Of a DNA stretch of 64,000 nt, positions 1-64,000 are shown piece after piece (positions within the stretch are counted from its first letter, which is position 1; every line of letters begins with the position of its first letter). The DNA comes from Sulfuriroseicoccus oceanibius. Lineage in GTDB: Bacteria > Verrucomicrobiota > Verrucomicrobiia > Verrucomicrobiales > SLCJ01. The notes under the pieces were generated by a model, which saw nothing but the letters and a program-made list of their open reading frames with translations, was not told the DNA's origin and did not search any database. Both the position numbers and the translations under genes were made by a program. The stretch covers positions 186,001-250,000 of the forward strand of contig NZ_CP066776.1 in the NCBI RefSeq assembly GCF_010681825.2. The letters are read 5' to 3'.

Positions 1-1
1 G

Positions 2-1270
2 TGGCGCAAAGTCGGCCAACTCGACCACGTCATCATCGTCGGCAAGCGCATGCTTTCGGACATCACGCTGGCCATCCCACCGGGCGACACCGTGGAAGCC
101 CTCCGCTTCACCACCTCCACGCCAAAAGATGCTGGCACGTTGATCGACAACTTCGAACTCCTCTCCGAGAAGCCGGACAAAGTGACCGACATCCCGGAAA
201 TGCTGCCAGTCCCAACCGAGCCACTCCCGCTGGTCTCGGAGACCACCGTTTTCACCGCCGGTGAAAACGACTGCCACACCTACCGCATTCCAGCCATCAT
301 CACCGCACCAAACGGCGACCTCATTGCCTCGTGCGACGCCCGCTGGAAGACCAGTGCCGACCTGATCCACGCCCGCGACATCGACATCGTCATCAAGCGC
401 AGCACGGACAATGGCAAAACCTGGGGCCCGATCGAAGTCGTCGCCGACTACCCGGATGGCACCGGCGGCACAGACCCATCGTTCATCCTCGACCGCGAGA
501 CCGGTGAGATCTTTGTCTTCTACAGCTACATGGGCAAAAAGGGCCAAACCAAGGAGTTCCGTTTCCACGTCCGCAGCAGTAAGGACAACGGCAAAACCTG
601 GTCGGAGCATCGCGACATCACCGCAGACATCGCCCCTCAGGACTGGTCGAAAGGCGCGTTCAAGTTCATCTCGTCCGGACGCGGGTCGCAAATGGAAGAC
701 GGCACACTGATCCACAACTACGTCGTGCTCGGCAAAGGCGCGAAAATCTTCGGCAGCCGTGACCACGGCAAGACCTGGGAACTCATGGACTCGGAAATCA
801 AGCCAGCCGATGAGTCCCGCGTGCTCGAACTAACCGACGGACGCCTGATGGTCAACTCACGCGTTGGCGGTGGTTTCCGCTGGGTCCACATCTCCGAGGA
901 CGGAGGTAAAACCTGGGACAGCAAGCGCGAGATCCAGTTGATCGATCCGAAGTGCAACGGTGCCATCATCCGTTACACATCGAAGAAGGACGGCTACGCA
1001 AAAGACCGCTTGTTGTTCTGCAACGCCGGCTCACAAAACGGCCGCAAGAACCTGACGGTCCGCATCAGCTACGATGAGGGCAAAACCTGGAGCGCCGGCA
1101 AGGTCGTCGACCCAGGCCCATCCGCCTACTCGGAGCTGACCATCCTCGAAGACGGCTCGATCGGTGTGCTCTGGGAGCCAGGCTACAATTCGATCAAGTT
1201 CGCCCGCTTCACTCTGGAAGCCCTCACCGACGGCAAGGACAAGCTGACCAAGCCATACGAAATCAAGTAA
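2..1270 (+). CDS. Exo-alpha-sialidase (BNR/Asp-box), 5' end outside window
   Basis: Glycoside hydrolase that would release terminal sialic acid from glycans, probably outside the cytoplasm. The frame is open from base 2, so the true start lies upstream; the first internal ATG is at 50. Five Asp boxes (S-x-D-x-G-x-T-W) are visible: STDNGKTWG, SKDNGKTWS, SRDHGKTWE, SEDGGKTWD and SYDEGKTWS. The YRIP motif that carries the first Arg of the substrate carboxylate-binding triad is present, as are further Arg residues (SRVGGG) and the Tyr in AYSELTILEDGSIG that fits the catalytic nucleophile. The roughly 80 residues before YRIP look like the end of a beta-sandwich domain (LamG-like), which is inference. 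With the GH20 hexosaminidase at 10-12 kb and the ROK kinase next door it suggests use of complex amino-sugar glycans. Confidence 0.9.
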   Translation, partial: WRKVGQLDHVIIVGKRMLSDITLAIPPGDTVEALRFTTSTPKDAGTLIDNFELLSEKPDKVTDIPEMLPVPTEPLPLVSETTVFTAGENDCHTYRIPAIITAPNGDLIASCDARWKTSADLIHARDIDIVIKRSTDNGKTWGPIEVVADYPDGTGGTDPSFILDRETGEIFVFYSYMGKKGQTKEFRFHVRSSKDNGKTWSEHRDITADIAPQDWSKGAFKFISSGRGSQMEDGTLIHNYVVLGKGAKIFGSRDHGKTWELMDSEIKPADESRVLELTDGRLMVNSRVGGGFRWVHISEDGGKTWDSKREIQLIDPKCNGAIIRYTSKKDGYAKDRLLFCNAGSQNGRKNLTVRISYDEGKTWSAGKVVDPGPSAYSELTILEDGSIGVLWEPGYNSIKFARFTLEALTDGKDKLTKPYEIK

Positions 1271-1291
1271 GCGGAATTCTTCCGCCTCTCA

Positions 1292-1328
1292 GCGCCGGTG
1301 CGGACCTCCCGCCCGGCGCATTTTTTTT
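1292..1328 (+). terminator. Rho-independent terminator of the sialidase gene
   Basis: A GCGCCGG / CCCGGCGC stem is followed directly by ATTTTTTTT. It lies about 20 bases after the sialidase stop. A second small hairpin (GCGGAATTCTTCCGC) sits just before it. Confidence 0.8.
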
Positions 1329-1344
1329 GAACAGCACTCAGGCA

Positions 1345-2259
1345 TCACTGGGGAATCACCAAGGAAGCCGCCCCCAGGATGCCCGCTTCATTGCCCAGAG
1401 ACGCAGTGCGTATATCCAAACGGTTCAAATAATACGGGGTCAGCCACTCTTCCAGCTCAGCCATCATGCTCGGATACAGCACCTCGTAGGTCTTCGACAC
1501 CCCACCTCCCAGAATGACCGTGGGAATGTCAAGAATACGCAGGTTGGAGACAATCCCCTGCCCGAGATACCGGCCAACCTCGGTGAACACCTTCACCGCC
1601 ACCTCATCTCCCGCCAGACACGCCTTCTGAATCTTGCGAGAGTTCAGCTTGTCGTTGTTCTTGAGTTTGGATTTCCACTTTCCCTTCTTCAGATACTTGC
1701 GGCACATCGCTACCATCCCCGCTTTGCCGATGGTTTGCTCCAACGAGAGACCGTTCCCAACCGGAATGTGTCCGACTTCCATCGCATTCCCTCCTTCGCC
1801 CCCGAAGATTTCCTTGTCGTAGATCACGGCCCCGCCCACCCCGGTGCCCAGGGTTAGGAAAACATAATTATCCGGCAATGGTTCGGTCGCAAAAAGCAGT
1901 TCACCGAGAGCCGCCGCGTTGGCGTCATTCTCCAGCCTGAACACATGACCAGGGAACTCCCCTTCCAACCGGTCCATCAACCCGTAATAACTCAGTTCGG
2001 GGATATTCGGTAACTGCATCGTGCTTCGCCGCCGGGGGCCAAGCGTTCCCGGCACCCCGATCCCCACATTCGTGATCTCCGGATGCGCCGCCAGAAATGC
2101 CGCCAGAATCCGCAGGAAGGCTTCGATGTAGCCATCGTTGTCCTCCCGCAGCCCCGCCGTCGGATACTTCTCCTTCGCCAACAACTCACCGTGTCGGCTT
2201 ACGATTCCAAATTTTGTATTGGTCCCGCCAATATCGATCCCCAAATATGTCTCATTCAT
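1345..2259 (-). CDS. ROK-family sugar kinase without the usual zinc cysteines
   Basis: Predicted cytoplasmic ATP-dependent sugar kinase (glucokinase or N-acetylhexosamine kinase type). The N terminus has the ROK phosphate-binding motif YLGIDIGGTNTKFGIV, then VGIGVPG, the ENDANAAALGE catalytic segment and FLTLGTGVGGAVIYD. After the conserved EVGH the family normally has a CxCGxxGCxE zinc motif; here it reads IPVGNGLSLEQTIGK with no cysteine, so this is a divergent, zinc-free ROK protein. The start at 2259 (MNETYLGID) fits the family best; an in-frame ATG at 2280 would add seven residues. The end converges on the sialidase gene. The substrate cannot be told from sequence, though the neighbour suggests an amino sugar or glucose. 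Confidence 0.82.
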   Translation of the reverse strand: MNETYLGIDIGGTNTKFGIVSRHGELLAKEKYPTAGLREDNDGYIEAFLRILAAFLAAHPEITNVGIGVPGTLGPRRRSTMQLPNIPELSYYGLMDRLEGEFPGHVFRLENDANAAALGELLFATEPLPDNYVFLTLGTGVGGAVIYDKEIFGGEGGNAMEVGHIPVGNGLSLEQTIGKAGMVAMCRKYLKKGKWKSKLKNNDKLNSRKIQKACLAGDEVAVKVFTEVGRYLGQGIVSNLRILDIPTVILGGGVSKTYEVLYPSMMAELEEWLTPYYLNRLDIRTASLGNEAGILGAASLVIPQ

Positions 2260-2339
2260 TGTCTGTGGTCGTTTACCCAAGTCGCTGGGTAAAAGATACG
2301 GACACCGCTCATGGATTGGATGTGGCCTCGGTTACCTCA

Positions 2340-2810
2340 TCACCACGTCTTGTAGCGGATGATCGCGCCACGCCCACCGCAATGAGGAAACCCACGATGA
2401 TAGCGCTGCCAGTTCCAATGCCAGCCGTGCGGTGATCCGTACCACCCACGCCTCACACTCCATCCCACCGGCCACGCTCTGTTTTCAAAACCACGCCAGC
2501 GCATCAACTGATGCACAGCGCCCAGAGGCTCGCTCACCTCAATCGCCGGCTGCCCGGACGGATCGAGCTCCACCCCGATCTCGGCCAAATACTCTGCCCA
2601 CTCGTCCAAATTGCTCACATCCAACTCCACCACCTCAGGGTGCCGCTGACCATCCCGCGTGATCTCGGACAAACGCACCGGATTCCCATCACGGTCAAAC
2701 CACACCTCCGCCTTTCTCTCGTGCGCCCACCCAACGGACACGACCACCGCACTCCACAAAACCAACCATCGGCACATGCTCATGCAGAGCATGGTACCAG
2801 AAACCCACAC
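2340..2810 (-). CDS. Small secreted protein of unknown function
   Basis: I do not recognise this protein. The first roughly 30 residues contain a hydrophobic signal-like stretch (RWLVLWSAVVVSVGWA) ending near an Ala-His. Several in-frame ATGs precede it (2810, 2792, 2783, 2777), so the exact start is uncertain; 2783 or 2777 would give the most normal signal peptide. The mature part is short, acidic in the middle (LDVSNLDEWAEYLAEIGVELD) and rich in Trp, His, Arg and Gly at its C terminus. It starts 10 bases after the stop of the YjbQ gene and probably shares its transcript. Confidence 0.55.
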   Translation of the reverse strand: MWVSGTMLCMSMCRWLVLWSAVVVSVGWAHERKAEVWFDRDGNPVRLSEITRDGQRHPEVVELDVSNLDEWAEYLAEIGVELDPSGQPAIEVSEPLGAVHQLMRWRGFENRAWPVGWSVRRGWYGSPHGWHWNWQRYHRGFPHCGGRGAIIRYKTW

Positions 2811-2820
2811 GCCCCCGCAA

Positions 2821-3240
2821 TCAGAGCCCCATCACATTGAGCGCCAACTCGCGCTGATGCGGAGCCCGCCGGTGCTCGAACAAAAACACACCCTGCCAAG
2901 TACCAAGCGCCAGCCGCCCATCCACAATCGGAATCACCTGGCTCACCGAAGTCAGTGCCATCCGGATGTGGCTCGGCATATCATCCGCCCCCTCATAGAT
3001 ATGGGTGAAATACGGTTCGTTCTCAGGCACCAACCGGTCAAAGTACTCCTCCAAATCTCGCCGCGCCGATGGATCCGCATTCTCCATCACGATCAAGCTC
3101 GCGCTCGTGTGGCGCACAAACACAGTCAGCGTCCCCGACTGCACACCCGACTCGCGCACCATCGTCTCCAGCGCATTGGTCACCTCATAGGTTCCCTTGC
3201 CAGATGTCGTTACCCGGATCCTTTTGCTCTCTGAGATCAT
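2821..3240 (-). CDS. YjbQ / UPF0047 family protein
   Basis: A 139-residue protein that matches the whole length of the YjbQ (UPF0047) family, whose members show weak thiamine-phosphate synthase activity but whose physiological role is unsettled. Hallmarks visible are VRHTSASLIVMENADP, HIYEGADDMPSHI and LALGTWQGVFLFEHR, containing the conserved His and Asp residues that bind metal or ligand in solved structures. It lies between a serine hydrolase gene upstream (gap 19 bases) and a small secreted protein downstream (gap 10 bases), all on the minus strand, so a three-gene operon is likely. Confidence 0.9.
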   Translation of the reverse strand: MISESKRIRVTTSGKGTYEVTNALETMVRESGVQSGTLTVFVRHTSASLIVMENADPSARRDLEEYFDRLVPENEPYFTHIYEGADDMPSHIRMALTSVSQVIPIVDGRLALGTWQGVFLFEHRRAPHQRELALNVMGL

Positions 3241-3259
3241 CGCTTCGTTTCCTTTAGGG

Positions 3260-4393
3260 TTATCCCAACAAATCAGCGTACACGCCGGAAACCAAATCGG
3301 TCGCCTTCACATTCGGAAGCACACCGAGCTCCATCTGGTTCATCACATAACCAAAGCCAACCCCATTCTCCGGATCACCAAACGCATGGCTGCCACCCGC
3401 TCCAGGATGCCCGAACGCCCGCGTGGATGGGCCAAAATTGGTCCGTAATTTATGTCCCGCCGCATCCACCGGATCTTTCATCATTCCAGCTGAGAACGAT
3501 GTCGGCATCAACAACACCTGGTCATCTCCATTCACCAACGGAGTCTCCATCCAATCGCGAACGCGCTGACTAAACAACGCACCACATGCGATCATGCCGT
3601 AATAAGTCGCCAATGCGGCTGCGGTTCCAATCCCACCCATCGCCGGCAACCCGGCCTGCCACGCCATCGGAACATTCATCTCCGCCACCGACTGCAGCCC
3701 ACGCGGACTCGAAAACGCACTCTTGGTCAGCGATCCGTCTTTGTTGAAAGCCTCGTAGAAAACCGTTTCGGACGTGCTCGTCGTCATCTTTCCCGGATAC
3801 AAAGTCGCCACTCTATCAAACTCAGACTCCGGCAACCCAATCCAGAGATCGAGACCGTTAGGCTCCGCAATCTCCTTGCGCCAGTATTCGCCCAATGTCT
3901 TCGCCCCGGTCAAACGGCGCACCACCTCATCGAGCAAGAACCCATACGTCCGTGGATGGTACCCGTGCTGTGGAGGGTCCCAGGCGGTTAGTTGCTCCTC
4001 CAGAGCATCCACCACCTCATCATAATCCCAAACCGAAACCCGACGGTCGAGCGCTGCCAATCCACCCTGGTGGGATAACAACTCACCGACCGTCAAATGC
4101 GGCTCGGGGAAGCCGGGCCACAGGGTATGCAATTCCACATCAAGACCACGGTCCACCGCATCGAGTGCATGCAACACACAACTCGACGCCAACCCCTTCG
4201 TCACCGAATAGAATGGCACCAACGTCTCCGCAGACCACCCCTTCACTTTCTTCCGCGACATCCAGCCCTCCGCCAAACTCAATACCAACTCGCCATCTTT
4301 CCAAACCGCCACCGACGCTCCTAACTCGTTCCTCGATTCGAAATTTCTGGCGTATGCAGCTCGCGTTGATACAAATTCGGTCATTGTTGGCAC
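3260..4393 (-). CDS. Serine hydrolase of the class C beta-lactamase / EstB fold
   Basis: A 377-residue penicillin-binding-protein-like hydrolase. The S-x-x-K nucleophile motif is SVTK (in VPFYSVTKGLASS), the second motif is Y-G-F (HYHPRTYGFLLDEVV, where Y-x-N is usual), and the third region HPGAGGSHAFGDPENGVGFGYVMNQM resembles EstB-type esterases rather than true beta-lactamases. No signal peptide is evident, which favours a cytoplasmic esterase. It would act on small esters or amides; the substrate is unknown. It reads toward yjbQ and is divergent from the thioredoxin-fold gene that starts at 4506. Confidence 0.85.
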   Translation of the reverse strand: MPTMTEFVSTRAAYARNFESRNELGASVAVWKDGELVLSLAEGWMSRKKVKGWSAETLVPFYSVTKGLASSCVLHALDAVDRGLDVELHTLWPGFPEPHLTVGELLSHQGGLAALDRRVSVWDYDEVVDALEEQLTAWDPPQHGYHPRTYGFLLDEVVRRLTGAKTLGEYWRKEIAEPNGLDLWIGLPESEFDRVATLYPGKMTTSTSETVFYEAFNKDGSLTKSAFSSPRGLQSVAEMNVPMAWQAGLPAMGGIGTAAALATYYGMIACGALFSQRVRDWMETPLVNGDDQVLLMPTSFSAGMMKDPVDAAGHKLRTNFGPSTRAFGHPGAGGSHAFGDPENGVGFGYVMNQMELGVLPNVKATDLVSGVYADLLG

Positions 4394-4505
4394 AGTGGAA
4401 GCTCCCTACCGGAAATTCAACCCCCAAGCCCCGCTGGAACAACCCAATCCACACAATCCATTTTCTCAAAGACAAACAGCGGTTCACCAATCGCTCACAC
4501 TGACC

Positions 4506-5609
4506 ATGAAAGTATCATCACTGATCAAGAAATCATCGCTCCTGATGGCGATGGCCGCCTCACTCAGCTTCACAGCGTCGGCTCAGGAAGCATCCCTCAA
4601 GCCAGGGGCGGAAGTCCCTTCGCTCGAACTTGAAGGCGTCACCTGGGTTCAGGGAGAGCCTGTGAAAACTCTCGATGAAGAGGGCAAACTCTACCTTGTC
4701 GAATGCTGGGCTACCTGGTGCGGACCATGCATCGCAGCCATCCCACACGTCAACGACCTCTCGCAAAAGTTCAGTGATGACGGACTCGTGGTGATCGGAA
4801 TGAACGTCTGGGAAGACGGACTCGAGAAAGTCCAAAAGTTCGTCGCAGACAAAGGGGAAGGCATGAGCTACCGCGTCGCCTACTCGGGTGGCCGCAGTTC
4901 GGCATTCGCAGACCAATGGCTCAAGCCAGCCGGCGCCAAGGGCATCCCATTCGCCCTCCTCGTCCGCGACGGCAAACTCGTCGCCACCGCACACCCATCA
5001 GAGATCACCGATGACTTGGTGAAGATGGCTCTCTCAGATGACTTCGATGCCGAGCAGTTCGCCGCCAAGCGCGCCGAAGAAAAGGCCGCAGCAGAAGCTG
5101 AAGACAAAAAAATCCAGACACTCATGCAGCAGGAAAAGTGGGATGAGCTCAAGGCCTTCGCCAACTCGGAGCTCGCCGACAACCCAAGCAAGCAGCGCAC
5201 CATCCTCGGCATCGCCGCCATCAACTCGGGCGACTGGGCTGAAATTCAGAAAATGGTCGAAGCCTCGGAAGGCCAGGAGCGCGACATGATGTTCATCCGT
5301 TCCGCTTTCATGGCTCCATCGACAGACGATGCCAAGGCATTCGCCACCAAGGCCCTCGAAACCTTCACCGAAAGCTACCTGATCGAAGAAGGCAATATCG
5401 CCCGCAACTTCGCTCCTACCATCGCCCGCGCCCGTTTCCTCTGGCTCTCCGGCGACCAGGACGCTGCCAAGGCATCCATCACCAAACTGAAAGAGCAAGT
5501 CGATGCCAACGAGCAGGCCAAAGCCAGCGGCATGGGCTCCATCCTCGATAAAATCGAAGCCAAGCTGACCGAGGGTGAGTTCCCTCCAGCCAGCACACTG
5601 ATGCGCTAA
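4506..5609 (+). CDS. Exported thioredoxin-fold protein, TlpA/ResA-like
   Basis: Predicted periplasmic thiol-disulfide protein of 367 residues. The start at 4506 gives a standard signal peptide (MKVSSLIKKSSLLMAMAASL, then cleavage near SAQ); upstream in-frame codons encode no plausible leader. The thioredoxin domain occupies about residues 33-170 with the CxxC active site at C72 and C75 (ECWATWCGPC). The C-terminal half (about 175-360) is alpha-helical, Ala/Glu/Lys-rich and looks like a TPR-type scaffold, an arrangement often seen in Bacteroidetes and Verrucomicrobia TlpA-like proteins. A terminator follows. The function is probably to reduce or isomerise exported cysteine proteins; the partner is unknown. 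Confidence 0.85.
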   Translation: MKVSSLIKKSSLLMAMAASLSFTASAQEASLKPGAEVPSLELEGVTWVQGEPVKTLDEEGKLYLVECWATWCGPCIAAIPHVNDLSQKFSDDGLVVIGMNVWEDGLEKVQKFVADKGEGMSYRVAYSGGRSSAFADQWLKPAGAKGIPFALLVRDGKLVATAHPSEITDDLVKMALSDDFDAEQFAAKRAEEKAAAEAEDKKIQTLMQQEKWDELKAFANSELADNPSKQRTILGIAAINSGDWAEIQKMVEASEGQERDMMFIRSAFMAPSTDDAKAFATKALETFTESYLIEEGNIARNFAPTIARARFLWLSGDQDAAKASITKLKEQVDANEQAKASGMGSILDKIEAKLTEGEFPPASTLMR

Positions 5610-5635
5610 TCCTCCAAGCATCTACACCAATCTCC

Positions 5636-5669
5636 GCCCGCTCCGGCTCCGTCCGGCGCGGGCATTTTT
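5636..5669 (+). terminator. Rho-independent terminator after the thioredoxin-fold gene
   Basis: The stem GCCCGC / GCGGGC, extended by an inner CCGG / CCGG pairing, is followed by ATTTTTG. It starts 27 bases after the stop codon. Confidence 0.78.
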
Positions 5670-5819
5670 GTGCCCCGCGCCAAATCCCGCGCCACCCCGA
5701 CAAGGCAATCCCGAAACCCAAGAGAACAAACAACCTGCTGATTACAAGCTAGTTACACAACACCCACACCACTCCAAAACAGCGATTACGCACTTGATGT
5801 CTGGCATCAAATCTCACGC

Positions 5820-6042
5820 AATCACGAATCCGACTGCGATTGGGATAGCGATACGGATAAATACCATAGCAGCAACACGACCCCGTCATTTCAAAGAGGG
5901 CCGCATTCCTTCCCCTGAATGGGAATCGCAAGCCAGCCCGGGGTGACGGGAGCTTCAGGCGGCCACACTCTGGGTCACCACCCAGAAAAGCACGCGCGGC
6001 AGAGCGTGGGCCGCCGCCGAAGCGCACCCGATGGCCGCGCAA
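5820..6042 (+). repeat. Dispersed repeat family 1, copy 1 (diverged)
   Basis: This fills most of the gap between the convergent thioredoxin-fold and methyltransferase genes. The left module (5835-5890) has GGGATAGCGATACGGATAAA-type hexamers. The right module (5908-5974) has a CCCCTGAATGGG hairpin, then AGCCCGGGGTGACGGGAGC and CACACTCTGGG, the paired arms of the second hairpin. The tail (to 6042) carries CGAAGCGCACCCGATGGCCGC, which is also seen in other copies. It is the most diverged of seven copies. Confidence 0.75.
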
Positions 6043-6873
6043 TCAGCGACGAAACACCATCATCCGGTACTCCAGCCACCCTCGCTCATACCCACGCAGC
6101 ATCCCAGCCAGCGCACCCACTCTCAGGTCCGACCACCGGCGCACTCGCGCCAGCGCCCGCCACACACCGGCCGATCGCCACGCTCGCGTCCACATCCGCC
6201 GCTGCAGCACACTCCACGTCGGTGCCACATGCTCCGACCAATCCCGATCGTCCTCCAATTCAAACCCGGCAGCCACCGCCGCAGCCACCACCTCATTCCG
6301 CGTTGCCAAGCCCGTCAGCCGACCATGCTCACACAAACGCATTAGCGTTCGTGATCCATCACACCATCCCCGGTCTGTCGCCAAATAGTCCGACATCACC
6401 ACCACACCTCCGGGAGCCACCGACAGCGCAGCTTGATCAAAAAACGCGGAAACCGACGCCAAATGCCCCAACGCCTCGACTTCCACCAGCGCGTCGAACA
6501 GTCCCAGCCCATCAGCGGCCTGCATCCAGTCGCCACACACGATTCGCAGACTTGGATCCTCTGCCGCCCGCGCCGCCTGCACCGGAGAGACCGTCACCCC
6601 CACCACCTCCACACCCAACTCGTGCTGAAGCCGCCCGCTCAGCACACCATTGCCGCACCCGACATCCACCACGCGACCACCATTCACGCCGGCCTGCCCC
6701 AGCGCCGCCACAAGCTCGCATTCCAATGCATCCACCGCCTCACCCAGCGATTCACGCCCCGTCGTCCACAATCCGTGATGCAACGCATCGCCCCAAACCG
6801 CCCGATACACCGGATCCAGCTCGTCGTAATGACGCGCGACATTGGAACTGGCAACTTGTTCTGGCAATGGCAT
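6043..6873 (-). CDS. SAM-dependent methyltransferase, tocopherol-methyltransferase-like
   Basis: Class I methyltransferase of 276 residues. The N terminus (VARHYDELDPVYRAVWGDALHHGLW) resembles the substrate-side motif of gamma-tocopherol and related small-molecule methyltransferases. Motif I of the SAM site is VVDVGCGNGVLSG (about residues 67-79), and the later CGDWMQA and EVEALGHL segments fit motifs II-III. The natural substrate cannot be assigned. Its start codon is only 29 bases from the divergent pseudouridine synthase start at 6903, so the two promoters must overlap or one start is annotated too far upstream. Confidence 0.82.
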   Translation of the reverse strand: MPLPEQVASSNVARHYDELDPVYRAVWGDALHHGLWTTGRESLGEAVDALECELVAALGQAGVNGGRVVDVGCGNGVLSGRLQHELGVEVVGVTVSPVQAARAAEDPSLRIVCGDWMQAADGLGLFDALVEVEALGHLASVSAFFDQAALSVAPGGVVVMSDYLATDRGWCDGSRTLMRLCEHGRLTGLATRNEVVAAAVAAGFELEDDRDWSEHVAPTWSVLQRRMWTRAWRSAGVWRALARVRRWSDLRVGALAGMLRGYERGWLEYRMMVFRR

Positions 6874-6902
6874 GATGAGCTCGAATCGGCGTCACTCTGC
6901 CC

Positions 6903-7475
6903 ATGCTCATTGCCTTCCACAAGCCCTACGGTGTCCTCAGTCAGTTCAACCAGAACCCGGACCGCCCCGACCAGCCAACCCTGCAGGGCTTCGGACTCCC
7001 TAAGGAGGTGCACCCCGTCGGCCGACTCGACATGGACTCGGAAGGCCTACTCCTGCTCAGCGACGACCCGACCTTCGAGCGTGAACTGCTACACCCCACA
7101 CGCAGTCACCACCGCACCTACACCGTGCAAGTAGACGGCACCCCAGACACGACGGCAATTGAGCAACTGCGCCGCGGAGGCCTCCTCATTCGCGGCCATT
7201 CCACCAAGCCGTGCCAGGCTACGCTCTTGGCCAGCGACCCGCCACTGGCTCCGCGAGATCCCGCCGTCGTCATCACTCCGGGCCGATCATTTTCCTGGCT
7301 CAAACTCACGCTCACCGAGGGAAAGAACCGCCAGGTCCGCCGCATGACCGCCGCAATCGGCCACCCGACCCTGCGCCTCGTCCGCACGAAAATCGGCGAA
7401 CTCTCGCTCGCCCCACTCGCACCTGGCGAATGGATGGAGCTGAACCCGAACGAGGAACGAGCGGTTTTCCTGTAA
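6903..7475 (+). CDS. rluE: Pseudouridine synthase, RluE-like (RsuA family)
   Basis: rRNA pseudouridine synthase of 190 residues, the size of RluE, which makes pseudouridine 2457 in E. coli 23S rRNA. The catalytic motif GRLDMDSEGLLLLSDD carries the nucleophilic Asp, and the second conserved block EGKNRQVRRMTAAIGHPTLRLVR is intact. There is no N-terminal S4 domain, which separates RluE from RsuA and RluB. The HKPYGVLSQF opening is normal for the family, supporting this start. It converges on the glutamate dehydrogenase gene with four bases between stops. Confidence 0.9.
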   Translation: MLIAFHKPYGVLSQFNQNPDRPDQPTLQGFGLPKEVHPVGRLDMDSEGLLLLSDDPTFERELLHPTRSHHRTYTVQVDGTPDTTAIEQLRRGGLLIRGHSTKPCQATLLASDPPLAPRDPAVVITPGRSFSWLKLTLTEGKNRQVRRMTAAIGHPTLRLVRTKIGELSLAPLAPGEWMELNPNEERAVFL

Positions 7476-7479
7476 GCGC

Positions 7480-8760
7480 CTACGGGAACAACCCCCGCAT
7501 TCCCTTGGCCCCTGCGGTTTCTTCCACCCCGAGCGCCGTCGCAGCCATCCGGAAAGGCATGCCCCGCTTCTCCGCGGTGTAAATCACCCGCTCAAGCGAC
7601 TGCTGCAGCTTTGTCTCAAGCTTGGTCAACACTTCACTGCGGCTCCAGTTGAAGCGCTGCAGGTTTTGCACCCACTCGAAGTACGACACAATCACCCCGC
7701 CGGCATTGCAAAGAATGTCAGGGATCACGAAGACGTCTCCCCGCTCCTCCAGGATCAAATCAGCATCCGGTGTGGTCGGACCATTCGCAGCCTCCGCCAG
7801 AACGCGACACTGCAGCTTGCCCGCATTTTCGCCGTTGATCACACGTTCCACCGCTGCAGGGATCAACGCGTCGCACTCCTGCAGCAACATCTCTTCAGGA
7901 TCCATCGCCTCGGCCTCCGCATATCCGACCACCGAGCCCGTGAGATCCACATGCCGGCACAGCGCCTTCACATCTATACCGCTCTCATTCCACACCGCAC
8001 CCTTCACATCGCTGATGCCCATGACCTTCACTCCGTAGGCCGCCAAAGTCAGCGCCGCGTGGCGCCCGACATTACCAAATCCTTGAATCACCGCCGACGC
8101 ATGGGACGAACTGATGCCCAACCTGTCCAGCACCCGGTAGACAAGGAAACCAACCCCACGCCCTGTGGCTTCGGTCCGGCCTTCAGTCCCCTGCAACCCC
8201 ACGGGCTTTCCGGTCACGATACCCGGCACCAAATAGCCGGCATGGGTCGAATACGTATCCAGGATCCACGCCATGGTTTGTTCGTTTGTCCCCATATCAG
8301 GGGCCATCACATCGGTCTCGACTCCGATGAATGGGATCATCTCCATGGTGAACCGGCGCGTCAGCCGCTCCTGCTCGCCGTAACTCATCGTCGTAGGGTC
8401 GCAGGTGATGCCCCCTTTGCCGCCTCCGTAGGGCAGCCCGGCCAGTGCGCACTTCCAGTTCATCCACATCGCCAACGCCGCGACTTCGCCAATCGAAACC
8501 TTCGGGTGGTAGCGCAGCCCACCTTTCGTCGGCCCGCGGGACAAATGATGCTGCACTCTGTGACCGAAAAATGTTTCCACCCGGCCGTCGTCGAGTTGCA
8601 CCGGGCAGGTCACGGTCACGATACGCTTCGGCCATTTGCAACGATCGCGGATCGATTGGTCCAACTCCAACGCATCGGCCACACGGTCAAACTGAGCGGC
8701 GGCCATCGCGAAAACCGGATCCTGAAGCAGTTCGCTGTTCACGGTCGGAAATCTAACCAT
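7480..8760 (-). CDS. gdhA: Glu/Leu/Phe/Val dehydrogenase (glutamate dehydrogenase)
   Basis: Hexameric NAD-type glutamate dehydrogenase of 426 residues that interconverts glutamate and 2-oxoglutarate plus ammonium in the cytoplasm. The substrate-binding segment GGLRYHPKVSIGEVAALAMWMNWK and the catalytic-lysine motif PYGGGKGGI are present, followed by the Rossmann nucleotide motif VIQGFGNVGRHAA. The length and the NSELLQDPVFAMAAAQFDRVA opening fit the GudB/RocG type. Whether it prefers NAD or NADP, or glutamate over a branched-chain amino acid, cannot be decided by eye. It is the last gene of a minus-strand run that begins with PEP carboxykinase. Confidence 0.92.
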   Translation of the reverse strand: MVRFPTVNSELLQDPVFAMAAAQFDRVADALELDQSIRDRCKWPKRIVTVTCPVQLDDGRVETFFGHRVQHHLSRGPTKGGLRYHPKVSIGEVAALAMWMNWKCALAGLPYGGGKGGITCDPTTMSYGEQERLTRRFTMEMIPFIGVETDVMAPDMGTNEQTMAWILDTYSTHAGYLVPGIVTGKPVGLQGTEGRTEATGRGVGFLVYRVLDRLGISSSHASAVIQGFGNVGRHAALTLAAYGVKVMGISDVKGAVWNESGIDVKALCRHVDLTGSVVGYAEAEAMDPEEMLLQECDALIPAAVERVINGENAGKLQCRVLAEAANGPTTPDADLILEERGDVFVIPDILCNAGGVIVSYFEWVQNLQRFNWSRSEVLTKLETKLQQSLERVIYTAEKRGMPFRMAATALGVEETAGAKGMRGLFP

Positions 8761-8858
8761 ATCGACACATTCCGCTCCAGCACCAAATCCACAAATCGCG
8801 CGGCAGAGGCCCTCCCAAAACGGGCCCGTTTCTTCAAACCATCACCACCCCGCAGCGG

Positions 8859-10349
8859 TCACAACAACGCGCCCCACACCTTGCCATCGCGCATCGCCTG
8901 CCGGAACTCCGCGGCCAACTTCCGGTGCTGCTCCACCTTCTCCGCGCCCATCCGGTCGAGATGGCTCACCATCATCCGCATCCGGTACTGGCTCTCGAAG
9001 AACACACGATGATCCGCCACAAAGCTCCAGTACAGAGCATCCCACACCGCGCACCATTCGCCCTTTTTGAAGTCCGACATCTTGAGCACGTAGTTCGAGC
9101 CCGAGATATACGGCTTGGTCACCATCGACCCGCCATCACTGAACTGACTCATCCCGTACACATTCGGCACCATCACCCAGTCATAGGCATCCACGAACAT
9201 GTCCATAAACCAGCGGTAGACCTCGTGCGGATGGATCCGCAGCAACAACATGAAGTTCCCCAAAATCATCAACCGCTCGATGTGGTGGGCGTAACCTTCG
9301 CGCTCGACCTTCTCCAACACATAATCCACCGGATCGATCCCCGTCTTCCAATTCAGAATCGACTGTGGCATCGGCTCCTCGAACTGCCAAAAGTTCGCAC
9401 TGCGCATCCCGCGCCCATGTCGCAGATACACAATCGCCACAAACTCACGCCACCCGATGATCTGGCGCACAAACCCTTCCAGATCGTTGATCGGCACCTC
9501 CTTCTTCTCCGCAAACTCCAACGTCCGCTCAACCACCAGCCCCGGCGTGAGCAGTCCTATGTTGAGCATCGGAGTGAGCACGCTGTGAAAGAGAAAATCC
9601 CCGCGTGTGCTCAGCGCGTCCTCGTACGTCCCAAACCCGGCAAAGCGTTGGTCGAGAAACCGCTCGAGCCACTCCGCCGCCGCATCATGCGTGATGGGAT
9701 ACCTGAACCCATCAGCACCTCCCACCACGTCCCCTTGTTCCTCCACCCACGCCAGCGCCTCGTCGAGGAATGACTGCTCGGATCTGCCATACTTCGCCCG
9801 GGGAGCATCCGGCACAGCCACCTTCTTCGGAAGCTTTTTCCGATTATCAGCGTCAAAGCTCCACTGCCCACCTGCTGGCTGACCGTCCCCATCCACCAGC
9901 ACCTTCATCCGCTTGCGCTGTGCCTCGTAGAACGTCTTCATGAACGGCTTCTTGCCATCGCCGAAGAACGCATCACTCCACTCACGAGGTGTCACGAAGC
10001 CCGGCGTATCCAGCCACTCGAGATCCACCCCACGCTCATCCGCCCAACTCGTGAGCTTGCGTTCCAACTCATCATCCACCACGCGGCACAGCCGTACGCG
10101 GTTGACCTTCTGATCCACCTCATCCAAGCCCGCCACGCATTCCACCTCCATCCCGCGCTTCTCAACCCGTTGTGCGTACGCCAAACCCGCCGCCTTTAAC
10201 AACAACACCCGCTTGGCATGCGGCGTCATCCGCCACTCGCCCTCCCCCCAATACAGCAGCGGCTCATCCACCAACACGCACCGATCCACGCCCTCGAGCG
10301 CCGGATGGTCGTCGAACAATTGATGCGGAAATACCAGGCCAACACGCAT
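8859..10349 (-). CDS. Photolyase-related protein (FeS-BCP/PhrB-like) lacking the Fe-S cysteines
   Basis: A 496-residue flavoprotein of the deoxyribodipyrimidine-photolyase-related group, whose characterised bacterial members are (6-4) photolyases with FAD, a lumazine antenna and a 4Fe-4S cluster. The N terminus MRVGLVFPHQLF and the FAD-domain blocks (FLDQRFAGFGTYEDALS, NIGLLTPGLVVE, GWREFVAIVYL, YDWVMVPNVYGMSQFSDGG, KPYISGSNYVLKMSDF) are clear. In members I know, KMSDY is followed by a C-x2-C and a later C-P-F cluster segment; here it reads KKGEWCAVWDALYWSF with one Cys. The cluster is therefore probably absent. It may still repair UV damage or act as a light sensor. Confidence 0.85.
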   Translation of the reverse strand: MRVGLVFPHQLFDDHPALEGVDRCVLVDEPLLYWGEGEWRMTPHAKRVLLLKAAGLAYAQRVEKRGMEVECVAGLDEVDQKVNRVRLCRVVDDELERKLTSWADERGVDLEWLDTPGFVTPREWSDAFFGDGKKPFMKTFYEAQRKRMKVLVDGDGQPAGGQWSFDADNRKKLPKKVAVPDAPRAKYGRSEQSFLDEALAWVEEQGDVVGGADGFRYPITHDAAAEWLERFLDQRFAGFGTYEDALSTRGDFLFHSVLTPMLNIGLLTPGLVVERTLEFAEKKEVPINDLEGFVRQIIGWREFVAIVYLRHGRGMRSANFWQFEEPMPQSILNWKTGIDPVDYVLEKVEREGYAHHIERLMILGNFMLLLRIHPHEVYRWFMDMFVDAYDWVMVPNVYGMSQFSDGGSMVTKPYISGSNYVLKMSDFKKGEWCAVWDALYWSFVADHRVFFESQYRMRMMVSHLDRMGAEKVEQHRKLAAEFRQAMRDGKVWGALL

Positions 10350-10397
10350 CCCAACAGCTCAACACAGCGGCCAGCGGTCGGCAACAGGGAACCACCC

Positions 10398-12413
10398 TCA
10401 TTCCGCGCGCACCAGCATCTTCACCTGACCCCGCGAATCCGTCCCACCCATGCCGCGAACCTTCACCCGCAGCGCACACTGCCCACCTTCGATCGCCGGA
10501 GCCATGAACGAGTACACCACTTGCTGAGGGTTCCCCCCTGCCGATCCCCGGTGCAGATCTGATGCGACAATTTTTCCGTCCACCAGCAGGTCGGCGCGTT
10601 CGATTTCGAGCGCGTGTTTTCCGTCCATGTACACCAATGCGAAATGCAGCTCCTCTTCAGTGTCGCCGGCATACTCCACGTTCCACTCGATCTCCCCCCA
10701 GTCGCTGCGCACGTTGTCAGTGGACCACGCCCCAATCACCGGAGCATCCGCAAAATCGCCTACCTCCGGAGGATCGATTTGATCCGCCCCCACCCGGATC
10801 CCCTGGCGCTGCCACTTCGCAACCAACGGCTTCAGCCGCTTCACAAACCCAGCATAATCTCTCCGCTCCTTGGCCGACCACGCAACCTCGGCATGCGCCG
10901 CGATCCGCGGGAAAATATAGTATTCCAGCTCCCTCACCGAGGGCACCCACTCTCCCCACATCTGGCACCCCATCCCGAGCACCCGCTTTTCCTCGTCTTT
11001 GGAAAGCCCGGAAGGCACAGGCTCAAAACCATACATTTTCTTCAGCGGCGTCCGAGCATACGCCTGGTTGAGATACGTGAATTGACTCCACGAGTTCACG
11101 ATCCGGTAACCATCAGCTAGCACCGCCTTGGCCAAGCCTGGGTTGCCCGCCCAAAAGTGGATGATCGTCTTCAAGTCCACCTTGCCTGCAGTAGCGTCAT
11201 CTCCGCCGCGCGCGCCTCCGTGCAGGTTCTTGCCGTAAATCTCATTCCATCCCATCGCAACCTTGCCCCGCGCCTCGACCATCTTCGCCACGCGCTTGGT
11301 AAAGTAGAGCTGCACGTCTGCCATCGACTTCAACTTTTCCCTCTGCATCAGATCGCGGATCGAGTCGCTCTTCTTCCAATGCGTGAAGTGCACTTCATCG
11401 CCGCCGATGTGAATGATCACCCCGGGAAAGAGCGCCGCCACCTCGTCGAGGATATCGCCTAACATTTCATACACCCGCGCCGAGGACGGATCGTAAATAT
11501 CCACGGCCTCGTCAAAGTTATCCATCACGGGGACCTCGTTCTTTAGTGTCCCCAACTCCGGATACGCGGCAATCGCCGCCGCAGCGTGACCCGGCATTCC
11601 GATCTCCGGCACGACCTTGATGTGACGTTCAGCGGCATACGCCACGATGCGCTTGATCTGCTCCTGCGTGTAATAGCCCGCATGCGGTTCACCCGCCCGG
11701 CGCTCGCTTCCCCAACCACCCACTTGTGTGTCCGCCCGGCGCCCACCGACCTCGGCGAGGCGCGGGTACTTCTTGATCTCAATCCTCCACCCCTGGTCGT
11801 CGGTCAGGTGCCAATGAAACACATTGAGCTTCAGCGCCGCCATCTGATCGAGCAGCTTTTTCACCTCGGCTTCCCCTTTGAAATGGCGAGCCTCATCCAA
11901 CATAAACGCCCGCCAGCCAAACCGAGGCATATCCTTGATCACGCCACAAGGCAGCACCCACTCATCCACATCAGCCGCTGGTGCCTCGTCCACAATTGCA
12001 GCTGGCAACAACTGCAGCATCGTCTGAATTCCATAAAACACACCAGCCGCCGTTCCTCCCCGAATGACCACTCCCTCAGACTCAATCTCCAGAACATACC
12101 CCTCAGGGTGATTCGCAACCACCCGCCGGTCCTCAACTAACCGGATGGCCGGTACAGAGCCCCCAGCCTCACTCGAAATCACCACCGGAACCCGCAGCCC
12201 CGTGGCAGGCTGCAACTTCCGCTGCAGATAACGCGCCTCGCCGCCTAACTCCCCGGGCGCCACAATCACCGTCTTCGCCGACACCAAGAACTGCCCGTCC
12301 TCCCGCTGCGCATAGGCGGGCAACGGCACCACTTCAGGCTCCCACCCCGCTCCAAAGCAAAGGTTGGCAATCAGCGAAAACAACAAGATGGGGCGCAGCA
12401 GGGATCGAAGCAT
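10398..12413 (-). CDS. Beta-N-acetylhexosaminidase, GH20, exported
   Basis: Removes terminal beta-linked GlcNAc or GalNAc from glycans or chitin fragments. The start at 12413 gives a signal peptide (MLRSLLRPILLFSLIANLCF); an in-frame ATG at 12452 would add a charged 13-residue leader. An N-terminal GH20b domain (about 20-140) precedes the TIM barrel, with WHLTDDQGWRIEIKKYPRLAEVGG and the catalytic Asp-Glu pair in IIHIGGDEVHFTHW. The C-terminal 150 residues form a beta-rich domain (DWGEIEWNVEYAGDTEEELHF) that may be accessory. Together with the sialidase it points to stepwise trimming of host or algal glycans. Confidence 0.92.
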   Translation of the reverse strand: MLRSLLRPILLFSLIANLCFGAGWEPEVVPLPAYAQREDGQFLVSAKTVIVAPGELGGEARYLQRKLQPATGLRVPVVISSEAGGSVPAIRLVEDRRVVANHPEGYVLEIESEGVVIRGGTAAGVFYGIQTMLQLLPAAIVDEAPAADVDEWVLPCGVIKDMPRFGWRAFMLDEARHFKGEAEVKKLLDQMAALKLNVFHWHLTDDQGWRIEIKKYPRLAEVGGRRADTQVGGWGSERRAGEPHAGYYTQEQIKRIVAYAAERHIKVVPEIGMPGHAAAAIAAYPELGTLKNEVPVMDNFDEAVDIYDPSSARVYEMLGDILDEVAALFPGVIIHIGGDEVHFTHWKKSDSIRDLMQREKLKSMADVQLYFTKRVAKMVEARGKVAMGWNEIYGKNLHGGARGGDDATAGKVDLKTIIHFWAGNPGLAKAVLADGYRIVNSWSQFTYLNQAYARTPLKKMYGFEPVPSGLSKDEEKRVLGMGCQMWGEWVPSVRELEYYIFPRIAAHAEVAWSAKERRDYAGFVKRLKPLVAKWQRQGIRVGADQIDPPEVGDFADAPVIGAWSTDNVRSDWGEIEWNVEYAGDTEEELHFALVYMDGKHALEIERADLLVDGKIVASDLHRGSAGGNPQQVVYSFMAPAIEGGQCALRVKVRGMGGTDSRGQVKMLVRAE

Positions 12414-12500
12414 AGGCACAGGGAAAACGGCCCCGTAATACTTCTTCCCCACGCATCCCCTATCAGCGGAATCCTTAAAAACCGCGGGTCAACCCGCTCC

Positions 12501-13367
12501 TCACGCCCGCTCTTTCGCAAACTGCCATGCCGCTTCCATCGTCTCAAGCGACGCTTCTTCAAGCGTCTCTTCCTGTTCGCTCAGAACGCCTTCCATCAGA
12601 TCGAAACGGCGTGCGAACTTTTCATTCGCAGCCGCCATCAGCACCTCCGGATCCAGTCCCTCTTTGCGCGCCAGATTCACCACCGAAAACAACAAATCTC
12701 CGATCTCAGATTCGAGCCCGGCTCGATCTGCCACAGATCCGTCGTCTCCGTAATGCTCGCGCACTTCATCGAGCTCCTCGTCGATCTTGTCGATCACCTC
12801 GGCAGCATCGCGCCAATCAAACCCAACTTTGGCCGCTTTCTTCTGCAGTTTTGCGGCTCGCATCAAAGCCGGCAACCCATCGCCCACTCCGTGCAGATAC
12901 GGCTTCTTCTGGTGCCCCTTTTCCTCACGCTTGATCGCATCCCACTGGTTGAGTACGGCCTCGCTGTCATTGGCCTCGGCCCGAGCGAACACATGTGGAT
13001 GGCGCCGCACCAGCTTGTCGGAAATTTCATGCGCCACCTGGTCGAAATCAAACGTCCCCGCCTCCTCCGCCAGCTCGGAATGAAACACCACCTGCAACAG
13101 CAAATCCCCCAACTCCTCACGCAAGTGGACAATATCGTCCCGCTGAATGGTGTCCACCACCTCGTACGCTTCCTCGAGTAGGTTCGACACCAGCGACGCA
13201 TGCGTCTGCTCGGCATCCCACGGACAGCCACCCGGTGCGCGCAGGCGGTGCATGATCGCCCGCAAACGATCAATCCCACTCACCCCGGACTCGTCGGTCA
13301 GCAATTGGGCGTCGGCAAACTTGTGATCGCCGGAAACGTAATCAGGATGAGGCGTGGGAGCAGACAT
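12501..13367 (-). CDS. mazG: MazG-type nucleoside triphosphate pyrophosphohydrolase
   Basis: Hydrolyses (d)NTPs to monophosphates and pyrophosphate, cleaning the nucleotide pool and possibly lowering ppGpp. The start at 13367 (MSAPTPHPDYVSGD) gives 288 residues, the usual size. The open frame continues another 276 bases upstream, but that part overlaps the rhomboid gene and is not protein-like. Two MazG repeats are visible: CPWDAEQTHASLVSNLLEEAYEVVDTI with EELGDLLLQVVFHSELAEE, and later VIDKIDEELDEVREH with ESEIGDLLFSVVNLAR, both with the E-x-x-E ... E-x-x-D metal-binding helices. It starts 14 bases after the rhomboid gene and is probably cotranscribed with it. Confidence 0.9.
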   Translation of the reverse strand: MSAPTPHPDYVSGDHKFADAQLLTDESGVSGIDRLRAIMHRLRAPGGCPWDAEQTHASLVSNLLEEAYEVVDTIQRDDIVHLREELGDLLLQVVFHSELAEEAGTFDFDQVAHEISDKLVRRHPHVFARAEANDSEAVLNQWDAIKREEKGHQKKPYLHGVGDGLPALMRAAKLQKKAAKVGFDWRDAAEVIDKIDEELDEVREHYGDDGSVADRAGLESEIGDLLFSVVNLARKEGLDPEVLMAAANEKFARRFDLMEGVLSEQEETLEEASLETMEAAWQFAKERA

Positions 13368-13381
13368 AGCTTGGGGAAATT

Positions 13382-14272
13382 CTAGAGATCTTTGCGCGCG
13401 CGCTCGAGCACGTCGCGTTCTTTGGTGCTGAGCGAACCAATGCCCGACTTCGCGATTTTGTCCAGCACCGCATCCACTTCGTCGCGGGTCGGCGGGCCGC
13501 TTGTCGACGGCTTGGCCGCAGTCGCCTTGCCTCCGCTCATCACTTTGAACTTGCTGCGTCGGCGCCCACCACGCTTGGGTTTGATCATGCTCACCCCACG
13601 GTTCGCCCAGTCGAGGGACCGCGGGTTGCGCGCCAGCAGCCATCCGATCAGCGCGCCGCCCAAATGCGCAGCCTCACCTCCTGGGTTTCGACCGCCCGCA
13701 AGCAAGGCCAACACGGACAGCACCAGGAAAAAGCCTCCCAGTTGTTTGATCGAAAACTCAAAGGGCAGAAAAAGCGGCCGCACCCGAACATTCGGCATCA
13801 CCGTCATCAGCCCGGCCACCAGCCCATACAACGCACCCGATGCCCCAACCACCGGCGTCATCGGCGACACCTTCAACAAATCGGGAACCAACAACACCAG
13901 CAAAGTCAGCAACAACGCTCCGCCGATTCCACTCAGCAGATAGAACGCGAGAAACTTACGCTCCCCAAAATGCGCCTCCAGCACGCGCCCCAGGAAGTAG
14001 ATCCCGATCATGTTGAACAACAGATGGAAGAAACCTCCGTGCAAAAATTGATAGGTAACCACACGCCAGACCTGCAAGCCGTACACTCCCTGCTCCACTG
14101 AAAACGCACCCCAGGAAGTCGGTGCCAGCGCCGCCGCACGCGCTGAACCAAACAACACGGAGTCGATCAAAAACACGACCACGTTGATCAAGATCAACGT
14201 CTTCACCATACTGCGCTGCCCGATACCCGGCCGACGCCCAATGCGTGTGTAATCCCTGTCGTAAAGTCCCAT
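13382..14272 (-). CDS. Rhomboid-family intramembrane serine protease
   Basis: Membrane protease of 296 residues that cleaves transmembrane substrates. The start at 14272 (MGLYDRDYTRIGRRP) is preferred; the longer frame to 14386 adds non-protein-like sequence. About six transmembrane segments are visible. HGGFFHLLFNMIGIYFLGRVLEAHFG is the conserved L1-TM2 region, GASGALYGLVAG carries the catalytic Ser, and EAAHLGGALIGWLLA carries the catalytic His. The C-terminal cytosolic tail of about 90 residues is basic (KPKRGGRRRSKFK) and ends in a helical hairpin. It lies between pckG and mazG on the same strand. The substrate is unknown. Confidence 0.9.
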   Translation of the reverse strand: MGLYDRDYTRIGRRPGIGQRSMVKTLILINVVVFLIDSVLFGSARAAALAPTSWGAFSVEQGVYGLQVWRVVTYQFLHGGFFHLLFNMIGIYFLGRVLEAHFGERKFLAFYLLSGIGGALLLTLLVLLVPDLLKVSPMTPVVGASGALYGLVAGLMTVMPNVRVRPLFLPFEFSIKQLGGFFLVLSVLALLAGGRNPGGEAAHLGGALIGWLLARNPRSLDWANRGVSMIKPKRGGRRRSKFKVMSGGKATAAKPSTSGPPTRDEVDAVLDKIAKSGIGSLSTKERDVLERARKDL

Positions 14273-14386
14273 ACTCGCGTGATTGTCGTCGGCCCACTGT
14301 GAAGCCACCTCCCGTCCCCGGCAATGCCGATTTGTGTCAAGATACCCCAGCCCCGCTCCGGCCAGCCCCACACACCGAGAAAACAA

Positions 14387-14412
14387 GCGCCCCGCACCGA
14401 AGCACGGGACGC
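14387..14412 (-). terminator. Hairpin terminator after PEP carboxykinase
   Basis: On the minus strand a G/C-rich stem with a TTCG tetraloop (three wobble pairs) is followed by TTGTTTTC, about 20 bases after the pckG stop. The T run is short, so it may be leaky, with read-through into the rhomboid gene. Confidence 0.55.
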
Positions 14413-14432
14413 AGGAAATCCCCCGTCACCGA

Positions 14433-16283
14433 TTAGGACAACCGCCCGGTCAGCAACTCCTTCTGGTAGATCATCTCTTTCGGCATCGGATCGTAGAGCT
14501 TCATGTACAACTCCCCTTGAGAGATGATCTCTTCCTTCCATTCATCGTAGGAAAAGTTCATCGCCTTCTCGAAGTCGTAGTGGCTGAAGTTCTCCAGCCC
14601 GTCGAAGTTGAAGTCCGAGTACTTGGGGCGCCACCCGATCGGCGTCTCATGACCAGCCACCTTGCCGCGGCAACGGTTCACGATCCATTCCAGCACCCGC
14701 ATATTCTGCCCGAAGCCAGGCCACAGATAGTTGCCCTCATCATCGCGGCGGAACCAGTTCACATGGAAGAAGCGCGGAAACTCGGTCAGGTGCCGCCGCA
14801 TGTCGTACCAATGGTGCAGGTAGTCGCCCATGTTATAGCCGCAGAATGGCAACATCGCCATCGGATCGCGACGCACGCCCGCCTTGAGCCCAGCCGCAGC
14901 CGCCGTCACCTCCGACCCCATGGTCGCCCCGACATACACGCCGTGGCTCCAGTTGAACGCCTGGTAAACCAAAGGCATCGTGCTCGGACGCCGCCCACCG
15001 AAAATAAACGCACTAACCGGAACTCCCTCCGGATTCTGCCATTCAGGATCAATCGTTGGGCATTGCTTCGCAGGCGCGGTAAAGCGCGCGTTAGGATGCG
15101 CCGCCAACCTGCCGCAGCCAGGCTCCCAGTCCTCACCCTTCCAGTCGATCAAGTGCGCCGGCGGTTCTTTGGTCAGCCCCTCCCACCACACATCGCCGTC
15201 ATCGGTAAGCCCCACGTTGGTGAAGATGGAGTTCTCCTTCATCGATTCCATCGCAATTGGGTTGGTCTCGTAAGACGTCCCCGGAGCGACACCAAAATAC
15301 CCGGTCTCCGGGTTGATCGCATGCAACCGCCCATCCTTGTGCGGCCAAAGCCAGGCAATGTCATCGCCAATGATCGATGTCTTCCACCCCTCGTATTCCT
15401 TCGGCGGCACGATCATCGCCAGATTCGTCTTGCCGCAGGCACTCGGAAACGCACCGGCAATGTACGTCTTCTCACCATCCGGAGACTCCAATCCCAACAC
15501 CAACATGTGCTCGGCCATCCAGTTGTTATCACGCCCAATGCACGACGCGATACGCAGCGCCAGGCACTTCTTGCCCAACAACGCATTCCCTCCATAACCA
15601 GACCCGTACGACCAAATTTCGCGCGTCTCGGGAAAGTGCACGATGTACTTCTCGTCGTTGCATGGCCACGGATCGTTGTCCTCCACACCCGCGGCAAGAG
15701 GTACACCCACCGAGTGAACACACGGCACAAAGTAGCCATAGCCCTGCCGCCCTTTCGGTGCATCGCCTCGCATCTCGCTCTCATAACGCTCGAGCACATG
15801 CCTCCCGGTGTGGCACATGATGCGCATGTTCACCACCACATAGGCAGAGTCCGTCAACTCGATGCCAATCTTGGCCAATGGCGAGTCCGGAGGACCCATA
15901 CAGAATGGGATCACATACATGGTGCGCCCCGCCATCGATCCATCGAACTTCTCGTTCATGATCACCTTCATCTCCCGCGGGTGCATCCAGTTGTTCGTCG
16001 GCCCCGCATTCCCTTTGCGGCGCGAGCAGATAAACGTCCGGTCCTCCACACGCGCCACATCCGACGGCTTTGATCGAGCCAGATAACTATTCGGCCTTAT
16101 CTCAGGGTTGAGGCGTGTGAACGTCCCTTTCTCCACTAACAGATCGCACAACTGCTGGTTCTCATCTTCAGATCCATCCACCCAGTGCACGGCCGACGGC
16201 TTGCACAAGGCGACCATTTCTTCGACCCACTGCAGGAGCTTTGGTTCTGCGGTTGGCGTTCCAGTAACAGGAGGATTACTCAT
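14433..16283 (-). CDS. pckG: Phosphoenolpyruvate carboxykinase (GTP)
   Basis: Converts oxaloacetate plus GTP to PEP, CO2 and GDP, the first committed step of gluconeogenesis. At 616 residues it is the length of the GTP-dependent class. The P-loop with the hyper-reactive cysteine is [12 protein letters not shown] at 279-290 (C283), and [19 protein letters not shown] carries the metal and substrate Lys. The [13 protein letters not shown]-type region is represented by [20 protein letters not shown]. It has its own leader region of about 180 bases upstream (16284-16464), in which I recognise no riboswitch. It is the first gene of the minus-strand block running to 7480. Confidence 0.95.
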
Positions 16284-16464
16284 AGTTTACAAAGAGGTAA
16301 TAGGTTCAGGTGTATTGAGTACGAACGACCATTCGTTATGGCCGCGTGGAATTGGAATTCCTGCGCCAATTCGCCACCTTTTTTCTCGTGACCAGTCCGC
16401 GCCTACCCCGCTCTCCGAACTCGGCGATTGCATCCCCCCGCCGAATTTCCGATGCTCGGCAATC

Positions 16465-17586
16465 ATGACCTGCTCGCCGCTGCGCTCATTTCTTCTCTAC
16501 TCGGCCATTCCATGGACGTGTGCGCTCACCCTGCTCGTCTTAACCACCGGCTGCGACCAACCAACGGCACCGCCTCAATACTCGCCACCTCCGCCGCCAA
16601 CTGTGCCCCCCCAACCCAAGGCCTCGCTAGGGACAATTGAAGGAACCTTGGCCGGCGAGCCCATCTCCATTCCGCTCAACACCCACGAAACCCTCCTCAG
16701 TGTCACCTCGTGGGAAGGCCTCAAACACGCCGAGGAACCCGAATCCGACGACGCTCTCAGCATCGAAGCCTTTCTCTTCGGTGCCGACGCCTGGAAGGGC
16801 CCCGCCCGCCGGCTCTCCATCGACCACCAAAGCGCCGATGCCTCCCTCCAGCTTCACATCGAGTTTGTCGGCGTGTTAGCCATCGACCAATCGCTGCGCG
16901 CCCTGCCTGGCGCCACACTCACCCATCAAGGCATCACCTGGTATCCCGAGGCCAATGGCACATGGACCGCTGAAAACGGATCCGTGCTACCAAACTATCA
17001 AATCGAGCTCACTGTAAAGCGCTACACCCAAGGCACCGGCGCCCTCACCGGCACCCTCAACGGCAGCTTCCTCGACCCAACCACCCCAAGCGTGCCCCCA
17101 AAACCACTCATCGCCAACTTCACCATCCACCCCGCCGCCAAACCCACACCGGAACCCACACCGGAACCCACACCGGAACCCACACCGGAACCCACACCGG
17201 AACCCACACCGGAACCCACACCGGAACCCACACCGGAACCTGCAGAGCAACCAGGCGACGCCCCCGTGAAAGTCGTGGTTCCCAGGGTCGTGACCATAGA
17301 AGAAATTCTGGCCGCCGAGGAAACCGAGGACGACTCCGCTCCCGAAGACGCTCCCGAAGACGCTCCCGAAGACGCTCCCGAAGACGCTCCCGAAGACGCT
17401 CCCGAAGACGCTCCCGAAGACGCTCCCGAAGACGCTCCCGAAGACGCTCCCGAAGACGCTCCCGAAGACGCTCCCGAAGACGCCCCCGAAGACGCCCCCG
17501 AAGACAACTCCGACAACTCCGACAACTCCGACAACTCAGACTCGGCTATCGATCCCCCAGCTCAATCCGCCTCAGACATTCCCTGA
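16465..17586 (+). CDS. Repeat-rich lipoprotein of unknown function
   Basis: A 373-residue predicted lipoprotein: the start at 16465 gives a signal sequence ending LLVLTTGC, a clear lipobox. Residues about 50-210 form a compact domain I do not recognise (TIEGTLAGEPISIPLNTHETLLSV to GTLNGSF). Then comes a PTPE tract of about eight 12-nt units, a short segment (VKVVVPRVVTIEEILAAEETEDD), about thirteen EDAP units and four DNS units. The low-complexity acidic tail probably spans the periplasm or cell wall as a spacer. The stop codon TGA at 17584 lies inside the loop of a family 1 repeat hairpin. Confidence 0.7.
   Translation: MTCSPLRSFLLYSAIPWTCALTLLVLTTGCDQPTAPPQYSPPPPPTVPPQPKASLGTIEGTLAGEPISIPLNTHETLLSVTSWEGLKHAEEPESDDALSIEAFLFGADAWKGPARRLSIDHQSADASLQLHIEFVGVLAIDQSLRALPGATLTHQGITWYPEANGTWTAENGSVLPNYQIELTVKRYTQGTGALTGTLNGSFLDPTTPSVPPKPLIANFTIHPAAKPTPEPTPEPTPEPTPEPTPEPTPEPTPEPTPEPAEQPGDAPVKVVVPRVVTIEEILAAEETEDDSAPEDAPEDAPEDAPEDAPEDAPEDAPEDAPEDAPEDAPEDAPEDAPEDAPEDAPEDNSDNSDNSDNSDSAIDPPAQSASDIP
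17144..17240 (+). repeat. 12-bp tandem repeat encoding Pro-Thr-Pro-Glu
   Basis: About eight near-identical copies of CCCACACCGGAA encode (PTPE)n inside the lipoprotein gene. Identical codons in every unit indicate recent expansion by slippage or unequal exchange. Confidence 0.9.
17340..17505 (+). repeat. 12-bp tandem repeat encoding Glu-Asp-Ala-Pro
   Basis: About thirteen copies of GAAGACGCTCCC (the last two with GCCCCC) encode (EDAP)n. They are followed by a 9-bp GACAACTCC repeat encoding Asp-Asn-Ser. The tract is in frame, so copy-number changes would alter only spacer length. Confidence 0.9.
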
Positions 17587-17730
17587 AAGGGAAGCGCAAA
17601 TCAGCCCAGGGTGAAGGGAGCCTCAGGCGACCACACCCTGGGACAAATCGCCCAGCCGCATGCTGGCCGAGCCTATGACTCCGCCAAAGCGCAACGCACA
17701 CCCGATGGCCGCTCGCCTATCGCCGATGCA
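17579..17730 (+). repeat. Dispersed repeat family 1, copy 2
   Basis: Hairpin 1 is TTCCCTGAAAGGGAA (17579-17593) and overlaps the stop codon of the lipoprotein gene. Hairpin 2 arms are CCCAGGGTG and CACCCTGGG, ending at 17642. The tail with GGCCGAGCCTATGACTCCGC and CCCGATGGCCGCTCG extends to about 17730. Confidence 0.85.
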
Positions 17731-17767
17731 CCAATAACTGGTACCGGGCTCGCCCAACACGATCACC

Positions 17768-18090
17768 CACAATCTCGAATCCGACTGCGATTGGGATACC
17801 GATAACTATATTAATCGGAAACGGACCGCTCGCCTCCCCTAGACTGGGTCGCTGCGCTCCGATTAGGATTTGGATGACGATAAGGATAAAGACCGTAACA
17901 ACGGCATCTCTCCGTATCTCCAAGACGGGTCGATTTTCCCCTTCCCTGAAAGGGAAACGCAAACCAGCCCAGGGTGACGGGAGCCTCAGGCGACCACACC
18001 CTGGGTAAGATCACCCAACCCCAACCAGGCCTAGCCTACGACTCCACCGAAGCGCAACGCACAACCGATGGCCGCTCGTCCCGCGCCGGA
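17768..18090 (+). repeat. Dispersed repeat family 1, copy 3 (complete composite)
   Basis: The most complete copy. The left module has the GATTAGGATTTGGATGACG and ATAAGGATAAAG hexamers (17858-17890), then ATCTCTCCGTATCTCCAAGA. Hairpin 1, TTCCCTGAAAGGGAA, is at 17942-17956, hairpin 2 ends at 18005, and the tail CCTACGACTCCACCGAAGCG and CGATGGCCGCTCG follows. A shorter left-module fragment (TGCGATTGGGATACCGATAA) precedes it at about 17783. Together with copy 2 it fills the non-coding stretch 17587-18168. Confidence 0.85.
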
Positions 18091-18168
18091 ACACGCATTC
18101 CCGCGTCCCACGCAGCGCTTCTATACTATTTCTTGCAGCTATAGTTAGATCCGCGCACAATCCACCCC

Positions 18169-18936
18169 ATGCCCCCCGCGATCCGCCTCCTTCTCACCGC
18201 CACACTCGGAGCGCTAGTCGTCCTAGCATCGACCAGCTGCCAATCGAGCAAGCTCACCTATCTCGAGCCCCCCACCCAATTCGAATCTCCCGAGGAACTT
18301 TTCTACAGCCTCAACCTGGAGCAGGACTTCATCCGCCGCGGCACCGCCGGACGCTGGAAATTCCGCCCGATGCAGCCGCGCTATATCACGCTGCACTCCA
18401 CCCAGAACTACGCCCACGGAGCCGACGCCCATCGCCACGCCCTCGCTCTCAAACGAGGTGCCCTCAAAGGACACAACAGCCTCGGTTACATGACCTGGCA
18501 CTTCACCGTCGACGACTACCACACCGTCCAACACCTTCCAACCAGCGAGCGCGGCGAGCACGCCGACTTCGAAGGCCCGGGCAACCGCTACTCCATCGGC
18601 ATCGAGATGTGCGAACACGCCGGCCATGATCGCGCCAAAACCGTCGACCGCTCAGCCCGCCTTGCTGCTGCGCTGATGCACGCCTACGACATCCCATTGC
18701 GCAACGTCGTGCCGCACCACCACTGGCCGCGGGCATACTACAAGCAGCCCCACAAGAACTGCCCACATTTCTTGTTAGACAACGGCAAACCCGGTGCCAC
18801 CTGGCGCGACTACCGCAAACGCGTCAAAGCCTACTACACGCAGATCAAAGACAAGAAGCTCGCCGCTCCCGTCTTTCCACTCAGCCCCGGCCGCGTCACC
18901 CGCATCGACCGCGACAACCACGGGCCAAGGGGGTAA
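18169..18936 (+). CDS. N-acetylmuramoyl-L-alanine amidase, Amidase_2 / PGRP fold, lipoprotein
   Basis: Cleaves the bond between MurNAc and the peptide stem of peptidoglycan. The N terminus (MPPAIRLLLTATLGALVVLA, then STSCQSS) is a lipoprotein signal with the Cys at about residue 24, so it is probably attached to the outer membrane facing the wall. The Amidase_2 zinc ligands fit His in YITLHSTQN, the His in PHHHWPR and the His or Cys of NCPHFLL. YSIGIEMCEHAGHD is the conserved strand. The 255-residue length is normal. It stands alone between a repeat region upstream and the convergent YdjY-domain gene. Confidence 0.88.
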   Translation: MPPAIRLLLTATLGALVVLASTSCQSSKLTYLEPPTQFESPEELFYSLNLEQDFIRRGTAGRWKFRPMQPRYITLHSTQNYAHGADAHRHALALKRGALKGHNSLGYMTWHFTVDDYHTVQHLPTSERGEHADFEGPGNRYSIGIEMCEHAGHDRAKTVDRSARLAAALMHAYDIPLRNVVPHHHWPRAYYKQPHKNCPHFLLDNGKPGATWRDYRKRVKAYYTQIKDKKLAAPVFPLSPGRVTRIDRDNHGPRG

Positions 18937-19000
18937 CTCAAGTAGCGGGTAGCAAGCAGGTAGTAGCAAGAGCCCTCCCTACCCGCTACTTCCTACTTTG

Positions 19001-19825
19001 CTACTTCTTCGGCAGCTCCAGCACGAGCTGGACGTTGCGGCCTTTTTTCGGCAGCGCCTCCTGGTTTGCCGCGTGCATTTCGTCCTGATCGCGGCCGCGG
19101 CGGATACCGTTGATCAACGCAGCGCTGTCACCGATCACCGCAACGATCGACCCTTCTTTCTCTGCGGCAAACCCACCGCCGTAGAAGTTCGATCCGGTGT
19201 AAAACCAGGCACCATCCGCCAGCGGTTTACCCGCCGACTGCGGCCCAAGCGAGGTGTCCGCTTTCACCACGCAATCCGACAGCGGCATTTCCCTGTCGGG
19301 CCCGTTGGTGGCCCAGGTAACTTTGGCGCGAACTCCGAACTCACTCGGGATCGCAGTCTCGTCCACCGGCCACTTGGTGCCTTCAAATCCCTTCATCCCG
19401 AGCAAAATGCACGCCAAATGCACATCGCGCGGACGTGCCTTCGTCGTAAAGACCGATTCGTGCACCTTGCCGCTCTCAGCAACCAGCAGGTACTCCACAA
19501 TCCCCCGGTCCATGTTCACCGTCATCGGCACCGTCACTGTGCGCGCCTTCTTGTCGAAGGTCACCTTGCCAAGACGATACACATGCTTGCTCACCTTTTT
19601 GATTTCCAGCCCACTCTTGATCTCCTCGGCCATCTGCTCGCGGGTGATCGTCGGTCCGCCACCCGGGCCCTCGTGACCACCGCGGGGAGTGAACTTCCCT
19701 GAAGAATCCACCCTGCCCTTGTCGGAGGAAGGCTGGGCTTGCGATTGGGCGTGAATAGAGAAGGTACCCACTACGGCACACACACCAACAACCGTTGCTA
19801 CGACGGGGGAAAGGAATCGTTTCAT
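19001..19825 (-). CDS. Exported YdjY-domain protein
   Basis: A 274-residue protein with a signal peptide (MKRFLSPVVATVVGVCAVVG) when started at 19825; an ATG at 19855 would add ten polar residues. Residues about 90-165 match the YdjY domain: VPMTVNMDRGIVEYLLVAES, then GKVHESVFTTKARPRDVHLA and CILLGMKG. YdjY domains are found in ferredoxin-like and secreted proteins of Planctomycetes and Verrucomicrobia with no established biochemical role. The C-terminal part ends in a predicted beta-rich segment (GAWFYTGSNFYGGGF). No cysteine cluster is visible, so it does not itself bind Fe-S. Confidence 0.75.
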   Translation of the reverse strand: MKRFLSPVVATVVGVCAVVGTFSIHAQSQAQPSSDKGRVDSSGKFTPRGGHEGPGGGPTITREQMAEEIKSGLEIKKVSKHVYRLGKVTFDKKARTVTVPMTVNMDRGIVEYLLVAESGKVHESVFTTKARPRDVHLACILLGMKGFEGTKWPVDETAIPSEFGVRAKVTWATNGPDREMPLSDCVVKADTSLGPQSAGKPLADGAWFYTGSNFYGGGFAAEKEGSIVAVIGDSAALINGIRRGRDQDEMHAANQEALPKKGRNVQLVLELPKK

Positions 19826-19917
19826 GGCAGTTTTCGTTTTGTTGTGATGGCTCACTAATCAGAGTCAGGGAGCCGGCGGATGGGTATAGCACAGCCCATC
19901 CCCACCAACCATAAAAA

Positions 19918-19952
19918 ATGCGCGCACCCGGAATCCCACCGGATGCGCGCAT
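19918..19952 (-). terminator. Strong terminator downstream of the CysJ-like gene
   Basis: A long G/C stem (GATGCGCGCATCCGG paired with CCGGGTGCGCGCAT on the minus strand) runs into ATTTTTTATGG, 20 bases after the stop of the flavoprotein gene. The stem also reads on the plus strand. Confidence 0.85.
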
Positions 19953-19972
19953 CAAAACAACTGCGTATCAAA

Positions 19973-21784
19973 TTAGTACACGTCGCGCTGGTAACGCTTC
20001 GACTTCTTCAAGTCCTCCACGTAGTACTCAGCCGCGTCGCGCTTGAGTCGGGCTTCCTTCATCGCAATCGCGATCAGTGCCTCGTTCACATCGTTGGCCA
20101 TGCGCGATGCATCACCACAGACGTAGAAGTGGGCGCCCTCTTCGAGCCACTTGAAGATCTCCTTCGAGTTCTCAAGCAAGCGGTGCTGGACGTAGATCTT
20201 CTCCTTCTGGTCACGCGAGAATGCCACATCGAGCTTGTCGAGCGTGCCGTCCTTGAGGTGCTGCTGCCACTCAAGCTGGTAGAGGAAGTCGTAGGTGTAG
20301 TGCTGGTCGCCGAAGAAGAGCCAGTTCTTACCCTTCTCGCCGAGAGCCGCACGCTCTTCGATGAACGAGCGGAATGGAGCCACACCGGTACCAGGTCCGA
20401 CCATGATGATCGGCGTGTCACCGCGCTTAGGCAGTTTGAAGTTCTTGTTGGCGTGGGTGTAGACGCCGACGGTGCTGTCGCCTGGGGTGAGGCCGTCCGC
20501 GATGTAGGTGGATGCCACCCCTTTGCGGTCGCGACCGTGGGCGTTGTAACGCACCGAGGCAATCGTCAGGTGCACCTCGTTCGGGTGAGCGTGAATGCTC
20601 GACGAGATCGAGTACAAACGCGGTGGCATCTTGCGCAGAATGCCGGTGAAGTCAGCGGCCGAGAGGTCCTTCACAGGGAAGTCGGTCAGCACGTCGACAA
20701 TCTGACGGCCCCAAAGGTAATCCTTGAGCTCTGCTTTGTTCGAAGGATCAAGCAGCGCGCTCAGTTTGTCCGACTGCGCCAGCTCGTTGTACTTCTTCAG
20801 AATCGTTGGAGAAATCCCGGTGATGTCGAGGTTCTCGGTCATTGCGTCGATCAACGGACGCTCGCCTGCCCCCTTGACGGAAACCTTCGCCGATGGATCA
20901 AACCCACCCGCCTCAAGCACGGACTCCACCACGTCTGGTGCGTTCTGTGGGATCAGTGCAAGTGCGTCACCCGCGTCGTAAGACATGCCCGATCCTTCAA
21001 GACCAAGCTCAAGGTGCCACGTCTCTTTGGACGAGCCTTCGCCGTTCAACAACACGCGGTTGAGCACCGGCGCCGGGAATGGGTTCTTCTTGCCGTAGGC
21101 TGCTGCAGGAGCCACTGCGCCTGCAGCTGGAACCGCCGCCACAGCTGGAGCTGCTGCAGGAGCAATCGCTTCAAGTGCTCCAAGCACCGCGCCGATCCAC
21201 TCTTCGTGCGTCTCGTCAAAATCCACATCGCAGTCCACACGGTCGGCAATGCGCTTCGCGCCAAGTTCTTCCAATCGCTTGTCGAACTGCTTACCGCACT
21301 CACAGAACTGCTCGTAGCTGGTGTCGCCCAATGCGCACACCGAGAAGTTCAAGCCATCAAGCTTCGGTGCGTCCGCACCCATCAGCTTCTCGTGGAATGG
21401 CACCACGGCGTCTGGTGGTTCACCGTCGCCCCAGGTCGAAACCACCAACAGCGCGTTCTGCGCCTCTTTGAGTTCGTCGAGGGTCGTGTCGCCAAGGCTC
21501 TTCACCTTGACCTTGAAGCCCTTCTTCTTGAGCAATGCCGCATCGTCCTCGGCCAACGCCTCGGAGTTACCCGACTCAGTACCGAAGAAAATGGTCACAG
21601 GAAGCGCGGCTGCAGGAGCTGCTGCGGGCGCGGCCACCGCACCGGCAGCTGGCACCGCGCCAGCCGAAGCGCCTGCCAGGAACCCGCTCAACCACTGGAT
21701 CTGACCTGCATCGGCCGATGCCAATGCCAGGTTCAGCGCCTGCCGTTGCTCAGGAGAGAATGGAGAAAAATCAGGAAGCTGCAT
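19973..21784 (-). CDS. cysJ: CysJ-like sulfite reductase flavoprotein (FMN-FAD-NADPH)
   Basis: A diflavin reductase of 603 residues that passes electrons from NADPH through FAD and FMN, in CysJ to the sulfite reductase haemoprotein. After an Ala/Pro-rich lead-in comes the flavodoxin domain (about 62-205; FFGTESGNSEALAED, STWGDGEPPD, CALGDTSYEQFCECGK). A second Ala-rich linker, the FAD domain (RLYSISSSIHAHPNEVHLT, GVASTYIADG) and the NADPH domain (MVGPGTGVAPFRSFIEER, HFYVCGDASRMANDV, ending YQRDVY) follow. No cysI lies nearby, so its electron acceptor is elsewhere or different. Confidence 0.92.
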   Translation of the reverse strand: MQLPDFSPFSPEQRQALNLALASADAGQIQWLSGFLAGASAGAVPAAGAVAAPAAAPAAALPVTIFFGTESGNSEALAEDDAALLKKKGFKVKVKSLGDTTLDELKEAQNALLVVSTWGDGEPPDAVVPFHEKLMGADAPKLDGLNFSVCALGDTSYEQFCECGKQFDKRLEELGAKRIADRVDCDVDFDETHEEWIGAVLGALEAIAPAAAPAVAAVPAAGAVAPAAAYGKKNPFPAPVLNRVLLNGEGSSKETWHLELGLEGSGMSYDAGDALALIPQNAPDVVESVLEAGGFDPSAKVSVKGAGERPLIDAMTENLDITGISPTILKKYNELAQSDKLSALLDPSNKAELKDYLWGRQIVDVLTDFPVKDLSAADFTGILRKMPPRLYSISSSIHAHPNEVHLTIASVRYNAHGRDRKGVASTYIADGLTPGDSTVGVYTHANKNFKLPKRGDTPIIMVGPGTGVAPFRSFIEERAALGEKGKNWLFFGDQHYTYDFLYQLEWQQHLKDGTLDKLDVAFSRDQKEKIYVQHRLLENSKEIFKWLEEGAHFYVCGDASRMANDVNEALIAIAMKEARLKRDAAEYYVEDLKKSKRYQRDVY

Positions 21785-22161
21785 AAACTGATAAGGTTTG
21801 TAAGGAAAAGACCGATACGCGGGATTTACGATTCTGCAACCGACGATTGCTCAACGCCCAACCACGTCACGGGGGCGCACTCTTCCACAAATTCCTCGCA
21901 ACCTCAAGCGACGGCTTTGTGATAGCCACCCCACGCCCATCCCATAAAGCGCCGCCCACTCCCCACCAAACTCCTTATCTTTATCCTCTTCCTGATCCAA
22001 ACCCTCACCGCCTCGATCAGGATACCGATTGAAGATGCCCCACTCACCGCGCCAGGGCTGGATCGCTGCGCTCCGATTAGGATTTGGATAACGATAAGGA
22101 TAAAGAACGCGGCAACGAGATCTCTCCATATCTCCGAGACGGGCCAATTCTCTCCTTCCCT
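21785..22161 (+). repeat. Intergenic region with repeat family 1 left modules (copy 4, 5' half)
   Basis: A non-coding stretch between the CysJ-like start and the first IS. It holds an inverted hexamer block (CTTATCTTTATCCTCTTCCT at about 21977) and a direct left module with GATTAGGATTTGGATAACG and ATAAGGATAAAG (22076-22108), then ATCTCTCCATATCTCCGAGA. It ends in the first arm of hairpin 1, CCTTCCCT at 22154-22161, where the IS begins. The other half of this repeat copy resumes at 23353. Confidence 0.85.
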
Positions 22162-22189
22162 TGGTTGGTCAATTTGAGCTATTCCTAGC

Positions 22190-22388
22190 TCCATCGGTTT
22201 CATACGAAACCGGAGGTTGATCAAGGTGGGGGTGGCCACCCCCACCTCGATCGCTGAAACAGTCACTCCGTTCCTCCTCGAGTCCTTGAACTCGTCTTTC
22301 AGCAAGGAGGCCTGTTTCCCTCAAATCCATCTGCAGTTCGTAGAGTTGCAAGAGCCCGAGAGCTCGTAGATCCAAGGTTGAAATACAG
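22190..22388 (+). ncRNA. Predicted bridge RNA of IS110 copy 1
   Basis: The left end can fold into successive hairpins: CGGTTTC/GAAACCG (22195-22212); a long stem at 22219-22252 with a 22-base perfect palindrome at its tip; a target-binding loop (22253-22310); and a donor-binding loop (22340-22378). In the target loop, CGTTCCTCCT (22269-22278) precedes a small hairpin (CGAGT/ACTCG) and CTTTCAG (22296-22302) follows it. In the donor loop AGAGTTGC (22342-22349) repeats the right end of the IS, a GAGC/GCTC hairpin follows, and CCAAG (22372-22376) is the reverse complement of core plus left end (CTTGG). This order is that described for IS621-type bridge RNAs. The exact ends of the transcript are not known. 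Confidence 0.75.
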
Positions 22389-23339
22389 ATGAACACTCAG
22401 AACAAACACTATATCGGCGTCGATGTCAGCAAAGATAAACTCGACTTTTATCACCCCAAAACAAAGCGCTCCTGGACCGTTCCCAACACTCCATCAAAGG
22501 TAAAATCGGAGCTCCTCAAGCTATCCAAACAACAGGACGAAATCCACATCATCTGTGAGCCTACCGGTGGCTATGAAAAGTGCCTCCTCGCTCAAGCATT
22601 GGAGCTAAACATTCCCATCAGCCTGGTTAATCCAAAGCGAGCACGAGCATTTGCCGAGGCCATGGGAATCTCAGCGAAAACTGACGCGATGGATGCCACG
22701 GTCTTGTCTCGCTTCGGAGAGTCGATCACCCCGGCATCCCGCGTAAAACCTACAGCTCTGCAGGAGAAGATGTCAGCGATCGCCAGGATTAAGGATCGTT
22801 TCACCCGCCAAGCTGCAGCTCAGAAAACGGCCCTTCAAAAGGTCACCGACAGCTTTGTGAAGAAGGAGCTCAAGACCCAAATCCAAAGCCTTGAGCGAGC
22901 GATTGCTCGTTGCCAAAAGCAACTCGACACACTCATTGCGAAAGACGCCGTGCTGCGTGAGAAGAAGCGCAAAATCGAGTCGATCAAAGGACTTGGTCTG
23001 GCTGCATCCACGGTCTTCTTGTCTGAAATGCCAGAACTGGGCGCAATCACCGACAACCAGGCTTCGGCTTTAGTTGGAGTTGCGCCATTCAACAAAGACA
23101 CCGGCACTCATAGCGGCAAGAGGCACGTCCGCGGAGGAAGGCATTTACTCCGGCGCAGCCTCTACATGCCTGCTCTATGCGCCACGAACCACAACCCGAT
23201 TTTGAAGGAATTTTATGGCCGTCTGATCGCCAAAGGAAAACCTCATCATGTCGCCATCACCGCCGTGATCCGAAAGCTTGTCAGACTCGTAAACCGCCTT
23301 CTTTCCGACCCCAATTTCGAGCCGATAAAACAAAATTAG
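22389..23339 (+). CDS. IS110-family transposase (bridge recombinase), copy 1
   Basis: A 316-residue recombinase that, with a bridge RNA, joins donor and target DNA. The RuvC-like N domain has the DEDD tetrad: D12 (IGVDVSKDKLD), E57 (ICEPTGGYE), D99 and D102 (KTDAMDATVLSRF). A coiled-coil region (about 125-195) leads to the Tnp_20 domain (about 195-300; GLGLAASTVFLSEMPELG, LVGVAPFNKDTG, RGGRHLLRRSLYMPAL). Most relatives have DSG where this protein has DTG (237-239); Ser242 follows three residues later, so the identity of the catalytic serine needs checking. Length and reading frame are intact and the identical second copy suggests recent activity. Confidence 0.93.
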   Translation: MNTQNKHYIGVDVSKDKLDFYHPKTKRSWTVPNTPSKVKSELLKLSKQQDEIHIICEPTGGYEKCLLAQALELNIPISLVNPKRARAFAEAMGISAKTDAMDATVLSRFGESITPASRVKPTALQEKMSAIARIKDRFTRQAAAQKTALQKVTDSFVKKELKTQIQSLERAIARCQKQLDTLIAKDAVLREKKRKIESIKGLGLAASTVFLSEMPELGAITDNQASALVGVAPFNKDTGTHSGKRHVRGGRHLLRRSLYMPALCATNHNPILKEFYGRLIAKGKPHHVAITAVIRKLVRLVNRLLSDPNFEPIKQN

Positions 23340-23352
23340 AAACAGAGTTGCT

Positions 23353-23500
23353 GAAAGGGAAACGCAAACCAGCCCAGGGTGACGGGAGCCTCAGGCGACC
23401 ACACCCTGGGTAAAACCGCCCCAAAAACCAGGCCGAGCCTACGACTCCGCCGAAGGGCTGCCCGCTACCGATGGCCGCTCGTCTATCGCCGATGCACCAA
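23353..23500 (+). repeat. Dispersed repeat family 1, copy 4 (3' half)
   Basis: Continues directly after the IS: GAAAGGGAAACGC completes hairpin 1, CCCAGGGTG and CACCCTGGG (ending 23410) form hairpin 2, and the tail CCGAGCCTACGACTCCGCCG and CGATGGCCGCTCG follows. Joined to 22161 it forms a normal copy. Confidence 0.88.
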
Positions 23501-23555
23501 ACGCAGGCACCAAGTTCGCCAAACACAAGCGCCCACAACCATGAGTCCGCGCACG

Positions 23556-23648
23556 ATGGCGATGGCGATGGCGATGGCGATGGCGATAGCGATAGCGATA
23601 GCGATAGCGATAGCGATAGCGATAGGGATAGGGATAGGGATAGGGAGC
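23556..23648 (+). repeat. Hexanucleotide microsatellite GATGGC/GATAGC/GATAGG
   Basis: About fifteen consecutive hexamers in three homogeneous blocks (GATGGC, then GATAGC, then GATAGG). It lies in the non-coding gap before the small membrane protein. It is the extreme form of the GATAAG-type hexamers in the family 1 left modules. Open frames across it are artefacts of the repeat. Confidence 0.9.
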
Positions 23649-23774
23649 AACTCTGACGGCGAGGACACCCTCGCTCACCTCACTTTCCCGCTTGCGAGCC
23701 GCGGGCTTTGGTTCAATACTCCCCAACCCATCGGCGTAATCGCCGCGTTATTCCTTTCCAACCCATTCACCACC

Positions 23775-23882
23775 ATGTCCCGAGCATCCATCTACGTCTG
23801 CGGCATCATCCTCGTCCTCGGCCTCATCGGCTTCTTCCTGGTCTACGGCGGCAAAGTGCTGCAGATGATCACCAACGGCTAA
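23775..23882 (+). CDS. Small single-span membrane protein (35 aa)
   Basis: A short open frame, MSRASIYVCGIILVLGLI then GFFLVYGGKVLQMITNG, with one hydrophobic helix of about 20 residues. It ends 22 bases before the TRIC-type channel gene and probably shares its transcript. No family is recognised. Its support is the clean transmembrane composition, position and codon use rather than a known motif; it could be a small regulatory subunit or a leader peptide. Confidence 0.5.
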   Translation: MSRASIYVCGIILVLGLIGFFLVYGGKVLQMITNG

Positions 23883-23904
23883 TCCCACTTGAAAGATCCC
23901 GCCC

Positions 23905-24498
23905 ATGATTCTTCTCTGGGATCTTCTTGGAACATTCGTTTTCTGCCTGTCCGGCGCATTGGCCGGCAAGCAGACTGAAATGGACATCTACGGGATGTTC
24001 GTTGCCGGCTTGGTCACCGGCACCGGCGGCGGCGCCCTGCGCAGCGTCCTAATTGGCGACGTCCCGCCGGCGATCTTCACGATCCCGCACTACTTCATCG
24101 TCGCGGCATTGGCCACGTTGCTTGCCTATTGCCTTGAGCCGTTCTTCCTCAAGATGACGCGAGCGGTCTCGTTTTTCGACGCCCTCGGCCTCGGGTTCTT
24201 CGTCTGCCTCGGTGTCCGCACCGGCCAAGTTCACGAGCTTCCGTGGTGGTCATGCACTGCCATGGGCGTCATTACCGCCACCTTCGGCGGCGTCATCCGT
24301 GACATCATCCGCAACGAAGTCCCGCTGGTCTTCCGCCGCGAAATCTACGCCACCGCCTGCATTATCGGCGGACTGATCCTCATCGGGCTCGACTTGATGG
24401 GCGTTCAAAACAGTCTGGCAATGGCAATTGCCACCTTCAGTGTTGCATTGATCCGTATCCTTGCGATTCGATACGCGATCAACCAGTCGCACGCCTAG
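23905..24498 (+). CDS. TRIC-type (UPF0126/YicG) cation channel
   Basis: A 197-residue integral membrane protein with about seven hydrophobic segments in two related halves, each with the glycine-rich signature of the UPF0126/TRIC family (GTFVFCLSGALAG ... GTGGGALRSVLIGDVPP; GLGFFVCLGVRTG ... ATFGGVIRDIIRNEVP). Prokaryotic members form homotrimeric potassium-permeable channels. There is no signal peptide, and the start MILLWDLLGTFVF is typical. It may help balance monovalent cations, but no regulator is visible nearby. Transcription likely begins upstream of the 35-residue gene. Confidence 0.88.
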   Translation: MILLWDLLGTFVFCLSGALAGKQTEMDIYGMFVAGLVTGTGGGALRSVLIGDVPPAIFTIPHYFIVAALATLLAYCLEPFFLKMTRAVSFFDALGLGFFVCLGVRTGQVHELPWWSCTAMGVITATFGGVIRDIIRNEVPLVFRREIYATACIIGGLILIGLDLMGVQNSLAMAIATFSVALIRILAIRYAINQSHA

Positions 24499-24621
24499 CA
24501 CCACTCTGTCCTCTCCCGTTCACCGCAAAAATTCCTGTGAACGACCAAAACAGAGTAAACAAGCCACTCACCGGCGTGCGCTATGGCTACCGCATTTTCT
24601 GTATTCACTGAACGCATTGTC

Positions 24622-25614
24622 ATGAGCCACCCCTCATCCCCACCATCCCTCGCCGAGATCCAAGCCGCCAACACCTGGGTTCAGCCGCTCCGCGATGAAC
24701 TAGGCACCGTCCTGATTGGCCAAAACGAACTCGTCGACCGCCTGCTCATCGGCCTGCTCTGCAATGGCCACCTGTTGCTCGAAGGCGTACCCGGACTGGC
24801 CAAAACCCACGCGGTGAACTCGCTGGCGTCCTGCCTCAATGCCACGTTCAAGCGCATTCAGTTCACCCCGGACCTGCTCCCTGCCGACGTCTTGGGAACC
24901 ATGGTTTTCAACCCGAAGGAAAGCACGTTCCAACCGCGGCTCGGCCCGGTCTTCGGCAACCTGGTGCTCGCCGACGAAATCAACCGCGCCCCGGCGAAAG
25001 TCCAAAGCGCCCTGCTCGAAGCGATGCAGGAACGCCAGGTCACCCTCGGCGAAACCTCGTACCCGCTGCCCGATCCATTCCTCGTGCTCGCCACCCAGAA
25101 CCCGATCGAACAGGAAGGCACCTACCAACTTCCGGAAGCCCAGCTCGACCGCTTCCTACTCAAACTCACCGTCGACTACCCAACCCGCGACGAAGAACTC
25201 GAAGTGCTCGACCTGATGGGTGGCGTGGAATCCCCGCCAAGCCCGAAACCCGTCACCGAGATCGCCTCGCTGGTGGAAAGCCGCCGCATCGCATCCCGCA
25301 TCCACGTCGACCGCAGCATCAAGGAGTACATCGTCGACCTCGTCCGCGCGACCCGCGAACCACAAGCCCTCGATCCGTCGCTCGATGGACTCATCCGCAC
25401 CGGCTCATCCCCACGCGCCACGTTGAACCTCACCCGCTGCGCCCGCGCTCTCGCCTTCCTCGCCGGACGCGAGTTCGTCACCCCTGACGACGTCCGAGCC
25501 ATCGCCCCGGACGTGCTGCGCCACCGTATCCTGCTCACCTTCGAAGCAGAAGCCGAAGAGGTCACCACCGACGACGTCATTGCCAAGTTGTTGAACAAAC
25601 TTCCGCTGCCTTGA
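24622..25614 (+). CDS. MoxR-family AAA+ ATPase
   Basis: A chaperone-like ATPase of about 330 residues that in such operons is thought to activate the von Willebrand proteins encoded downstream. Walker A is GVPGLAKT, Walker B with sensor is LVLADEINRAPAKVQSALLEAMQERQVT, followed by ATQNPIEQEGTYQLPEAQLDRF, all signatures of MoxR. The start at 24622 (MSHPSSPPSLAEI) is chosen; an in-frame ATG at 24583 would add 13 residues. The stop TGA shares bases with the TTG start of the DUF58 gene (TTGA), indicating translational coupling. First gene of an eight-gene run ending at 33493. Confidence 0.92.
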   Translation: MSHPSSPPSLAEIQAANTWVQPLRDELGTVLIGQNELVDRLLIGLLCNGHLLLEGVPGLAKTHAVNSLASCLNATFKRIQFTPDLLPADVLGTMVFNPKESTFQPRLGPVFGNLVLADEINRAPAKVQSALLEAMQERQVTLGETSYPLPDPFLVLATQNPIEQEGTYQLPEAQLDRFLLKLTVDYPTRDEELEVLDLMGGVESPPSPKPVTEIASLVESRRIASRIHVDRSIKEYIVDLVRATREPQALDPSLDGLIRTGSSPRATLNLTRCARALAFLAGREFVTPDDVRAIAPDVLRHRILLTFEAEAEEVTTDDVIAKLLNKLPLP

Positions 25615-26504
25615 ACGACGAACTCACAGCGATCCTCAAAAAAGTGCGCCGCCTGGAGCTGCGTACCCGCTCACTCGTGAGCGAGAACCTGGCCGGAGAG
25701 TACCAGAGCTCGTTCCGTGGCCAGGGGATGGACTTCCACGAGTTCCGCGAGTACACCCCGGGCGACGACACCCGCGCCATCGATTGGAATGTCACCGCCC
25801 GGATGAACGCACCGTTCATCCGCACGTTCATCGAGGAACGTGAGCTCACCGTGATGCTTGCGGTCGACGTCAGTCCGTCACTGCGCTTTGCCAGCGGCCC
25901 GCAGAGCAAGCGCGATCTGGCCGCCGAACTCGCCGCCTTGCTTGGGTTCAGCGCCATTCAAAACAACGACAAAGTCGGGATGGTGCTCTTCTCACACGAA
26001 GCCGACCGCATGTTCCTCCCCGGCAAACAACGCAACCACATGCTGCGCCTGCTGCGCGAAATGCTCGCCGCAGAGCCGTCGGAAGGAGAAACCCGCATCA
26101 CCCCGGCGCTCGACGCCATCAACCACGCGCTTCCACGCCGCTCGCTCGTCATCCTCATCAGCGACATGCTCAGCGATGACATCGAAGACACCATCAAGCG
26201 CACGGCCCGTCGCCACGACCTGCTCGTTTTGCAGATCAAAGACCGCGCGGAAGCTCTGATGGGCGCACGCATCCCGCTGTTGATCGAAGACCCGGAAACC
26301 GGTCGCAGTTCGGTGATCTCGCCGTTGAGCAAATCCGCCGCGGCAGACCTGCAGCGCCGCCTCAATGCTGCGGACGAACAGCTGGCCACCACGCTCAAGC
26401 GAGCCGGTGCCGGCCACATCGTGCTCCACACCAACGAAGACTATCTGCCCGCGCTGCACGGCTACCTGCGCCAGCGCGCGCGCACCCGCCCGTCCGCATC
26501 CTAG
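25611..26504 (+). CDS. DUF58-domain protein of the Bat operon
   Basis: A cytoplasmic DUF58 protein of 297 residues. The hallmark segment EYQSSFRGQGMDFHEFREYTPGDDTRAIDWNVTAR is present. A degenerate von Willebrand fold follows (MLAVDVSPSLRFASG, with D-x-S-x-S nearly intact, and LVILISDMLSDD). It is read from a TTG codon overlapping the upstream stop, an arrangement that keeps its synthesis tied to MoxR. DUF58 proteins accompany MoxR and BatA/B in nearly all such operons; their exact role is not established. Confidence 0.9.
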   Translation: MNDELTAILKKVRRLELRTRSLVSENLAGEYQSSFRGQGMDFHEFREYTPGDDTRAIDWNVTARMNAPFIRTFIEERELTVMLAVDVSPSLRFASGPQSKRDLAAELAALLGFSAIQNNDKVGMVLFSHEADRMFLPGKQRNHMLRLLREMLAAEPSEGETRITPALDAINHALPRRSLVILISDMLSDDIEDTIKRTARRHDLLVLQIKDRAEALMGARIPLLIEDPETGRSSVISPLSKSAAADLQRRLNAADEQLATTLKRAGAGHIVLHTNEDYLPALHGYLRQRARTRPSAS

Positions 26505-26514
26505 CCGATCTCCC

Positions 26515-26970
26515 ATGCTCGAACTCGACGACATCATCCCACCTGAGATCCCACAACCCGAGCCCGTCGTGTGGCCATGGGTTGTCGGTGGCGTGGTGCT
26601 TGCCGCCTTGATCGCAGCCGCCGTCTGGAGGGTCACCATGCGCAAGAAGTCGCCCCAAGGCACACCGGCCGTGGTCAGCGCACGCGAATCATTCACCGCA
26701 CTTCGCCACGCCCTCGCCACCCACAAAAACACGGCAGACTCAATGCCCGGCGTCGTCCACCGCTGGATCAACCAAACCCTCGAAAACCACGCGGAGCTCG
26801 ATCCCGACACCATCGCCGCGTTGGTCAATGTGCGCGACCAACTCGCACCGCACCGCTTCCTTCCACCAGCACGCTGGCAAGCCGAGCTCGACACCGATAC
26901 CATCACCAGCACGCTCGCCGATGCATTGGGCGCACCTGCTGAGGATCCAAAGAAAGGAGGCTCGGCATGA
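26515..26970 (+). CDS. Membrane protein of the Bat operon (DUF4381-like)
   Basis: A 151-residue protein with one transmembrane segment near the N terminus (VVWPWVVGGVVLAALIAAAVW), preceded by a short acidic stretch (MLELDDIIPPEIPQPEP). The remainder is helical and soluble. This size, order and position between DUF58 and BatA fit the DUF4381-type component. It starts 10 bases after the DUF58 gene and its TGA overlaps the ATG of the next gene (ATGA at 26967). The open frame extends upstream to 26365, but that part overlaps DUF58. Confidence 0.72.
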   Translation: MLELDDIIPPEIPQPEPVVWPWVVGGVVLAALIAAAVWRVTMRKKSPQGTPAVVSARESFTALRHALATHKNTADSMPGVVHRWINQTLENHAELDPDTIAALVNVRDQLAPHRFLPPARWQAELDTDTITSTLADALGAPAEDPKKGGSA

Positions 26971-28001
26971 TGTGGGAAAACTTCCAATTCGCCCACCCCT
27001 GGGTGCTGTGGCTCGCTTTGCTCCTCCCACTCCTGCTTCTCGGCGCGCGCCGCAAGCTCGGCGGCCAGGGGCTCCGCGTCACATTGCCCAAGCCGGTGAC
27101 CGAGCACGCCACCGTGCGCCGCAGCCACATTGGGTTCTCCGGCTGGATCGGAGTCGCCCTGCTGTGCGGTATCGTCGCATTGGCACGTCCGCAACTCGTC
27201 GACTCCGAGGACATCCGCGAGTTCAGTGGCATTGAAGTCATGATCGCACTGGACGTCTCGCGCTCGATGACCGCCCGCGACCTCAAACTCGACAACCAGG
27301 CCGCCAAGCGCCTCGAAGTCGCGAAAAAGATCACCAAAGAGTTCATCGAACAACGCCCGAACGATCGCATCGGCATGGTGGCTTTCTCCGGCCAACCCTT
27401 TCCCGTCGGCCCATCCACGCTTGACCACCAGTGGCTGAACGACCACATCGATGACCTGCGCATCGGCCTGGTCGAGGACGGCACCGCAATCGGATCGGCC
27501 ATCTCCAGCGCCGCATCGCGCATCGACAAGCGCCCGGCCAAAAGCAAGGTCATCGTGCTCGTCACCGACGGCGCCAACAACGTCGACAACATCGACCCGA
27601 TCGACGCCGCCAAACAAGCCGCGCTGCTCGGCATCAAGGTCTACACCATCGCCGTCGGCACGGAGGGCGAAGTCCAGATCGAAGTGCCCGGACCATTCGG
27701 CCGCCCGCGCCTCGCCACCATGGTCAGTGAGTTCGATCCTGAAACCCTGCAGGAGATCGCCGAAGTGAGCGGTGGTGCGTTCTACCGCGCCGGCAGCACC
27801 AAGTCGTTTGAGGACGCTTTTGCCACCATCAACGAGTTGGAAAAGACGACGCAGACGAAGACCACCGTTTTCCGCACCAGCGAACTCTTCCACTGGCCGG
27901 CCGCTGCGGCCTTGCTCGCGTTGGTGATTGGCACGCTGATCCCACCATTGGACGAGCGCGCCGCCAACCTTCCCCGCCCGCGTCACCTCAAGACGAACTG
28001 A
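26967..28001 (+). CDS. batA: BatA-like von Willebrand factor A membrane protein
   Basis: A 344-residue membrane-anchored vWA protein. Two hydrophobic helices (VLWLALLLPLLLLGARR and WIGVALLCGIVALARP) precede the vWA domain (about 88-290), whose metal site D-x-S-x-S is ALDVSRSMTARD with VTDGANN as a later part of the fold. A C-terminal helix (AAAALLALVIGTLIPP) gives a second anchor, so the domain faces outward. BatA in Bacteroides and Leptospira is linked to aerotolerance, but that function is not certain in other phyla. Six bases separate it from the next gene. Confidence 0.9.
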   Translation: MMWENFQFAHPWVLWLALLLPLLLLGARRKLGGQGLRVTLPKPVTEHATVRRSHIGFSGWIGVALLCGIVALARPQLVDSEDIREFSGIEVMIALDVSRSMTARDLKLDNQAAKRLEVAKKITKEFIEQRPNDRIGMVAFSGQPFPVGPSTLDHQWLNDHIDDLRIGLVEDGTAIGSAISSAASRIDKRPAKSKVIVLVTDGANNVDNIDPIDAAKQAALLGIKVYTIAVGTEGEVQIEVPGPFGRPRLATMVSEFDPETLQEIAEVSGGAFYRAGSTKSFEDAFATINELEKTTQTKTTVFRTSELFHWPAAAALLALVIGTLIPPLDERAANLPRPRHLKTN

Positions 28002-28007
28002 TTACCC

Positions 28008-30149
28008 ATGACATTTGCTGCTCCAGCCTGGTTTTTCGCCTTCGCCGCGATCCCGCTGATCATCGTGGCGCTGGCGGCCCAACGTGCCCGCAAGCGCCGC
28101 ATGATCGAAGCGGTGGTTTCCGCACGCGTCGCGGATTCCGTGTTCCCGGCACGCAATGTGTCGGGGGCTGCCCGCACAAGCTTGAGGCTGCTGGCAATTG
28201 CTGCGTTGATTGTCGCGCTTGCCCGCCCACAATCCGGTAGCACCGAAGTGCGAGAGGTCGCCAAAACCCGAGACATCTTCATCGCCGTCGACGTCTCAAA
28301 AAGCATGCTCACCCGCGACGTCTCGCCAAGCCGCCTCCAGCAGGCGCGCATCATCGCCTCGGATCTGGTCGACCATTTCAAAGACGACCGCATCGGAATC
28401 ATCTCGTTCGCAGGCACCGCGGCCACCGCAGCCCCACTCACACTCGACCACAGCGCGGTGCGCGAAACCATCGAGCAACTGGACGTCACCAACATCCCCG
28501 TCGGAGGCAGTGAACTCGGGTCGCCCATCCGCATCGCAGGCGAAAGCATGGTCAACAAGGACCTCAGCGGCGCGCTGCTCGTCGTCCTCACCGATGGCGA
28601 AGACACCGAGGTCAATGAACGCTCGGCCTCGGAGCTCGGCGACGCATCCAACCGCAATGTGAAACTGCTCACCGTCGGACTCGGCACGGACAATGGCGAA
28701 CCCATCCCAGACCCTGACCGAGGCGGACGCCCGGTCGTCGACCGCCAAGGAAAAACCGTCATCTCACGCCTCGACCGCGACGGGCTGATGGAGCTCGCCC
28801 GCATCGCCGACGGCAACGCTATCTTCACCAGTTCGCCCGCTGCGGTCATCGCTTCCGCAGAGGAGGCTCTGAAAGGAATGCAATCCACGGAAATCGAGCA
28901 GGAAGTAAAGCAAGCCGCCATCGAACGCTTCACCTGGCCATTGGGCGCAGGGCTCGGCTTGGCGGCACTTTCACTGCTGCCCGGCCTACCGACACTCGTC
29001 CGCTCGCTGCGCCGCACCAGCACGCCGCTCGCGCTCGCCGTCGTCGGGGTAGCCACCATTTTCACCACCAACGCCCGCGCCGAATCTGCTGCGCAAAGCC
29101 ACATCGCCAGCGGGGACAAGCATTGGCAGGCAGCCGACCACGAGGCCGCTCTCAATGCGTACCGCGATGCACTGAACGCGGAGGACGCCGGCAAACTCGA
29201 CGCAGCGACCCGCCATCGCGTCACCGCCACCGCAGGCAGCGCCGCCTACCGGCTCGAACGCTATGACGAAGCCGCCGAATGGTTCGGCCAGTCGCTCGCC
29301 CACGGCACCACCACCCAACGCGCCAACGCCGAGTACAACCTCGCCAATGCACTCGCCATGGGAGCGGAAAAATCCATCGCCAGCGAGGAAGCCCAGCAGG
29401 ACATCGACGCGCTCAAGCAAGCCGTCGCCACACTCCGCACCGCGCTGACCCACTACGACGACGCCTCACGCCACCGCTCGGATTTCCCACAAGCCCGCTC
29501 CAACCACGCCAAGGTCTCCCAGCGCATCGACGAGTTGGAAAAGCAGATCGAAGAACTCGAGAAGCAGCAGGAGCAAGAGAAACAAGACCCGCAGGACGGC
29601 GAAAACGACCAGGAAAACGAGACTCAAGATCAGGATCAATCGGATCAATCGGATCAATCGGATCAATCGGATCAATCGGATCAATCGGATCAATCGGATC
29701 AATCGGATCAATCGGATCAATCGGATCAATCGGATCAATCGGATCAATCGGATCAATCGGACCAGTCGGACCAGTCGGACCAGTCGGACCAGTCGGACCA
29801 GTCGGACCAGTCGGACCAGTCGGACCAGTCGGATCAGTCCGATCAGTCCGATCAGTCCGAGCAGTCGGATCAGTCCGAGCAGTCGGATCAGTCGGATCAG
29901 TCCGAGCAGTCCGAGCAGTCCGAGCAGGACGGGGACGGCGAGCCCACCTCGTCACGCGATCGCCAACGCGGCACTCCGGGCTCGGTCGCACAGCTCACCA
30001 AGGAACAACTGGAGCAAATGAGCGAAGAAGAACGCGAACAGGCAATCGAAGAAATCCGCGCGCTGCTCCGCGCCCGCGCCAACGAGGCCACCGGCGTCCC
30101 ATTGCGCGTCCCGCCAACCCGCCTGCGCCAACCGGAAAAGAACTGGTAA
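28008..30149 (+). CDS. BatB-BatC fusion: vWA domain, TPRs and an Asp-Gln-Ser tract
   Basis: A 713-residue protein joining two usually separate components. Residues 1-340 are BatB-like: N-terminal anchor, vWA metal site ([14 protein letters not shown]), LTDGEDTE, and a closing helix. At about 342-362 a signal-like segment ([20 protein letters not shown]) marks the old start of BatC. TPR repeats follow ([49 protein letters not shown]). Then a coiled coil ([20 protein letters not shown]), about 32 D-Q-S or E-Q-S triplets, and a closing helix ending [12 protein letters not shown]. The fusion and tract suggest the TPR part extends far into the periplasm. Confidence 0.88.
29633..29928 (+). repeat. 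9-bp tandem repeat encoding Asp-Gln-Ser
   Basis: About 32 units in successive homogenised blocks: GATCAATCG (about 14), GACCAGTCG (about 8), then GATCAGTCC mixed with GAGCAGTC units. The period of nine keeps the frame. Block structure indicates separate expansions, so copy number is likely to vary between strains. Confidence 0.92.
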
Positions 30150-30168
30150 CCCAATCTTTCACTCACCG

Positions 30169-31842
30169 ATGACGAACACCATCCCATCTATCACCCGCCT
30201 GCTGGCATGGGTCGCCGCCGTGATCTGGTGCGCCACCCTGACCGCCATTGCCAACCCGAACGACCCTGAGCCCAAGGCCGAACTTCTCTTCATGCCCGAA
30301 GGACTCACGGTCAACCAGCGCGGCTACCTCCGCATCCGCATCCCGGATGCCCGCCCCGTCACCTATCCGGAGATCCCGTCCATCCCCGGACTCAACATCC
30401 GCCGCATCCGAGAAGGACAGTCGTTCACCAATGGCCAGTCCTCATACGACTTCCTCTACCAGGTCACCGCGATGAACCCAGTCGCCACGGAACTTCCGCC
30501 GATCAAAACCCAAACCCGGGATGGCGACTACTGGACACCTCGCAAGCCTCTGAAGGTTCGCTCGAACGACCATCTGGAAAAGCTCGCCGCCAACGACGCC
30601 CAGGTCTTCCTCGATGTCTGGACCCCGACAACCCCGGTCTACCAGCGGCAGTCGTTCCCGATGGAAATTGCACTCTACACCACCACCGAGGGCGATTTTG
30701 AACTGCCAAACACGCCACCAACCTTCCGTCATGAAGGGTTCAGCGTCGGACGCATTGAGCGGGGTGTCAGCGGAATCTCTCTCATCAACGGCAAGCAGTT
30801 CAACTACACCGTCTTCAACACCACGGTGACCCCAGTGCACGCCGGCACACTCACACTCGAGGCCCCATCGATGGACCTCGCATTGGTCACGCACCGCGCC
30901 TCCGGATTTTTCGCCCAGCGCGACACCACACCGCTGACCGCAACCGGCGCCGACCACAGCTTTGAAGTGAAAGAACTACCGCCGGCACCGCCTGAGTTCT
31001 GTGGTGCGGTGGGCCGTTACACCATGAACGCAAACCTCATCCACACGCCGACAAACGCTGGCGACGCCGTGGAGCTGGAGCTACTCGTCCGCGGCGACGG
31101 CGATCCCGAGTTCGTCACCGAACCAAAAATCCAGGACCCCGAAGGAGCGTGGAAAACCTACAACATGGGCGCGTCCCGCACCGTCATGCGCGACGGGTCG
31201 GTCGTCTTCAACAAAGTGCTCCGCCCCACCAAGCCGACAACCACACTCCCCTCGTTTGAGTTCGGCTATTTCAACCCGGACGAGGAAGAATACGTCACTC
31301 TTTCCACCGATGAACTGGAGCTACCGTGGGACATCAACCAATTCCCGGATCTGAATGCCCCGGCTCCTGTTCCCGCCACCACGCCAGGGATTCCGCCGCA
31401 ACCGAAGGTGCTCGCGTTCCCGTCGCTGGAATCGCCAAGCTGGGTAACTCCAGGGCAGCCGATCGGTCAGGGCGCATTGATCGCCACCAACGTCGTCGGC
31501 GCGGGTGCCGCGGCAGCGCTGATCGCCATGGCAATCCGCCGCCGTCCACGCCCCGACACCGGTGCCCACATGACCCGCAGCGAAGCCCTGCAGCACCTCC
31601 GCACCGCCGGTGGAAATGGCTCGCTCGCCGAGCGCCTGCACGCGCTCATCACCGTGCACGACGCCTTGGACAGCCCACCAACCGACACCGAGAACTGGGC
31701 TCTGCTGCGCAATGTCCACGACCGACTCACTTACAACACGCAGGACGGCACACCTCCTTCTCAGGAGGAACAACAACGCGCCGCAGCCGCTCTACCTGCC
31801 GCGATTGCCGAACTCAAACGTGAAACCCGCCACCTCTCCTAA
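30169..31842 (+). CDS. batD: BatD-like exported membrane protein
   Basis: A 557-residue protein with an N-terminal signal (RLLAWVAAVIWCATLTAIA), several beta-sandwich repeats outside the membrane (PEGLTVNQRGYLRIRIPDAR, then VYQRQSFPMEIALYTTTEGDF and HTPTNAGDAVELELLVRGDGD) and one transmembrane helix at about 440-460 (LIATNVVGAGAAAALIAMAI). A cytoplasmic helical tail of about 100 residues follows. This is the BatD (oxygen tolerance) architecture, though the sequence is divergent. It lies 19 bases after the BatB-C fusion and three bases before the next gene. Confidence 0.82.
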   Translation: MTNTIPSITRLLAWVAAVIWCATLTAIANPNDPEPKAELLFMPEGLTVNQRGYLRIRIPDARPVTYPEIPSIPGLNIRRIREGQSFTNGQSSYDFLYQVTAMNPVATELPPIKTQTRDGDYWTPRKPLKVRSNDHLEKLAANDAQVFLDVWTPTTPVYQRQSFPMEIALYTTTEGDFELPNTPPTFRHEGFSVGRIERGVSGISLINGKQFNYTVFNTTVTPVHAGTLTLEAPSMDLALVTHRASGFFAQRDTTPLTATGADHSFEVKELPPAPPEFCGAVGRYTMNANLIHTPTNAGDAVELELLVRGDGDPEFVTEPKIQDPEGAWKTYNMGASRTVMRDGSVVFNKVLRPTKPTTTLPSFEFGYFNPDEEEYVTLSTDELELPWDINQFPDLNAPAPVPATTPGIPPQPKVLAFPSLESPSWVTPGQPIGQGALIATNVVGAGAAAALIAMAIRRRPRPDTGAHMTRSEALQHLRTAGGNGSLAERLHALITVHDALDSPPTDTENWALLRNVHDRLTYNTQDGTPPSQEEQQRAAAALPAAIAELKRETRHLS

Positions 31843-31845
31843 GCC

Positions 31846-32613
31846 ATGATCCGAATCGTCAAAACACTGGTCACGGCCTGGCTCGTCACAGCTGCGCTCG
31901 CCCTTACCGCTCAGGCGGAACCCTCCATCGATCCCGAGGGCGTCGTCGACGCCGCGAAGGAGCTCATCGCCGCAGAGCAATGGGCCACCGCCGCAGAGAC
32001 GCTGCAGTCGCTTCACGACTCAGGCCACCGCTCCCCCGAAACCCTCGAAGCACAGGGCGTGGCTCTCGCCCGCGCCAACCGGACCGCCGAAGCCAAAGCC
32101 GCATTCCTCCAGTCACTCGCTCTCGATCCGTCACGCGCCGCCGATCTGATGGCCAAAATGAACGAAATCGAACCACTCGCCACCGATGAGTCCCGCGGCG
32201 ACCAATTGACCGTCCTCGCCGCCGTCAGCCCAACCACGTCGCTGTGGGTCGCGCTCTCCGCGTCGTTCTGGTTCACCATTGTTGTTCTGCTGGTGCGCCG
32301 CACACTGTGGCGGCACGGCCTCGCCACACTGGCGTTGGTCATCGGCATCTGTTTCACTCTGGCCAGTGCCACCGCGTTGATCGGACGCTCGCTTTTGCCT
32401 CCCGCCTCGGACATCGCGGTCGTCGTCAAAGACGACACCCTGCGCAGTGTCCCTCTGGCAAAAAACACAAGCGGTCCGGTTGTCGGAGCTGGGTCCGCAG
32501 CCGTAATCAAAGAAAAGAGCGGCGAGTTCACCTTGGTGAAGCAGATGAACAAACCGCACAACGAAGGATGGGTGCGCAGCGAGTACGTGGTGGAAATCCT
32601 GCCAGACTCGTAG
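31846..32613 (+). CDS. BatE-like TPR and SH3-type membrane protein
   Basis: A 255-residue protein with a signal peptide (KTLVTAWLVTAALALTAQAEP), a short TPR segment (EQWATAAETLQSLHDSGHRSPETLEAQGVAL ... AKAAFLQSLALDPS), two hydrophobic helices (SLWVALSASFWFTIVVLLV; LATLALVIGICFTLASATALI), and a C-terminal SH3-like module (VVVKDDTLRSVPLAKNTSGP to GWVRSEYVVEIL). This fits BatE. It closes the vWA operon; the next gene follows after 22 bases. Confidence 0.8.
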   Translation: MIRIVKTLVTAWLVTAALALTAQAEPSIDPEGVVDAAKELIAAEQWATAAETLQSLHDSGHRSPETLEAQGVALARANRTAEAKAAFLQSLALDPSRAADLMAKMNEIEPLATDESRGDQLTVLAAVSPTTSLWVALSASFWFTIVVLLVRRTLWRHGLATLALVIGICFTLASATALIGRSLLPPASDIAVVVKDDTLRSVPLAKNTSGPVVGAGSAAVIKEKSGEFTLVKQMNKPHNEGWVRSEYVVEILPDS

Positions 32614-32635
32614 CAATCCGCATCCCGGTGGCCCG

Positions 32636-33493
32636 ATGAACCCAGATCCCATCCGCCAATCCATCGCCGATGCCGGCTACGACCCGCCAGACGGCGATTG
32701 GCATCAAGTCGGCGGCGGCTGCATCTCCAGTGCCATGCACTGGCAGAACTACTTCGTCAAATACGGACCATCCAGCCAAGCCGCCATGATGGAGGCGGAG
32801 CGGGAATCCCTGCAGCATCTGTGGCGGGCACAATGCATCCGCGTCCCACGCCCGCTCGCCAGCGGCAGCACCCCCGACATGGCATGGCTCGTGATGGAAT
32901 GGCTCCCACTCGGTGGAGCCCCGGATCCACGGCGTCTCGGCCGCGAGCTCACCCAACTCCATCAGACCACGTCCGCCTGGTCGCCCCGCTTCGGCTGGCA
33001 CGGCGACAACTTCATCGGCACCACGCCACAATCCAACGCCCGCACCACAGACTGGTGCGCGTTCTTCATCGGCCAACGCCTGCGCCCGATGCTCGATGCC
33101 TGCCACGACCTCGGCATCCACCTCCACCACACCGAGGCTCTGGTCGATGCCTGCGCCACCGTGCTCGACCGCCACAGCCCGGAACCGTCACTGGTCCACG
33201 GAGACCTGTGGACGGGCAATGCCGGGTTCCTCGCCTCTGACTCCGCCCCCGTGCTGTTCGACCCCGCCTCCTATTTCGGCGACCGCGAAGTCGACCTCGC
33301 CATGAGCGAACTCTTCGGAGGTTTCGGCCCAGCGTTCTTCAAAGGCGTCGACGAGGAATGGCCATTGCCCCCCGGCTACCCGCAACGCCGCACCATTTAC
33401 AACCTCTACCACATCCTCAACCACGCCATCCTCTTCGGCGGCGGCTACCCCACCCAAGCCCAAAGCATGATCGACGACATCCTCAGAGGCTGA
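32636..33493 (+). CDS. Fructosamine/ketosamine-3-kinase family protein
   Basis: A 285-residue protein kinase-fold enzyme that phosphorylates sugars bound to protein amines so that they fall off, a protein deglycation role in known members. The nucleotide loop is GGGCISSAMHW, followed by the Lys of YFVKYGP. The catalytic loop LVHGDLWTGNAGF and metal-binding FDPASYFGDREVDLAM are diagnostic. It lies 22 bases after the BatE-like gene and may be on the same message, though the function appears unrelated. Confidence 0.9.
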   Translation: MNPDPIRQSIADAGYDPPDGDWHQVGGGCISSAMHWQNYFVKYGPSSQAAMMEAERESLQHLWRAQCIRVPRPLASGSTPDMAWLVMEWLPLGGAPDPRRLGRELTQLHQTTSAWSPRFGWHGDNFIGTTPQSNARTTDWCAFFIGQRLRPMLDACHDLGIHLHHTEALVDACATVLDRHSPEPSLVHGDLWTGNAGFLASDSAPVLFDPASYFGDREVDLAMSELFGGFGPAFFKGVDEEWPLPPGYPQRRTIYNLYHILNHAILFGGGYPTQAQSMIDDILRG

Positions 33494-33724
33494 GGAAAGC
33501 CGCATTGGTCAGATTTCAGGATGGGCCCCAGCTACGAGAGAAACTCCCGCGTCCCACGAATTCCCCACCACCCCTTCAGGGTGGGATTTATGACGACTTC
33601 CTCCATCCCCAAGGCTAAAGCTGTTGGGCTTCGATCCATGTTCCTCTCAGGAACCAAAGCATAGAAGCTCCGCAAATTTCAGGATTGGAACGAACTGCAA
33701 ATTGCCAGATCATCCACGCTAACC
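33494..33724. other. Non-coding region with hairpins
   Basis: Contains a CCACCCCTTCAGGGTGG hairpin (33569-33585), resembling the TGAAA-loop hairpins in reverse. It also holds two near-copies of CAGATTTCAGGAT / CAAATTTCAGGATTGG (33510 and 33675). No open frame of interest is seen. Confidence 0.5.
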
Positions 33725-34132
33725 ATGAAGTACTTCTTCGCCATGATGGCGGCTGCATCATTTTCGGTGCTCTGCCTCCTGATCCTCCAACGGCCTTACG
33801 AGCCGGTCCAACGCGCCTCAGTCATGGATGTGCCACTCGCAGATCGATGGGATCAGATCAATGAAACTCATGAGATCCCACGCTCTCCTAAAACGCAACA
33901 GTTCGAGATATATCTCGCCTTCGCCGACTGGAGACTCCAGCGCCTGAGCGAAAACTACCGCAAGATCCATTGGGCATTTCTGTGGTTCGCCGGAATCAAC
34001 ACTATCACTTTCGCGCTACTCACCCGATCTGCTTTCCGTTCCCCCTCCGCCTCTTCCCGCACGCGGTCCTCCTTGGTTGGTCAATTTGAGCTATTCCTAG
34101 CTCCATCGGTTTCATACGAAACCGGAGGTTGA
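33725..34132 (+). CDS. Small membrane protein with C terminus altered by IS insertion
   Basis: An unrecognised protein with an N-terminal helix (FFAMMAAASFSVLCLLILQ) and a second hydrophobic segment (IHWAFLWFAGINTITFALLT), so two spans with a short polar loop. The second IS lies exactly at its end. Joining the flanks shows that the original frame read TCC TCC TGA, stopping at the hairpin CCTCCTGAAAGGAGG after ...SRTRSS (116 residues). With the IS present, translation runs on into the left end and adds 19 foreign residues (LVGQFELFLAPSVSYETGG). The protein probably still folds, since only the extreme C terminus is changed. Confidence 0.65.
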   Translation: MKYFFAMMAAASFSVLCLLILQRPYEPVQRASVMDVPLADRWDQINETHEIPRSPKTQQFEIYLAFADWRLQRLSENYRKIHWAFLWFAGINTITFALLTRSAFRSPSASSRTRSSLVGQFELFLAPSVSYETGG

Positions 34133-34300
34133 TCAAGGTGGGGGTGGCCACCCCCACCTCGATCGCTGAAACAGTCACTCCGTTCCTCCTCGAGTCCTTG
34201 AACTCGTCTTTCAGCAAGGAGGCCTGTTTCCCTCAAATCCATCTGCAGTTCGTAGAGTTGCAAGAGCCCGAGAGCTCGTAGATCCAAGGTTGAAATACAG
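34102..34300 (+). ncRNA. Predicted bridge RNA of IS110 copy 2
   Basis: Same sequence as the copy 1 left end. The left target guide CGTTCCTCCT (34181-34190) matches the left flank CGGTCCTCCT of this insertion at 9 of 10 bases. The right target guide CTTTCAG (34208-34214) is the reverse complement of CTGAAAG spanning core and right flank. Donor guides lie at 34254-34261 and 34284-34288. Confidence 0.77.
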
Positions 34301-35251
34301 ATGAACACTCAGAACAAACACTATATCGGCGTCGATGTCAGCAAAGATAAACTCGACTTTTATCACCCCAAAACAAAGCGCTCCTGGACCGTTCCCAACA
34401 CTCCATCAAAGGTAAAATCGGAGCTCCTCAAGCTATCCAAACAACAGGACGAAATCCACATCATCTGTGAGCCTACCGGTGGCTATGAAAAGTGCCTCCT
34501 CGCTCAAGCATTGGAGCTAAACATTCCCATCAGCCTGGTTAATCCAAAGCGAGCACGAGCATTTGCCGAGGCCATGGGAATCTCAGCGAAAACTGACGCG
34601 ATGGATGCCACGGTCTTGTCTCGCTTCGGAGAGTCGATCACCCCGGCATCCCGCGTAAAACCTACAGCTCTGCAGGAGAAGATGTCAGCGATCGCCAGGA
34701 TTAAGGATCGTTTCACCCGCCAAGCTGCAGCTCAGAAAACGGCCCTTCAAAAGGTCACCGACAGCTTTGTGAAGAAGGAGCTCAAGACCCAAATCCAAAG
34801 CCTTGAGCGAGCGATTGCTCGTTGCCAAAAGCAACTCGACACACTCATTGCGAAAGACGCCGTGCTGCGTGAGAAGAAGCGCAAAATCGAGTCGATCAAA
34901 GGACTTGGTCTGGCTGCATCCACGGTCTTCTTGTCTGAAATGCCAGAACTGGGCGCAATCACCGACAACCAGGCTTCGGCTTTAGTTGGAGTTGCGCCAT
35001 TCAACAAAGACACCGGCACTCATAGCGGCAAGAGGCACGTCCGCGGAGGAAGGCATTTACTCCGGCGCAGCCTCTACATGCCTGCTCTATGCGCCACGAA
35101 CCACAACCCGATTTTGAAGGAATTTTATGGCCGTCTGATCGCCAAAGGAAAACCTCATCATGTCGCCATCACCGCCGTGATCCGAAAGCTTGTCAGACTC
35201 GTAAACCGCCTTCTTTCCGACCCCAATTTCGAGCCGATAAAACAAAATTAG
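34301..35251 (+). CDS. IS110-family transposase, copy 2
   Basis: Same 316-residue recombinase as at 22389, with no amino-acid difference. DEDD residues D12, E57, D99 and D102 and the Tnp_20 block are intact. The perfect match of two copies means that transposition or gene conversion happened recently. As both ends and the bridge RNA are intact, this copy should also be active if expressed. Confidence 0.93.
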   Translation: MNTQNKHYIGVDVSKDKLDFYHPKTKRSWTVPNTPSKVKSELLKLSKQQDEIHIICEPTGGYEKCLLAQALELNIPISLVNPKRARAFAEAMGISAKTDAMDATVLSRFGESITPASRVKPTALQEKMSAIARIKDRFTRQAAAQKTALQKVTDSFVKKELKTQIQSLERAIARCQKQLDTLIAKDAVLREKKRKIESIKGLGLAASTVFLSEMPELGAITDNQASALVGVAPFNKDTGTHSGKRHVRGGRHLLRRSLYMPALCATNHNPILKEFYGRLIAKGKPHHVAITAVIRKLVRLVNRLLSDPNFEPIKQN

Positions 35252-35319
35252 AAACAGAGTTGCTGAAAGGAGGCTGGATCAAAGCTCAGGGCTTCAGCCC
35301 AGTGAGTCCTCACCCGAAA

Positions 35320-35345
35320 AAACGCACCCTGAAAGGGTGCCGGCA
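35320..35345 (+). repeat. Hairpin with TGAAA loop next to IS copy 2
   Basis: GCACCCTGAAAGGGTGC (about 35325-35341) is a 6-bp stem around the same TGAAA loop found at both IS insertion sites. It is an unoccupied candidate site about 60 bases from the IS end. Confidence 0.7.
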
Positions 35346-35407
35346 ACCACCGTCCCACGCGCTAGCGAACTGAAAACTGAACACAAGCACACTAGCAAAC
35401 TTCTGCC

Positions 35408-36280
35408 CTATTTCACCGTCAGCACGCTATTGCCGAGTTCACCGGTGCGGTCGAAGCCATAGGTCGGATCTGTCTTCGATCCCTCAAGAAACTCCATGAT
35501 CCCACGGGCAATCGCTTTCGCGACGGTTTCGCGGAACGCCGCCTTGGCGAACTTGCGCGCATCGTTTGGGTTGGAAAGGTACCCACACTCCACCAGCACC
35601 GATGGCGGTGGTGTGTTCTTCACCACGAACAAATTCTTCTGTCGCACCCCGCGGTCGTTGAGCTTTGTCTCGGTGGTCACCGCATCGAGAATCAGATGCG
35701 CCAAGGTCGTGCTGCGCCTGTCGTAGAACGTATTCCGTTCCCCATCCCCGTCATTCAACCACTGCAGCTCACCGCCCTTGGCCCCACTATCGTGACCAGC
35801 CGCTCGAGGAACCGGCACGGGGTCGCCGTCATGGACATACACTTCCATCCCCGCCACCGACGGCTTGCGGAAACGGTTGAGGTGAATCGAGACAAAAGGC
35901 ACGCCGGGGTGCTTTCGCGCAATCGCCACCCGGTCTGGCAACTCCACTTGAACGTCCTCCTCTCGCGTCATCACCGCACGGATCTTGTGCCGCGCCAACT
36001 CACGCCGCACACGCTGCGAGATATCCAAAACCAACTCCTTCTCCAACAGGGAAAACACCACCGTCCCGCCGTCGTCCCCACCGTGCCCGGGGTCGAGCAC
36101 GACTTCGACCGGCTGACGCGACAGCCCACCTGCAGACGCTTTCTCTCCAACTTCCGCCTGACCCGCATTCTGGTCACCGGTTCCCATTCCATCACGGAGC
36201 GCATAATGCATCGCCCCCATCGCCACCGCCAGGGCGACGACAATTGCGATCCAGATCCCTTTAGGTAATGCACTGTCCAT
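35408..36280 (-). CDS. N-acetylmuramoyl-L-alanine amidase, Amidase_3, membrane-anchored
   Basis: A zinc amidase of 290 residues that cleaves peptide stems from peptidoglycan, often in daughter-cell separation. One N-terminal helix (IWIAIVVALAVAMGAMHYAL) serves as anchor or uncleaved signal. The zinc-binding motifs are VVLDPGHGGDDGGTV (His), the Glu of the KELVLDISQRV strand, and SIHLNRFRKPSVAGMEVYV (His). The catalytic Glu is in VLVECGYLSNPNDARKF. It is divergent from the LysM protein gene, sharing a 177-base gap, which makes joint cell-wall work plausible. Confidence 0.92.
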   Translation of the reverse strand: MDSALPKGIWIAIVVALAVAMGAMHYALRDGMGTGDQNAGQAEVGEKASAGGLSRQPVEVVLDPGHGGDDGGTVVFSLLEKELVLDISQRVRRELARHKIRAVMTREEDVQVELPDRVAIARKHPGVPFVSIHLNRFRKPSVAGMEVYVHDGDPVPVPRAAGHDSGAKGGELQWLNDGDGERNTFYDRRSTTLAHLILDAVTTETKLNDRGVRQKNLFVVKNTPPPSVLVECGYLSNPNDARKFAKAAFRETVAKAIARGIMEFLEGSKTDPTYGFDRTGELGNSVLTVK

Positions 36281-36457
36281 CCAACTCCTCTAATCTCTTG
36301 TCCGGCACTGACATACATGCCCACATGAGAATGATCAACCATTCTTAACGACCGTTTCAAATCCACTTGTGATCGGGCACCGCATCACGCATGATGAAGC
36401 CCACCCGCATAGGAACGGGGCACCCGCCCGTCCTCCGCCGCGCCGCCCCAGGACATC

Positions 36458-37768
36458 ATGAAATCAGCCAGCGACTTTCATTCATCCCAGCCCGCCCCTG
36501 CAGGATCCTTTTCCCGCCGTGCTCTGACCGCTCTCATTCTGACTGCCGTCCCCATCACGGTTCAAAGCGCCACCGCCCAATCTGGCGCGCACAATGCCGA
36601 CGTCGAACGCACCCAGCGCCTTCAGGATGCCGTGGACGACCAGGCCCGCGAAGTACAGCGCGTGCGTCAGGAACTTGAGCAACTGCGCCAACTCCTCGAA
36701 GACACCGCATCCGACCAACCCGTTGAGTTGCCGGATGAAGTGCCGCCAGCGCCGTCCTCCGAGCCAGCAGAACAACCAGAACCAACCCCGGCTGACGAAC
36801 CAGCCCCCCAACCGGAGCCTCTTCCTGAACCGATCGCGCCAGAGCCGGCCGCTGAGCCTGCTCCCGAGCCTGCCGTTAATCCCACACCTGTGTCCCCGGC
36901 ACCACAACCGGATCCCGAGCCAGAAGAGCGCATCGTTCCCGCTGCCTCGCACACCATTCAACGCGGCGAGACCTTATCCTCAATCGCACGCCAGTACGGC
37001 ACAACTTGGCAGGAACTCGCCAAGATCAACGGGATCGACGACCCGGGCCGCCTCCAGTTGGGCCAGGTCCTGACTCTCCCCGGCAGCGTCGCTGTGGCTG
37101 AAGATCCAGCTCCGACGCCACAAGCCGAGCCGGAAACCGCCGCCGCAGTGGCTGAACTCGCTCCTCCTGCGAGCAACCGACCCAAGGAACCTGCGACCAT
37201 CACGGTCAAAAGCGGTGACACACTCTCCGCCATCGCCCGCAAACACGGCACCACCGTGGAAGCCATGCTCGCAGCCAACCCGGGCGTCGTCGCCAACCAA
37301 CTGCGCGTCGGCCAAAAACTTGTCATCGGCGACGCTGGCGATGTAGCCCCTCCCGGCGAGCGCGCGAAGCCAATTGCCACCCGCACCTACATCGTACAGG
37401 AAGGCGAGACCCTCTACGCCATCGCCCGGAAATTCGGCACCACCGCTGAGGCAATCATCGCATTGAACCAACTGCCGGACGCCAACCACATTCGTCTCGG
37501 CCAGGAGCTCAAGGTTCCAGCAAACAACGACCAGTCATCAAGCGGCGGCCAATCTCCGGCTCCCATTTCTCCAGACGACATGGCCCCCTACGAAGTGAAG
37601 CCAGGGGAAACCCTCTACGGCATCGGCCGCAAGTTCTTCCTCTCGCCGGCCGAAATCGCCCGCATGAACAAACTGCCAGCCAATGCCAACCTTCAGGCGG
37701 GTCAGGAGTTGGTGCTCCCCATGCACGTCATGTACTCGCACGCCGCCACCCGCAGCGCCGATCAGTGA
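36458..37768 (+). CDS. Exported protein with coiled coil, Pro/Glu linker and four LysM domains
   Basis: A 436-residue peptidoglycan-binding protein. A Tat- or Sec-type signal (SRRALTALILTAVPITVQSA) is followed by a coiled coil (RTQRLQDAVDDQAREVQRVR, continuing to QLLEDTA), then a Pro/Glu/Ala-rich spacer. Four LysM repeats begin HTIQRGETLSSIARQYGTTW, ITVKSGDTLSAIARKHGTTV, YIVQEGETLYAIARKFGTTA and YEVKPGETLYGIGRKFFLSP. No catalytic domain is seen, so it probably tethers or organises wall enzymes, maybe the amidase encoded divergently. Confidence 0.88.
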   Translation: MKSASDFHSSQPAPAGSFSRRALTALILTAVPITVQSATAQSGAHNADVERTQRLQDAVDDQAREVQRVRQELEQLRQLLEDTASDQPVELPDEVPPAPSSEPAEQPEPTPADEPAPQPEPLPEPIAPEPAAEPAPEPAVNPTPVSPAPQPDPEPEERIVPAASHTIQRGETLSSIARQYGTTWQELAKINGIDDPGRLQLGQVLTLPGSVAVAEDPAPTPQAEPETAAAVAELAPPASNRPKEPATITVKSGDTLSAIARKHGTTVEAMLAANPGVVANQLRVGQKLVIGDAGDVAPPGERAKPIATRTYIVQEGETLYAIARKFGTTAEAIIALNQLPDANHIRLGQELKVPANNDQSSSGGQSPAPISPDDMAPYEVKPGETLYGIGRKFFLSPAEIARMNKLPANANLQAGQELVLPMHVMYSHAATRSADQ

Positions 37769-38071
37769 TAAATTGGGTACGGTTATCCCGCTGGAACGAG
37801 CGGGATGGCTGAGCGCCCCCAATCCGATTCCGACATGGGGACCGTCTAAAATGGCGCCAACCTAAGCCCCGCCGTCGTCAATCCCTCCCTGCAAGGGAGA
37901 CGCAAACCAGCCCAGGGTGACGGGAGCCTCAGGCGACCACACCCTGGGTTCATCGACGCCCCCATCCGGCCAAGCCTACGATTCCGCCAAGGCGCATCAC
38001 CCACCCGCCGGCCCGACCCCAACACGGCGAGATGCCTTAAGTTAGTGCCATCCGGGACTGCCTAAATTGCA
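37769..38071 (+). repeat. Intergenic region with family 1 repeat, copy 5
   Basis: Between convergent genes. A hairpin ATCCCGCT/AGCGGGAT (37785-37806) follows the LysM gene. The repeat runs from 37885: hairpin 1 is CTCCCTGCAAGGGAG, where the outer pair has changed from T-A to C-G on both sides, then CCCAGGGTG and CACCCTGGG (end 37948) and the tail CCAAGCCTACGATTCCGCCA. No left module is evident. Confidence 0.82.
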
Positions 38072-39385
38072 TCAGTCCCGCACACCCGCCACGGGATCGG
38101 CAACGACCACCCGCTTGAGCTCAATGCGGTTGATTGAGGGGTCGCGCTCGGCCGGCAGGCTCAGCTCCGCCAACACCCAGCGCACCTTGCGGCGGCCCGC
38201 GTCCTCCTCCAGGGGGAACGCTTCCTCCTTGAACGCTGCCTCCAGCGCCTTGTGCTGGTCGCTACCACGCTCGACAAACACAGCGTACGAATCGATTCCA
38301 CTCCCTTGGTAAACAAGGTAGCTGGCGTACTCACTTGGCGGGAACTGGCGCGGATAGCGAGTGGACCGCTCGACCCGCACCAAGGCTTCGAATGCGCGCC
38401 GTGGCCGCTCGTCATTCAGACCCGCCCACGGGAACTCGGAGTAATCGACAAACAACTCCCACTCGATCAATTTCTCCCCATCCGGAGTCACCTCAACGAC
38501 CAAATGCCGCTGGTCTTCTGGCTGAAGTTCCACCAAGGCATACACAAACCGGCTGCCATTAGGAGCCGCCACCACATACGGCCCGGCGCTCAACTTGCCG
38601 CCGCTTCCGTCAAACGCAGCCATCCTCGTGTGCCTCTCAAAGGCCAGCATCCGTGGGCGCGTCTCCAAGGGGTGACGACAAAGCTCCAACCTCGCCTCGA
38701 AGTCCGAAGCATTGAGAAACTTCGTCATCACTTGCTCAAGCGCGGCTCGCGCGGAGAAATCGCCACCGCCGATACGGAAGCCACGTACTTCCTCCGCCGT
38801 GCCCTCGCCTCCGACGTTGGATGCCGCGGCACGTGCTTCACGCGCGGCCTTCGCATCTGCCGCCTTTTCCTGATGATCCTTCACCGCGTCCCAGATAAAA
38901 AAGCCGAGAACCGCCAAGGTGATCAACATCAGGGAAATTCCACCCGCCCGGGACTTGAGCCCACCTCCCGGCCGACGATGCGCACGGTGACGGCGCTTCT
39001 TGCCACCCGCCGATGCCTGCATCGCCTGGTTAAATGTCGGGACCTGCGCCGCTGCCGCCGGCTCCGCGGGGGGCGCTACTTCCTCTCCGGCATCATCGCT
39101 CACCGTGAACGCACAGCCACAGCGGTCACAATCGAAGACAACTTCGCCAGGCTCGATGTCGAGCGCGTAATGCGTTCCACATTCCGGACAATCAATCTCG
39201 TAATGCTCCAGCTCGTCCGCTGCGACCGGCCCGGCTGGATGATTCTCACCAAAGACCGCGCCGCAGCGCTCGCACTGGGCTGGCACGTCGCCATCGGAGG
39301 TCAGAGGCTGTACTGCATTGCAGCTAGCGCACACCACCATCCCTTCGCCCACTGTTTGGTATCCGATGTTTGATTGATCTTCCAT
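38072..39385 (-). CDS. Zinc-ribbon membrane protein, paralogue B
   Basis: A 437-residue protein (start MEDQSNIGYQ at 39385; an ATG at 39397 adds four residues). The cytoplasmic N terminus has two zinc ribbons: CASC/CERC and CPEC/CDRC. A basic linker (GKKRRHRAHRRPGGG) precedes one transmembrane helix (GISLMLITLAVLGFFIWDAV, about 148-168). The roughly 270-residue outer part resembles that of the gene upstream (RFVYALVELQPEDQRHLVVE; VERGSDQHKALEAAFKEEAF). It follows paralogue A by about a dozen bases and is surely cotranscribed. The function is unknown; the layout suggests that the inside ribbons sense or bind something and the outside domain acts or anchors. Confidence 0.7.
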   Translation of the reverse strand: MEDQSNIGYQTVGEGMVVCASCNAVQPLTSDGDVPAQCERCGAVFGENHPAGPVAADELEHYEIDCPECGTHYALDIEPGEVVFDCDRCGCAFTVSDDAGEEVAPPAEPAAAAQVPTFNQAMQASAGGKKRRHRAHRRPGGGLKSRAGGISLMLITLAVLGFFIWDAVKDHQEKAADAKAAREARAAASNVGGEGTAEEVRGFRIGGGDFSARAALEQVMTKFLNASDFEARLELCRHPLETRPRMLAFERHTRMAAFDGSGGKLSAGPYVVAAPNGSRFVYALVELQPEDQRHLVVEVTPDGEKLIEWELFVDYSEFPWAGLNDERPRRAFEALVRVERSTRYPRQFPPSEYASYLVYQGSGIDSYAVFVERGSDQHKALEAAFKEEAFPLEEDAGRRKVRWVLAELSLPAERDPSINRIELKRVVVADPVAGVRD

Positions 39386-39408
39386 GAATCCTTTCATTGT
39401 CGCTGTGT

Positions 39409-41502
39409 TCAGGGCATCAGCCAGTTGCCTGCCACTACCTCATCCACCACAAAGCCCCGGTGCCCGTCGGCCTCTTCGTAACGCACCTTGAGGGTCAAGG
39501 GCAGCGCGTTCAGTTTCTCCCCTCGCAGGGCCGCTTTCTCCCCGATTTCCTCCAACTTCTTGAACACATCAGTGCCGCGCTGCGCATAAACCGGCAGGGT
39601 CGCTTCGGCTCCAGGTTGAGGGTCGAACAAATAAAGCGAATGCCAATCGTCGTTGAGGAACCCGAAATTGTAGTAATTCGCGTTCACATCCACAGTCGCC
39701 CGCACCTCTTGCGGCTCGCCCGGCAATGCGCGCCCCAGCTCTTCCAGACTCATCTCGGAATAACGCTCCAGCTGGAACCAATCGAGCTTTGCCTCGCCAT
39801 CCTGCAACAACACCGCCAAGTGAAGAATTTCGGGATCCGATTCCTCAGCTCCCACACCGTCGAAGGTCGCCATGATCAACTGGTACTCGCGCCCGTGATA
39901 CTCAGCCCGGCGCTTGAGCAACACAGTCACCCCACCGAAGCGCTTGTTGAAACTCTTGTACCCCCCCTGACGGGCATAAAATGCCTTCATCTTCGGAGCC
40001 ACCAGCCCCGGGCGGTCACAGTACTTGAGCAAAGCCGCCGGTTCCCTGGCCGCCATGGCCTCTTTCACCGTGCGCTCGACCCTCTCGAAATGCTCACGCC
40101 GCCTCTCGCTTGGAAGCTTGAACTGATCCGCATTCTGATCGGCAATCTGTTTGTCCAATGCGGCGGCACCACTCGTCTGCACCACCTCACCTGTCATCGG
40201 ATCCACCTGGTACGCAGGCTTTTTCGCACTTTGACGGCTGGCAAAACTGGCAATCCCCCACGTGATCAAACTTCCCAGCACCACCACCACGGTCACCACC
40301 ACAAATGCCCCACGAAAATCCCTTGGCTTCTGCACCTCCGGCACCACTCCCGCCATCTGGCGCATCTCAGCAGGTGTCGGAATCCGCCCGCCTTCAAGCA
40401 TCGCCGATGGACGCCCGCCCATCGGTCCGGTGGGCCGTCTCTCATCGCGCGCAGGCGACTCGTTTGGACCATCCCCCTTGCGATCTGGCAATGCCACCCG
40501 CTGCCGATGAGCATGCCGATGCGGCGCTTGCGTTGGACGCTCCCCCTGACCGACCAAAACCGCAGCTTTGCCCTGATCCGGACGCGGCAGCATCATCGTC
40601 GACTGACAGCCACGGCAGACGTACTCGCTGCCCGCCATTCTAAAGTTCAATACATAGCGCTGGTGGCACTCGGGACAATGGACCACCATCGTCTCTGTTC
40701 CAGGCACCCGCTTGACGGCCAAATCGCCCTCGCCCATTGCCGCCCGCATCCGTTCCTGCTCCTCCTGTCCGTCGGACACCCGGCGCAACGGCTCAACACG
40801 AACCGTTCGACCACCTTCAGCAGGTGCATCACCGGCCTCCACTTCACGAACTGCCGGAGCGGGCATCCTTGGTTCCGCGCTGACCTCAACCGTACGCCGC
40901 GCGCTACCGGAACGATCCGGCGACGGACGCTTCTTCTCCGGTAAGTTCCCCACAGGAGTCGATGCCTCCATCCGAGGCTTGAGCAACTCGTCATCACGCC
41001 ACTCACTGCGCCTCAAAGTCGGCTGAACCGTGCCATCCTCAGCACTCGAAACCAATTCCCGTCGCGGCGGCAGATAACCAAACCCACCTGAGTCCGCAGG
41101 CATCTCCTCGCCGGCCACCACTTCGCTCACGTTGGCAGACATCACATCCGCACGACTCGGCGCCATCATCGCATGCCCACACGCCGGACAGTCCAACTGC
41201 ATCCCCAACGCATCCAACCCAACCTCAAGCAGCTGGTGACAAGTCGGACAGCCAAACCGCACATGCTCGATACTCGCCAACGCGTCCTCTTCCAACGTGC
41301 CTGCATCCGAAACCCCGTCCTCCGGCAGCTCCTCGCCGCCCGCAGGATCCAGGTCGTCGGCATCCACATCGACTAAGGGCGCATCTTCAGGCACCACCAC
41401 ATCGTGCGCGCATTCCGGGCATTCAATCGTCTGCCCGCGCCCCTCCTCTCCCACGATCAGTGGCTGTTCACAGTTCGAACATTCAAAGAAGATATCACTC
41501 AT
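39409..41502 (-). CDS. Zinc-ribbon membrane protein, paralogue A
   Basis: A 697-residue protein; the start at 41502 (MSDIFFECSNCEQPLIVGEE) places the first ribbon at the N terminus, and the longer frame to 41652 looks non-coding. Three CxxC pairs of zinc ribbons are seen (CSNC/CPEC, CPTC/CPAC, CPEC/CRGC) in a long disordered cytoplasmic part, then one helix (GAFVVVTVVVVLGSLITWGI). The outer domain of about 250 residues is homologous to that of paralogue B (ERVERTVKEAMAAREPAALL; YAQRGTDVFKKLEEIGEKAA). No known family is recognised. The two genes probably arose by tandem duplication with later gain or loss of ribbons. Confidence 0.7.
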   Translation of the reverse strand: MSDIFFECSNCEQPLIVGEEGRGQTIECPECAHDVVVPEDAPLVDVDADDLDPAGGEELPEDGVSDAGTLEEDALASIEHVRFGCPTCHQLLEVGLDALGMQLDCPACGHAMMAPSRADVMSANVSEVVAGEEMPADSGGFGYLPPRRELVSSAEDGTVQPTLRRSEWRDDELLKPRMEASTPVGNLPEKKRPSPDRSGSARRTVEVSAEPRMPAPAVREVEAGDAPAEGGRTVRVEPLRRVSDGQEEQERMRAAMGEGDLAVKRVPGTETMVVHCPECHQRYVLNFRMAGSEYVCRGCQSTMMLPRPDQGKAAVLVGQGERPTQAPHRHAHRQRVALPDRKGDGPNESPARDERRPTGPMGGRPSAMLEGGRIPTPAEMRQMAGVVPEVQKPRDFRGAFVVVTVVVVLGSLITWGIASFASRQSAKKPAYQVDPMTGEVVQTSGAAALDKQIADQNADQFKLPSERRREHFERVERTVKEAMAAREPAALLKYCDRPGLVAPKMKAFYARQGGYKSFNKRFGGVTVLLKRRAEYHGREYQLIMATFDGVGAEESDPEILHLAVLLQDGEAKLDWFQLERYSEMSLEELGRALPGEPQEVRATVDVNANYYNFGFLNDDWHSLYLFDPQPGAEATLPVYAQRGTDVFKKLEEIGEKAALRGEKLNALPLTLKVRYEEADGHRGFVVDEVVAGNWLMP

Positions 41503-41707
41503 GTCTGGGGGAATCGGATCGCGCACATTTTTCAGACCGGGAAACCCTCCCAATCCGTAACTTCGCGCGATAGTGGTATCAGACCCGCGGCCATGCAAGC
41601 CCGATTGCGCATGTCTCCAAATCGATCTCGACAGGACGGTCACCGTCCCCATTATCCCTCAATTTTTCGATAAACCACCGCCCCTCCCCCCCGTACCCAC
41701 AAACGCT

Positions 41708-42523
41708 ATGGTTGCTTCAATCTGCCGCATCACCCCGCGGGTACCTGCGCGCGTCACCGCGCTCGCGCTCACCCTCTGGCTCACATTGTGCTCTATCGCC
41801 ACCGCTACAGAGCCCCTCACGGTGACCAGCTACAACATCCGCCACAGTCGCGGCAACGACGGTCAGGTCAATCTGGAGCGCATCGCCAACGTGCTCAAAG
41901 CCCACCCGTCGGACTTCGTCGCTCTGCAGGAGGTCGACCGCGAAGTCGACCGTAGCGGCAAAGTCAGCCAGGCCGCCAAGCTTGGCGAAGCTCTCGGCAT
42001 GAGCCACTCGTTCGCCAAGTTCATGGACATCGGCGGCGGCCAATACGGGCTCGCCGTCCTCTCCCGCCACCCCATCCTGGAAACCCATGTCCACCGACTT
42101 CCAGACGGAGCGGAACCACGCGTCGCCTTGGAAATCATCACCCAACCGGAAGGCTCACCCACCCCGCTCTCGTTCGTCTGTGTCCACCTCGACTGGACCC
42201 GCGAAGACCTCCGCCTCTCACAGATCAACACCTTGAAAAAGGCTCTGGAAAAGCGCACCCACCCGGTAATCCTCGCGGGTGACTTCAATGCGGAACCCAA
42301 CTCAACCACTCTCGAAGTCGTCCGCGCCATGGGATCCATCGTTCCCAAAAATGGCTCGCCACTGACCTGGCCCGCCGACCAACCCCAACAGGAGCTCGAC
42401 TACATCGCCACCATCGGGCTCCCCACCGAAGGCGTCACCTCCACCGTCATCAACGACGCCACAGCCTCCGACCACCGCCCCGTCAAAGCCGCCCTCCCCC
42501 TCCCAGCCAGCTCAGGGGAATAA
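41708..42523 (+). CDS. Exported endonuclease/exonuclease/phosphatase (EEP) family protein
   Basis: A 271-residue member of the DNase I-like superfamily with a signal peptide (VTALALTLWLTLCSIATATE) when started at 41708. Motifs: TSYNIRHSRGND (Asn), VALQEVDREVDR (metal-binding Glu), CVHLDWTREDLRL, ILAGDFNAEPNS (Asp, Asn) and ASDHRPVKA (catalytic His). The active site is complete. The reaction could be a sphingomyelinase, nuclease or sugar-phosphate phosphatase; the compact size and export resemble secreted phosphodiesterases. It is divergent from the zinc-ribbon pair. Confidence 0.88.
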   Translation: MVASICRITPRVPARVTALALTLWLTLCSIATATEPLTVTSYNIRHSRGNDGQVNLERIANVLKAHPSDFVALQEVDREVDRSGKVSQAAKLGEALGMSHSFAKFMDIGGGQYGLAVLSRHPILETHVHRLPDGAEPRVALEIITQPEGSPTPLSFVCVHLDWTREDLRLSQINTLKKALEKRTHPVILAGDFNAEPNSTTLEVVRAMGSIVPKNGSPLTWPADQPQQELDYIATIGLPTEGVTSTVINDATASDHRPVKAALPLPASSGE

Positions 42524-43002
42524 CCCGCACATTCGGTGCGAGCTGATTGGAACGACCTGACCACCGGTAAGCCAGCACTTACAGAGTCAACCCGCAGCAA
42601 TGAGCACCATTGGTGCTTCTCATACAAACCAGGGACACCGTCTCGAGAAAGAAGACAACGACACCCCCGATCGGCAAGAAACGGACCTGAGCGATCGTCG
42701 CGAAGCGACAGATTACCGGTTAGCCGGAGGTTTCAACCTCCGGATATAAGTGCACGAATCAGGCGTCCCGCAGGGACGGTTTACAGTAGAGGGCAGATCA
42801 TCGAGGTAAACCGCACCTTCGGCGCGAGTTGATCAGATCGACCGAACCAGTAAGCCATCGCTTCGCGATGAAGCGAGAGCTGCCTTTGTCAGCCAGGGAC
42901 ATCGCCCTGGGGTCACGCCATCCGCCGTCCACATGCCCAGACGGGACATCGCATCCCGCGCGGCCAGCGACAACGGATAAAGAGCACCACCGAAACGCAG
43001 CC
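42524..43002 (-). repeat. Repeat family 2 block (inverted relative to 53.4-53.7 kb)
   Basis: Non-coding. From 42697 to about 42870 it holds a GTCGCGAAGCGAC hairpin, CCGGTTAGCCGG, then CCGGAGGTTTCAACCTCCGG (a near-perfect palindrome, 42724-42743), GCGTCCCGCAGGGAC, GTTTACAG, AGGTAAACCGCACCTTCGG and CCATCGCTTCGCGATG. The same elements in the opposite order and strand lie at 53450-53661. A partial copy (ATTCGGTGCGAGCTGATTGG and CCACCGGTAAGCCAGC) starts at 42533. Confidence 0.85.
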
Positions 43003-43140
43003 TTCCCTGAAAGGGAAACGCAAACCAGCCCACGGTGAAGGGAGCCTCGGGCGACCTCACCCTGGGAAAGCACCCCACAAACCTGAACCGGCCGAGCGTG
43101 CGATTCCGCCAACACGCCCCCCCCACCCGAAGGCCCGATC
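43003..43140 (+). repeat. Dispersed repeat family 1, copy 6
   Basis: Hairpin 1 is TTCCCTGAAAGGGAA (43003-43017). Hairpin 2 arms are CCCACGGTG and CACCCTGGG (end 43066; one mismatch). The tail has GGCCGAGCGTGCGATTCCGC. It lies between the convergent EEP and M3 peptidase genes. Confidence 0.85.
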
Positions 43141-43175
43141 CCCACGCGAGGGCACACCCCATGCCTCCGCTACAC

Positions 43176-43218
43176 AAAAAAGCCGGTGCCCGGGAATCCA
43201 CCCGCACACCGGCTTCTT
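43176..43218 (-). terminator. Terminator of the M3 peptidase gene
   Basis: Minus strand: AGCCGGTG pairs with CACCGGCT and is followed by TTTTTTGTG. It starts about 30 bases after the peptidase stop. The run AAAAGAAG on the other arm makes it usable in both directions. Confidence 0.82.
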
Positions 43219-43243
43219 TTGTGATTCAATTGTCTACCGCCAA

Positions 43244-45355
43244 TCAGGCAAGACCACCGCGGCGCAGCAACGCTTCCGGATCCGGATCGCGGCCCATGAA
43301 ATCACGGTAAAGTTTCGCCACGTCTTCCGAGTTCCCCTTGCTCAGGATCGTATCCTTGAACGACAACCCGGTTTCGCTGTTCAGCACGCCCTCTTCGAGG
43401 AATCGGGTAAACGCATCGGCATCGAGCACCTCGGCCCACTTGTACGAATAATAACCCGCCGCATAGCCGGTCGAGTGACCGAACAAATGCGTGAAGCGCA
43501 CCAGCATGGTCGGTGAGTCCGTCTTCATCGGCACGCGGTACGACTCAAGAATCTCGCGATCGATTTCGTTGAGGTCACGCCCTTTGAACTTCTGGAAGTG
43601 CAAGTGCATCTCAAGGTCGAGCTTACCGAACGAAAGCTGACGGATGAACGCGCTCGCCTCCATGTAGTTACGGGCGCGGCGCATCTTGTCGAACAACTCC
43701 TCAGGGATCGCCTCGCCTGTCTCGTAGTGACGCGCAAACAAGTCGAGCGATGCACGCTCCCAGCAGAAGTTCTCCATGATCTGCGATGGCAGCTCGACGA
43801 AGTCCCAAGGCACCGAGATGCCATTGAGCCCCTTCACCGGCACATCGCCGAACAAATGGTGGATCAAGTGACCAAACTCGTGGAACACAGTCTCCACCTC
43901 GTTGTGCGTGAGCAGCGATGGCTTGTCGCCAACCGCCGGGCTCATGTTGCCGCACATCAGGCCGATATGAGGGATCCGCTCGTTGCCAGCGATCGGCGGC
44001 AGGCCGGTCTTCAATGTATTCATCCACGCACCGCCACGCTTGGTCTCGCGCGGGTGCCAGTCAGTGTAGAAAATTCCGCGCAGGCTGCCGTCGCCATCCA
44101 CATCGCGGATCTCAAACACCTTCACCTCCGGATGCCACACTTCGTAGTGACCTTCAGGCAATAGATCGCCTTCATCCTCGAGGTAGGTCGATGGCAGCTC
44201 CTTGATCTCCACCCCGAACAAACGCTGGGCGAGCTCGAACATACCGTCGATCACGCGGTTCACCTCGAAGTACGGACGCAACTGCTCGTCGTCGAACGCA
44301 TACTCTTCGCGGCGACGACGCTCGCTCCAATACGACACCTCCCACGGCTGCATCGGCTGGACTTCCTCGTCGAGCTTGGCGGCGCGATACTTCTCGAGCG
44401 ATGCCATTTCCTCGCGGTAGGCAGGACGCACGCGGTCGGCCAAATCATCGATGAATGCCAACGCGGCCTCACCCGTCTTCGCCATCCGGCGCGACGTCGT
44501 GAAATCTGGGAAGTGCGCTTTACCAAGCAACTGGGCCTTCTCATGGCGCAGCTCAAGAATCTGCCAAATCAGGTCGCTGTTGTCCTTGTCTCCACTCGCA
44601 CCGACCTTGCACATCGCCTTCCAAGCCTCATGGCGCAACTTGTCGTTCTCAGCCTGCTCCATGAGCGGGATATACGACGGCATGTGCAGCGTGAAACGCC
44701 AACGTGGATTGTCTTCGGTCGCCTGACCTTTCTCCACCGCACTTGCCAGCGCAGCGGCCTTTGCCGACTCCGAAAGCCCGGCCAGTTCACGCTCGTCATC
44801 GACCAGCATCTCCCACTCGTTGGTGGTATCCAGCACGTTCTCGGAGTACGTCTTGGTCAGCGTTGCCAACTCCGACTCAATCTCCATCAAGCGCTGTTTG
44901 CTGTCGGCGTCCAAGTCGGCACCGCTCTCGCGGAACTCAGCCAACGTCTCGGTCACGTGGCGCTTGCGCACCGCGTCGAGCGAATCCACCGCGTCCGACT
45001 CACCATAAGCCTTGAGCGTCTGCCACAGCCCCTCGTTCAACGCAATGCTGCTGTAGAACTCGGTCACCACCGGGATCATCTCACCCTGCGCCTTGCGGAT
45101 CTCATCCGAGTCACATACAGAGGTCAGGTGGCTCACCAGTCCCCACGCCCAACTCAGCGAACTGGTCGACTCGTCCAATGCGCCTACTGTGTTTTCGTAG
45201 GTCAGCGTCTCACCGCTCTTGGTCAGATTGGCGAGGGTGTCGATGTTCTTGCGCGCTTCTTCGAGAGCAGCCTCCAAGTCGCCCTTGATGTGCTCTGGAT
45301 TGAGCTGGGACCAGCGGATATCGAGTTGTTCGTTGAGGAATGGGTGATCAGCCAT
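43244..45355 (-). CDS. M3-family oligopeptidase (OpdA/PrlC-like)
   Basis: A cytoplasmic zinc metallopeptidase of 703 residues that degrades short peptides. The zinc motif is in ETVFHEFGHLIHHLFGDV (H-E-x-x-H). The third ligand Glu fits the following conserved helix PSQIMENFCWE. The C-terminal FTHLFGHSTGYAAGYYSYKWAEVLDADAF with its substrate-binding His and Tyr residues is complete. The length is that of oligopeptidase A. The N-terminal opening (HPFLNEQLDIRWSQLNPEHI) is typical and supports the start. The gene upstream (45394-45894) runs in the same direction with about 40 bases between. Confidence 0.93.
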   Translation of the reverse strand: MADHPFLNEQLDIRWSQLNPEHIKGDLEAALEEARKNIDTLANLTKSGETLTYENTVGALDESTSSLSWAWGLVSHLTSVCDSDEIRKAQGEMIPVVTEFYSSIALNEGLWQTLKAYGESDAVDSLDAVRKRHVTETLAEFRESGADLDADSKQRLMEIESELATLTKTYSENVLDTTNEWEMLVDDERELAGLSESAKAAALASAVEKGQATEDNPRWRFTLHMPSYIPLMEQAENDKLRHEAWKAMCKVGASGDKDNSDLIWQILELRHEKAQLLGKAHFPDFTTSRRMAKTGEAALAFIDDLADRVRPAYREEMASLEKYRAAKLDEEVQPMQPWEVSYWSERRRREEYAFDDEQLRPYFEVNRVIDGMFELAQRLFGVEIKELPSTYLEDEGDLLPEGHYEVWHPEVKVFEIRDVDGDGSLRGIFYTDWHPRETKRGGAWMNTLKTGLPPIAGNERIPHIGLMCGNMSPAVGDKPSLLTHNEVETVFHEFGHLIHHLFGDVPVKGLNGISVPWDFVELPSQIMENFCWERASLDLFARHYETGEAIPEELFDKMRRARNYMEASAFIRQLSFGKLDLEMHLHFQKFKGRDLNEIDREILESYRVPMKTDSPTMLVRFTHLFGHSTGYAAGYYSYKWAEVLDADAFTRFLEEGVLNSETGLSFKDTILSKGNSEDVAKLYRDFMGRDPDPEALLRRGGLA

Positions 45356-45393
45356 GAGGAAAAGAATACGGGTGGGGGTAATTTGGGTTCGAA

Positions 45394-45894
45394 TTAGGCA
45401 CCAAGCTTCAGACGCTCGTCTTCAGCCAAAACGGTAGCCAGTTCAGGCCAGCCGTCGTTGGTCTGCCCTTGGAAGACGTGCAGGTAAACCGCCACCTCTT
45501 CACCTGGGTAATCAGCCAAAAGAGCATCCACACCAGCCTTCACTTTCTCCGCTTCAAGCGTCTCTGGCAGGTCGTCGATCGCGCCTTCACCATCATGCGA
45601 AATGCCAGCCGCATCGAGGAACTTCACCAGCATCTCACTGCGCGCACGCATCAACCAAACCTGCAACAAATGCTCGGCAGCACCCGCCGACTGCTTGCGC
45701 GCACACGCATCCTTCAACCACACAAACTGCTGGTCGACCGGCTTCTTGGTCACGAAAACCGGACGCAACTTGCGGTGCGCGGCGAGCGACGCAATCGCAC
45801 CACGATACGCGTCGCGCTCTTCTTCACGGAAATACTGGAAGATCGTCCCGGCCAGATCGGCGGACATGTTCTGGAAAATCTCGTTGGCTTGCAT
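45394..45894 (-). CDS. Conserved-looking cytoplasmic protein of unknown function
   Basis: A 166-residue, mostly helical protein without signal or membrane segment. The start at 45894 (MQANEIFQNMSADLAGTIFQ) is preferred over 45930. Visible features are an acidic C-terminal half (DDLPETLEAEKVKAGVDALL) and a stretch around VTKKPVDQQFVWLKDACARK. I do not recognise the family. It lies directly upstream of the oligopeptidase gene on the same strand and may be cotranscribed with it. Confidence 0.62.
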   Translation of the reverse strand: MQANEIFQNMSADLAGTIFQYFREEERDAYRGAIASLAAHRKLRPVFVTKKPVDQQFVWLKDACARKQSAGAAEHLLQVWLMRARSEMLVKFLDAAGISHDGEGAIDDLPETLEAEKVKAGVDALLADYPGEEVAVYLHVFQGQTNDGWPELATVLAEDERLKLGA

Positions 45895-46535
45895 GCTCTC
45901 AACAAAGGCGAGGGATGCCCCTCCATGCAACGCGAAAAATGCCCACGCCCCACGCTTTTGAGCAAATCACCAAAACCTCCTCACCGTCCCACCTCAAACA
46001 TCACTCCCACCCCACACCCACTCTCCTTATCATTATCCTCTTTTTTATCCTGATCCGATCCGCCCAGCGATAGCGATAGCGATAAGAATACGCCGCCCAT
46101 CGCCCGGACCGCCCGACCATGCACGCTCAGCGCTGGAGGGACGGCATTCCTGCCGTCGATTGGAAAACCTCACGCAAAGCCCCAAAGATCCCGAAGGGCG
46201 GCCAGCTCCGGCGACGAGGTAGGGCACGGAGGTCACCGGTAGTCGCGCTTTTTTTTTTCCACAGATTATAGGATTAGGAGGATTTGAAGTGGGTTGGGGT
46301 AAGTCACTCTGTATGACTTGAACCGCTCTCTATCCCGCGGCCGCGGGATAGCTCCATCGCAACACCAACAAACACCATTCCCCGCTGGACCAACGACACT
46401 CCTGTCGTTGCTCGCGAAGCTCCGTCATCAGCTCAACTCTCGAACTCCCCTGAATCGAGCGCAGTGATCAACCGCCGTGAATCCGATAAGGAAGAGGATA
46501 AGGATAACGAGTTGCCCCACTACTCCGCCGCCCCT
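45895..46535. other. Non-coding region with assorted palindromic repeats
   Basis: No credible gene. It includes hexamer blocks (CTTATCATTATCCTC and GATAGCGATAGCGATAAG, 46022-46088), a GACGGCATTCCTGCCGTC palindrome after CAGCGCTGGAGG (46129-46158) that recurs inverted at 60519-60548, CCGCGGCCGCGG (46337-46348), and an AACGACACTCCTGTCGTTG hairpin (46395-46413). The gap lies between divergent genes, so promoters for both must be inside it, but none can be singled out. Confidence 0.6.
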
Positions 46536-46660
46536 CACTTCCCCGAAGGGGAAACGCAAACCAGCCCAGCGGTGAACGGAGCCTCAGGCGACGCCACCCT
46601 GGGATCCCCAGCCCGCAAACCAATCCGGCCAAGCCAACAACCGCCCGCAAACCACCCCAA
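46536..46660 (+). repeat. Dispersed repeat family 1, copy 7
   Basis: Left hexamer module GATAAGGAAGAGGATAAGG and ATAACGAG lies at 46483-46513. Hairpin 1 is TTCCCCGAAGGGGAA (46539-46553), a longer stem with a three-base loop. Hairpin 2 is diverged (CCCAGCGGTG ... CCACCCTGGG, end 46603). A tail with CCGGCCAAGCC follows. Confidence 0.8.
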
Positions 46661-46781
46661 TCCACCCTCCGTCGCCCCTCCCCCTCCGTCACACCACCCT
46701 AAAACCTAACAACCTAATAACCTAAAACCCCATCCCCACATCCGCACATGACATCCACCGGATTGTGATGTTCTTTATCCC

Positions 46782-47873
46782 GTGACCGATAAGAGACCAG
46801 CCCTGTGCGGATTAACCCGCGACGAACTCACCGCCAAACTCAAAGAAGCCGGCCAGCCCGCCTACCGCGCAGGCCAGGTTCTCGATTGGATTTACAACAA
46901 GCGCGTCACGTCGATCGACGACATGACCAACCTGCCGGCTCCGCTGCGCGAAACGCTGAAGGAAAACTTCGTCGTCTCCCACGCCGATGTCGTCACCGTC
47001 CAGGGCGCCAAGGACAAGACCCGCAAGATCCTCTACCGTCTCAACGACGGACGCTTCGTCGAGTCGGTCCTCATTCCCGCCTCGCCGTCCCTCTATGGCG
47101 ACCGCGCTGACCGCCGCACCATCTGTGTCTCATCCCAGGTCGGATGCGCCTATGGCTGCAAGTTCTGCGCCTCCGGCCTCGCCGGCTTCACCCGCAACCT
47201 CGACAGCGGCGAAATCGTCTCACAGCTTCTCGCCACCGAGGCCCACACCGGCGAAAAGATCAACAACATCGTCTTCATGGGCATGGGCGAACCCCTCGCC
47301 AACTTCAAAAACCTGTCGAAGGCTCTGGAAATCATCAACTCCCACTGGGGACTTAACATCGGCGCACGCCACATCACCGTCTCCACCTCCGGCGTGGCGC
47401 CCGTGATCAAAAAGCTCGCCGACATCCCAATCCCTGTCCGCCTCGCCATCTCGCTCCACGGTGCCACCGACGAAGTACGCGACCGCATCATGCCGGTGAA
47501 CTCAAAGTGGAATATCGATGCCCTCTTCGAATCGCTCGAATACTGGCGCTCGAAGAAGAAACAAAAGATCACCTTCGAGTTCATCCTCATCGACGGCATC
47601 AACGACTCGATGGACCAGGCCGTCGAACTCGCCAAACGCGCCAAGCAGCTCGACGCCAAGGTCAACCTCATCCCTTACAACACCGTCGATGGCCTGACCT
47701 GGAAACGCCCGTCCAACAACCGTTGCCAGACATTCCGCAAAATGCTTGCCACCCACGGCGTCCCAGCCACCCTTCGTTTGGAAAAGGGGCACGACATCGA
47801 CGCCGCTTGCGGTCAACTCCGCCTCAAAGAAGAGGAAAAGCACGGCATCAGCGACAAACCGGCCGCGCAGTAA
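46782..47873 (+). CDS. rlmN: Dual-specificity RNA methyltransferase RlmN
   Basis: Radical SAM enzyme that methylates C2 of A2503 in 23S rRNA and, in E. coli, A37 of some tRNAs. It starts from GTG at 46782 (363 residues). The 4Fe-4S motif is GCAYGCKFCASG (C122, C126, C129), preceded by RRTICVSSQV. The later conserved MGMGEPLANF, ITVSTSGVAP and LAISLHG strands are intact. The methyl-carrying cysteine near the C terminus lies in DIDAACGQLR. It stands alone after a long repeat region. Confidence 0.95.
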   Translation: MTDKRPALCGLTRDELTAKLKEAGQPAYRAGQVLDWIYNKRVTSIDDMTNLPAPLRETLKENFVVSHADVVTVQGAKDKTRKILYRLNDGRFVESVLIPASPSLYGDRADRRTICVSSQVGCAYGCKFCASGLAGFTRNLDSGEIVSQLLATEAHTGEKINNIVFMGMGEPLANFKNLSKALEIINSHWGLNIGARHITVSTSGVAPVIKKLADIPIPVRLAISLHGATDEVRDRIMPVNSKWNIDALFESLEYWRSKKKQKITFEFILIDGINDSMDQAVELAKRAKQLDAKVNLIPYNTVDGLTWKRPSNNRCQTFRKMLATHGVPATLRLEKGHDIDAACGQLRLKEEEKHGISDKPAAQ

Positions 47874-47996
47874 TCACACGCGGCTCCCCTCGTTTTTTAG
47901 ACAGAAGCCTCCTCCCGGCCACGATGGTGCGTGCACCTCGTGGCCGCATTTCCATCCACCCGGAACCACCCCACGCTCCACCCCACCCACCTCACC

Positions 47997-48827
47997 ATGA
48001 GCGAGTCCGACCTCCTTGCCTTGATGCAGCAAAAATCCGTCGCCAGCTGGCGCATGCAACTCGCGCGCTGGATCGAATCCACGTTCCTGCAGCGGTTCAT
48101 CATCGCCGTCATTCTGCTCAATTCCGCGGTGCTCGGGCTCGAAACCTTCCCCGGCATCATGGCCGAACACGGAGCCACGCTGAAATGGATCGACCGCACC
48201 TGTCTCGCCATCTTCGTGTTGGAACTCGGCATCAAAATGGCAGCCTACCGCCAACTCTTCTGGCGCAATGGCTGGAACTGGTTCGACTTCCTCGTCGTCG
48301 CCGTCGCGCTCGTCCCTGGCAGCGGCCCGCTCGCCATCCTGCGTACCTTCCGCGTCTTCCGTGTGCTGCGCCTACTCACCGCACTGCCCGCCCTGCGCCG
48401 CGTCGTCGCCGCATTCCTCCACTCGATCCCCGGCCTCACCGGCGTGATCATGATCATGGCGATCTTTTTCTTCACCGCAGGCGTGCTCGCCACCCATCTC
48501 TTCGGCAGCGCCTTCCCCCACTGGTTCGGCAACCTGGGAGAGAGCCTCTATTCCCTCTTCCAGATCATGACGCTGGAAAGCTGGTCCATGGGCATCGCCC
48601 GCCCCGTGATGGATGTCTATCCATGGGCCTGGGCCTTCTTCATCCCGTTCATCGTCATCGCCACGTTCACCATCCTCAACCTCTTCATCGGGATCATCGT
48701 CTCCACCATGCAGGAACTCAGCGAACTGCCAGATCCCGACCTCACCAGCAAGGACGTCGAACACATCCTCGAACGGATGGAAAACGACATGGCCTCGCTG
48801 CGCAAAATGGTCAAGCGCTCTAAGTGA
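47997..48827 (+). CDS. Bacterial voltage-gated cation (sodium) channel
   Basis: A 276-residue six-helix channel subunit of the NaChBac/BacNav type that would assemble as a tetramer. The S4 sensor (about 112-135) is LAILRTFRVFRVLRLLTALP with Arg at every third position (R116, R119, R122, R125). The selectivity filter is TLESW (192-196), the sequence of sodium-selective BacNav channels. A C-terminal coiled coil (SKDVEHILERMENDMASLRK) follows S6. The start at 47997 (MSESDLLALM) is chosen over upstream in-frame codons. Likely roles are motility, pH or salt adaptation. Confidence 0.93.
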   Translation: MSESDLLALMQQKSVASWRMQLARWIESTFLQRFIIAVILLNSAVLGLETFPGIMAEHGATLKWIDRTCLAIFVLELGIKMAAYRQLFWRNGWNWFDFLVVAVALVPGSGPLAILRTFRVFRVLRLLTALPALRRVVAAFLHSIPGLTGVIMIMAIFFFTAGVLATHLFGSAFPHWFGNLGESLYSLFQIMTLESWSMGIARPVMDVYPWAWAFFIPFIVIATFTILNLFIGIIVSTMQELSELPDPDLTSKDVEHILERMENDMASLRKMVKRSK

Positions 48828-48978
48828 TACCATTTGAACGGTCAAATTGGGGGAATGGCGGAGAGCTTTTTCGATTAAGGCAAGGAGAGAACCTCGACGC
48901 CAGCGGGCTACCCTGAGCAGTGAGCAAGGCTGCGTCGCTCAAAAAGATCCCGCCAAGATGTCCGGTCAAATGGTGTAA
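48828..48978. repeat. Possible MITE-like element with imperfect inverted ends
   Basis: The left end ATACCATTTGAACGGTC and the right end GTCCGGTCAAATGGTGTA are imperfect inverted repeats (ACCATTTGA-CGG in common) enclosing about 115 bases without a gene. It abuts the channel stop codon. A related end (TACCAATTGGACGCTCAAAT) appears at about 49293. Confidence 0.45.
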
Positions 48979-49332
48979 TCACCGATAGATCCACCACCAG
49001 TTCCTGGAATCACCAATTGGACCGCCCCTGCAGGGCTCCAACGTCTAACCCGCCAATCTCCACGGCGTTGCCGTGGGCTGCGCTAGTCCGCACCTCCGGC
49101 GCTATCTCGCGTCCAGCTACCCGTACGACACGGATCCACACTCGTCCTACGCTCTTGCCTCCCACACACAGCCCACGTACTTGGATCCCACACAGCGCCG
49201 GAGGCGCGCCCCAACATAGCCCCAACATAGCCCTGGCGAAGCCATGGGATTACGCCCGCCCCCACATCGAGCCCTGCAAGGGCGGTCTAATACCAATTGG
49301 ACGCTCAAATGGGATAGCACCGACGCGCCAAC
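48979..49332. repeat. Intergenic palindromic repeats (family 3)
   Basis: Non-coding. It contains CCACGGCGTTGCCGTGG (49057-49073), GCGCCGGAGGCGCGCC (49195-49210) and GCCCTGCAAGGGC (49270-49282), all short perfect or near-perfect palindromes. Similar pieces (GCGCCGGAGGCGCGGC, CCATGGCATCGCCATGG) lie at 53868-53915. Confidence 0.6.
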
Positions 49333-50277
49333 CTACTTTGCCAACGCGCTCTGGATCGCTTTCACAATCCGCGGGTCACTCACCTCGGTCCGGTCAAAAA
49401 GAGCCAACACGAAGTTCTCCGCCATGATCTCCTCCGGGTGAATAATGTAATTGGTATTGCGCCCCACCTGTTCGAAGAAATTCCCGACCTCTGCCACATC
49501 CAACACCTCGGCCTTTCCATCGACCATTCGAGGCTTCAGTGACTCGTCCAAGACGAGAAACCCGATCCGCAAATACTCGAAAAAGCTCCCCCCGCGGTAG
49601 TCCTCCTCCGAGTACATCACCATCATCGCCTTGATCTCCTGCCCACCACGCATCAGCTCAATGTAACAATCCGTCTGAGGCGCGTCCGGGTTGGTAATCC
49701 GCCGCTCTTTCAACCCCTCCGGATAGTCAATTGAGGGCATCATCGAGAACCCAATGATGCCATACATCGCCCTCCGGAAATCCTCTGCGTTGCGGGACAA
49801 CACGTGAAAGACCTCGTGCGCCACGAGGTGTTCCAGCCGCGCATCGCTCATCTCATCCAAGCGAGCCGTCAGCACAATGTAATCCTGCCGGGTGTAACCA
49901 GCAGCCCCGCCTTCCTCGCGCATCGACGTTTTCACAAAACGTATCCGATCCGGAATCGGAAGTGACGTCCACCCACGAAGAGCCGCCTCTTCATCCATCT
50001 TCTTCAGGATCGCGCCAATCCGCTCGCGATCCCGCACGCTCCACGGCAGCACCTGTTCCGCCGCAAACGCACGCCATTCCTGCTGCGTTCCGCCCGCCTT
50101 GCCCACTCTCGACTCGGTATCAAACCGACTCCAGCAGCGCATGTATTCGTCCTCGACCCCGAGCAGCGCCCGTCCCTCATCCACCGAACAAAACCGGCTC
50201 GCCTCCGCCAGGGAATCCGCGGCAGCAACCCCACACCAGCTCCAAAACGCCACCACCAACACGATCAACCTTTTCAT
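49333..50277 (-). CDS. Secreted protein with HExxH motif, probable metallopeptidase
   Basis: A 314-residue protein with a signal peptide (MKRLIVLVVAFWSWCGVAAA) when started at 50277; the ATG at 50322 would hide it. The segment RLEHLVAHEVFHVLSRN contains H-E-x-x-H, and EEIMAENFVLALF about 115 residues later could supply the third zinc ligand, as in gluzincin-like families. Otherwise I do not recognise the sequence. It may be a peptidase that acts in the periplasm or outside; activity is not certain from the motif alone. It is divergent from the first of three secreted paralogues. Confidence 0.68.
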   Translation of the reverse strand: MKRLIVLVVAFWSWCGVAAADSLAEASRFCSVDEGRALLGVEDEYMRCWSRFDTESRVGKAGGTQQEWRAFAAEQVLPWSVRDRERIGAILKKMDEEAALRGWTSLPIPDRIRFVKTSMREEGGAAGYTRQDYIVLTARLDEMSDARLEHLVAHEVFHVLSRNAEDFRRAMYGIIGFSMMPSIDYPEGLKERRITNPDAPQTDCYIELMRGGQEIKAMMVMYSEEDYRGGSFFEYLRIGFLVLDESLKPRMVDGKAEVLDVAEVGNFFEQVGRNTNYIIHPEEIMAENFVLALFDRTEVSDPRIVKAIQSALAK

Positions 50278-50608
50278 ACGAGACGAGACCATGGCCGGTG
50301 GGTCAGCGACCAGCAAGATCAATCCCGCTCAAGCCCCCTGCCAAAAAAACGCCCCCCCTGCGCGCCAGCCCCCGCGTCTTACGATTTTCTATAAAAGGCG
50401 AGCCAAACTGTAACTTGTATAACCACTACAATTCACACCTATGAGAAACCCGCTCTAAATTATAAATCACTGCATCTCAAGAGGTTCCCTCATCCCGTAA
50501 TCAGAAATCAGCAAGGGGTCAATGGCTCCTGCCGCGGTCAGCTCGTGCCACCATTCGCGACCTGACCTCTCCCCCGCAGGATGGAATCCCTTCCCCCCCG
50601 CATCCGCC
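50278..50608. other. AT-richer divergent promoter region
   Basis: A 331-base gap between divergent secreted-protein genes. The stretch 50393-50470 is clearly richer in A and T than its surroundings (TTTTCTATAAAAGG, TTGTATAACC, CTAAATTATAAATCAC) and is the likely place of promoters in both directions. I cannot assign -35 and -10 boxes with confidence. Confidence 0.4.
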
Positions 50609-51334
50609 ATGAAAAATGCACCCTTTCTCACGTCAATATTGGCTCTAGCAGCCTGTATCCCCACCTTCGCCAACGAAGAGGAAGCCAATCAGAACGACTG
50701 GATCGGCGAAATCTCCACCCCGAACGAAACCGTTCAAGTCGGGGCCGTGCCGTCAATCACGTGGAACGTGACCTACCCGCTCACCATCGACGACCTGATC
50801 GTTATCACCGGCACCAATATCACCACAAAACAACAAGTGGTGATGGAAGTCCGCCTCATCGGCGCCGGCTGGGGACTTAAGGAGAACTTCCACTACGTGG
50901 ACAGCCACATGGACCTGGGCTCCGGTTGGACACAGATCTTCTTCGGTGACCACCACATGGTCAATGCTTCGGAAGTTATCTACAGCGAGCCCCTCCCCGC
51001 CGGCACCTCAATCGACTTCGGCGGACGCGGCGGCAAGGACAAGCCCGGCCCCAACCCCAACCAATGGTCCGATTGGTTCAAATCCAACAAAATCAAAGGA
51101 CCAAATGTGGTGACTCTGCTCAATGGAGACCCGGCCCCCCAGTACGACCCCGCATTCGATATCCAAACCGCGGTCGAGGACTACCTCACCCCCTACGTCA
51201 ACACGACCACCGAGACGATTACCCTTGGCCCTTTCCAAGTCATCTATCTCTTCGATTTCAACACCTTTGGGACCAAGTGGTACGACCTGCAAGACACCGG
51301 CATCATCGTCACCTTCTCGGTGATCACGACCTAA
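50609..51334 (+). CDS. Secreted protein of unknown family, paralogue 1
   Basis: A 241-residue protein with a signal peptide (MKNAPFLTSILALAACIPTF, cleavage near FAN). The mature part is beta-rich and acidic. Features shared with the next two genes: N-W-(I/V)-G near the mature N terminus, VQVG-VPS-TW-V-YP (about 42-57), VRLIGAGWG (81-89), FHYV, FFGDHHM (111-117), GRGGKDKPGP, PQYDPAFDIQTAVEDYLTPY (178-197), ITLGP-VIYLFDF and TKWYDLQD (222-229). No known domain is recognised. The composition fits a surface, pilus-like or lectin-like protein, which is speculation. Confidence 0.75.
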   Translation: MKNAPFLTSILALAACIPTFANEEEANQNDWIGEISTPNETVQVGAVPSITWNVTYPLTIDDLIVITGTNITTKQQVVMEVRLIGAGWGLKENFHYVDSHMDLGSGWTQIFFGDHHMVNASEVIYSEPLPAGTSIDFGGRGGKDKPGPNPNQWSDWFKSNKIKGPNVVTLLNGDPAPQYDPAFDIQTAVEDYLTPYVNTTTETITLGPFQVIYLFDFNTFGTKWYDLQDTGIIVTFSVITT

Positions 51335-51437
51335 AGCCCCCTCGGCAACCACACACTCCCGGCAACCACGCCCTCCCGCCGCGCTGACCTCCCCCCCTGG
51401 AGTCATTCGCGCCCCCTATCCCCCGCCCCCGTATCCC

Positions 51438-52172
51438 ATGAAGCATTCCCTTTTTGTGAAATCACTGGTCGCTCTCACTGCGACTCTTCCCGCCCTCGCA
51501 AGCGAAACCGACACCAACAACTGGGTCGGTTCAATCTCAGCGTCCCAGCAAGTCGTCCAAGTGGGCGACGTACCGACAGTCACGTGGGATGTGAAATATC
51601 CAGCCGCCCTGCTGGACCTCGTTTCTCTGGACGAGAATACCGCCACCTCCAAGAAAACGATCGAAATGGAAGTGCGCGTCATCGGAGCCGCCTGGGGAAA
51701 AACAAGGAGCTTCCATTACGTTGAAGGGCAAATCCAAGCTGGCGCCGGATGGCTCCAGATCTTCTGGGGGGATCATCACATGATCGACTCGTCGAAAGTC
51801 GTCTACCAAGCGACGCTCCCCGTCGACACAGTGATTGATTTCCGCGGCTGCGGCGCCAAGGACAAATCAGGACCATTCGCATCCAGCTGGTCCCCTTGGT
51901 ACTCCACCACGGACGTGACGCCTCATGTCGTTTTGCTCAAAGACGGCGATACCGCCCCCCACTACGACCCCGCATACGAAATCCAGGACGGCGTACAGGA
52001 CTACCTTTCCCCATACATCGACGGCAACACGGGGCTCATCACCCTCGGTCCGCGCGACGTGATCTATCTCTTCGAGTTCGCCGAGGGCTCGTTCGGAACC
52101 AAGTACTTCGACCTTCAGGACCTGGTCGTCGTCGTGACCTTCTCCGAGTCCGATCAACAACCCAATCCCTGA
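51438..52172 (+). CDS. Secreted protein of unknown family, paralogue 2
   Basis: A 244-residue homologue of the preceding gene, 103 bases downstream. It has a signal peptide (MKHSLFVKSLVALTATLPAL, then AS). It keeps NNWVGSISASQQVVQVGDVP, VRVIGAAWG, FHYVEG, FWGDHHMIDSSKVVY, GAKDKSGP, PHYDPAYEIQDGVQDYLSPY, ITLGPRDVIYLFEF and KYFDLQD. It is the most diverged of the three in its middle. The invariant Trp, His, Asp and Gly positions suggest a common ligand-binding or folding core. Confidence 0.75.
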   Translation: MKHSLFVKSLVALTATLPALASETDTNNWVGSISASQQVVQVGDVPTVTWDVKYPAALLDLVSLDENTATSKKTIEMEVRVIGAAWGKTRSFHYVEGQIQAGAGWLQIFWGDHHMIDSSKVVYQATLPVDTVIDFRGCGAKDKSGPFASSWSPWYSTTDVTPHVVLLKDGDTAPHYDPAYEIQDGVQDYLSPYIDGNTGLITLGPRDVIYLFEFAEGSFGTKYFDLQDLVVVVTFSESDQQPNP

Positions 52173-52243
52173 TCCCCCTCCCTGTTCCACCAAGCACCTT
52201 CAAATTCTCATAAGAATCACAAATCGCTCACCCAACCATACCA

Positions 52244-52279
52244 ACTCAAATTCTCGGATATGAGAATTTGAGTAGTTTT
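52244..52279 (+). terminator. 12-bp perfect hairpin after paralogue 2
   Basis: ACTCAAATTCTC pairs perfectly with GAGAATTTGAGT around a six-base loop (GGATAT), followed by AGTTTTC. It is unusually A/T-rich for this genome. It is best read as a terminator of paralogue 2; it could also be an operator for paralogue 3, which starts 150 bases later. Confidence 0.6.
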
Positions 52280-52430
52280 CGCCAAATCATGCGTCTCCCA
52301 TTCCGCAGCCCGGTTCGTAACGCACAAATGGCACGTCCCCCTCGGTCGGCTAACCGCTGCTTTTGAATCACTATTCCCCCCACCCTACCCGGCCACAGCG
52401 CCTTCATCCCCCTCGAAGTACCCTCTCTCC

Positions 52431-53153
52431 ATGAAAAATCCCCTTGCGATCGCATCCGCCGCAATCCTTTCAATTCTCCCCGCCGTCGCCGCTGATGACG
52501 CCAACCAAAACAATTGGGTCGGCAACATCACCGCATCCGAGCAAGTCGTTCAAGTCGGCAACGTGCCATCGGTCAATTGGGATGTCAGCTACCCGCTCGG
52601 GCTGGCGGATCTCGTCACACTGAAGGACAACTCCATCACTACGAAAACCGAGGTGGTCATGGAGACCCGCATGATCGGCGCGGGCTGGGGGCTTAAGACA
52701 AACTTCCACTACGTCGAGGGCAAGATGCGGGTAGGCTCCTCGTCATTCTTCGAAATCTTCTATGGAGACCACTGGATGATCGACTCGTCAAAGGTCGTCT
52801 ACACCAACACACTCCCCGCCGGCACCGTGATCCATTTCTCCGGACGCGGAGCAAAAGACAAATCCGGTCCTTATTTCTCGCAATGGTCGTCATTGTTCAC
52901 CACTGAGTTTGCAACTCCCAACATTGTCACACTGACCAACGGAGATCCTGCTCCGCAATACGATCCTGCATTCGATATCCAGATGGCGGTCGAGGACTAC
53001 CTGACCCCGTACGTCGATACTCAAACGGGACTCATTACTCTTGGACCACGCGATATTATCTATCTCTTCGATTTCAACTCGTACGGCACCAAGTGGTACG
53101 ACCTGCAGGACATGGGCATCCTCGTGACCTTCACGGAGAAAGAGCAGAATTAA
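52431..53153 (+). CDS. Secreted protein of unknown family, paralogue 3
   Basis: A 240-residue homologue with a signal peptide (MKNPLAIASAAILSILPAVA, then AD). It is closest to paralogue 1: TRMIGAGWGLKTNFHYVEG, FYGDHWMIDSSKVVY, GRGAKDKSGP, PQYDPAFDIQMAVEDYLTPY, LGPRDIIYLFDFNSYG and TKWYDLQDMGILVTF. The three genes form a tandem array in one orientation, each separated by 100-260 bases and apparently with its own signals. A strong terminator follows this last member. Confidence 0.75.
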   Translation: MKNPLAIASAAILSILPAVAADDANQNNWVGNITASEQVVQVGNVPSVNWDVSYPLGLADLVTLKDNSITTKTEVVMETRMIGAGWGLKTNFHYVEGKMRVGSSSFFEIFYGDHWMIDSSKVVYTNTLPAGTVIHFSGRGAKDKSGPYFSQWSSLFTTEFATPNIVTLTNGDPAPQYDPAFDIQMAVEDYLTPYVDTQTGLITLGPRDIIYLFDFNSYGTKWYDLQDMGILVTFTEKEQN

Positions 53154-53211
53154 TACTATATAAATCCCAGCTCCGCGCGGCATATCAAGCGGCCGCGGAC
53201 TGATTCATTCA

Positions 53212-53240
53212 AACCAGCGGATTCGTCCGCTGGTTTTTTT
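53212..53240 (+). terminator. Strong terminator closing the paralogue array
   Basis: AACCAGCGGA / TCCGCTGGTT stem with a TTCG loop and a run of seven T residues, 58 bases after the stop of paralogue 3. Confidence 0.9.
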
Positions 53241-53282
53241 GTTTCCTACCAAACGCCCACGAACGAGTTCTCCCCACGGGAT

Positions 53283-53445
53283 CGCACCGCCGCACCGCCG
53301 CACCGCCGCACCGCCGCACCGCCGCACCGCCGCACCGCCGCACCGCCGCACCGCCGCACCGCCACACCGCCACACCGCCACACCGCCACACCGCCACACC
53401 GCCACACCGCCACACCGCCACATCGCCACATCGCCACATCGCAGC
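53283..53445. repeat. 9-bp minisatellite (CACCGCCGC / CACCGCCAC)
   Basis: About 18 consecutive 9-bp units: first CACCGCCGC, then CACCGCCA variants, ending in CATCGCCA. It is open in several frames on both strands (Ala/Pro/His/Arg or Cys/Gly-rich), which is an artefact. It sits in the gap between the secreted paralogues and argB. Confidence 0.92.
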
Positions 53446-53449
53446 CCAT

Positions 53450-53661
53450 GGCATCGCCGCATCGCGAAGCGATGACTTACCGGTTAGCCAGCGGATTCAT
53501 CCGCTGGCACGGCCGCTCCAATCCCCTCGCACCGAAGGTGCGGTTTACCTCTGATGATTCCTCCCCCCCTGTAAACCGTCCCTAAGGGACGCGTAATCCG
53601 TCACACCTATCCGGAGGTTGAAACCTCCGGCTAACCGGTAACCTGTCGCTTCGCGACGTCC
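53450..53661 (+). repeat. Repeat family 2 block
   Basis: Contains CATCGCGAAGCGATG, CCGGTTAGCCAGCGGATTCA with CCGCTGG, CACCGAAGGTGCGGTTTACC, GTAAACCGTCCCTAAGGGAC, CCGGAGGTTGAAACCTCCGG (53611-53630), CTAACCGGTAA and GTCGCTTCGCGAC. The same series is found inverted at 42697-42870. Several internal palindromes give a chain of hairpins. Confidence 0.85.
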
Positions 53662-53970
53662 TCGACCACTCAGAACAGCATCCCGGCGACCAAAGCCATA
53701 ACAGGAGCTAAATTGCCATCGATTAGGATAAGATGGCCGTTCAATTATCCACCCAGTGCCGGATGCGCGGCACAACGCAGCCCATGGCACCGCCATCGGA
53801 ACCGCACGCAATGCTCGATCGAACCTGCTACCAGCCCCAGATTCACGATCCATCAACCACCGCACCCCAGCGCCGGAGGCGCGGCAAAAAACAGCCCATG
53901 GCATCGCCATGGGAACCGCACGCCCCGCAAATCAATAGCCCTGCATGGGCGGCACAACCTCCCGCCCCCA
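53662..53970. repeat. Intergenic palindromes (family 3)
   Basis: Non-coding. CCAGCGCCGGAGGCGCGGCA (53866-53885), AGCCCATGGCATCGCCATGG (53896-53915) and a second, diverged pair at 53755-53795 (CCGGATGCGCGGCACAACG, GCCCATGGCACCGCCATCGG) form tandem related hairpins, next to the end of argB. Confidence 0.65.
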
Positions 53971-54867
53971 CTAGGCCAAAATCTCGGTGCCGATACCGAC
54001 GTTGGTAAAGACCTCAAGCAACAACGCATGCGGAATGCGTCCGTCGATCATGTGCACTTTGCCCACGCCATGCTCGATCGAATCAGCTGCGGAGCGCACT
54101 TTCGGGATCATGCCGCCTTTGATGATACCGTCCTCGATCAACGCCTCGGTCCCGGCACGGGTGACGCTTGGAATCAGCGTCGATGGATCCGATGGATCGC
54201 GCAGCAATCCGCGGACGTCGCTAAGGTAAATCAGCTTCGATACGCCAAGCTCCTTCGCCATCGCCGCCGCAGCCAAATCCGCATTCACATTCAACGGCAA
54301 ACCGGTGCCCACTTCGGACGCCAGCGGGCTCACCACAGGCACCACCTCGCGCTCGACCAAATCGCGCACGGCATCGGCATTGCATCCGGTCACGTTACCG
54401 ACAAACCCGAGGTCCACCTCATTGCCGTCGTCATCGTGTCCCACCGCCCGCTCGCCGGTGAGCATCGAGCGGCCTTTCACGCCGGCGGTCTTGCCGCCGT
54501 AACGAAGAAGCATTTCCACCAGCATTGGGTTCACTTCGTCTTCCAATGTTTTGGCCACCACTTCGATCGACGCGGAGTCAGTCACGCGCAGACCCGACGC
54601 CCAGACTGGCTCGAGCCCCTGACGCGCCATGGCGGCAGAGATCGCCTTGCCGCCGCCGTGCACCACGACCGGGTTCACCCCCACGGCCTCCAGGAAAACG
54701 ATGTCGCGCATCAAACTGCGCAACAGATCCAGGTTATCCATGGCACTGCCACCGACTTTGATCAGGAAGGTCTCGCCCCGAAACGACTGCATGTAGGGCA
54801 AGGCTTCCACCAGAACGGCGGCTTTCCGGATGTGTTCTTCGAGCGATGGATCGTTGTCAGCGTTCAT
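53971..54867 (-). CDS. argB: Acetylglutamate kinase
   Basis: Second step of arginine synthesis: ATP-dependent phosphorylation of N-acetylglutamate. At 298 residues it has the normal length. Motifs: FLIKVGGSAMD (ATP phosphate-binding Lys), NPVVVHGGGKAIS (substrate loop), VVSPLASEVGTGLPLNVNAD, and the C-terminal IIKGGMIPKVRSA with its ATP-binding Lys. An N-terminal helix (LEEHIRKAAVLVEALPYMQSF) like that of arginine-sensitive, hexameric enzymes is present, so feedback inhibition by arginine is likely. No other arg gene is adjacent. Confidence 0.95.
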   Translation of the reverse strand: MNADNDPSLEEHIRKAAVLVEALPYMQSFRGETFLIKVGGSAMDNLDLLRSLMRDIVFLEAVGVNPVVVHGGGKAISAAMARQGLEPVWASGLRVTDSASIEVVAKTLEDEVNPMLVEMLLRYGGKTAGVKGRSMLTGERAVGHDDDGNEVDLGFVGNVTGCNADAVRDLVEREVVPVVSPLASEVGTGLPLNVNADLAAAAMAKELGVSKLIYLSDVRGLLRDPSDPSTLIPSVTRAGTEALIEDGIIKGGMIPKVRSAADSIEHGVGKVHMIDGRIPHALLLEVFTNVGIGTEILA

Positions 54868-54938
54868 TAGCGGCTACGATGCGTCAGGATCGCCCGCGGC
54901 TCAAGTCTAGGTATGGGCAGACACACAATTCCACCCGT

Positions 54939-57095
54939 CTAGTCCTTGATCTGATAGCTGCTCTTCAACTCGGCAATCTGATCGCGCAACAACGCGGCCC
55001 GCTCGAACTCGAGCGCCACCGAGGCCTCGCGCATCTCAGACTGCAGGTCCGCAATCACTTGCATCACATCCTCGCGGCTCGCGTTTTGTTCACCTTCGCT
55101 ATCGGCCACACGCGGATCCGGTGTGTCGTCGGTGCGGTACAACTGCAAACTCTTCTGGTCGCCACGCTTCACGGACTGCGGGACAATGCCGTGCTTCTCG
55201 TTATGCTCGAGTTGGCGCGCCCGTCGGTACGCCGTCGCATCCAGCAACTGCTGCATCGATCCCGTCACTTGGTCCGCAAACAACACCACCCGGCCGTTCA
55301 CGTGACGCGCCGCACGCCCCGCAGTCTGAATCAACGACGTGGCCGAGCGCAAATAGCCTTCCTTGTCGGCATCGAGCACGCAAACCAGAGACACCTCCGG
55401 TAGGTCGAGCCCTTCCCGCAGCAAGTTGATCCCGATCAAGACATCGCACTCGCCGGCACGCAGCGAGCGCAGGATTTCCACCCGCTCGATCGCATCCACA
55501 TCGGCGTGGATGTAACGGACACGGAAATCCAAATCGACCAAATAGTCGGTGAGATCCTCGGCGGTGCGCTTGGTCAATGTGGTCACCAACACCCGCTCGC
55601 CGCGCAAAATACGATCGCGACACAGCGCCATCGTCTCGTCGATCTGCCCGCGCAAGGGCTTGATCTCCACCTCTGGGTCCACCAGCCCCGTCGGGCGAAT
55701 GATCTGCTCGACCACCAATGGCATCCCCGGTGTGCGCACGTTGAACTGCTCAACCGGTACATCCGCCCCGCTGCCGCGCAGCCCGGCGTGCTCGACCTTG
55801 AACAAGGGCGGCTCGAATCCATCCCGCTCGTTCGGGGGAACCTGTGACTTCGATACCGGCAGGTAGCCCGTTTGCCCGACCCGCGAGTTGAGCAACTCGA
55901 ACGGCCCCGGTGTGGCGGTCACGTAGAGCAAGCGGTTGCTCATCTCCATGAACTCCTCAAAACGCAGCGGCCGGTTGTCCATAGCCGAAGGCAAACGGAA
56001 CCCATGCTCAACCAGCACGCTCTTGCGGCTGCGGTCGCCCTCATACATTCCGCCGATCTGTGGCACCGAAGCGTGCGATTCATCGATCAGCGTAAGAAAA
56101 TCGCCTTGGAAGAAGTCAAGCAGCGTGTACGGCCGCGCGCCCGGCTCACGAAAGGTCAGGTGGCGCGAATAGTTCTCAATCCCCTGGCAAAACCCCATCT
56201 CCTTCATCATCTCGAGATCGTACTCGGTGCGCTGGCGGATCCGCTGGGCTTCGAGAAACTTCTGGTTCTTCTCAAACCACGCCACCCTCTCGTCCAACTC
56301 CTTGCGGATCGACACCGCGGCTTTCTTCATCTTCTCCGCCGACGTCACGAACTGCTTGGCCGGAGAAAATGTGTACGACTCCACCCGCTGCAGCACATTG
56401 CCCGTCAACGGATCAAAAATCGAAATCCGGTCGATCTCGTCGCCGAAAAACTCCACACGCACCGCTTCGTTTTCCGATTCCGCCGGGTGCACGTCCACCA
56501 CATCGCCCCGCACACGGAACTTACCGCGCTCAAATGAGATGTCATTGCGCTCAAACAACATGTCCACCAGACGACGCAAAAACTCATCGCGCTCCAATTC
56601 CATCCCCACATGCACCGGCACCATCATGTTCTGGTAGTCGTCCGGTGAGCCCAATCCGTAGATGCACGATACCGACGCCACCACCAGCACATCCTTGCGC
56701 GTGAGCAACGCCCCCATCGCAGACAATCGGTGGCGCTCGATCTCCTCGTTCACCGCCGAGTCCTTCTCAATATAGGTATCCGAGCGCGGGATATACGCCT
56801 CGGGCTGGTAGTAATCGAAGTACGACACGAAGTACTCGACCGCGTTGTTGGGGAAGAAGCTCTTGAACTCGGAGTACAGCTGCGCCGCGAGCGTCTTGTT
56901 ATGGGAAATCACCAGCGTCGGTTTGTTGATGCGGGCGATTACATTGGCCATCGTGAACGTCTTGCCGGATCCGGTCACGCCGAGCAGTGTCTGGTGGCGG
57001 TTGCCCTGCTCGATCGATTTGACCAGTTTCTCGATCGCCGGCCCCTGGTCCCCCTGCGGCTGGTAGTCTGATGCCAGTTGGAAATTCACGTCCAT
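54939..57095 (-). CDS. uvrB: UvrABC excision nuclease subunit B
   Basis: DNA damage-verifying helicase-like subunit of nucleotide excision repair; partner of UvrA and UvrC. The start at 57095 (MDVNFQLASDYQPQGDQGPA) gives 718 residues; the open frame upstream to 57221 is not protein-like. Walker A is GVTGSGKT (39-46). The beta-hairpin region VEYFVSYFDYYQPEAYIPRSDTYIEKDS, the DESH box (LIDESHAS), the helicase motif VI QTAGRAARHVNGRV and the C-terminal UVR domain (LQSEMREASVALEFERAALLRDQ) are all seen. It is divergent from htrA with 212 bases between starts. Confidence 0.96.
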   Translation of the reverse strand: MDVNFQLASDYQPQGDQGPAIEKLVKSIEQGNRHQTLLGVTGSGKTFTMANVIARINKPTLVISHNKTLAAQLYSEFKSFFPNNAVEYFVSYFDYYQPEAYIPRSDTYIEKDSAVNEEIERHRLSAMGALLTRKDVLVVASVSCIYGLGSPDDYQNMMVPVHVGMELERDEFLRRLVDMLFERNDISFERGKFRVRGDVVDVHPAESENEAVRVEFFGDEIDRISIFDPLTGNVLQRVESYTFSPAKQFVTSAEKMKKAAVSIRKELDERVAWFEKNQKFLEAQRIRQRTEYDLEMMKEMGFCQGIENYSRHLTFREPGARPYTLLDFFQGDFLTLIDESHASVPQIGGMYEGDRSRKSVLVEHGFRLPSAMDNRPLRFEEFMEMSNRLLYVTATPGPFELLNSRVGQTGYLPVSKSQVPPNERDGFEPPLFKVEHAGLRGSGADVPVEQFNVRTPGMPLVVEQIIRPTGLVDPEVEIKPLRGQIDETMALCRDRILRGERVLVTTLTKRTAEDLTDYLVDLDFRVRYIHADVDAIERVEILRSLRAGECDVLIGINLLREGLDLPEVSLVCVLDADKEGYLRSATSLIQTAGRAARHVNGRVVLFADQVTGSMQQLLDATAYRRARQLEHNEKHGIVPQSVKRGDQKSLQLYRTDDTPDPRVADSEGEQNASREDVMQVIADLQSEMREASVALEFERAALLRDQIAELKSSYQIKD

Positions 57096-57307
57096 GAGTG
57101 CCCCAGCATATCCATCTTTCGCAAGATGTCCCGACCGATCCGCGTTGTGATCGGATTCCACCACCAGCGACCTGGCGGATTTCTTTTCCTCATTGGTGCA
57201 AATCGTCACGCGGCGGGACACGGCAACGTCGCTTTCCCTCGCGCCCGCGCTGTGGTATCCGTATTTCTACCCAACAGCTGTTTAATTTCCATCTCCGCTC
57301 CCGACTC

Positions 57308-58798
57308 ATGCAGGACACCTTCAAACGCATCTTGATCTCCGTTGCCATCTTCCTGGCCGCAACCGGTGCGATCTACCTCCTTCACTTCCAGCAAGAGTCC
57401 TATTCCTTCTTCGACTTCCTGCAAGGCAAGCGCCCACCGCAGCAGCAGTCCGAGCAATACACCACCGCCACCGGCCCTGCCGTGGACCGCGCCGAGGTTC
57501 CGGGCCTCGCCAGTCTCAACGACGAGATCGCCAAGCTGACCCGTGCCGTGATGCCGTCGGTCGTATCCATTGAAACCTCCACCCCGGATCCCAACGCCAA
57601 CATCTTCCACCGCCCGCGCAACACGCGTCCGGATCAAGGCTCCGGCTTCATCGTCACCCGCGAAGGCCACGTCATCACCAACTACCACGTCGTTAAAGAA
57701 AAGCAGAACATCCGCATCCACGTCTCCACCAACGACGAACAACACAAGATGTATCCTGCCATCATCGTCGGCGCGACGGAGAAACTCGACATCGCCGTGC
57801 TCAAGATCCAATCGGAGCGCGACGATTTCCCCGCACTCAAGCTCGGCAACTCGGACGCGGTCCACGTCGGTGAGGTCGTCTTCGCCATCGGCAACCCATA
57901 CGGCCTGCAAAAATCCGTCACCCAGGGCAATGTCTCCGCCCTCGACCGCCGTATCTCCGACGGCGGCCCCGCCTACATGCAAACCAGCGCCCCGATCAAC
58001 CCAGGCAGCTCGGGCGGGCCACTGATCAACATCGTGGGTGAGGTCATCGGCATCAACTCCATCGTCGTCCGCGGTACCGCCGAACAACCCGCCCAGGGCA
58101 TTGGGTTCGCCATTCCCGCCAATGACGCCAACATGGCGCTCACCTCTATCATGGACAAAGGCGCACCTGTCCTTGGCTACGCTGGCTTGGCATTCAATGA
58201 CATCCCATCCGAAATCCGTGAGCAGAACCCGAAAGTCAATGGAGTCTACATCACCCAGGTTTTCGCCAACTCCCCAGCCGAAGATGCGCGCCTGCTGCCG
58301 CTGGACGTGATCACCAGATACCAGGGCCAGCCGGTCACCTCGCGCCGCCAACTTGCACGTCTCATCCACGGCACCGAACCCGGCACGGAAGTCACCATTG
58401 AGATCATCCGCAGAAACCAACAGCACAGCGTCAACCTCACCGTAGCCAATCTGGCCGACCGCAATGTCGTCGCCGAACTCCCAAGCGACCAGTCCGCCGC
58501 GGAACCATCCGGCAACCACAACGCGGAGCGTACCTTCCTCAAGCGCTTCGGCGTCACCGTTGGTCCCGTCTTCAAAGCCAATATCGCCGGAGTCAAAGTC
58601 GAAAAACTGCGCGAAGGCAGCAAAACCGCTCTCTCCATCGAAGTCGACGACTTCATCACCGGAGTCAACGACACCACCGTCAGCTCACCCGCCGAGTTCT
58701 ACAGAGCCGTGCTCAATGCCCGCAATGACGGCCGGATCGAACTGCGCATCATCCGCCGCGGGCGCCTCGTCCGCGCCATCTTTGAGCCACCTTATTGA
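57308..58798 (+). CDS. HtrA/DegP-type serine protease with two PDZ domains
   Basis: A 496-residue envelope protease/chaperone. The start at 57308 gives an N-terminal anchor (ILISVAIFLAATGAIYLLHF). The trypsin-like domain (about 75-265) has the triad H127 (VITNYHVV), D161 (KLDIAVLKI) and S235 (INPGSSGGPLIN). PDZ1 (about 275-370; GYAGLAFNDIPSEIREQNPK, GVYITQVFANSPAEDARLLP) and a diverged PDZ2 (about 400-490; FGVTVGPVFKANIAGVKVEK) follow. It likely removes misfolded periplasmic proteins under stress. Promoter elements must lie in the gap to uvrB. Confidence 0.94.
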   Translation: MQDTFKRILISVAIFLAATGAIYLLHFQQESYSFFDFLQGKRPPQQQSEQYTTATGPAVDRAEVPGLASLNDEIAKLTRAVMPSVVSIETSTPDPNANIFHRPRNTRPDQGSGFIVTREGHVITNYHVVKEKQNIRIHVSTNDEQHKMYPAIIVGATEKLDIAVLKIQSERDDFPALKLGNSDAVHVGEVVFAIGNPYGLQKSVTQGNVSALDRRISDGGPAYMQTSAPINPGSSGGPLINIVGEVIGINSIVVRGTAEQPAQGIGFAIPANDANMALTSIMDKGAPVLGYAGLAFNDIPSEIREQNPKVNGVYITQVFANSPAEDARLLPLDVITRYQGQPVTSRRQLARLIHGTEPGTEVTIEIIRRNQQHSVNLTVANLADRNVVAELPSDQSAAEPSGNHNAERTFLKRFGVTVGPVFKANIAGVKVEKLREGSKTALSIEVDDFITGVNDTTVSSPAEFYRAVLNARNDGRIELRIIRRGRLVRAIFEPPY

Positions 58799-58927
58799 TC
58801 CGCACCCGGGGCGCCCGAATCACTGAATCTCCGGTAATTTTCATCCCGCACTCACCATTTACGAAAATCGCTGATATAGTGCGGCCACGCGCCACCTAGT
58901 GGCAGTCTGATCGAATTTCCCGCTACC

Positions 58928-60322
58928 ATGCACACCCGCCACACCGCACCGCAACGCCAAGCCGGCTCCGCAAAGCTCGGCATCGCGATTTTTCTGACAC
59001 TTTTCATCGCTAGTGTCGCCTGGTTCTTCCTCGTCACTCTGCCGTCGATGCAAGAGCCTGAAACGGGACCTGAATCGACCATTCCTGAGCAGGTCGCTGA
59101 ACTCCAAACACCGGAAACCGAGGCTCCGGCATCCGAGCCTGCAGAGGTCACCGAAGCTCCCGCCCCCGCTCCCGAACCAACGCCGCCAGCCGAGCCTGAG
59201 ATCAAGCCATTGGCACCATCCGAGTTCGTTCAGCGTTTTGCCGAAGCCATCAACCAGGCCGACAACAAATCCGTCGATCAATTGCTCGCCCGGGCAGCTC
59301 TCGATGCCGAGGCACTCGCCCCACTCCAAGCCGCGCTGACCAATGGTAAGTGGACACTCGTTCCTGAGTCGCCGGTGGTCGAACTCGGCCGAACCCCACG
59401 CATCATCCGCTGGGCCGTCCTGCTCCAGGACCGCGACGACCCAACCACCGTCGACCGCGTGGAACTCGACTTTGCCGCCGATGAAGAGTCCGCCACCGGC
59501 TGGTCGCTCGCCCGCGTGCGCATGGCCAGCGTCGAACGCTCCGCCAGCTCAGTCGCCATGAACGACCGCCTCGAGCACACCCGCAGCCTTGGCGCACTCG
59601 ACCACGCACGCCGCTTCGTCGATGCCCTGCTCGCCCTCGACATCGAAAAAGCCCGCTCGCTGGTGGACTCGTCACGTGTCAGCGATGCCAAGCTCGCCGG
59701 CCTCTGCTTGATCTTCGAAGAGGGGCAGTTCGCCCTCACCGCCAACAAGCCGATGGTAGCCACCGTCGCCAAAGAAAATGTGGCGTGGTTCCTCGTTCGT
59801 GTGTTTTCCCCGTCTTCTGATGTGGACTCGCAGTTCGGGCTGGTGATGAAACGTACTGCCGACCAGTGGACCGTCTCGGAAGTCAACCTGGACCGCCTCC
59901 TCTCCTTCTATGCCGAGCAGTTCGGCAACGGCGACCGCTACTACACCCCGATCATCGAAAATCCAAAAGGCGGTGACCTCATCGTGCTCTACTTCGGCTT
60001 CGACGACGCCGAACTCGCACCACGCACCATGCGCCAACTCGCCATCGTCGCCAACGCGCTGAAGTCAGACCCGAACCGCAAAGTCCGCATCACCGGCCAC
60101 ACCGACGCCCTCGGCACCGACAACTACAACGAGACCCTCTCCGCCAAACGCGCCGCCGCAGTGCGCCTCGCGTTCATCAAACTCGGCCTCGAACCCGACC
60201 AGGTAGAGATCGAAGCCGCCGGCGCCTCCCAGCCACGCCGCGAAAACTTCCTCCCCGACGGCCGCGACAACCCACAAGGCCGCAAAGCCAACCGCCGCGC
60301 CGAAATCTACCTCGATTTCTAA
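58928..60322 (+). CDS. OmpA-domain protein with N-terminal anchor
   Basis: A 464-residue protein: a cytoplasmic stub, one helix (LGIAIFLTLFIASVAWFFLV, about 18-37), an acidic Pro/Glu-rich spacer, and a middle domain of about 230 residues (from EFVQRFAEAINQADNKSVDQ) that looks like two copies of an NTF2/lumazine-type accessory fold. The C-terminal OmpA domain (about 345-464) has LYFGFDDAELAP, VRITGHTDALGTDNYNETLS and RRAEIYLDF. OmpA domains bind peptidoglycan, so it bridges the inner membrane and wall. It follows the htrA gene by 129 bases. Confidence 0.85.
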   Translation: MHTRHTAPQRQAGSAKLGIAIFLTLFIASVAWFFLVTLPSMQEPETGPESTIPEQVAELQTPETEAPASEPAEVTEAPAPAPEPTPPAEPEIKPLAPSEFVQRFAEAINQADNKSVDQLLARAALDAEALAPLQAALTNGKWTLVPESPVVELGRTPRIIRWAVLLQDRDDPTTVDRVELDFAADEESATGWSLARVRMASVERSASSVAMNDRLEHTRSLGALDHARRFVDALLALDIEKARSLVDSSRVSDAKLAGLCLIFEEGQFALTANKPMVATVAKENVAWFLVRVFSPSSDVDSQFGLVMKRTADQWTVSEVNLDRLLSFYAEQFGNGDRYYTPIIENPKGGDLIVLYFGFDDAELAPRTMRQLAIVANALKSDPNRKVRITGHTDALGTDNYNETLSAKRAAAVRLAFIKLGLEPDQVEIEAAGASQPRRENFLPDGRDNPQGRKANRRAEIYLDF

Positions 60323-60778
60323 TCCCAGCGGGGACCATCGGCTTCCCACTTTGCGAAAGACTCACGCAGAACTTCTCTCGGAGTCCTCTGTGGTTCCAAC
60401 AGCATCCTCCTCGATCGGTAGTAAGAATCCGCAGATGACGCCGATTACGCAGATTCTTTTTAGTGGAAAGAGCGTATCCAGAGCAGATCGGTCGCGCCCC
60501 TAAACGTCATCATCACACCGACGGCAGGAATGCCGTCCCACCAGCGCTGCGCATGCATCCCATTGATGACTTCCCGTGCAGCTCTTCGGACCGCCGGATT
60601 GTACCCGGCCATCAACCCCATCGGACCGCAGCGACCACTTCCAGCCGCACCACTCGGCTAACAGCCACTAAAAACCTTCGTGTTCTCCTGCCCTTCGTGG
60701 TTCCCAAGAACCTCTGTGCCCTCGGAGTCCTCTGTGGTTACAAAAAAGCCACCACCCCAAGCTCCGTCCAAGAAGCCC
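60323..60778. repeat. Non-coding region with short dispersed repeats
   Basis: Two copies of CTCGGAGTCCTCTGTGGTT (60378-60396 and about 60719-60737) with nearby CTTCGTGGTTCCC belong to a widespread ACCACAGAGG-type intergenic repeat. A GACGGCAGGAATGCCGTC palindrome (60519-60536) matches 46141-46158 in inverse orientation. No gene is evident. Confidence 0.65.
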
Positions 60779-62167
60779 TCACTCCGCGGCGACCTGCTTC
60801 TCGATCTCCACGACAGCCTCCTTGGTCTGGGCGTCGATAAACACCACCCGCGTAGGGGACGGGCGCAGGATCTTTTGAATACGGAACGCATCCTCACGCA
60901 GCATCGAATCCTCAGGCGTCATCCCGATCCGCACCTCGCTGGCTTCGCGCATCATCGCCACAAACCGATCTGCAGCAGCTTCATCGTCCCACTCACTCAG
61001 CCACACTGCGTGCAGGTCCTGGTTGCCCGCGGCAAACACATGGAAGCGATCGCCCGCCCAGCCGGATGCAGCCCGCGGCTCATCCTCAGCGCTCTGGCCA
61101 ATGAACGTCTCCAGCAGCGCCCTGATGCCGAACATTCCTACTGTGTTAGAAAAGATCGGGGCACCTCCCTCGAACTGCGGCTCCACGTCCTCAAACAACT
61201 CCCTTTTCTCCGGTGCCTCCCCCTCCATCACTTCGCGAGTGGACTCGGGCAACGCCCCCTCCGCCAACAAGCGGTCGAACACAGAAAAGCCCCCTCCGGC
61301 ATCGCGCAGCTCCAAACAATACGGGACACCGTCGATCTCCGGAAACGTCAGCAATTGACGCACAAAGGGCGGAATCGGCACCGCCGCCAAAAGCTGCAAT
61401 GGGTTGCCATCATCGAGGATCGGCATGTCCGTCTGCGATTGGTCGCCCAGCGTCGATTCACTCACTACATCCGCCACAACCGACGCCTGGCCGATGAAGA
61501 ACGAGCGCCGCGCCAACCCGGCATCCAGGTTTCCCGACACCTTCAAATTCTCCGCTAAATTCGCTCCGTGTTGGTCAATCAAGGCAAGCGCCAGCTCACG
61601 TGCAACCTCAGGTCGATCGAATGGATTCGCTGGGTCGACCTCTTTCCGTACCAGAATCGTCTGGCTGTGCGGATCATAATAGACGCGGCTTCCAGAGCGC
61701 TGGGCCACCCAGGCGCGCTGCAGATTGATCATCGGCTCGGTCAGCCCGAGCACGCCGAACGACAAAGCCATCGCCTCGAAGGCATCGTCGTCGTACGAGG
61801 ACGAGATCGCCACCTGCACCGCTAGGTCAATCGTTTCCTGCGGCACCACATGATATTCGGGCTCTTTGAGAAACTTCAGCCCGCGGATGGCTTCCACCTC
61901 CGTTTCGAGTTCCTCCGGACGGAAGAACCGCTCGACCGCCTCGGCACCGCCGCCAGTTTCGAGTTCAAACACACGTGCCAACAGGCGATCGTTCTGATCG
62001 CGCAGCACATCGACTTCCTCCTCCAAAAAGCTCACCGCCTCGCTTGGCCCATCGGTTGCCTCGGCGGCACGCAGCACGCGCGATTTCCAATGCGTGCCCC
62101 ACACCACAGAACCCACCGCAATCCCCACGGCGGACAACAAACACAACACTGCAGCAGGACGCGTCAT
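60779..62167 (-). CDS. Membrane-anchored protein of unknown function
   Basis: A 462-residue protein with one N-terminal helix (AAVLCLLSAVGIAVGSVVWG) and a following coiled coil (AVSFLEEEVDVLRDQNDRLLA). The large remainder is acidic, without a recognised domain; the segment RSGSRVYYDPHSQTILVRKE and the helix-rich PEVARELALALIDQHG resemble peptidase-like (M48-type) accessory folds only vaguely and no HExxH is present. It lies 24 bases upstream, in its direction of reading, of nothing else on the strand, but the gene at 62192-62728 precedes it closely, so the pair is probably one transcript. Confidence 0.65.
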   Translation of the reverse strand: MTRPAAVLCLLSAVGIAVGSVVWGTHWKSRVLRAAEATDGPSEAVSFLEEEVDVLRDQNDRLLARVFELETGGGAEAVERFFRPEELETEVEAIRGLKFLKEPEYHVVPQETIDLAVQVAISSSYDDDAFEAMALSFGVLGLTEPMINLQRAWVAQRSGSRVYYDPHSQTILVRKEVDPANPFDRPEVARELALALIDQHGANLAENLKVSGNLDAGLARRSFFIGQASVVADVVSESTLGDQSQTDMPILDDGNPLQLLAAVPIPPFVRQLLTFPEIDGVPYCLELRDAGGGFSVFDRLLAEGALPESTREVMEGEAPEKRELFEDVEPQFEGGAPIFSNTVGMFGIRALLETFIGQSAEDEPRAASGWAGDRFHVFAAGNQDLHAVWLSEWDDEAAADRFVAMMREASEVRIGMTPEDSMLREDAFRIQKILRPSPTRVVFIDAQTKEAVVEIEKQVAAE

Positions 62168-62191
62168 GGCAAAGCGTAAATCACTCTGTGG

Positions 62192-62728
62192 TTATTCCGC
62201 CTCGACTCGCTGCTTGATCCGTCCATTCGGAGTCAGCAATGGCGCCATCGGAGCACGTGGCTCACGTTTGTTCTGATGGTCGACCATCGATCGCTCCACA
62301 GGAGGCAACGGGTTGCCGTTAGAGTCGTACTTGTAGATCAACTGGTGGATCATCACACCGCGGCGGTTGTAGGTGCGTTGCTCTTTGGCCCGACCAAATT
62401 CGTCATAGCCGTAACGAGTGCGCGCCACGATCCGGTTGTCCGCGTTCATCAGCACCATCTCGCGTGCGCGGCCATTTGCATCGAGTTTGAAAATCTGCTT
62501 CGTCACCAGGTTGCCCAGCGCATCAAACCGACGGGACTCGGTCACCCGTTCGTTCTTGTCGTCGATCCATTCGGTGCGGCCGCCGTCATCGTGCAGCACC
62601 ACTTTGGCCAGCACCCCCGCCTCGCGTCCGCCCTGTGCCAGCGCCTGTGGCACCATCCCCAGCACTGCGGAAAGCCCGAGTACCAGGGTCAAATCACGCA
62701 TCATCTTCCTTGCCCGCATCGTTTTCAT
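62192..62728 (-). CDS. Small exported protein with YD-like repeats
   Basis: A 178-residue protein with a signal peptide (RDLTLVLGLSAVLGMVPQALA). Several in-frame ATGs occur at 62740, 62728, 62719 and 62704; 62728 is chosen. The frame continues to 63265 but there overlaps folP on the other strand. The mature part has short Tyr-Asp-rich repeats (FDALGNLVTKQIFKLDANGR; YGYDEFGRAKEQRTYNRRGV; YKYDSNGNPLP), like the YD repeats of RHS proteins, here only three. It is divergent from folP by 76 bases. Confidence 0.65.
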   Translation of the reverse strand: MKTMRARKMMRDLTLVLGLSAVLGMVPQALAQGGREAGVLAKVVLHDDGGRTEWIDDKNERVTESRRFDALGNLVTKQIFKLDANGRAREMVLMNADNRIVARTRYGYDEFGRAKEQRTYNRRGVMIHQLIYKYDSNGNPLPPVERSMVDHQNKREPRAPMAPLLTPNGRIKQRVEAE

Positions 62729-62804
62729 CGCCGAAACCATAAGGACTCTCACAAGCCAACGCAAGGGTACATCCCCACCTCCTGCGTCATCCTCTTTCCC
62801 CGCC

Positions 62805-63656
62805 ATGAACTGGTCTCTTCCGTCCGCCACACTCGACCTTTCGCCCCACGCTCCCGGGCTGATCATGGGCATCCTCAATGTCACGCCGGACTCGTTTTCC
62901 GACGGCGGAGCCCATGTCGGGATCGACGCCGCATTGGCCCACGCCCGCGAAATGCTCACCGCAGGGGCCGGCATCATCGACGTAGGAGGCGAGTCCACCC
63001 GCCCCGGTGCCGCGGAAGTCGAGACCAACGAGGAAATCGCCCGCACCGCCCCCGTCGTCGCCGCCCTCCGTGCGGAACTACCCAGCTCCACGCTGCTCTC
63101 GATCGACACCCGCAAAGCCGCCGTCGCCGAAGCCGCACTCGCCGCCGGCGCCGACATCGTCAACGACGTCAGCGGACTCACCCACGATCCCCGCATGCTC
63201 GAAGTCTGCGCCCAAAGCAACGCCGGCATCGTCATCATGCACATGCAAGGGTCACCGGAATCCATGCAGGACGCCCCACGCTACGACGACGTCGTCGCTG
63301 AGGTGCGCGCGTTTTTCCAGCAACAACTCAAAACCTGCGAGGCTGCCGGGATCACCGCCGACCGCATCGTCTTCGACCCGGGCATCGGCTTCGGCAAAGC
63401 CCACGAGCACAACCTTCGCCTGCTCGCCCACCTCGATACCCTCGCACCGGCCAACCGCCCGATCCTCCTCGGAGTCTCACGCAAAAGTGTCATCGCCCGC
63501 ATCCTCGGCGACACCGATTTGTCCAAGCGACTGTGGCCCACCGTCGCGCTCACCTCGCACGCCCGCCGCCAAAACGTCCTCATCCACCGCGTCCACGACG
63601 TGCAGGAAAACCACCACGCCCTGCGCATGACCGAAGCCATCCTCAGCGCACGGTAA
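62805..63656 (+). CDS. folP: Dihydropteroate synthase
   Basis: Joins 6-hydroxymethyl-dihydropterin pyrophosphate and p-aminobenzoate in folate synthesis; the target of sulfonamides. The start at 62805 (MNWSLPSATLDLSPH) gives 283 residues. Motifs: GLIMGILNVTPDSFSDGG (pyrophosphate loop), GAGIIDVGGESTRPGA, LLSIDTRKAAVAEAAL, GADIVNDVSGL, IVIMHMQGSPESMQ, VFDPGIGFGK and LLGVSRKSVI. All pterin-binding residues appear intact. The earlier part of the open frame to 62418 is an artefact opposite the YD-repeat gene. Confidence 0.95.
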   Translation: MNWSLPSATLDLSPHAPGLIMGILNVTPDSFSDGGAHVGIDAALAHAREMLTAGAGIIDVGGESTRPGAAEVETNEEIARTAPVVAALRAELPSSTLLSIDTRKAAVAEAALAAGADIVNDVSGLTHDPRMLEVCAQSNAGIVIMHMQGSPESMQDAPRYDDVVAEVRAFFQQQLKTCEAAGITADRIVFDPGIGFGKAHEHNLRLLAHLDTLAPANRPILLGVSRKSVIARILGDTDLSKRLWPTVALTSHARRQNVLIHRVHDVQENHHALRMTEAILSAR

Positions 63657-63746
63657 ATACCGACACCCGCCGACCCCCAACTGGAACGCCAAGCTCCAGC
63701 TTGGCAAGCCAACCGCATCCGGCGAAGCCGCACATCTTCCTCCTCC
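63657..63746. repeat. Short palindrome upstream of the last gene
   Basis: GCCAAGCTCCAGCTTGGC (63689-63706) is a perfect 7-bp stem with a small loop between folP and the next gene. It has no T run and is probably another intergenic repeat of this genome. Confidence 0.55.
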
Positions 63747-64000
63747 ATGACCGCCACCCCGTCCTCCGCCAACCAGTTTCACACCAACCACATCCAAAAC
63801 CTCGTACGTTCGTTCAAGGAACTCACCGGTCGCGATCTGATCGACCCTTCACTCTCGCCCGAAGAAGCCGCCCGTTGGTTGTTTGAAGAAGCTCCGTTCA
63901 TGGTCGCCTCTCACGACGGCGGCGGCGACCCCGTCCTCACCTACGGCAACCGCACGGCGCTCGAGCTCTTCGAGATGACCTGGGACGAGTTTACCTCCAC
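63747..64000 (+). CDS. MEKHLA-domain protein, 3' end outside window
   Basis: Only the first 84 codons are inside the window. From ATG 63747 the product reads MTATPSSANQFHTNHIQNLV and continues with FKELTGRDLIDPSLSP, EEAARWLFEEAPFMVASHDG and DPVLTYGNRTALELFEMTWD. The APFMVASHDG ... LTYGNRTALELFEMTW block is the signature of the MEKHLA domain, a PAS-like fold known from plant HD-ZIP III proteins and many bacterial single-domain proteins. The role in bacteria is not established; sensing is inferred from the PAS likeness. Confidence 0.75.
   Translation, partial: MTATPSSANQFHTNHIQNLVRSFKELTGRDLIDPSLSPEEAARWLFEEAPFMVASHDGGGDPVLTYGNRTALELFEMTWDEFTS

Follow-up and report, generated by a model that had tools for sequence, protein, structure and literature searches.

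A putative (6-4) photolyase of Sulfuriroseicoccus oceanibius lacks all four iron–sulfur cluster cysteines and joins a known cluster-free branch of the prokaryotic family

We analysed a stretch of 64,000 nucleotides from the Sulfuriroseicoccus oceanibius genome (positions 186,001 to 250,000 of contig NZ_CP066776.1; hereafter the window), in which an intact open reading frame at 8859..10349 starts with ATG on the minus strand and encodes a protein of 496 aa. The source genome is 3.5 Mb long and forms a single contig. The gene is flanked by genes for a Glu/Leu/Phe/Val dehydrogenase and a GH20 hydrolase, and neither a link to repair nor a photolyase neighbour was seen among these flanking genes. 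In Pfam, the product matched PF04244 (DPRP; E = 2.5e-39), with the N-terminal DPRP domain at aa 5-217 (9699..10337), and showed a weak match to PF03441 (FAD_binding_7; 1.8e-5, under the curated cut-off) that covers aa 298-392 of the FAD-binding domain (9174..9458). No further Pfam domain was found in the protein, and an NCBIfam search returned no family. Eight distinct PDB sequences were matched at E values up to 0.001, namely PhrB, CryB and other prokaryotic photolyases of the same family, and the nearest named relative was that of the verrucomicrobium Rubritalea marina (59% identity). Reading frame, Pfam and PDB matches, alignment and tree agree on a cluster-free gene of the prokaryotic (6-4) photolyase type. 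All features below lie on the minus strand and are given in window coordinates.

The AlphaFold2 model of the protein, built from a 38-row alignment, reached a pLDDT of 91.7 and a pTM of 0.92. VIA-align of this model identified PhrB (4DJA) as the closest structure, with a Z score of 47.1 and an rmsd of 1.9 Å over 475 residues. Ranks 1-10 were all entries of the PhrB family (Z 40.4-47.1, rmsd 1.9-2.1 Å), the next entry had a Z score of 29.6, and Foldseek likewise ranked the PhrB family first. A predicted fold in common with the PhrB family does not establish function.

To locate the cluster ligands we used a MAFFT alignment of 179 rows numbered on PhrB (4DJA). The original prediction had described a PhrB-family protein without Fe-S cysteines and with a single cysteine in a loop shorter by about ten residues, which the PF04244 match and the alignment confirmed. 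PhrB C350 is replaced by Pro340, within the segment G337..P340..D342 (9324..9341), C438 and C441 fall in a 10-residue gap, and C454 is replaced by Ala434, so that none of the four cluster cysteines is present and no other cysteine of the protein occupies their positions. Between MSD and ALYW the protein has 10 residues fewer than PhrB, and this stretch includes the shortened former cluster loop D426-W441 (9027..9074), which contains W432, W436 and D437. In the Caulobacter enzyme, C437 and C440 are reported on a surface-exposed loop joining two helices (PMC12082625); they correspond to PhrB C438 and C441, and both fall in the 10 missing residues. It is extremely improbable that a cluster or another metal is still held by other ligands, for example C433 together with non-cysteine residues: C433, the lone cysteine of the loop, does lie one position ahead of the fourth ligand column and is cysteine in 84 of the 132 cluster-free rows, but it is not invariant, the remaining three cysteines (24, 71 and 88) are all in the DPRP stretch, and the CxxC loop itself is gone.

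Over the 179 rows the cluster cysteines followed an all-or-none pattern, with four in 47 rows, none in 132 and an intermediate number in 0. The cluster-free rows break down into 42 from the order of S. oceanibius, another 10 from the rest of its phylum and 80 taken from a collection of named genomes. These 80 do not sample genomes at random, because they were retrieved by means of a cluster-free profile, and the figure of 132 therefore depends on the query chosen. The 47 cluster rows comprise 3 PDB chains and 44 loci. Dropped from these counts were two classical photolyases below 100 bits (L097, L098), two duplicates of the gene studied here (L001, L103) and five loci below the match threshold (L002, L099, L100, L102, L104). 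Pfam gave 133 matches in 132 Bacteroidota genomes, and the 30 with the highest scores, additional to the 179 rows, all had four cysteines. As 132 rows from several phyla have none of the four cysteines, chance or sequencing error can be ruled out as the source of the pattern.

The alignment further revealed a six-residue signature of the cluster-free rows, consisting of G337, P340, D342, W432, W436 and D437. It was complete in 130/132 rows, and its residues were found singly in 132, 131, 132, 132, 132 and 131 of the 132 rows, respectively. The same letters occurred 1, 0, 0, 0, 0 and 0 times in the 47 cluster rows, which hold at these columns mostly D/E (31), C (47), R (31), a D-led mixture (D 16), F (44) and T/N (47). 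Because PhrB mutants with single cluster ligands removed were insoluble or not expressed (PMC4619345), we infer a packing role for the signature residues. The shortened loop with its fixed Pro/Trp/Trp/Asp set would take the place of the [4Fe-4S] cluster and, as judged from sequence, is the probable means by which the C-terminal helical part is held together without metal.

We built a tree of 107 rows thinned from the 179, with cluster and loop columns removed, using a quick method with SH-aLRT support and no bootstrap. A single branch (SH-aLRT 100) divided 75 cluster-free from 32 cluster-type rows, which upholds the idea that proteins of this kind form a subgroup. The accompanying idea of a loss, as opposed to original absence, did not gain from outgroup rooting: with five classical photolyase-type rows as outgroup the stem was ~9.6 changes per column long, the root falling inside the cluster-free rows, by single rows and with weak support, making this rooting uninformative. 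The S. oceanibius protein paired with the Rubritalea marina row (SH-aLRT 100). Two Prochlorococcus rows (L111, L147) lay on the cluster-free side, in one starred 28-row set together with the S. oceanibius protein; of the other 26 rows of this set, 25 belonged to the order or class of S. oceanibius or came from named Verrucomicrobiota, and the last was a record with the title Vibrio cholerae. The best Prochlorococcus loci were 45% identical to the S. oceanibius protein.

With none of C350, C438, C441 and C454, and on the other side of the SH-aLRT 100 branch, the protein falls outside FeS-BCP. It shares with subgroup M the absence of all four cysteines in a protein of the DPRP family, the grouping with the Prochlorococcus rows, which are presumably orthologous to PromaPL, and the catalytic His and predicted Mg2+-binding Asp pair (H356, D166, D244). 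The cluster-free subgroup is already in print, and the protein is one more member: in a set of 110 prokaryotic 6-4 photolyases, the 20 assigned to subgroup M are reported without the four cysteines (PMC9178010), several orthologs miss them (PMC12082625), and so do most Phr2 (mBio 2022, PMC9426592). We further noticed that the nesting of the two Prochlorococcus rows in a set dominated by Verrucomicrobiota suggests horizontal acquisition of PromaPL. Separately, the record titled Vibrio cholerae strain 35D (L180) is of the cluster-free type, while the V. cholerae PDB entries 7ykn and 8a1h are labelled FeS-BCP; the name of this genome may be wrong.

Among 141 genomes of the own order, 42 carried the cluster-free type, 45 the cluster type and 0 both, as expected if both types do the same job. 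All 42 cluster-free genomes were typed by sequence, as were 16 of the 45 cluster-type genomes (17 rows), the rest being typed by identity. The mutual exclusion gave a Fisher p of 4e-9, a value uncorrected for kinship and obtained with many draft genomes. Both types occur within one genus (g25): sequence typing of five genomes placed G063, G116 and G125 with one type and G108 and G122 with the other. In the phylum sample, a DPRP gene was found in 49/288 genomes, exactly one each, and in the Bacteroidota sample in 132/395 genomes, of which 131 had one and 1 had two of equal score. Two copies were also seen in one of 12 named genomes, that of Mucilaginibacter flavus (G396), and both were cluster-free (L187, L199).

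The residues linked to repair were retained throughout the cluster-free rows. H356 (9282..9284) aligns with PhrB H366, which is essential for (6-4) repair in PhrB (PMC4619345) and is kept in 131/132 rows. PhrB D179 and D254, kept in 132/132 and 131/132, align with D178 and D253 of the Caulobacter enzyme, predicted to bind Mg2+ (PMC12082625), and conservation was equally high at Y424 (132/132), Y430 (131/132) and W390 (132/132). From sequence and model we estimate a probability of about 80% that the gene encodes a light-driven, FAD-dependent photolyase for (6-4) photoproducts from the known cluster-free branch (subgroup M, PromaPL-like). In such an enzyme, the lesion would receive an electron from reduced FAD excited by light and a proton from H356, and D166 and D244 would form the Mg2+-binding pair. 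It is unlikely that the protein instead repairs CPD lesions, alone or besides (6-4) photoproducts, in the way suggested for picocyanobacterial Phr2. The missing cluster has been taken as a sign that most picocyanobacterial Phr2 may be CPD photolyases (PMC9426592), and lesion specificity is unreadable from the fold alone; however, the conserved His has been called a specific feature of (6-4) photolyases and of animal cryptochromes (PMC4619345), the Asp pair is likewise kept, and PromaPL is cited as a (6-4) photolyase by PMC9178010 and PMC9426592. A second gene, of the classical photolyase type (PF03441, 297.4 bits), lies elsewhere in the genome, and this too speaks against the CPD reading.

The electron chain differed from that of PhrB at several sites. 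At L332-N333-W334 (9348..9356), L332 occupies the position of the distal Trp342 of PhrB and W334 stands in place of Gly/Ala, each letter being found in 1/132 cluster-free rows. In these rows the distal column was mostly Tyr (89) or Trp (40), with two cases of Asp and a single Leu, that of S. oceanibius. The segment W380-F381..F385..M393 (9171..9212) covers the medial and proximal positions and the residue near FAD N5. At the Y391 column of PhrB, Phe was present in 131/132 cluster-free and 8/47 cluster rows, and at the E403 column Met was present in 131/132 and 4/47 rows, respectively. Met near N5 has been reported for 37/50 members of subgroups Chl, HC, Ac and M (PMC9178010). Phe at the Y391 position need not block the electron path, because the light-induced spectral change of PhrB Y391F resembles that of the wild type (PMC5887102). 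Nor need the absence of the cluster reroute electrons, as flow from cluster to FAD was judged unlikely in SePhrB, at ~16.8 Å and with no conceivable pathway (PMC9178010). The suggestion of another electron path thus stood in part: the known chain is altered, but some cluster rows have the Phe or the Met as well and rerouting is not required.

We regard as doubtful a scheme in which the six residues form a fixed plug at the former cluster site and W432 and W436, perhaps aided by the flavin reductase encoded near the gene in 9/80 relatives, contribute to reducing FAD in proteins with Phe for the proximal Tyr, the chain of S. oceanibius being further altered at L332 and W334. The portions of the literature on prokaryotic (6-4) photolyases covered here make no mention of a fixed replacement signature, of a mutually exclusive distribution in one order or genus, or of distal-Trp loss in S. 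oceanibius.

The same substitutions (L332, F381, F385, M393) could fit a cryptochrome-like photoreceptor that signals via light-driven FAD reduction and has lost repair, and CryB of the sister group combines repair and regulatory roles (PMC9178010). Every repair residue examined is kept, however, the 496 aa include no extra Pfam domain, and another photolyase-family gene lies near 24/80 relatives. The photoreceptor role that had been raised for the protein found no support in these results and is very unlikely.

The antenna side was also altered. The DMRL contacts D10, E37 and R108 of PhrB are replaced by H9, L32 and E94 in the DPRP domain, which sets the protein apart from FeS-BCP with a DMRL antenna. 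In the 132 cluster-free rows, the D10 column held His in 105 and Asn in 21, and Glu37 and Arg108 were each found in 0/132. A search of the genome (completeness 95.5%) for CofG, the one member of the 8-HDF pathway covered, gave a best score of 31.5 bits versus a cut-off of 213.35. A DMRL synthase match was present in the genome, which is uninformative on the antenna because the riboflavin pathway would supply one anyway.

We scanned the flanks of the 80 named cluster-free relatives by tblastn (E 1e-6), covering cluster-free loci only, with flanks of up to ~2.5 kb and at least 2 kb on both sides in 58/80. Another photolyase-family gene was found in the flanks of 24/80 and a flavin reductase in those of 9/80 (L126, L140, L154, L167, L168, L172, L174, L178, L184), 6 of which also had another photolyase-family gene. 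A flavin reductase beside a cluster-free photolyase could possibly be a dedicated electron supply. In Rubritalea marina a photolyase gene lies immediately downstream of the cluster-free gene and is co-directional with it, and in Oceanihabitans genes for a photolyase, a flavin reductase and the cluster-free photolyase stand in a row. Ten weaker neighbour matches (L109, L131, L137, L145, L147, L148, L152, L161, L164, L167) were examined, and all ten had PF03441 above the cut-off as their sole Pfam match, in open frames of 318-466 aa; such neighbours resemble the class named 'short photolyase-like' in PMC9178010. Fourteen Prochlorococcus-type loci had a DCC1-like gene beside the photolyase. One contig binned as Rhodobacteraceae (L113) carries beside its photolyase a DCC1 gene 96% identical to that of the Prochlorococcus row L111 and is probably misbinned. 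Thymidylate synthase, a thioesterase, an RsmB methyltransferase and others neighboured the gene in some relatives, and beyond photolyases, flavin reductase and the DCC1-like gene no consistent neighbours were seen among the relatives' flanks examined.

The role of the cluster in prokaryotic (6-4) photolyases has been called unknown (PMC12082625). Enzymes that naturally do without the cluster and carry a fixed motif in its place can reveal what makes it dispensable, and the all-or-none pattern together with one genus holding both types would permit comparison in near relatives. Compared with the FeS-BCP proteins PhrB (4DJA), Caulobacter (9HNK), CryB (3ZXS) and SePhrB (8IJY), the S. oceanibius protein has a similar predicted fold (Z 42.3-47.1), the His, the Asp pair and W390, whereas it has 0/4 ligands, a loop 10 residues shorter, and altered antenna contacts and proximal chain. 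With subgroup M and Prochlorococcus PromaPL it shares the absence of cluster cysteines and the Phe and Met that almost all cluster-free rows have at Y391 and E403, respectively; it differs in having Leu for Tyr/Trp at the distal site and Trp two residues on.

Follow-up and report, generated by a model that had tools for sequence, protein, structure and literature searches.

Three consecutive genes in a 64,000-nucleotide stretch of the Sulfuriroseicoccus oceanibius genome (the window) encode secreted paralogues that an original prediction, made from the letters alone, could not connect to any known family. To what family, and to what cellular structure, do these proteins belong? A predicted lectin fold, combined with the near-constant presence of pilus-initiation genes beside their relatives, suggests that they are probably sugar-gripping pilus tips. 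The explanation to which we lean is that the trio proteins have a calcium-lectin fold and that such proteins normally form the sugar-gripping head of a tip complex on a type IV pilus or related pseudopilus.

An array of three intact secreted paralogues

The array, in which the family is hereafter called A, comprises the following features.

50609..51334, + strand: family A paralogue 1, 241 amino acids, signal peptide
51438..52172, + strand: family A paralogue 2, 244 amino acids, signal peptide
52244..52273, + strand: hairpin with a perfect 13-bp stem, located between genes 2 and 3 (z -5.9; T run weak)
52431..53153, + strand: family A paralogue 3, 240 amino acids, signal peptide; the protein used for modelling
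53211..53240, + strand: intrinsic terminator closing the array, hairpin AAACCAGCGGATTCGTCCGCTGGTTT followed by a T run at 53211-53236 (-20 kcal/mol, z -6.9)

The tandem arrangement first proposed was confirmed: all three ORFs are intact and lie on one strand, each gene has its own spacer (103 and 258 bp), and the proteins share 58% (1 and 3), 58% (2 and 3) and 49% (1 and 2) identity. Paralogue 3 as a query recovered the other two at E-values of 1e-91 and 5e-89, far beyond chance. An alternative in-frame ATG lies upstream of paralogue 1 at 50522 and is the less likely start. All three proteins begin with a Sec-type signal peptide, ending by our reading of the sequence in A-x-A-like sites (TFA/N, ALA/S and AVA/A), instead of a prepilin leader (G^xxxxE plus a hydrophobic helix). 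Values of dN/dS were 0.24-0.38 within the trio, where dS is about 1 and close to saturation, and 0.04-0.16 when close orthologues outside the window were compared; given these low ratios, the trio genes are under purifying selection. The strong terminator that had been placed after gene 3 is likewise borne out, and the second hairpin, which had gone undescribed, is a possible partial terminator or attenuator.

An 8-bp tandem repeat of about 20 copies (CACCGCCA/CACCGCCG) occupies positions 53285-53442, between the array terminator and argB. On the minus strand at 49333-50322, divergent from the array, lies the gene of a secreted protein that contains an HEVFH motif and matches Zn-protease families below threshold (eCIS_core, 4e-4; DUF2268, 5e-4).

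A family unrecognised in sequence

Pfam and NCBIfam, searched with the trio and with family alignments, yielded no family and only chance-level matches, each in a single member (CBM_2, E 0.076; CtaG_Cox11, E 0.009), and a sequence search of the PDB gave no match. A confident profile match to a characterised family, which the original prediction had offered as its own refutation, was not found either. Its description of an unrecognised family therefore stands for sequence, and is superseded by links through fold (LecB/DUF4114-like) and through a minor-pilin operon. Two members matched phrog_23810 in PHROGs at 3e-5, which could reflect low-complexity tails. PLSDB gave no match, leaving plasmid carriage unsupported.

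Family A was present in 74 of 289 sampled Verrucomicrobiales genomes, about a quarter of a sample that is uneven and partly composed of MAGs. The named hosts are Luteolibacter, Haloferula, Roseibacillus, and Akkermansiaceae or Verrucomicrobiaceae MAGs. Nearly invariant across the family are D224, Q226, D227, an acidic residue at 214 (E/D), G83, G171, G205, P175 and W152 (numbering of paralogue 3, as in the modelled protein), and Gly, Trp and Phe are frequent among the conserved positions. The motif blocks first listed had been drawn from the trio alone, and their fates differ: the core of KWYDLQD (D224, Q226 and D227) is family-wide, and FFGDHHM and RG-KDKSGP are confined to the window's lineage. 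An enzyme reading was rejected, as members beyond that lineage do not keep the HH of FFGDHHM. Of the site proposed from conserved residues, the Asp marks a likely binding site (identical in 63/63 members, as detailed below), and the His and the catalytic reading found no support.

A tail of the form GHGNNxDGVDSSNPG...DDE, seen at L068, L049, L138, L149, L156 and other loci, is present in 17 of 57 family proteins and also in other pilus-operon proteins; in L084 it is placed inside the lectin-like domain. At L058 and L059, long ORFs run into the family gene as if fused to its N-terminus, but these upstream frames are probably spurious; a candidate relative, G542 (E 2.5e-4), was discarded as a weak match at a place where the long ORF lies on the opposite strand.

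A predicted calcium-lectin fold

An AlphaFold2 model of paralogue 3, built from a 59-row family alignment, reached a pLDDT of 82.7 and a pTM of 0.76, against a pLDDT of 29.5 for a single-sequence model of a family protein. The predicted domain and loops are as follows.

52605..53144, + strand: LecB-like beta-sandwich domain, paralogue 3 residues 59-238 (from the model; about 60 residues inserted compared with LecB)
51284..51295, + strand: D-L-Q-D, predicted calcium loop of paralogue 1
52110..52121, + strand: D-L-Q-D, predicted calcium loop of paralogue 2
53100..53111, + strand: D-L-Q-D, predicted calcium loop of paralogue 3, including D224, Q226 and D227

In VIA-align, the first 14 ranks for this predicted model were all LecB/PA-IIL-type lectins (Z 10.3-8.6, rmsd 2.5-3.2), led by LecB/BC2L-A (Z 10.3, rmsd 2.5 A, 114 of 127 residues aligned). 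The lectin thrombocorticin took the next three places (Z 8.2-8.0), and the remaining matches, to unrelated folds, had Z of 5.5 or below. Foldseek with the same model returned nothing below E 0.001; in its viral library (BFVD), the three best matches were DUF4114 proteins. The fold of the trio is therefore predicted to be that of a LecB/DUF4114-like calcium lectin.

The likeness to LecB, PA-IIL and BC2L-A (PF07472) extends to an acidic residue and a D-x-[NQ]-D loop before the last strand. In LecB, Ca2+ is bound by Asn21, Glu95, Asp101, Asn103 and Asp104, and Asp96 and Asp99 bond the sugar (PMC8752737). By motif alignment, as opposed to superposed coordinates, four of the ligands have a match in the family, namely Glu95, Asp101, Asn103 (as Gln) and Asp104; Asp96, Asp99 and Asn21 have no conserved or obvious counterpart. 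D224, Q226 and D227 are identical, and position 214 is acidic, in 63/63 members, including relatives fused to pilins; position 222, which the motif alignment sets opposite Asp99, is Gly in 51/63. From this pattern we infer a putative calcium site of LecB type with an altered sugar pocket. The two groups differ in other respects: identity is 9%, the family carries the insert and the Gln, and the chain end of LecB, whose Gly114 carboxylate completes the neighbor's site, is replaced by other C-terminal residues, with extensions of more than 100 residues in some members.

Resemblance to DUF4114 (PF13448) lies in the same position of the loop, its E-D...D-x-D-F-N-D corresponding to the family's E...D-L-Q-D, and in a collinear global profile alignment. 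The global score of that comparison, 13.2, exceeded 100 of 100 block-shuffles, and its local score was reached by 13 of 100. No family member attains the curated Pfam score, D-x-D-F-N-D is not kept, and the family's own conserved N-G-D-x-P-P...E-x-F-L-x-P-Y has no clear DUF4114 counterpart; PA-IIL and DUF4114 models gave no match to 59 members up to E 10. We regard homology to DUF4114 as suggestive on these profiles.

Relatives lead a minor-pilin operon

Iterated neighbor profiles showed that in Verrucomicrobiales the family gene comes first in an operon of order A-B-C-D-E-F, in which B and C are secreted proteins and D, E and F are prepilin-like. Downstream sequence of 5 kb or more was available at 34 loci; in these, B and C each followed A on the same strand in 33, D and E in 25 and F in 24. 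At three loci (L081, L044 and L062), D-E-F lies instead upstream of A-B-C, divergent on the other strand, and in L083 A and C are fused in one protein with a plausible start. Co-occurrence across the 289 genomes is near-complete: C accompanies A in 73 of 74 genomes (Fisher p 4e-40) and F in 72 of 74 (p 6e-37), a statistic that ignores shared ancestry.

The leaders of D and E carry the G^xxxxE prepilin motif, and E weakly matches N_methyl and TIGR02532. F is large with a pilin-like start and no Glu, in that respect GspK-like. Although the pilin scores of all three fall below curated cut-offs, their sequences suggest prepilin-like proteins of the GspI/J/K or PilV/W/X kind, which would prime a filament. 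In L154, a T2SSE/PilT-like ATPase follows F (E 1e-43; PilT identity judged from sequence).

A further tie comes from seven more distant sequences of the phylum, which have a prepilin-type N-terminus (e.g. FSIVEVIVVCAVVAILASLIM) with a lectin-like half behind it. All contain D-x-Q-D, and their starts are plausible; L111 barely meets the DUF1559 cut-off, and L110 and L111 match GspG weakly. Since the domain is fused to a prepilin, it is placed on a filament in those relatives.

Amplification of A and possible exchange of the operon head

The host genome, a single contig of 3.5 Mb, holds two further copies of A, at 658 kb and 1513 kb, that the original prediction did not cover. Each of these stands in an A-B-C set; a B-C pair lies at 2.88 Mb and D-E-F stands separately at 1.84 Mb, and the genome has seven T2SSE matches. 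The window array itself is A three times over, with no B-F adjoining. In the tree the trio forms one clade (SH-aLRT 93) adjoining the other two copies of its own genome, and it carries lineage-specific inserts; this position points to local amplification, and the trio is a lineage-specific triplication of A alone. Copy number in relatives, proposed as a check, proved variable: the nearest genus-mate has a single copy, L057 has three in tandem, and L090 and L085 have two each. Dosage or antigenic diversity had been suggested as the purpose of the array, and such recurrent tandem or repeated copies fit a varied adhesin. As the trio stands without B-F, its tie to pili rests on paralogues and relatives, and as the genome encodes B, C and D-E-F at other sites, the trio could use them in trans.

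C and F occur together in 106 of the 289 genomes, and in 34 they are present without A. At three of the four such loci that we read (L153, L154 and L155), a different secreted protein sits directly upstream of B. The B-C pair at 2.88 Mb of the host genome (L149) is preceded by a 363-residue secreted protein of a different kind (L149:9750-10841), with a 261-residue secreted protein between the two; relatives of the latter stand upstream of a family gene at 13 other loci. None of the proteins in the A slot at these loci received a convincing Pfam assignment. Some of them end in a segment resembling, by eye, the start of A.

52518..52592, + strand: N-terminal segment of paralogue 3 (residues 30-54), G-x-I...V-x-x-G-x-x-P-x-x-x-W-x-V

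Segments of this appearance were also seen by eye in other pilus-operon proteins of relatives. A regular expression for the shared form, G-x-[LI]...P-x-x-x-W-x-[VI], matched A alone, so the likeness is a lead only. From the gene arrangement, A looks like an exchangeable head of the tip module.

Phage-borne copies

Seven IMG/VR contigs carry A. Deposited phages (INPHARED) held no match to A, and the phage assignment thus rests on these metagenomic contigs. L094 and L096 bear T4-type replication genes (single-strand binding protein, primase, exonuclease, clamp loader and DNA polymerase), and L093 has phage-type nucleotide kinase and exonuclease genes. The phage copies take two positions in the tree, next to different bacterial lineages, which makes at least two captures likely; T4-like phages have apparently acquired A at least twice. 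The L094 and L096 copies gave a dN/dS of about 0.1, both against a bacterial copy and against each other. At L094:4116-5942, a T4-type 5'-3' exonuclease runs in frame into the family gene, signal peptide included, a join that is a fusion, a readthrough or a sequence error. Some phages are known to exclude others by means of proteins that block type IV pili (PMC8764522); that phage-borne A has such a role is speculation.

Weighing the explanations

Under the sugar-gripping tip explanation, A would be exported by Sec through its signal peptide and assembled with B and C on a minor-pilin tip. E/D214, D224, Q226 and D227 are predicted to hold Ca2+, and the head to bind sugar on a surface or in exopolysaccharide. 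The window trio would probably supply alternative or additional heads, working with B, C and D-E-F encoded elsewhere.

The same genes could belong to a type II secretion pseudopilus, with A, B and C as dedicated exported substrates or a tip cap and no retractable pilus. D, E and F do resemble GspI/J/K in pattern (Glu at +5 is present in two and absent from the large third), their weak best matches include XpsI, GspI and GspH, and the pilin-fused relatives match GspG best; but the PilT-like ATPase after F in L154 and the setting of the domain on a filament in the prepilin fusions speak against it, and we judge it distinctly unlikely. A doubtful though still credible alternative makes A a structural module of the tip, a spacer or docking piece stabilised by Ca2+, whose lectin fold binds no sugar. 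It would account for invariant metal-side residues beside missing counterparts of the sugar-contacting Asp96 and Asp99, and for the many conserved Gly, Trp and Phe; yet the genomes with C and F but no A, where other secreted proteins fill its slot at the loci read, and the repeated amplification of A are what one expects of an exchangeable adhesin and not of a fixed part.

The trio alone may also have left the pilus system, its products acting as free secreted lectins, either matrix cross-linkers or anti-phage decoys. The lack of B-F beside it and its monophyly on an insert-bearing branch of its own favor such a departure, against which stand the partner genes elsewhere in the genome, and we think it rather improbable. 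Returning to the sugar-gripping tip, a broader version may be offered tentatively, and we would not bet on it: Verrucomicrobiota would possess a tip system in which an exchangeable cassette head, a LecB-like lectin in some genomes, an unrelated secreted protein in others and several tandem lectin paralogues in the window, precedes a fixed B-C-D-E-F, and T4-like phages would have captured the lectin at least twice, possibly altering host pili and excluding other phages.

Precedents and significance

DUF4114 binds mannose in the Acanthamoeba MBP adhesin (PMC11934332). In Myxococcus it makes up the N-terminus of PilY1.1 on type IV pili, where mutation of the calcium site abolishes colony motility (PMC9109919). 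PilY1.1 and PilY1.2, like family A, show a calcium-lectin-like domain in association with the minor-pilin genes of type IV pili (PMC9109919, PMC13190605); the association is seen in relatives at about 25 of 34 loci and is absent at the window array. The family domain differs in being free-standing or fused directly to a prepilin, and lacks the PilY1 beta-propeller: the 240-residue proteins are modelled as a beta-sandwich and have no Pfam match. The modular minor pilins of Streptococcus sanguinis (a lectin or VWA on a pilin), cited in PMC9109919, resemble by description the distant fused relatives; they belong to another phylum, and the Verrucomicrobiales lectin-like protein has its own gene. 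Given the DUF4114 and PilY1.1 precedents, the idea that a pilus tip may bear a LecB-like domain is already known. The family is new in sequence, and its fold and the lectin-on-pilus idea have precedents. Our literature searches found no description of the family, its free-standing form, the operon or the prepilin fusion, and no paper devoted to minor pilins in the phylum Verrucomicrobiota.

These results give a testable role to an unannotated family found in about a quarter of sampled Verrucomicrobiales genomes, and suggest that type IV pili of Verrucomicrobiota have a compact tip module, A-F. The phage-borne copies raise the question of phage manipulation of pili. Lectin-tipped pili, if true, would suggest how these bacteria hold on to one another or to surfaces rich in glycans.
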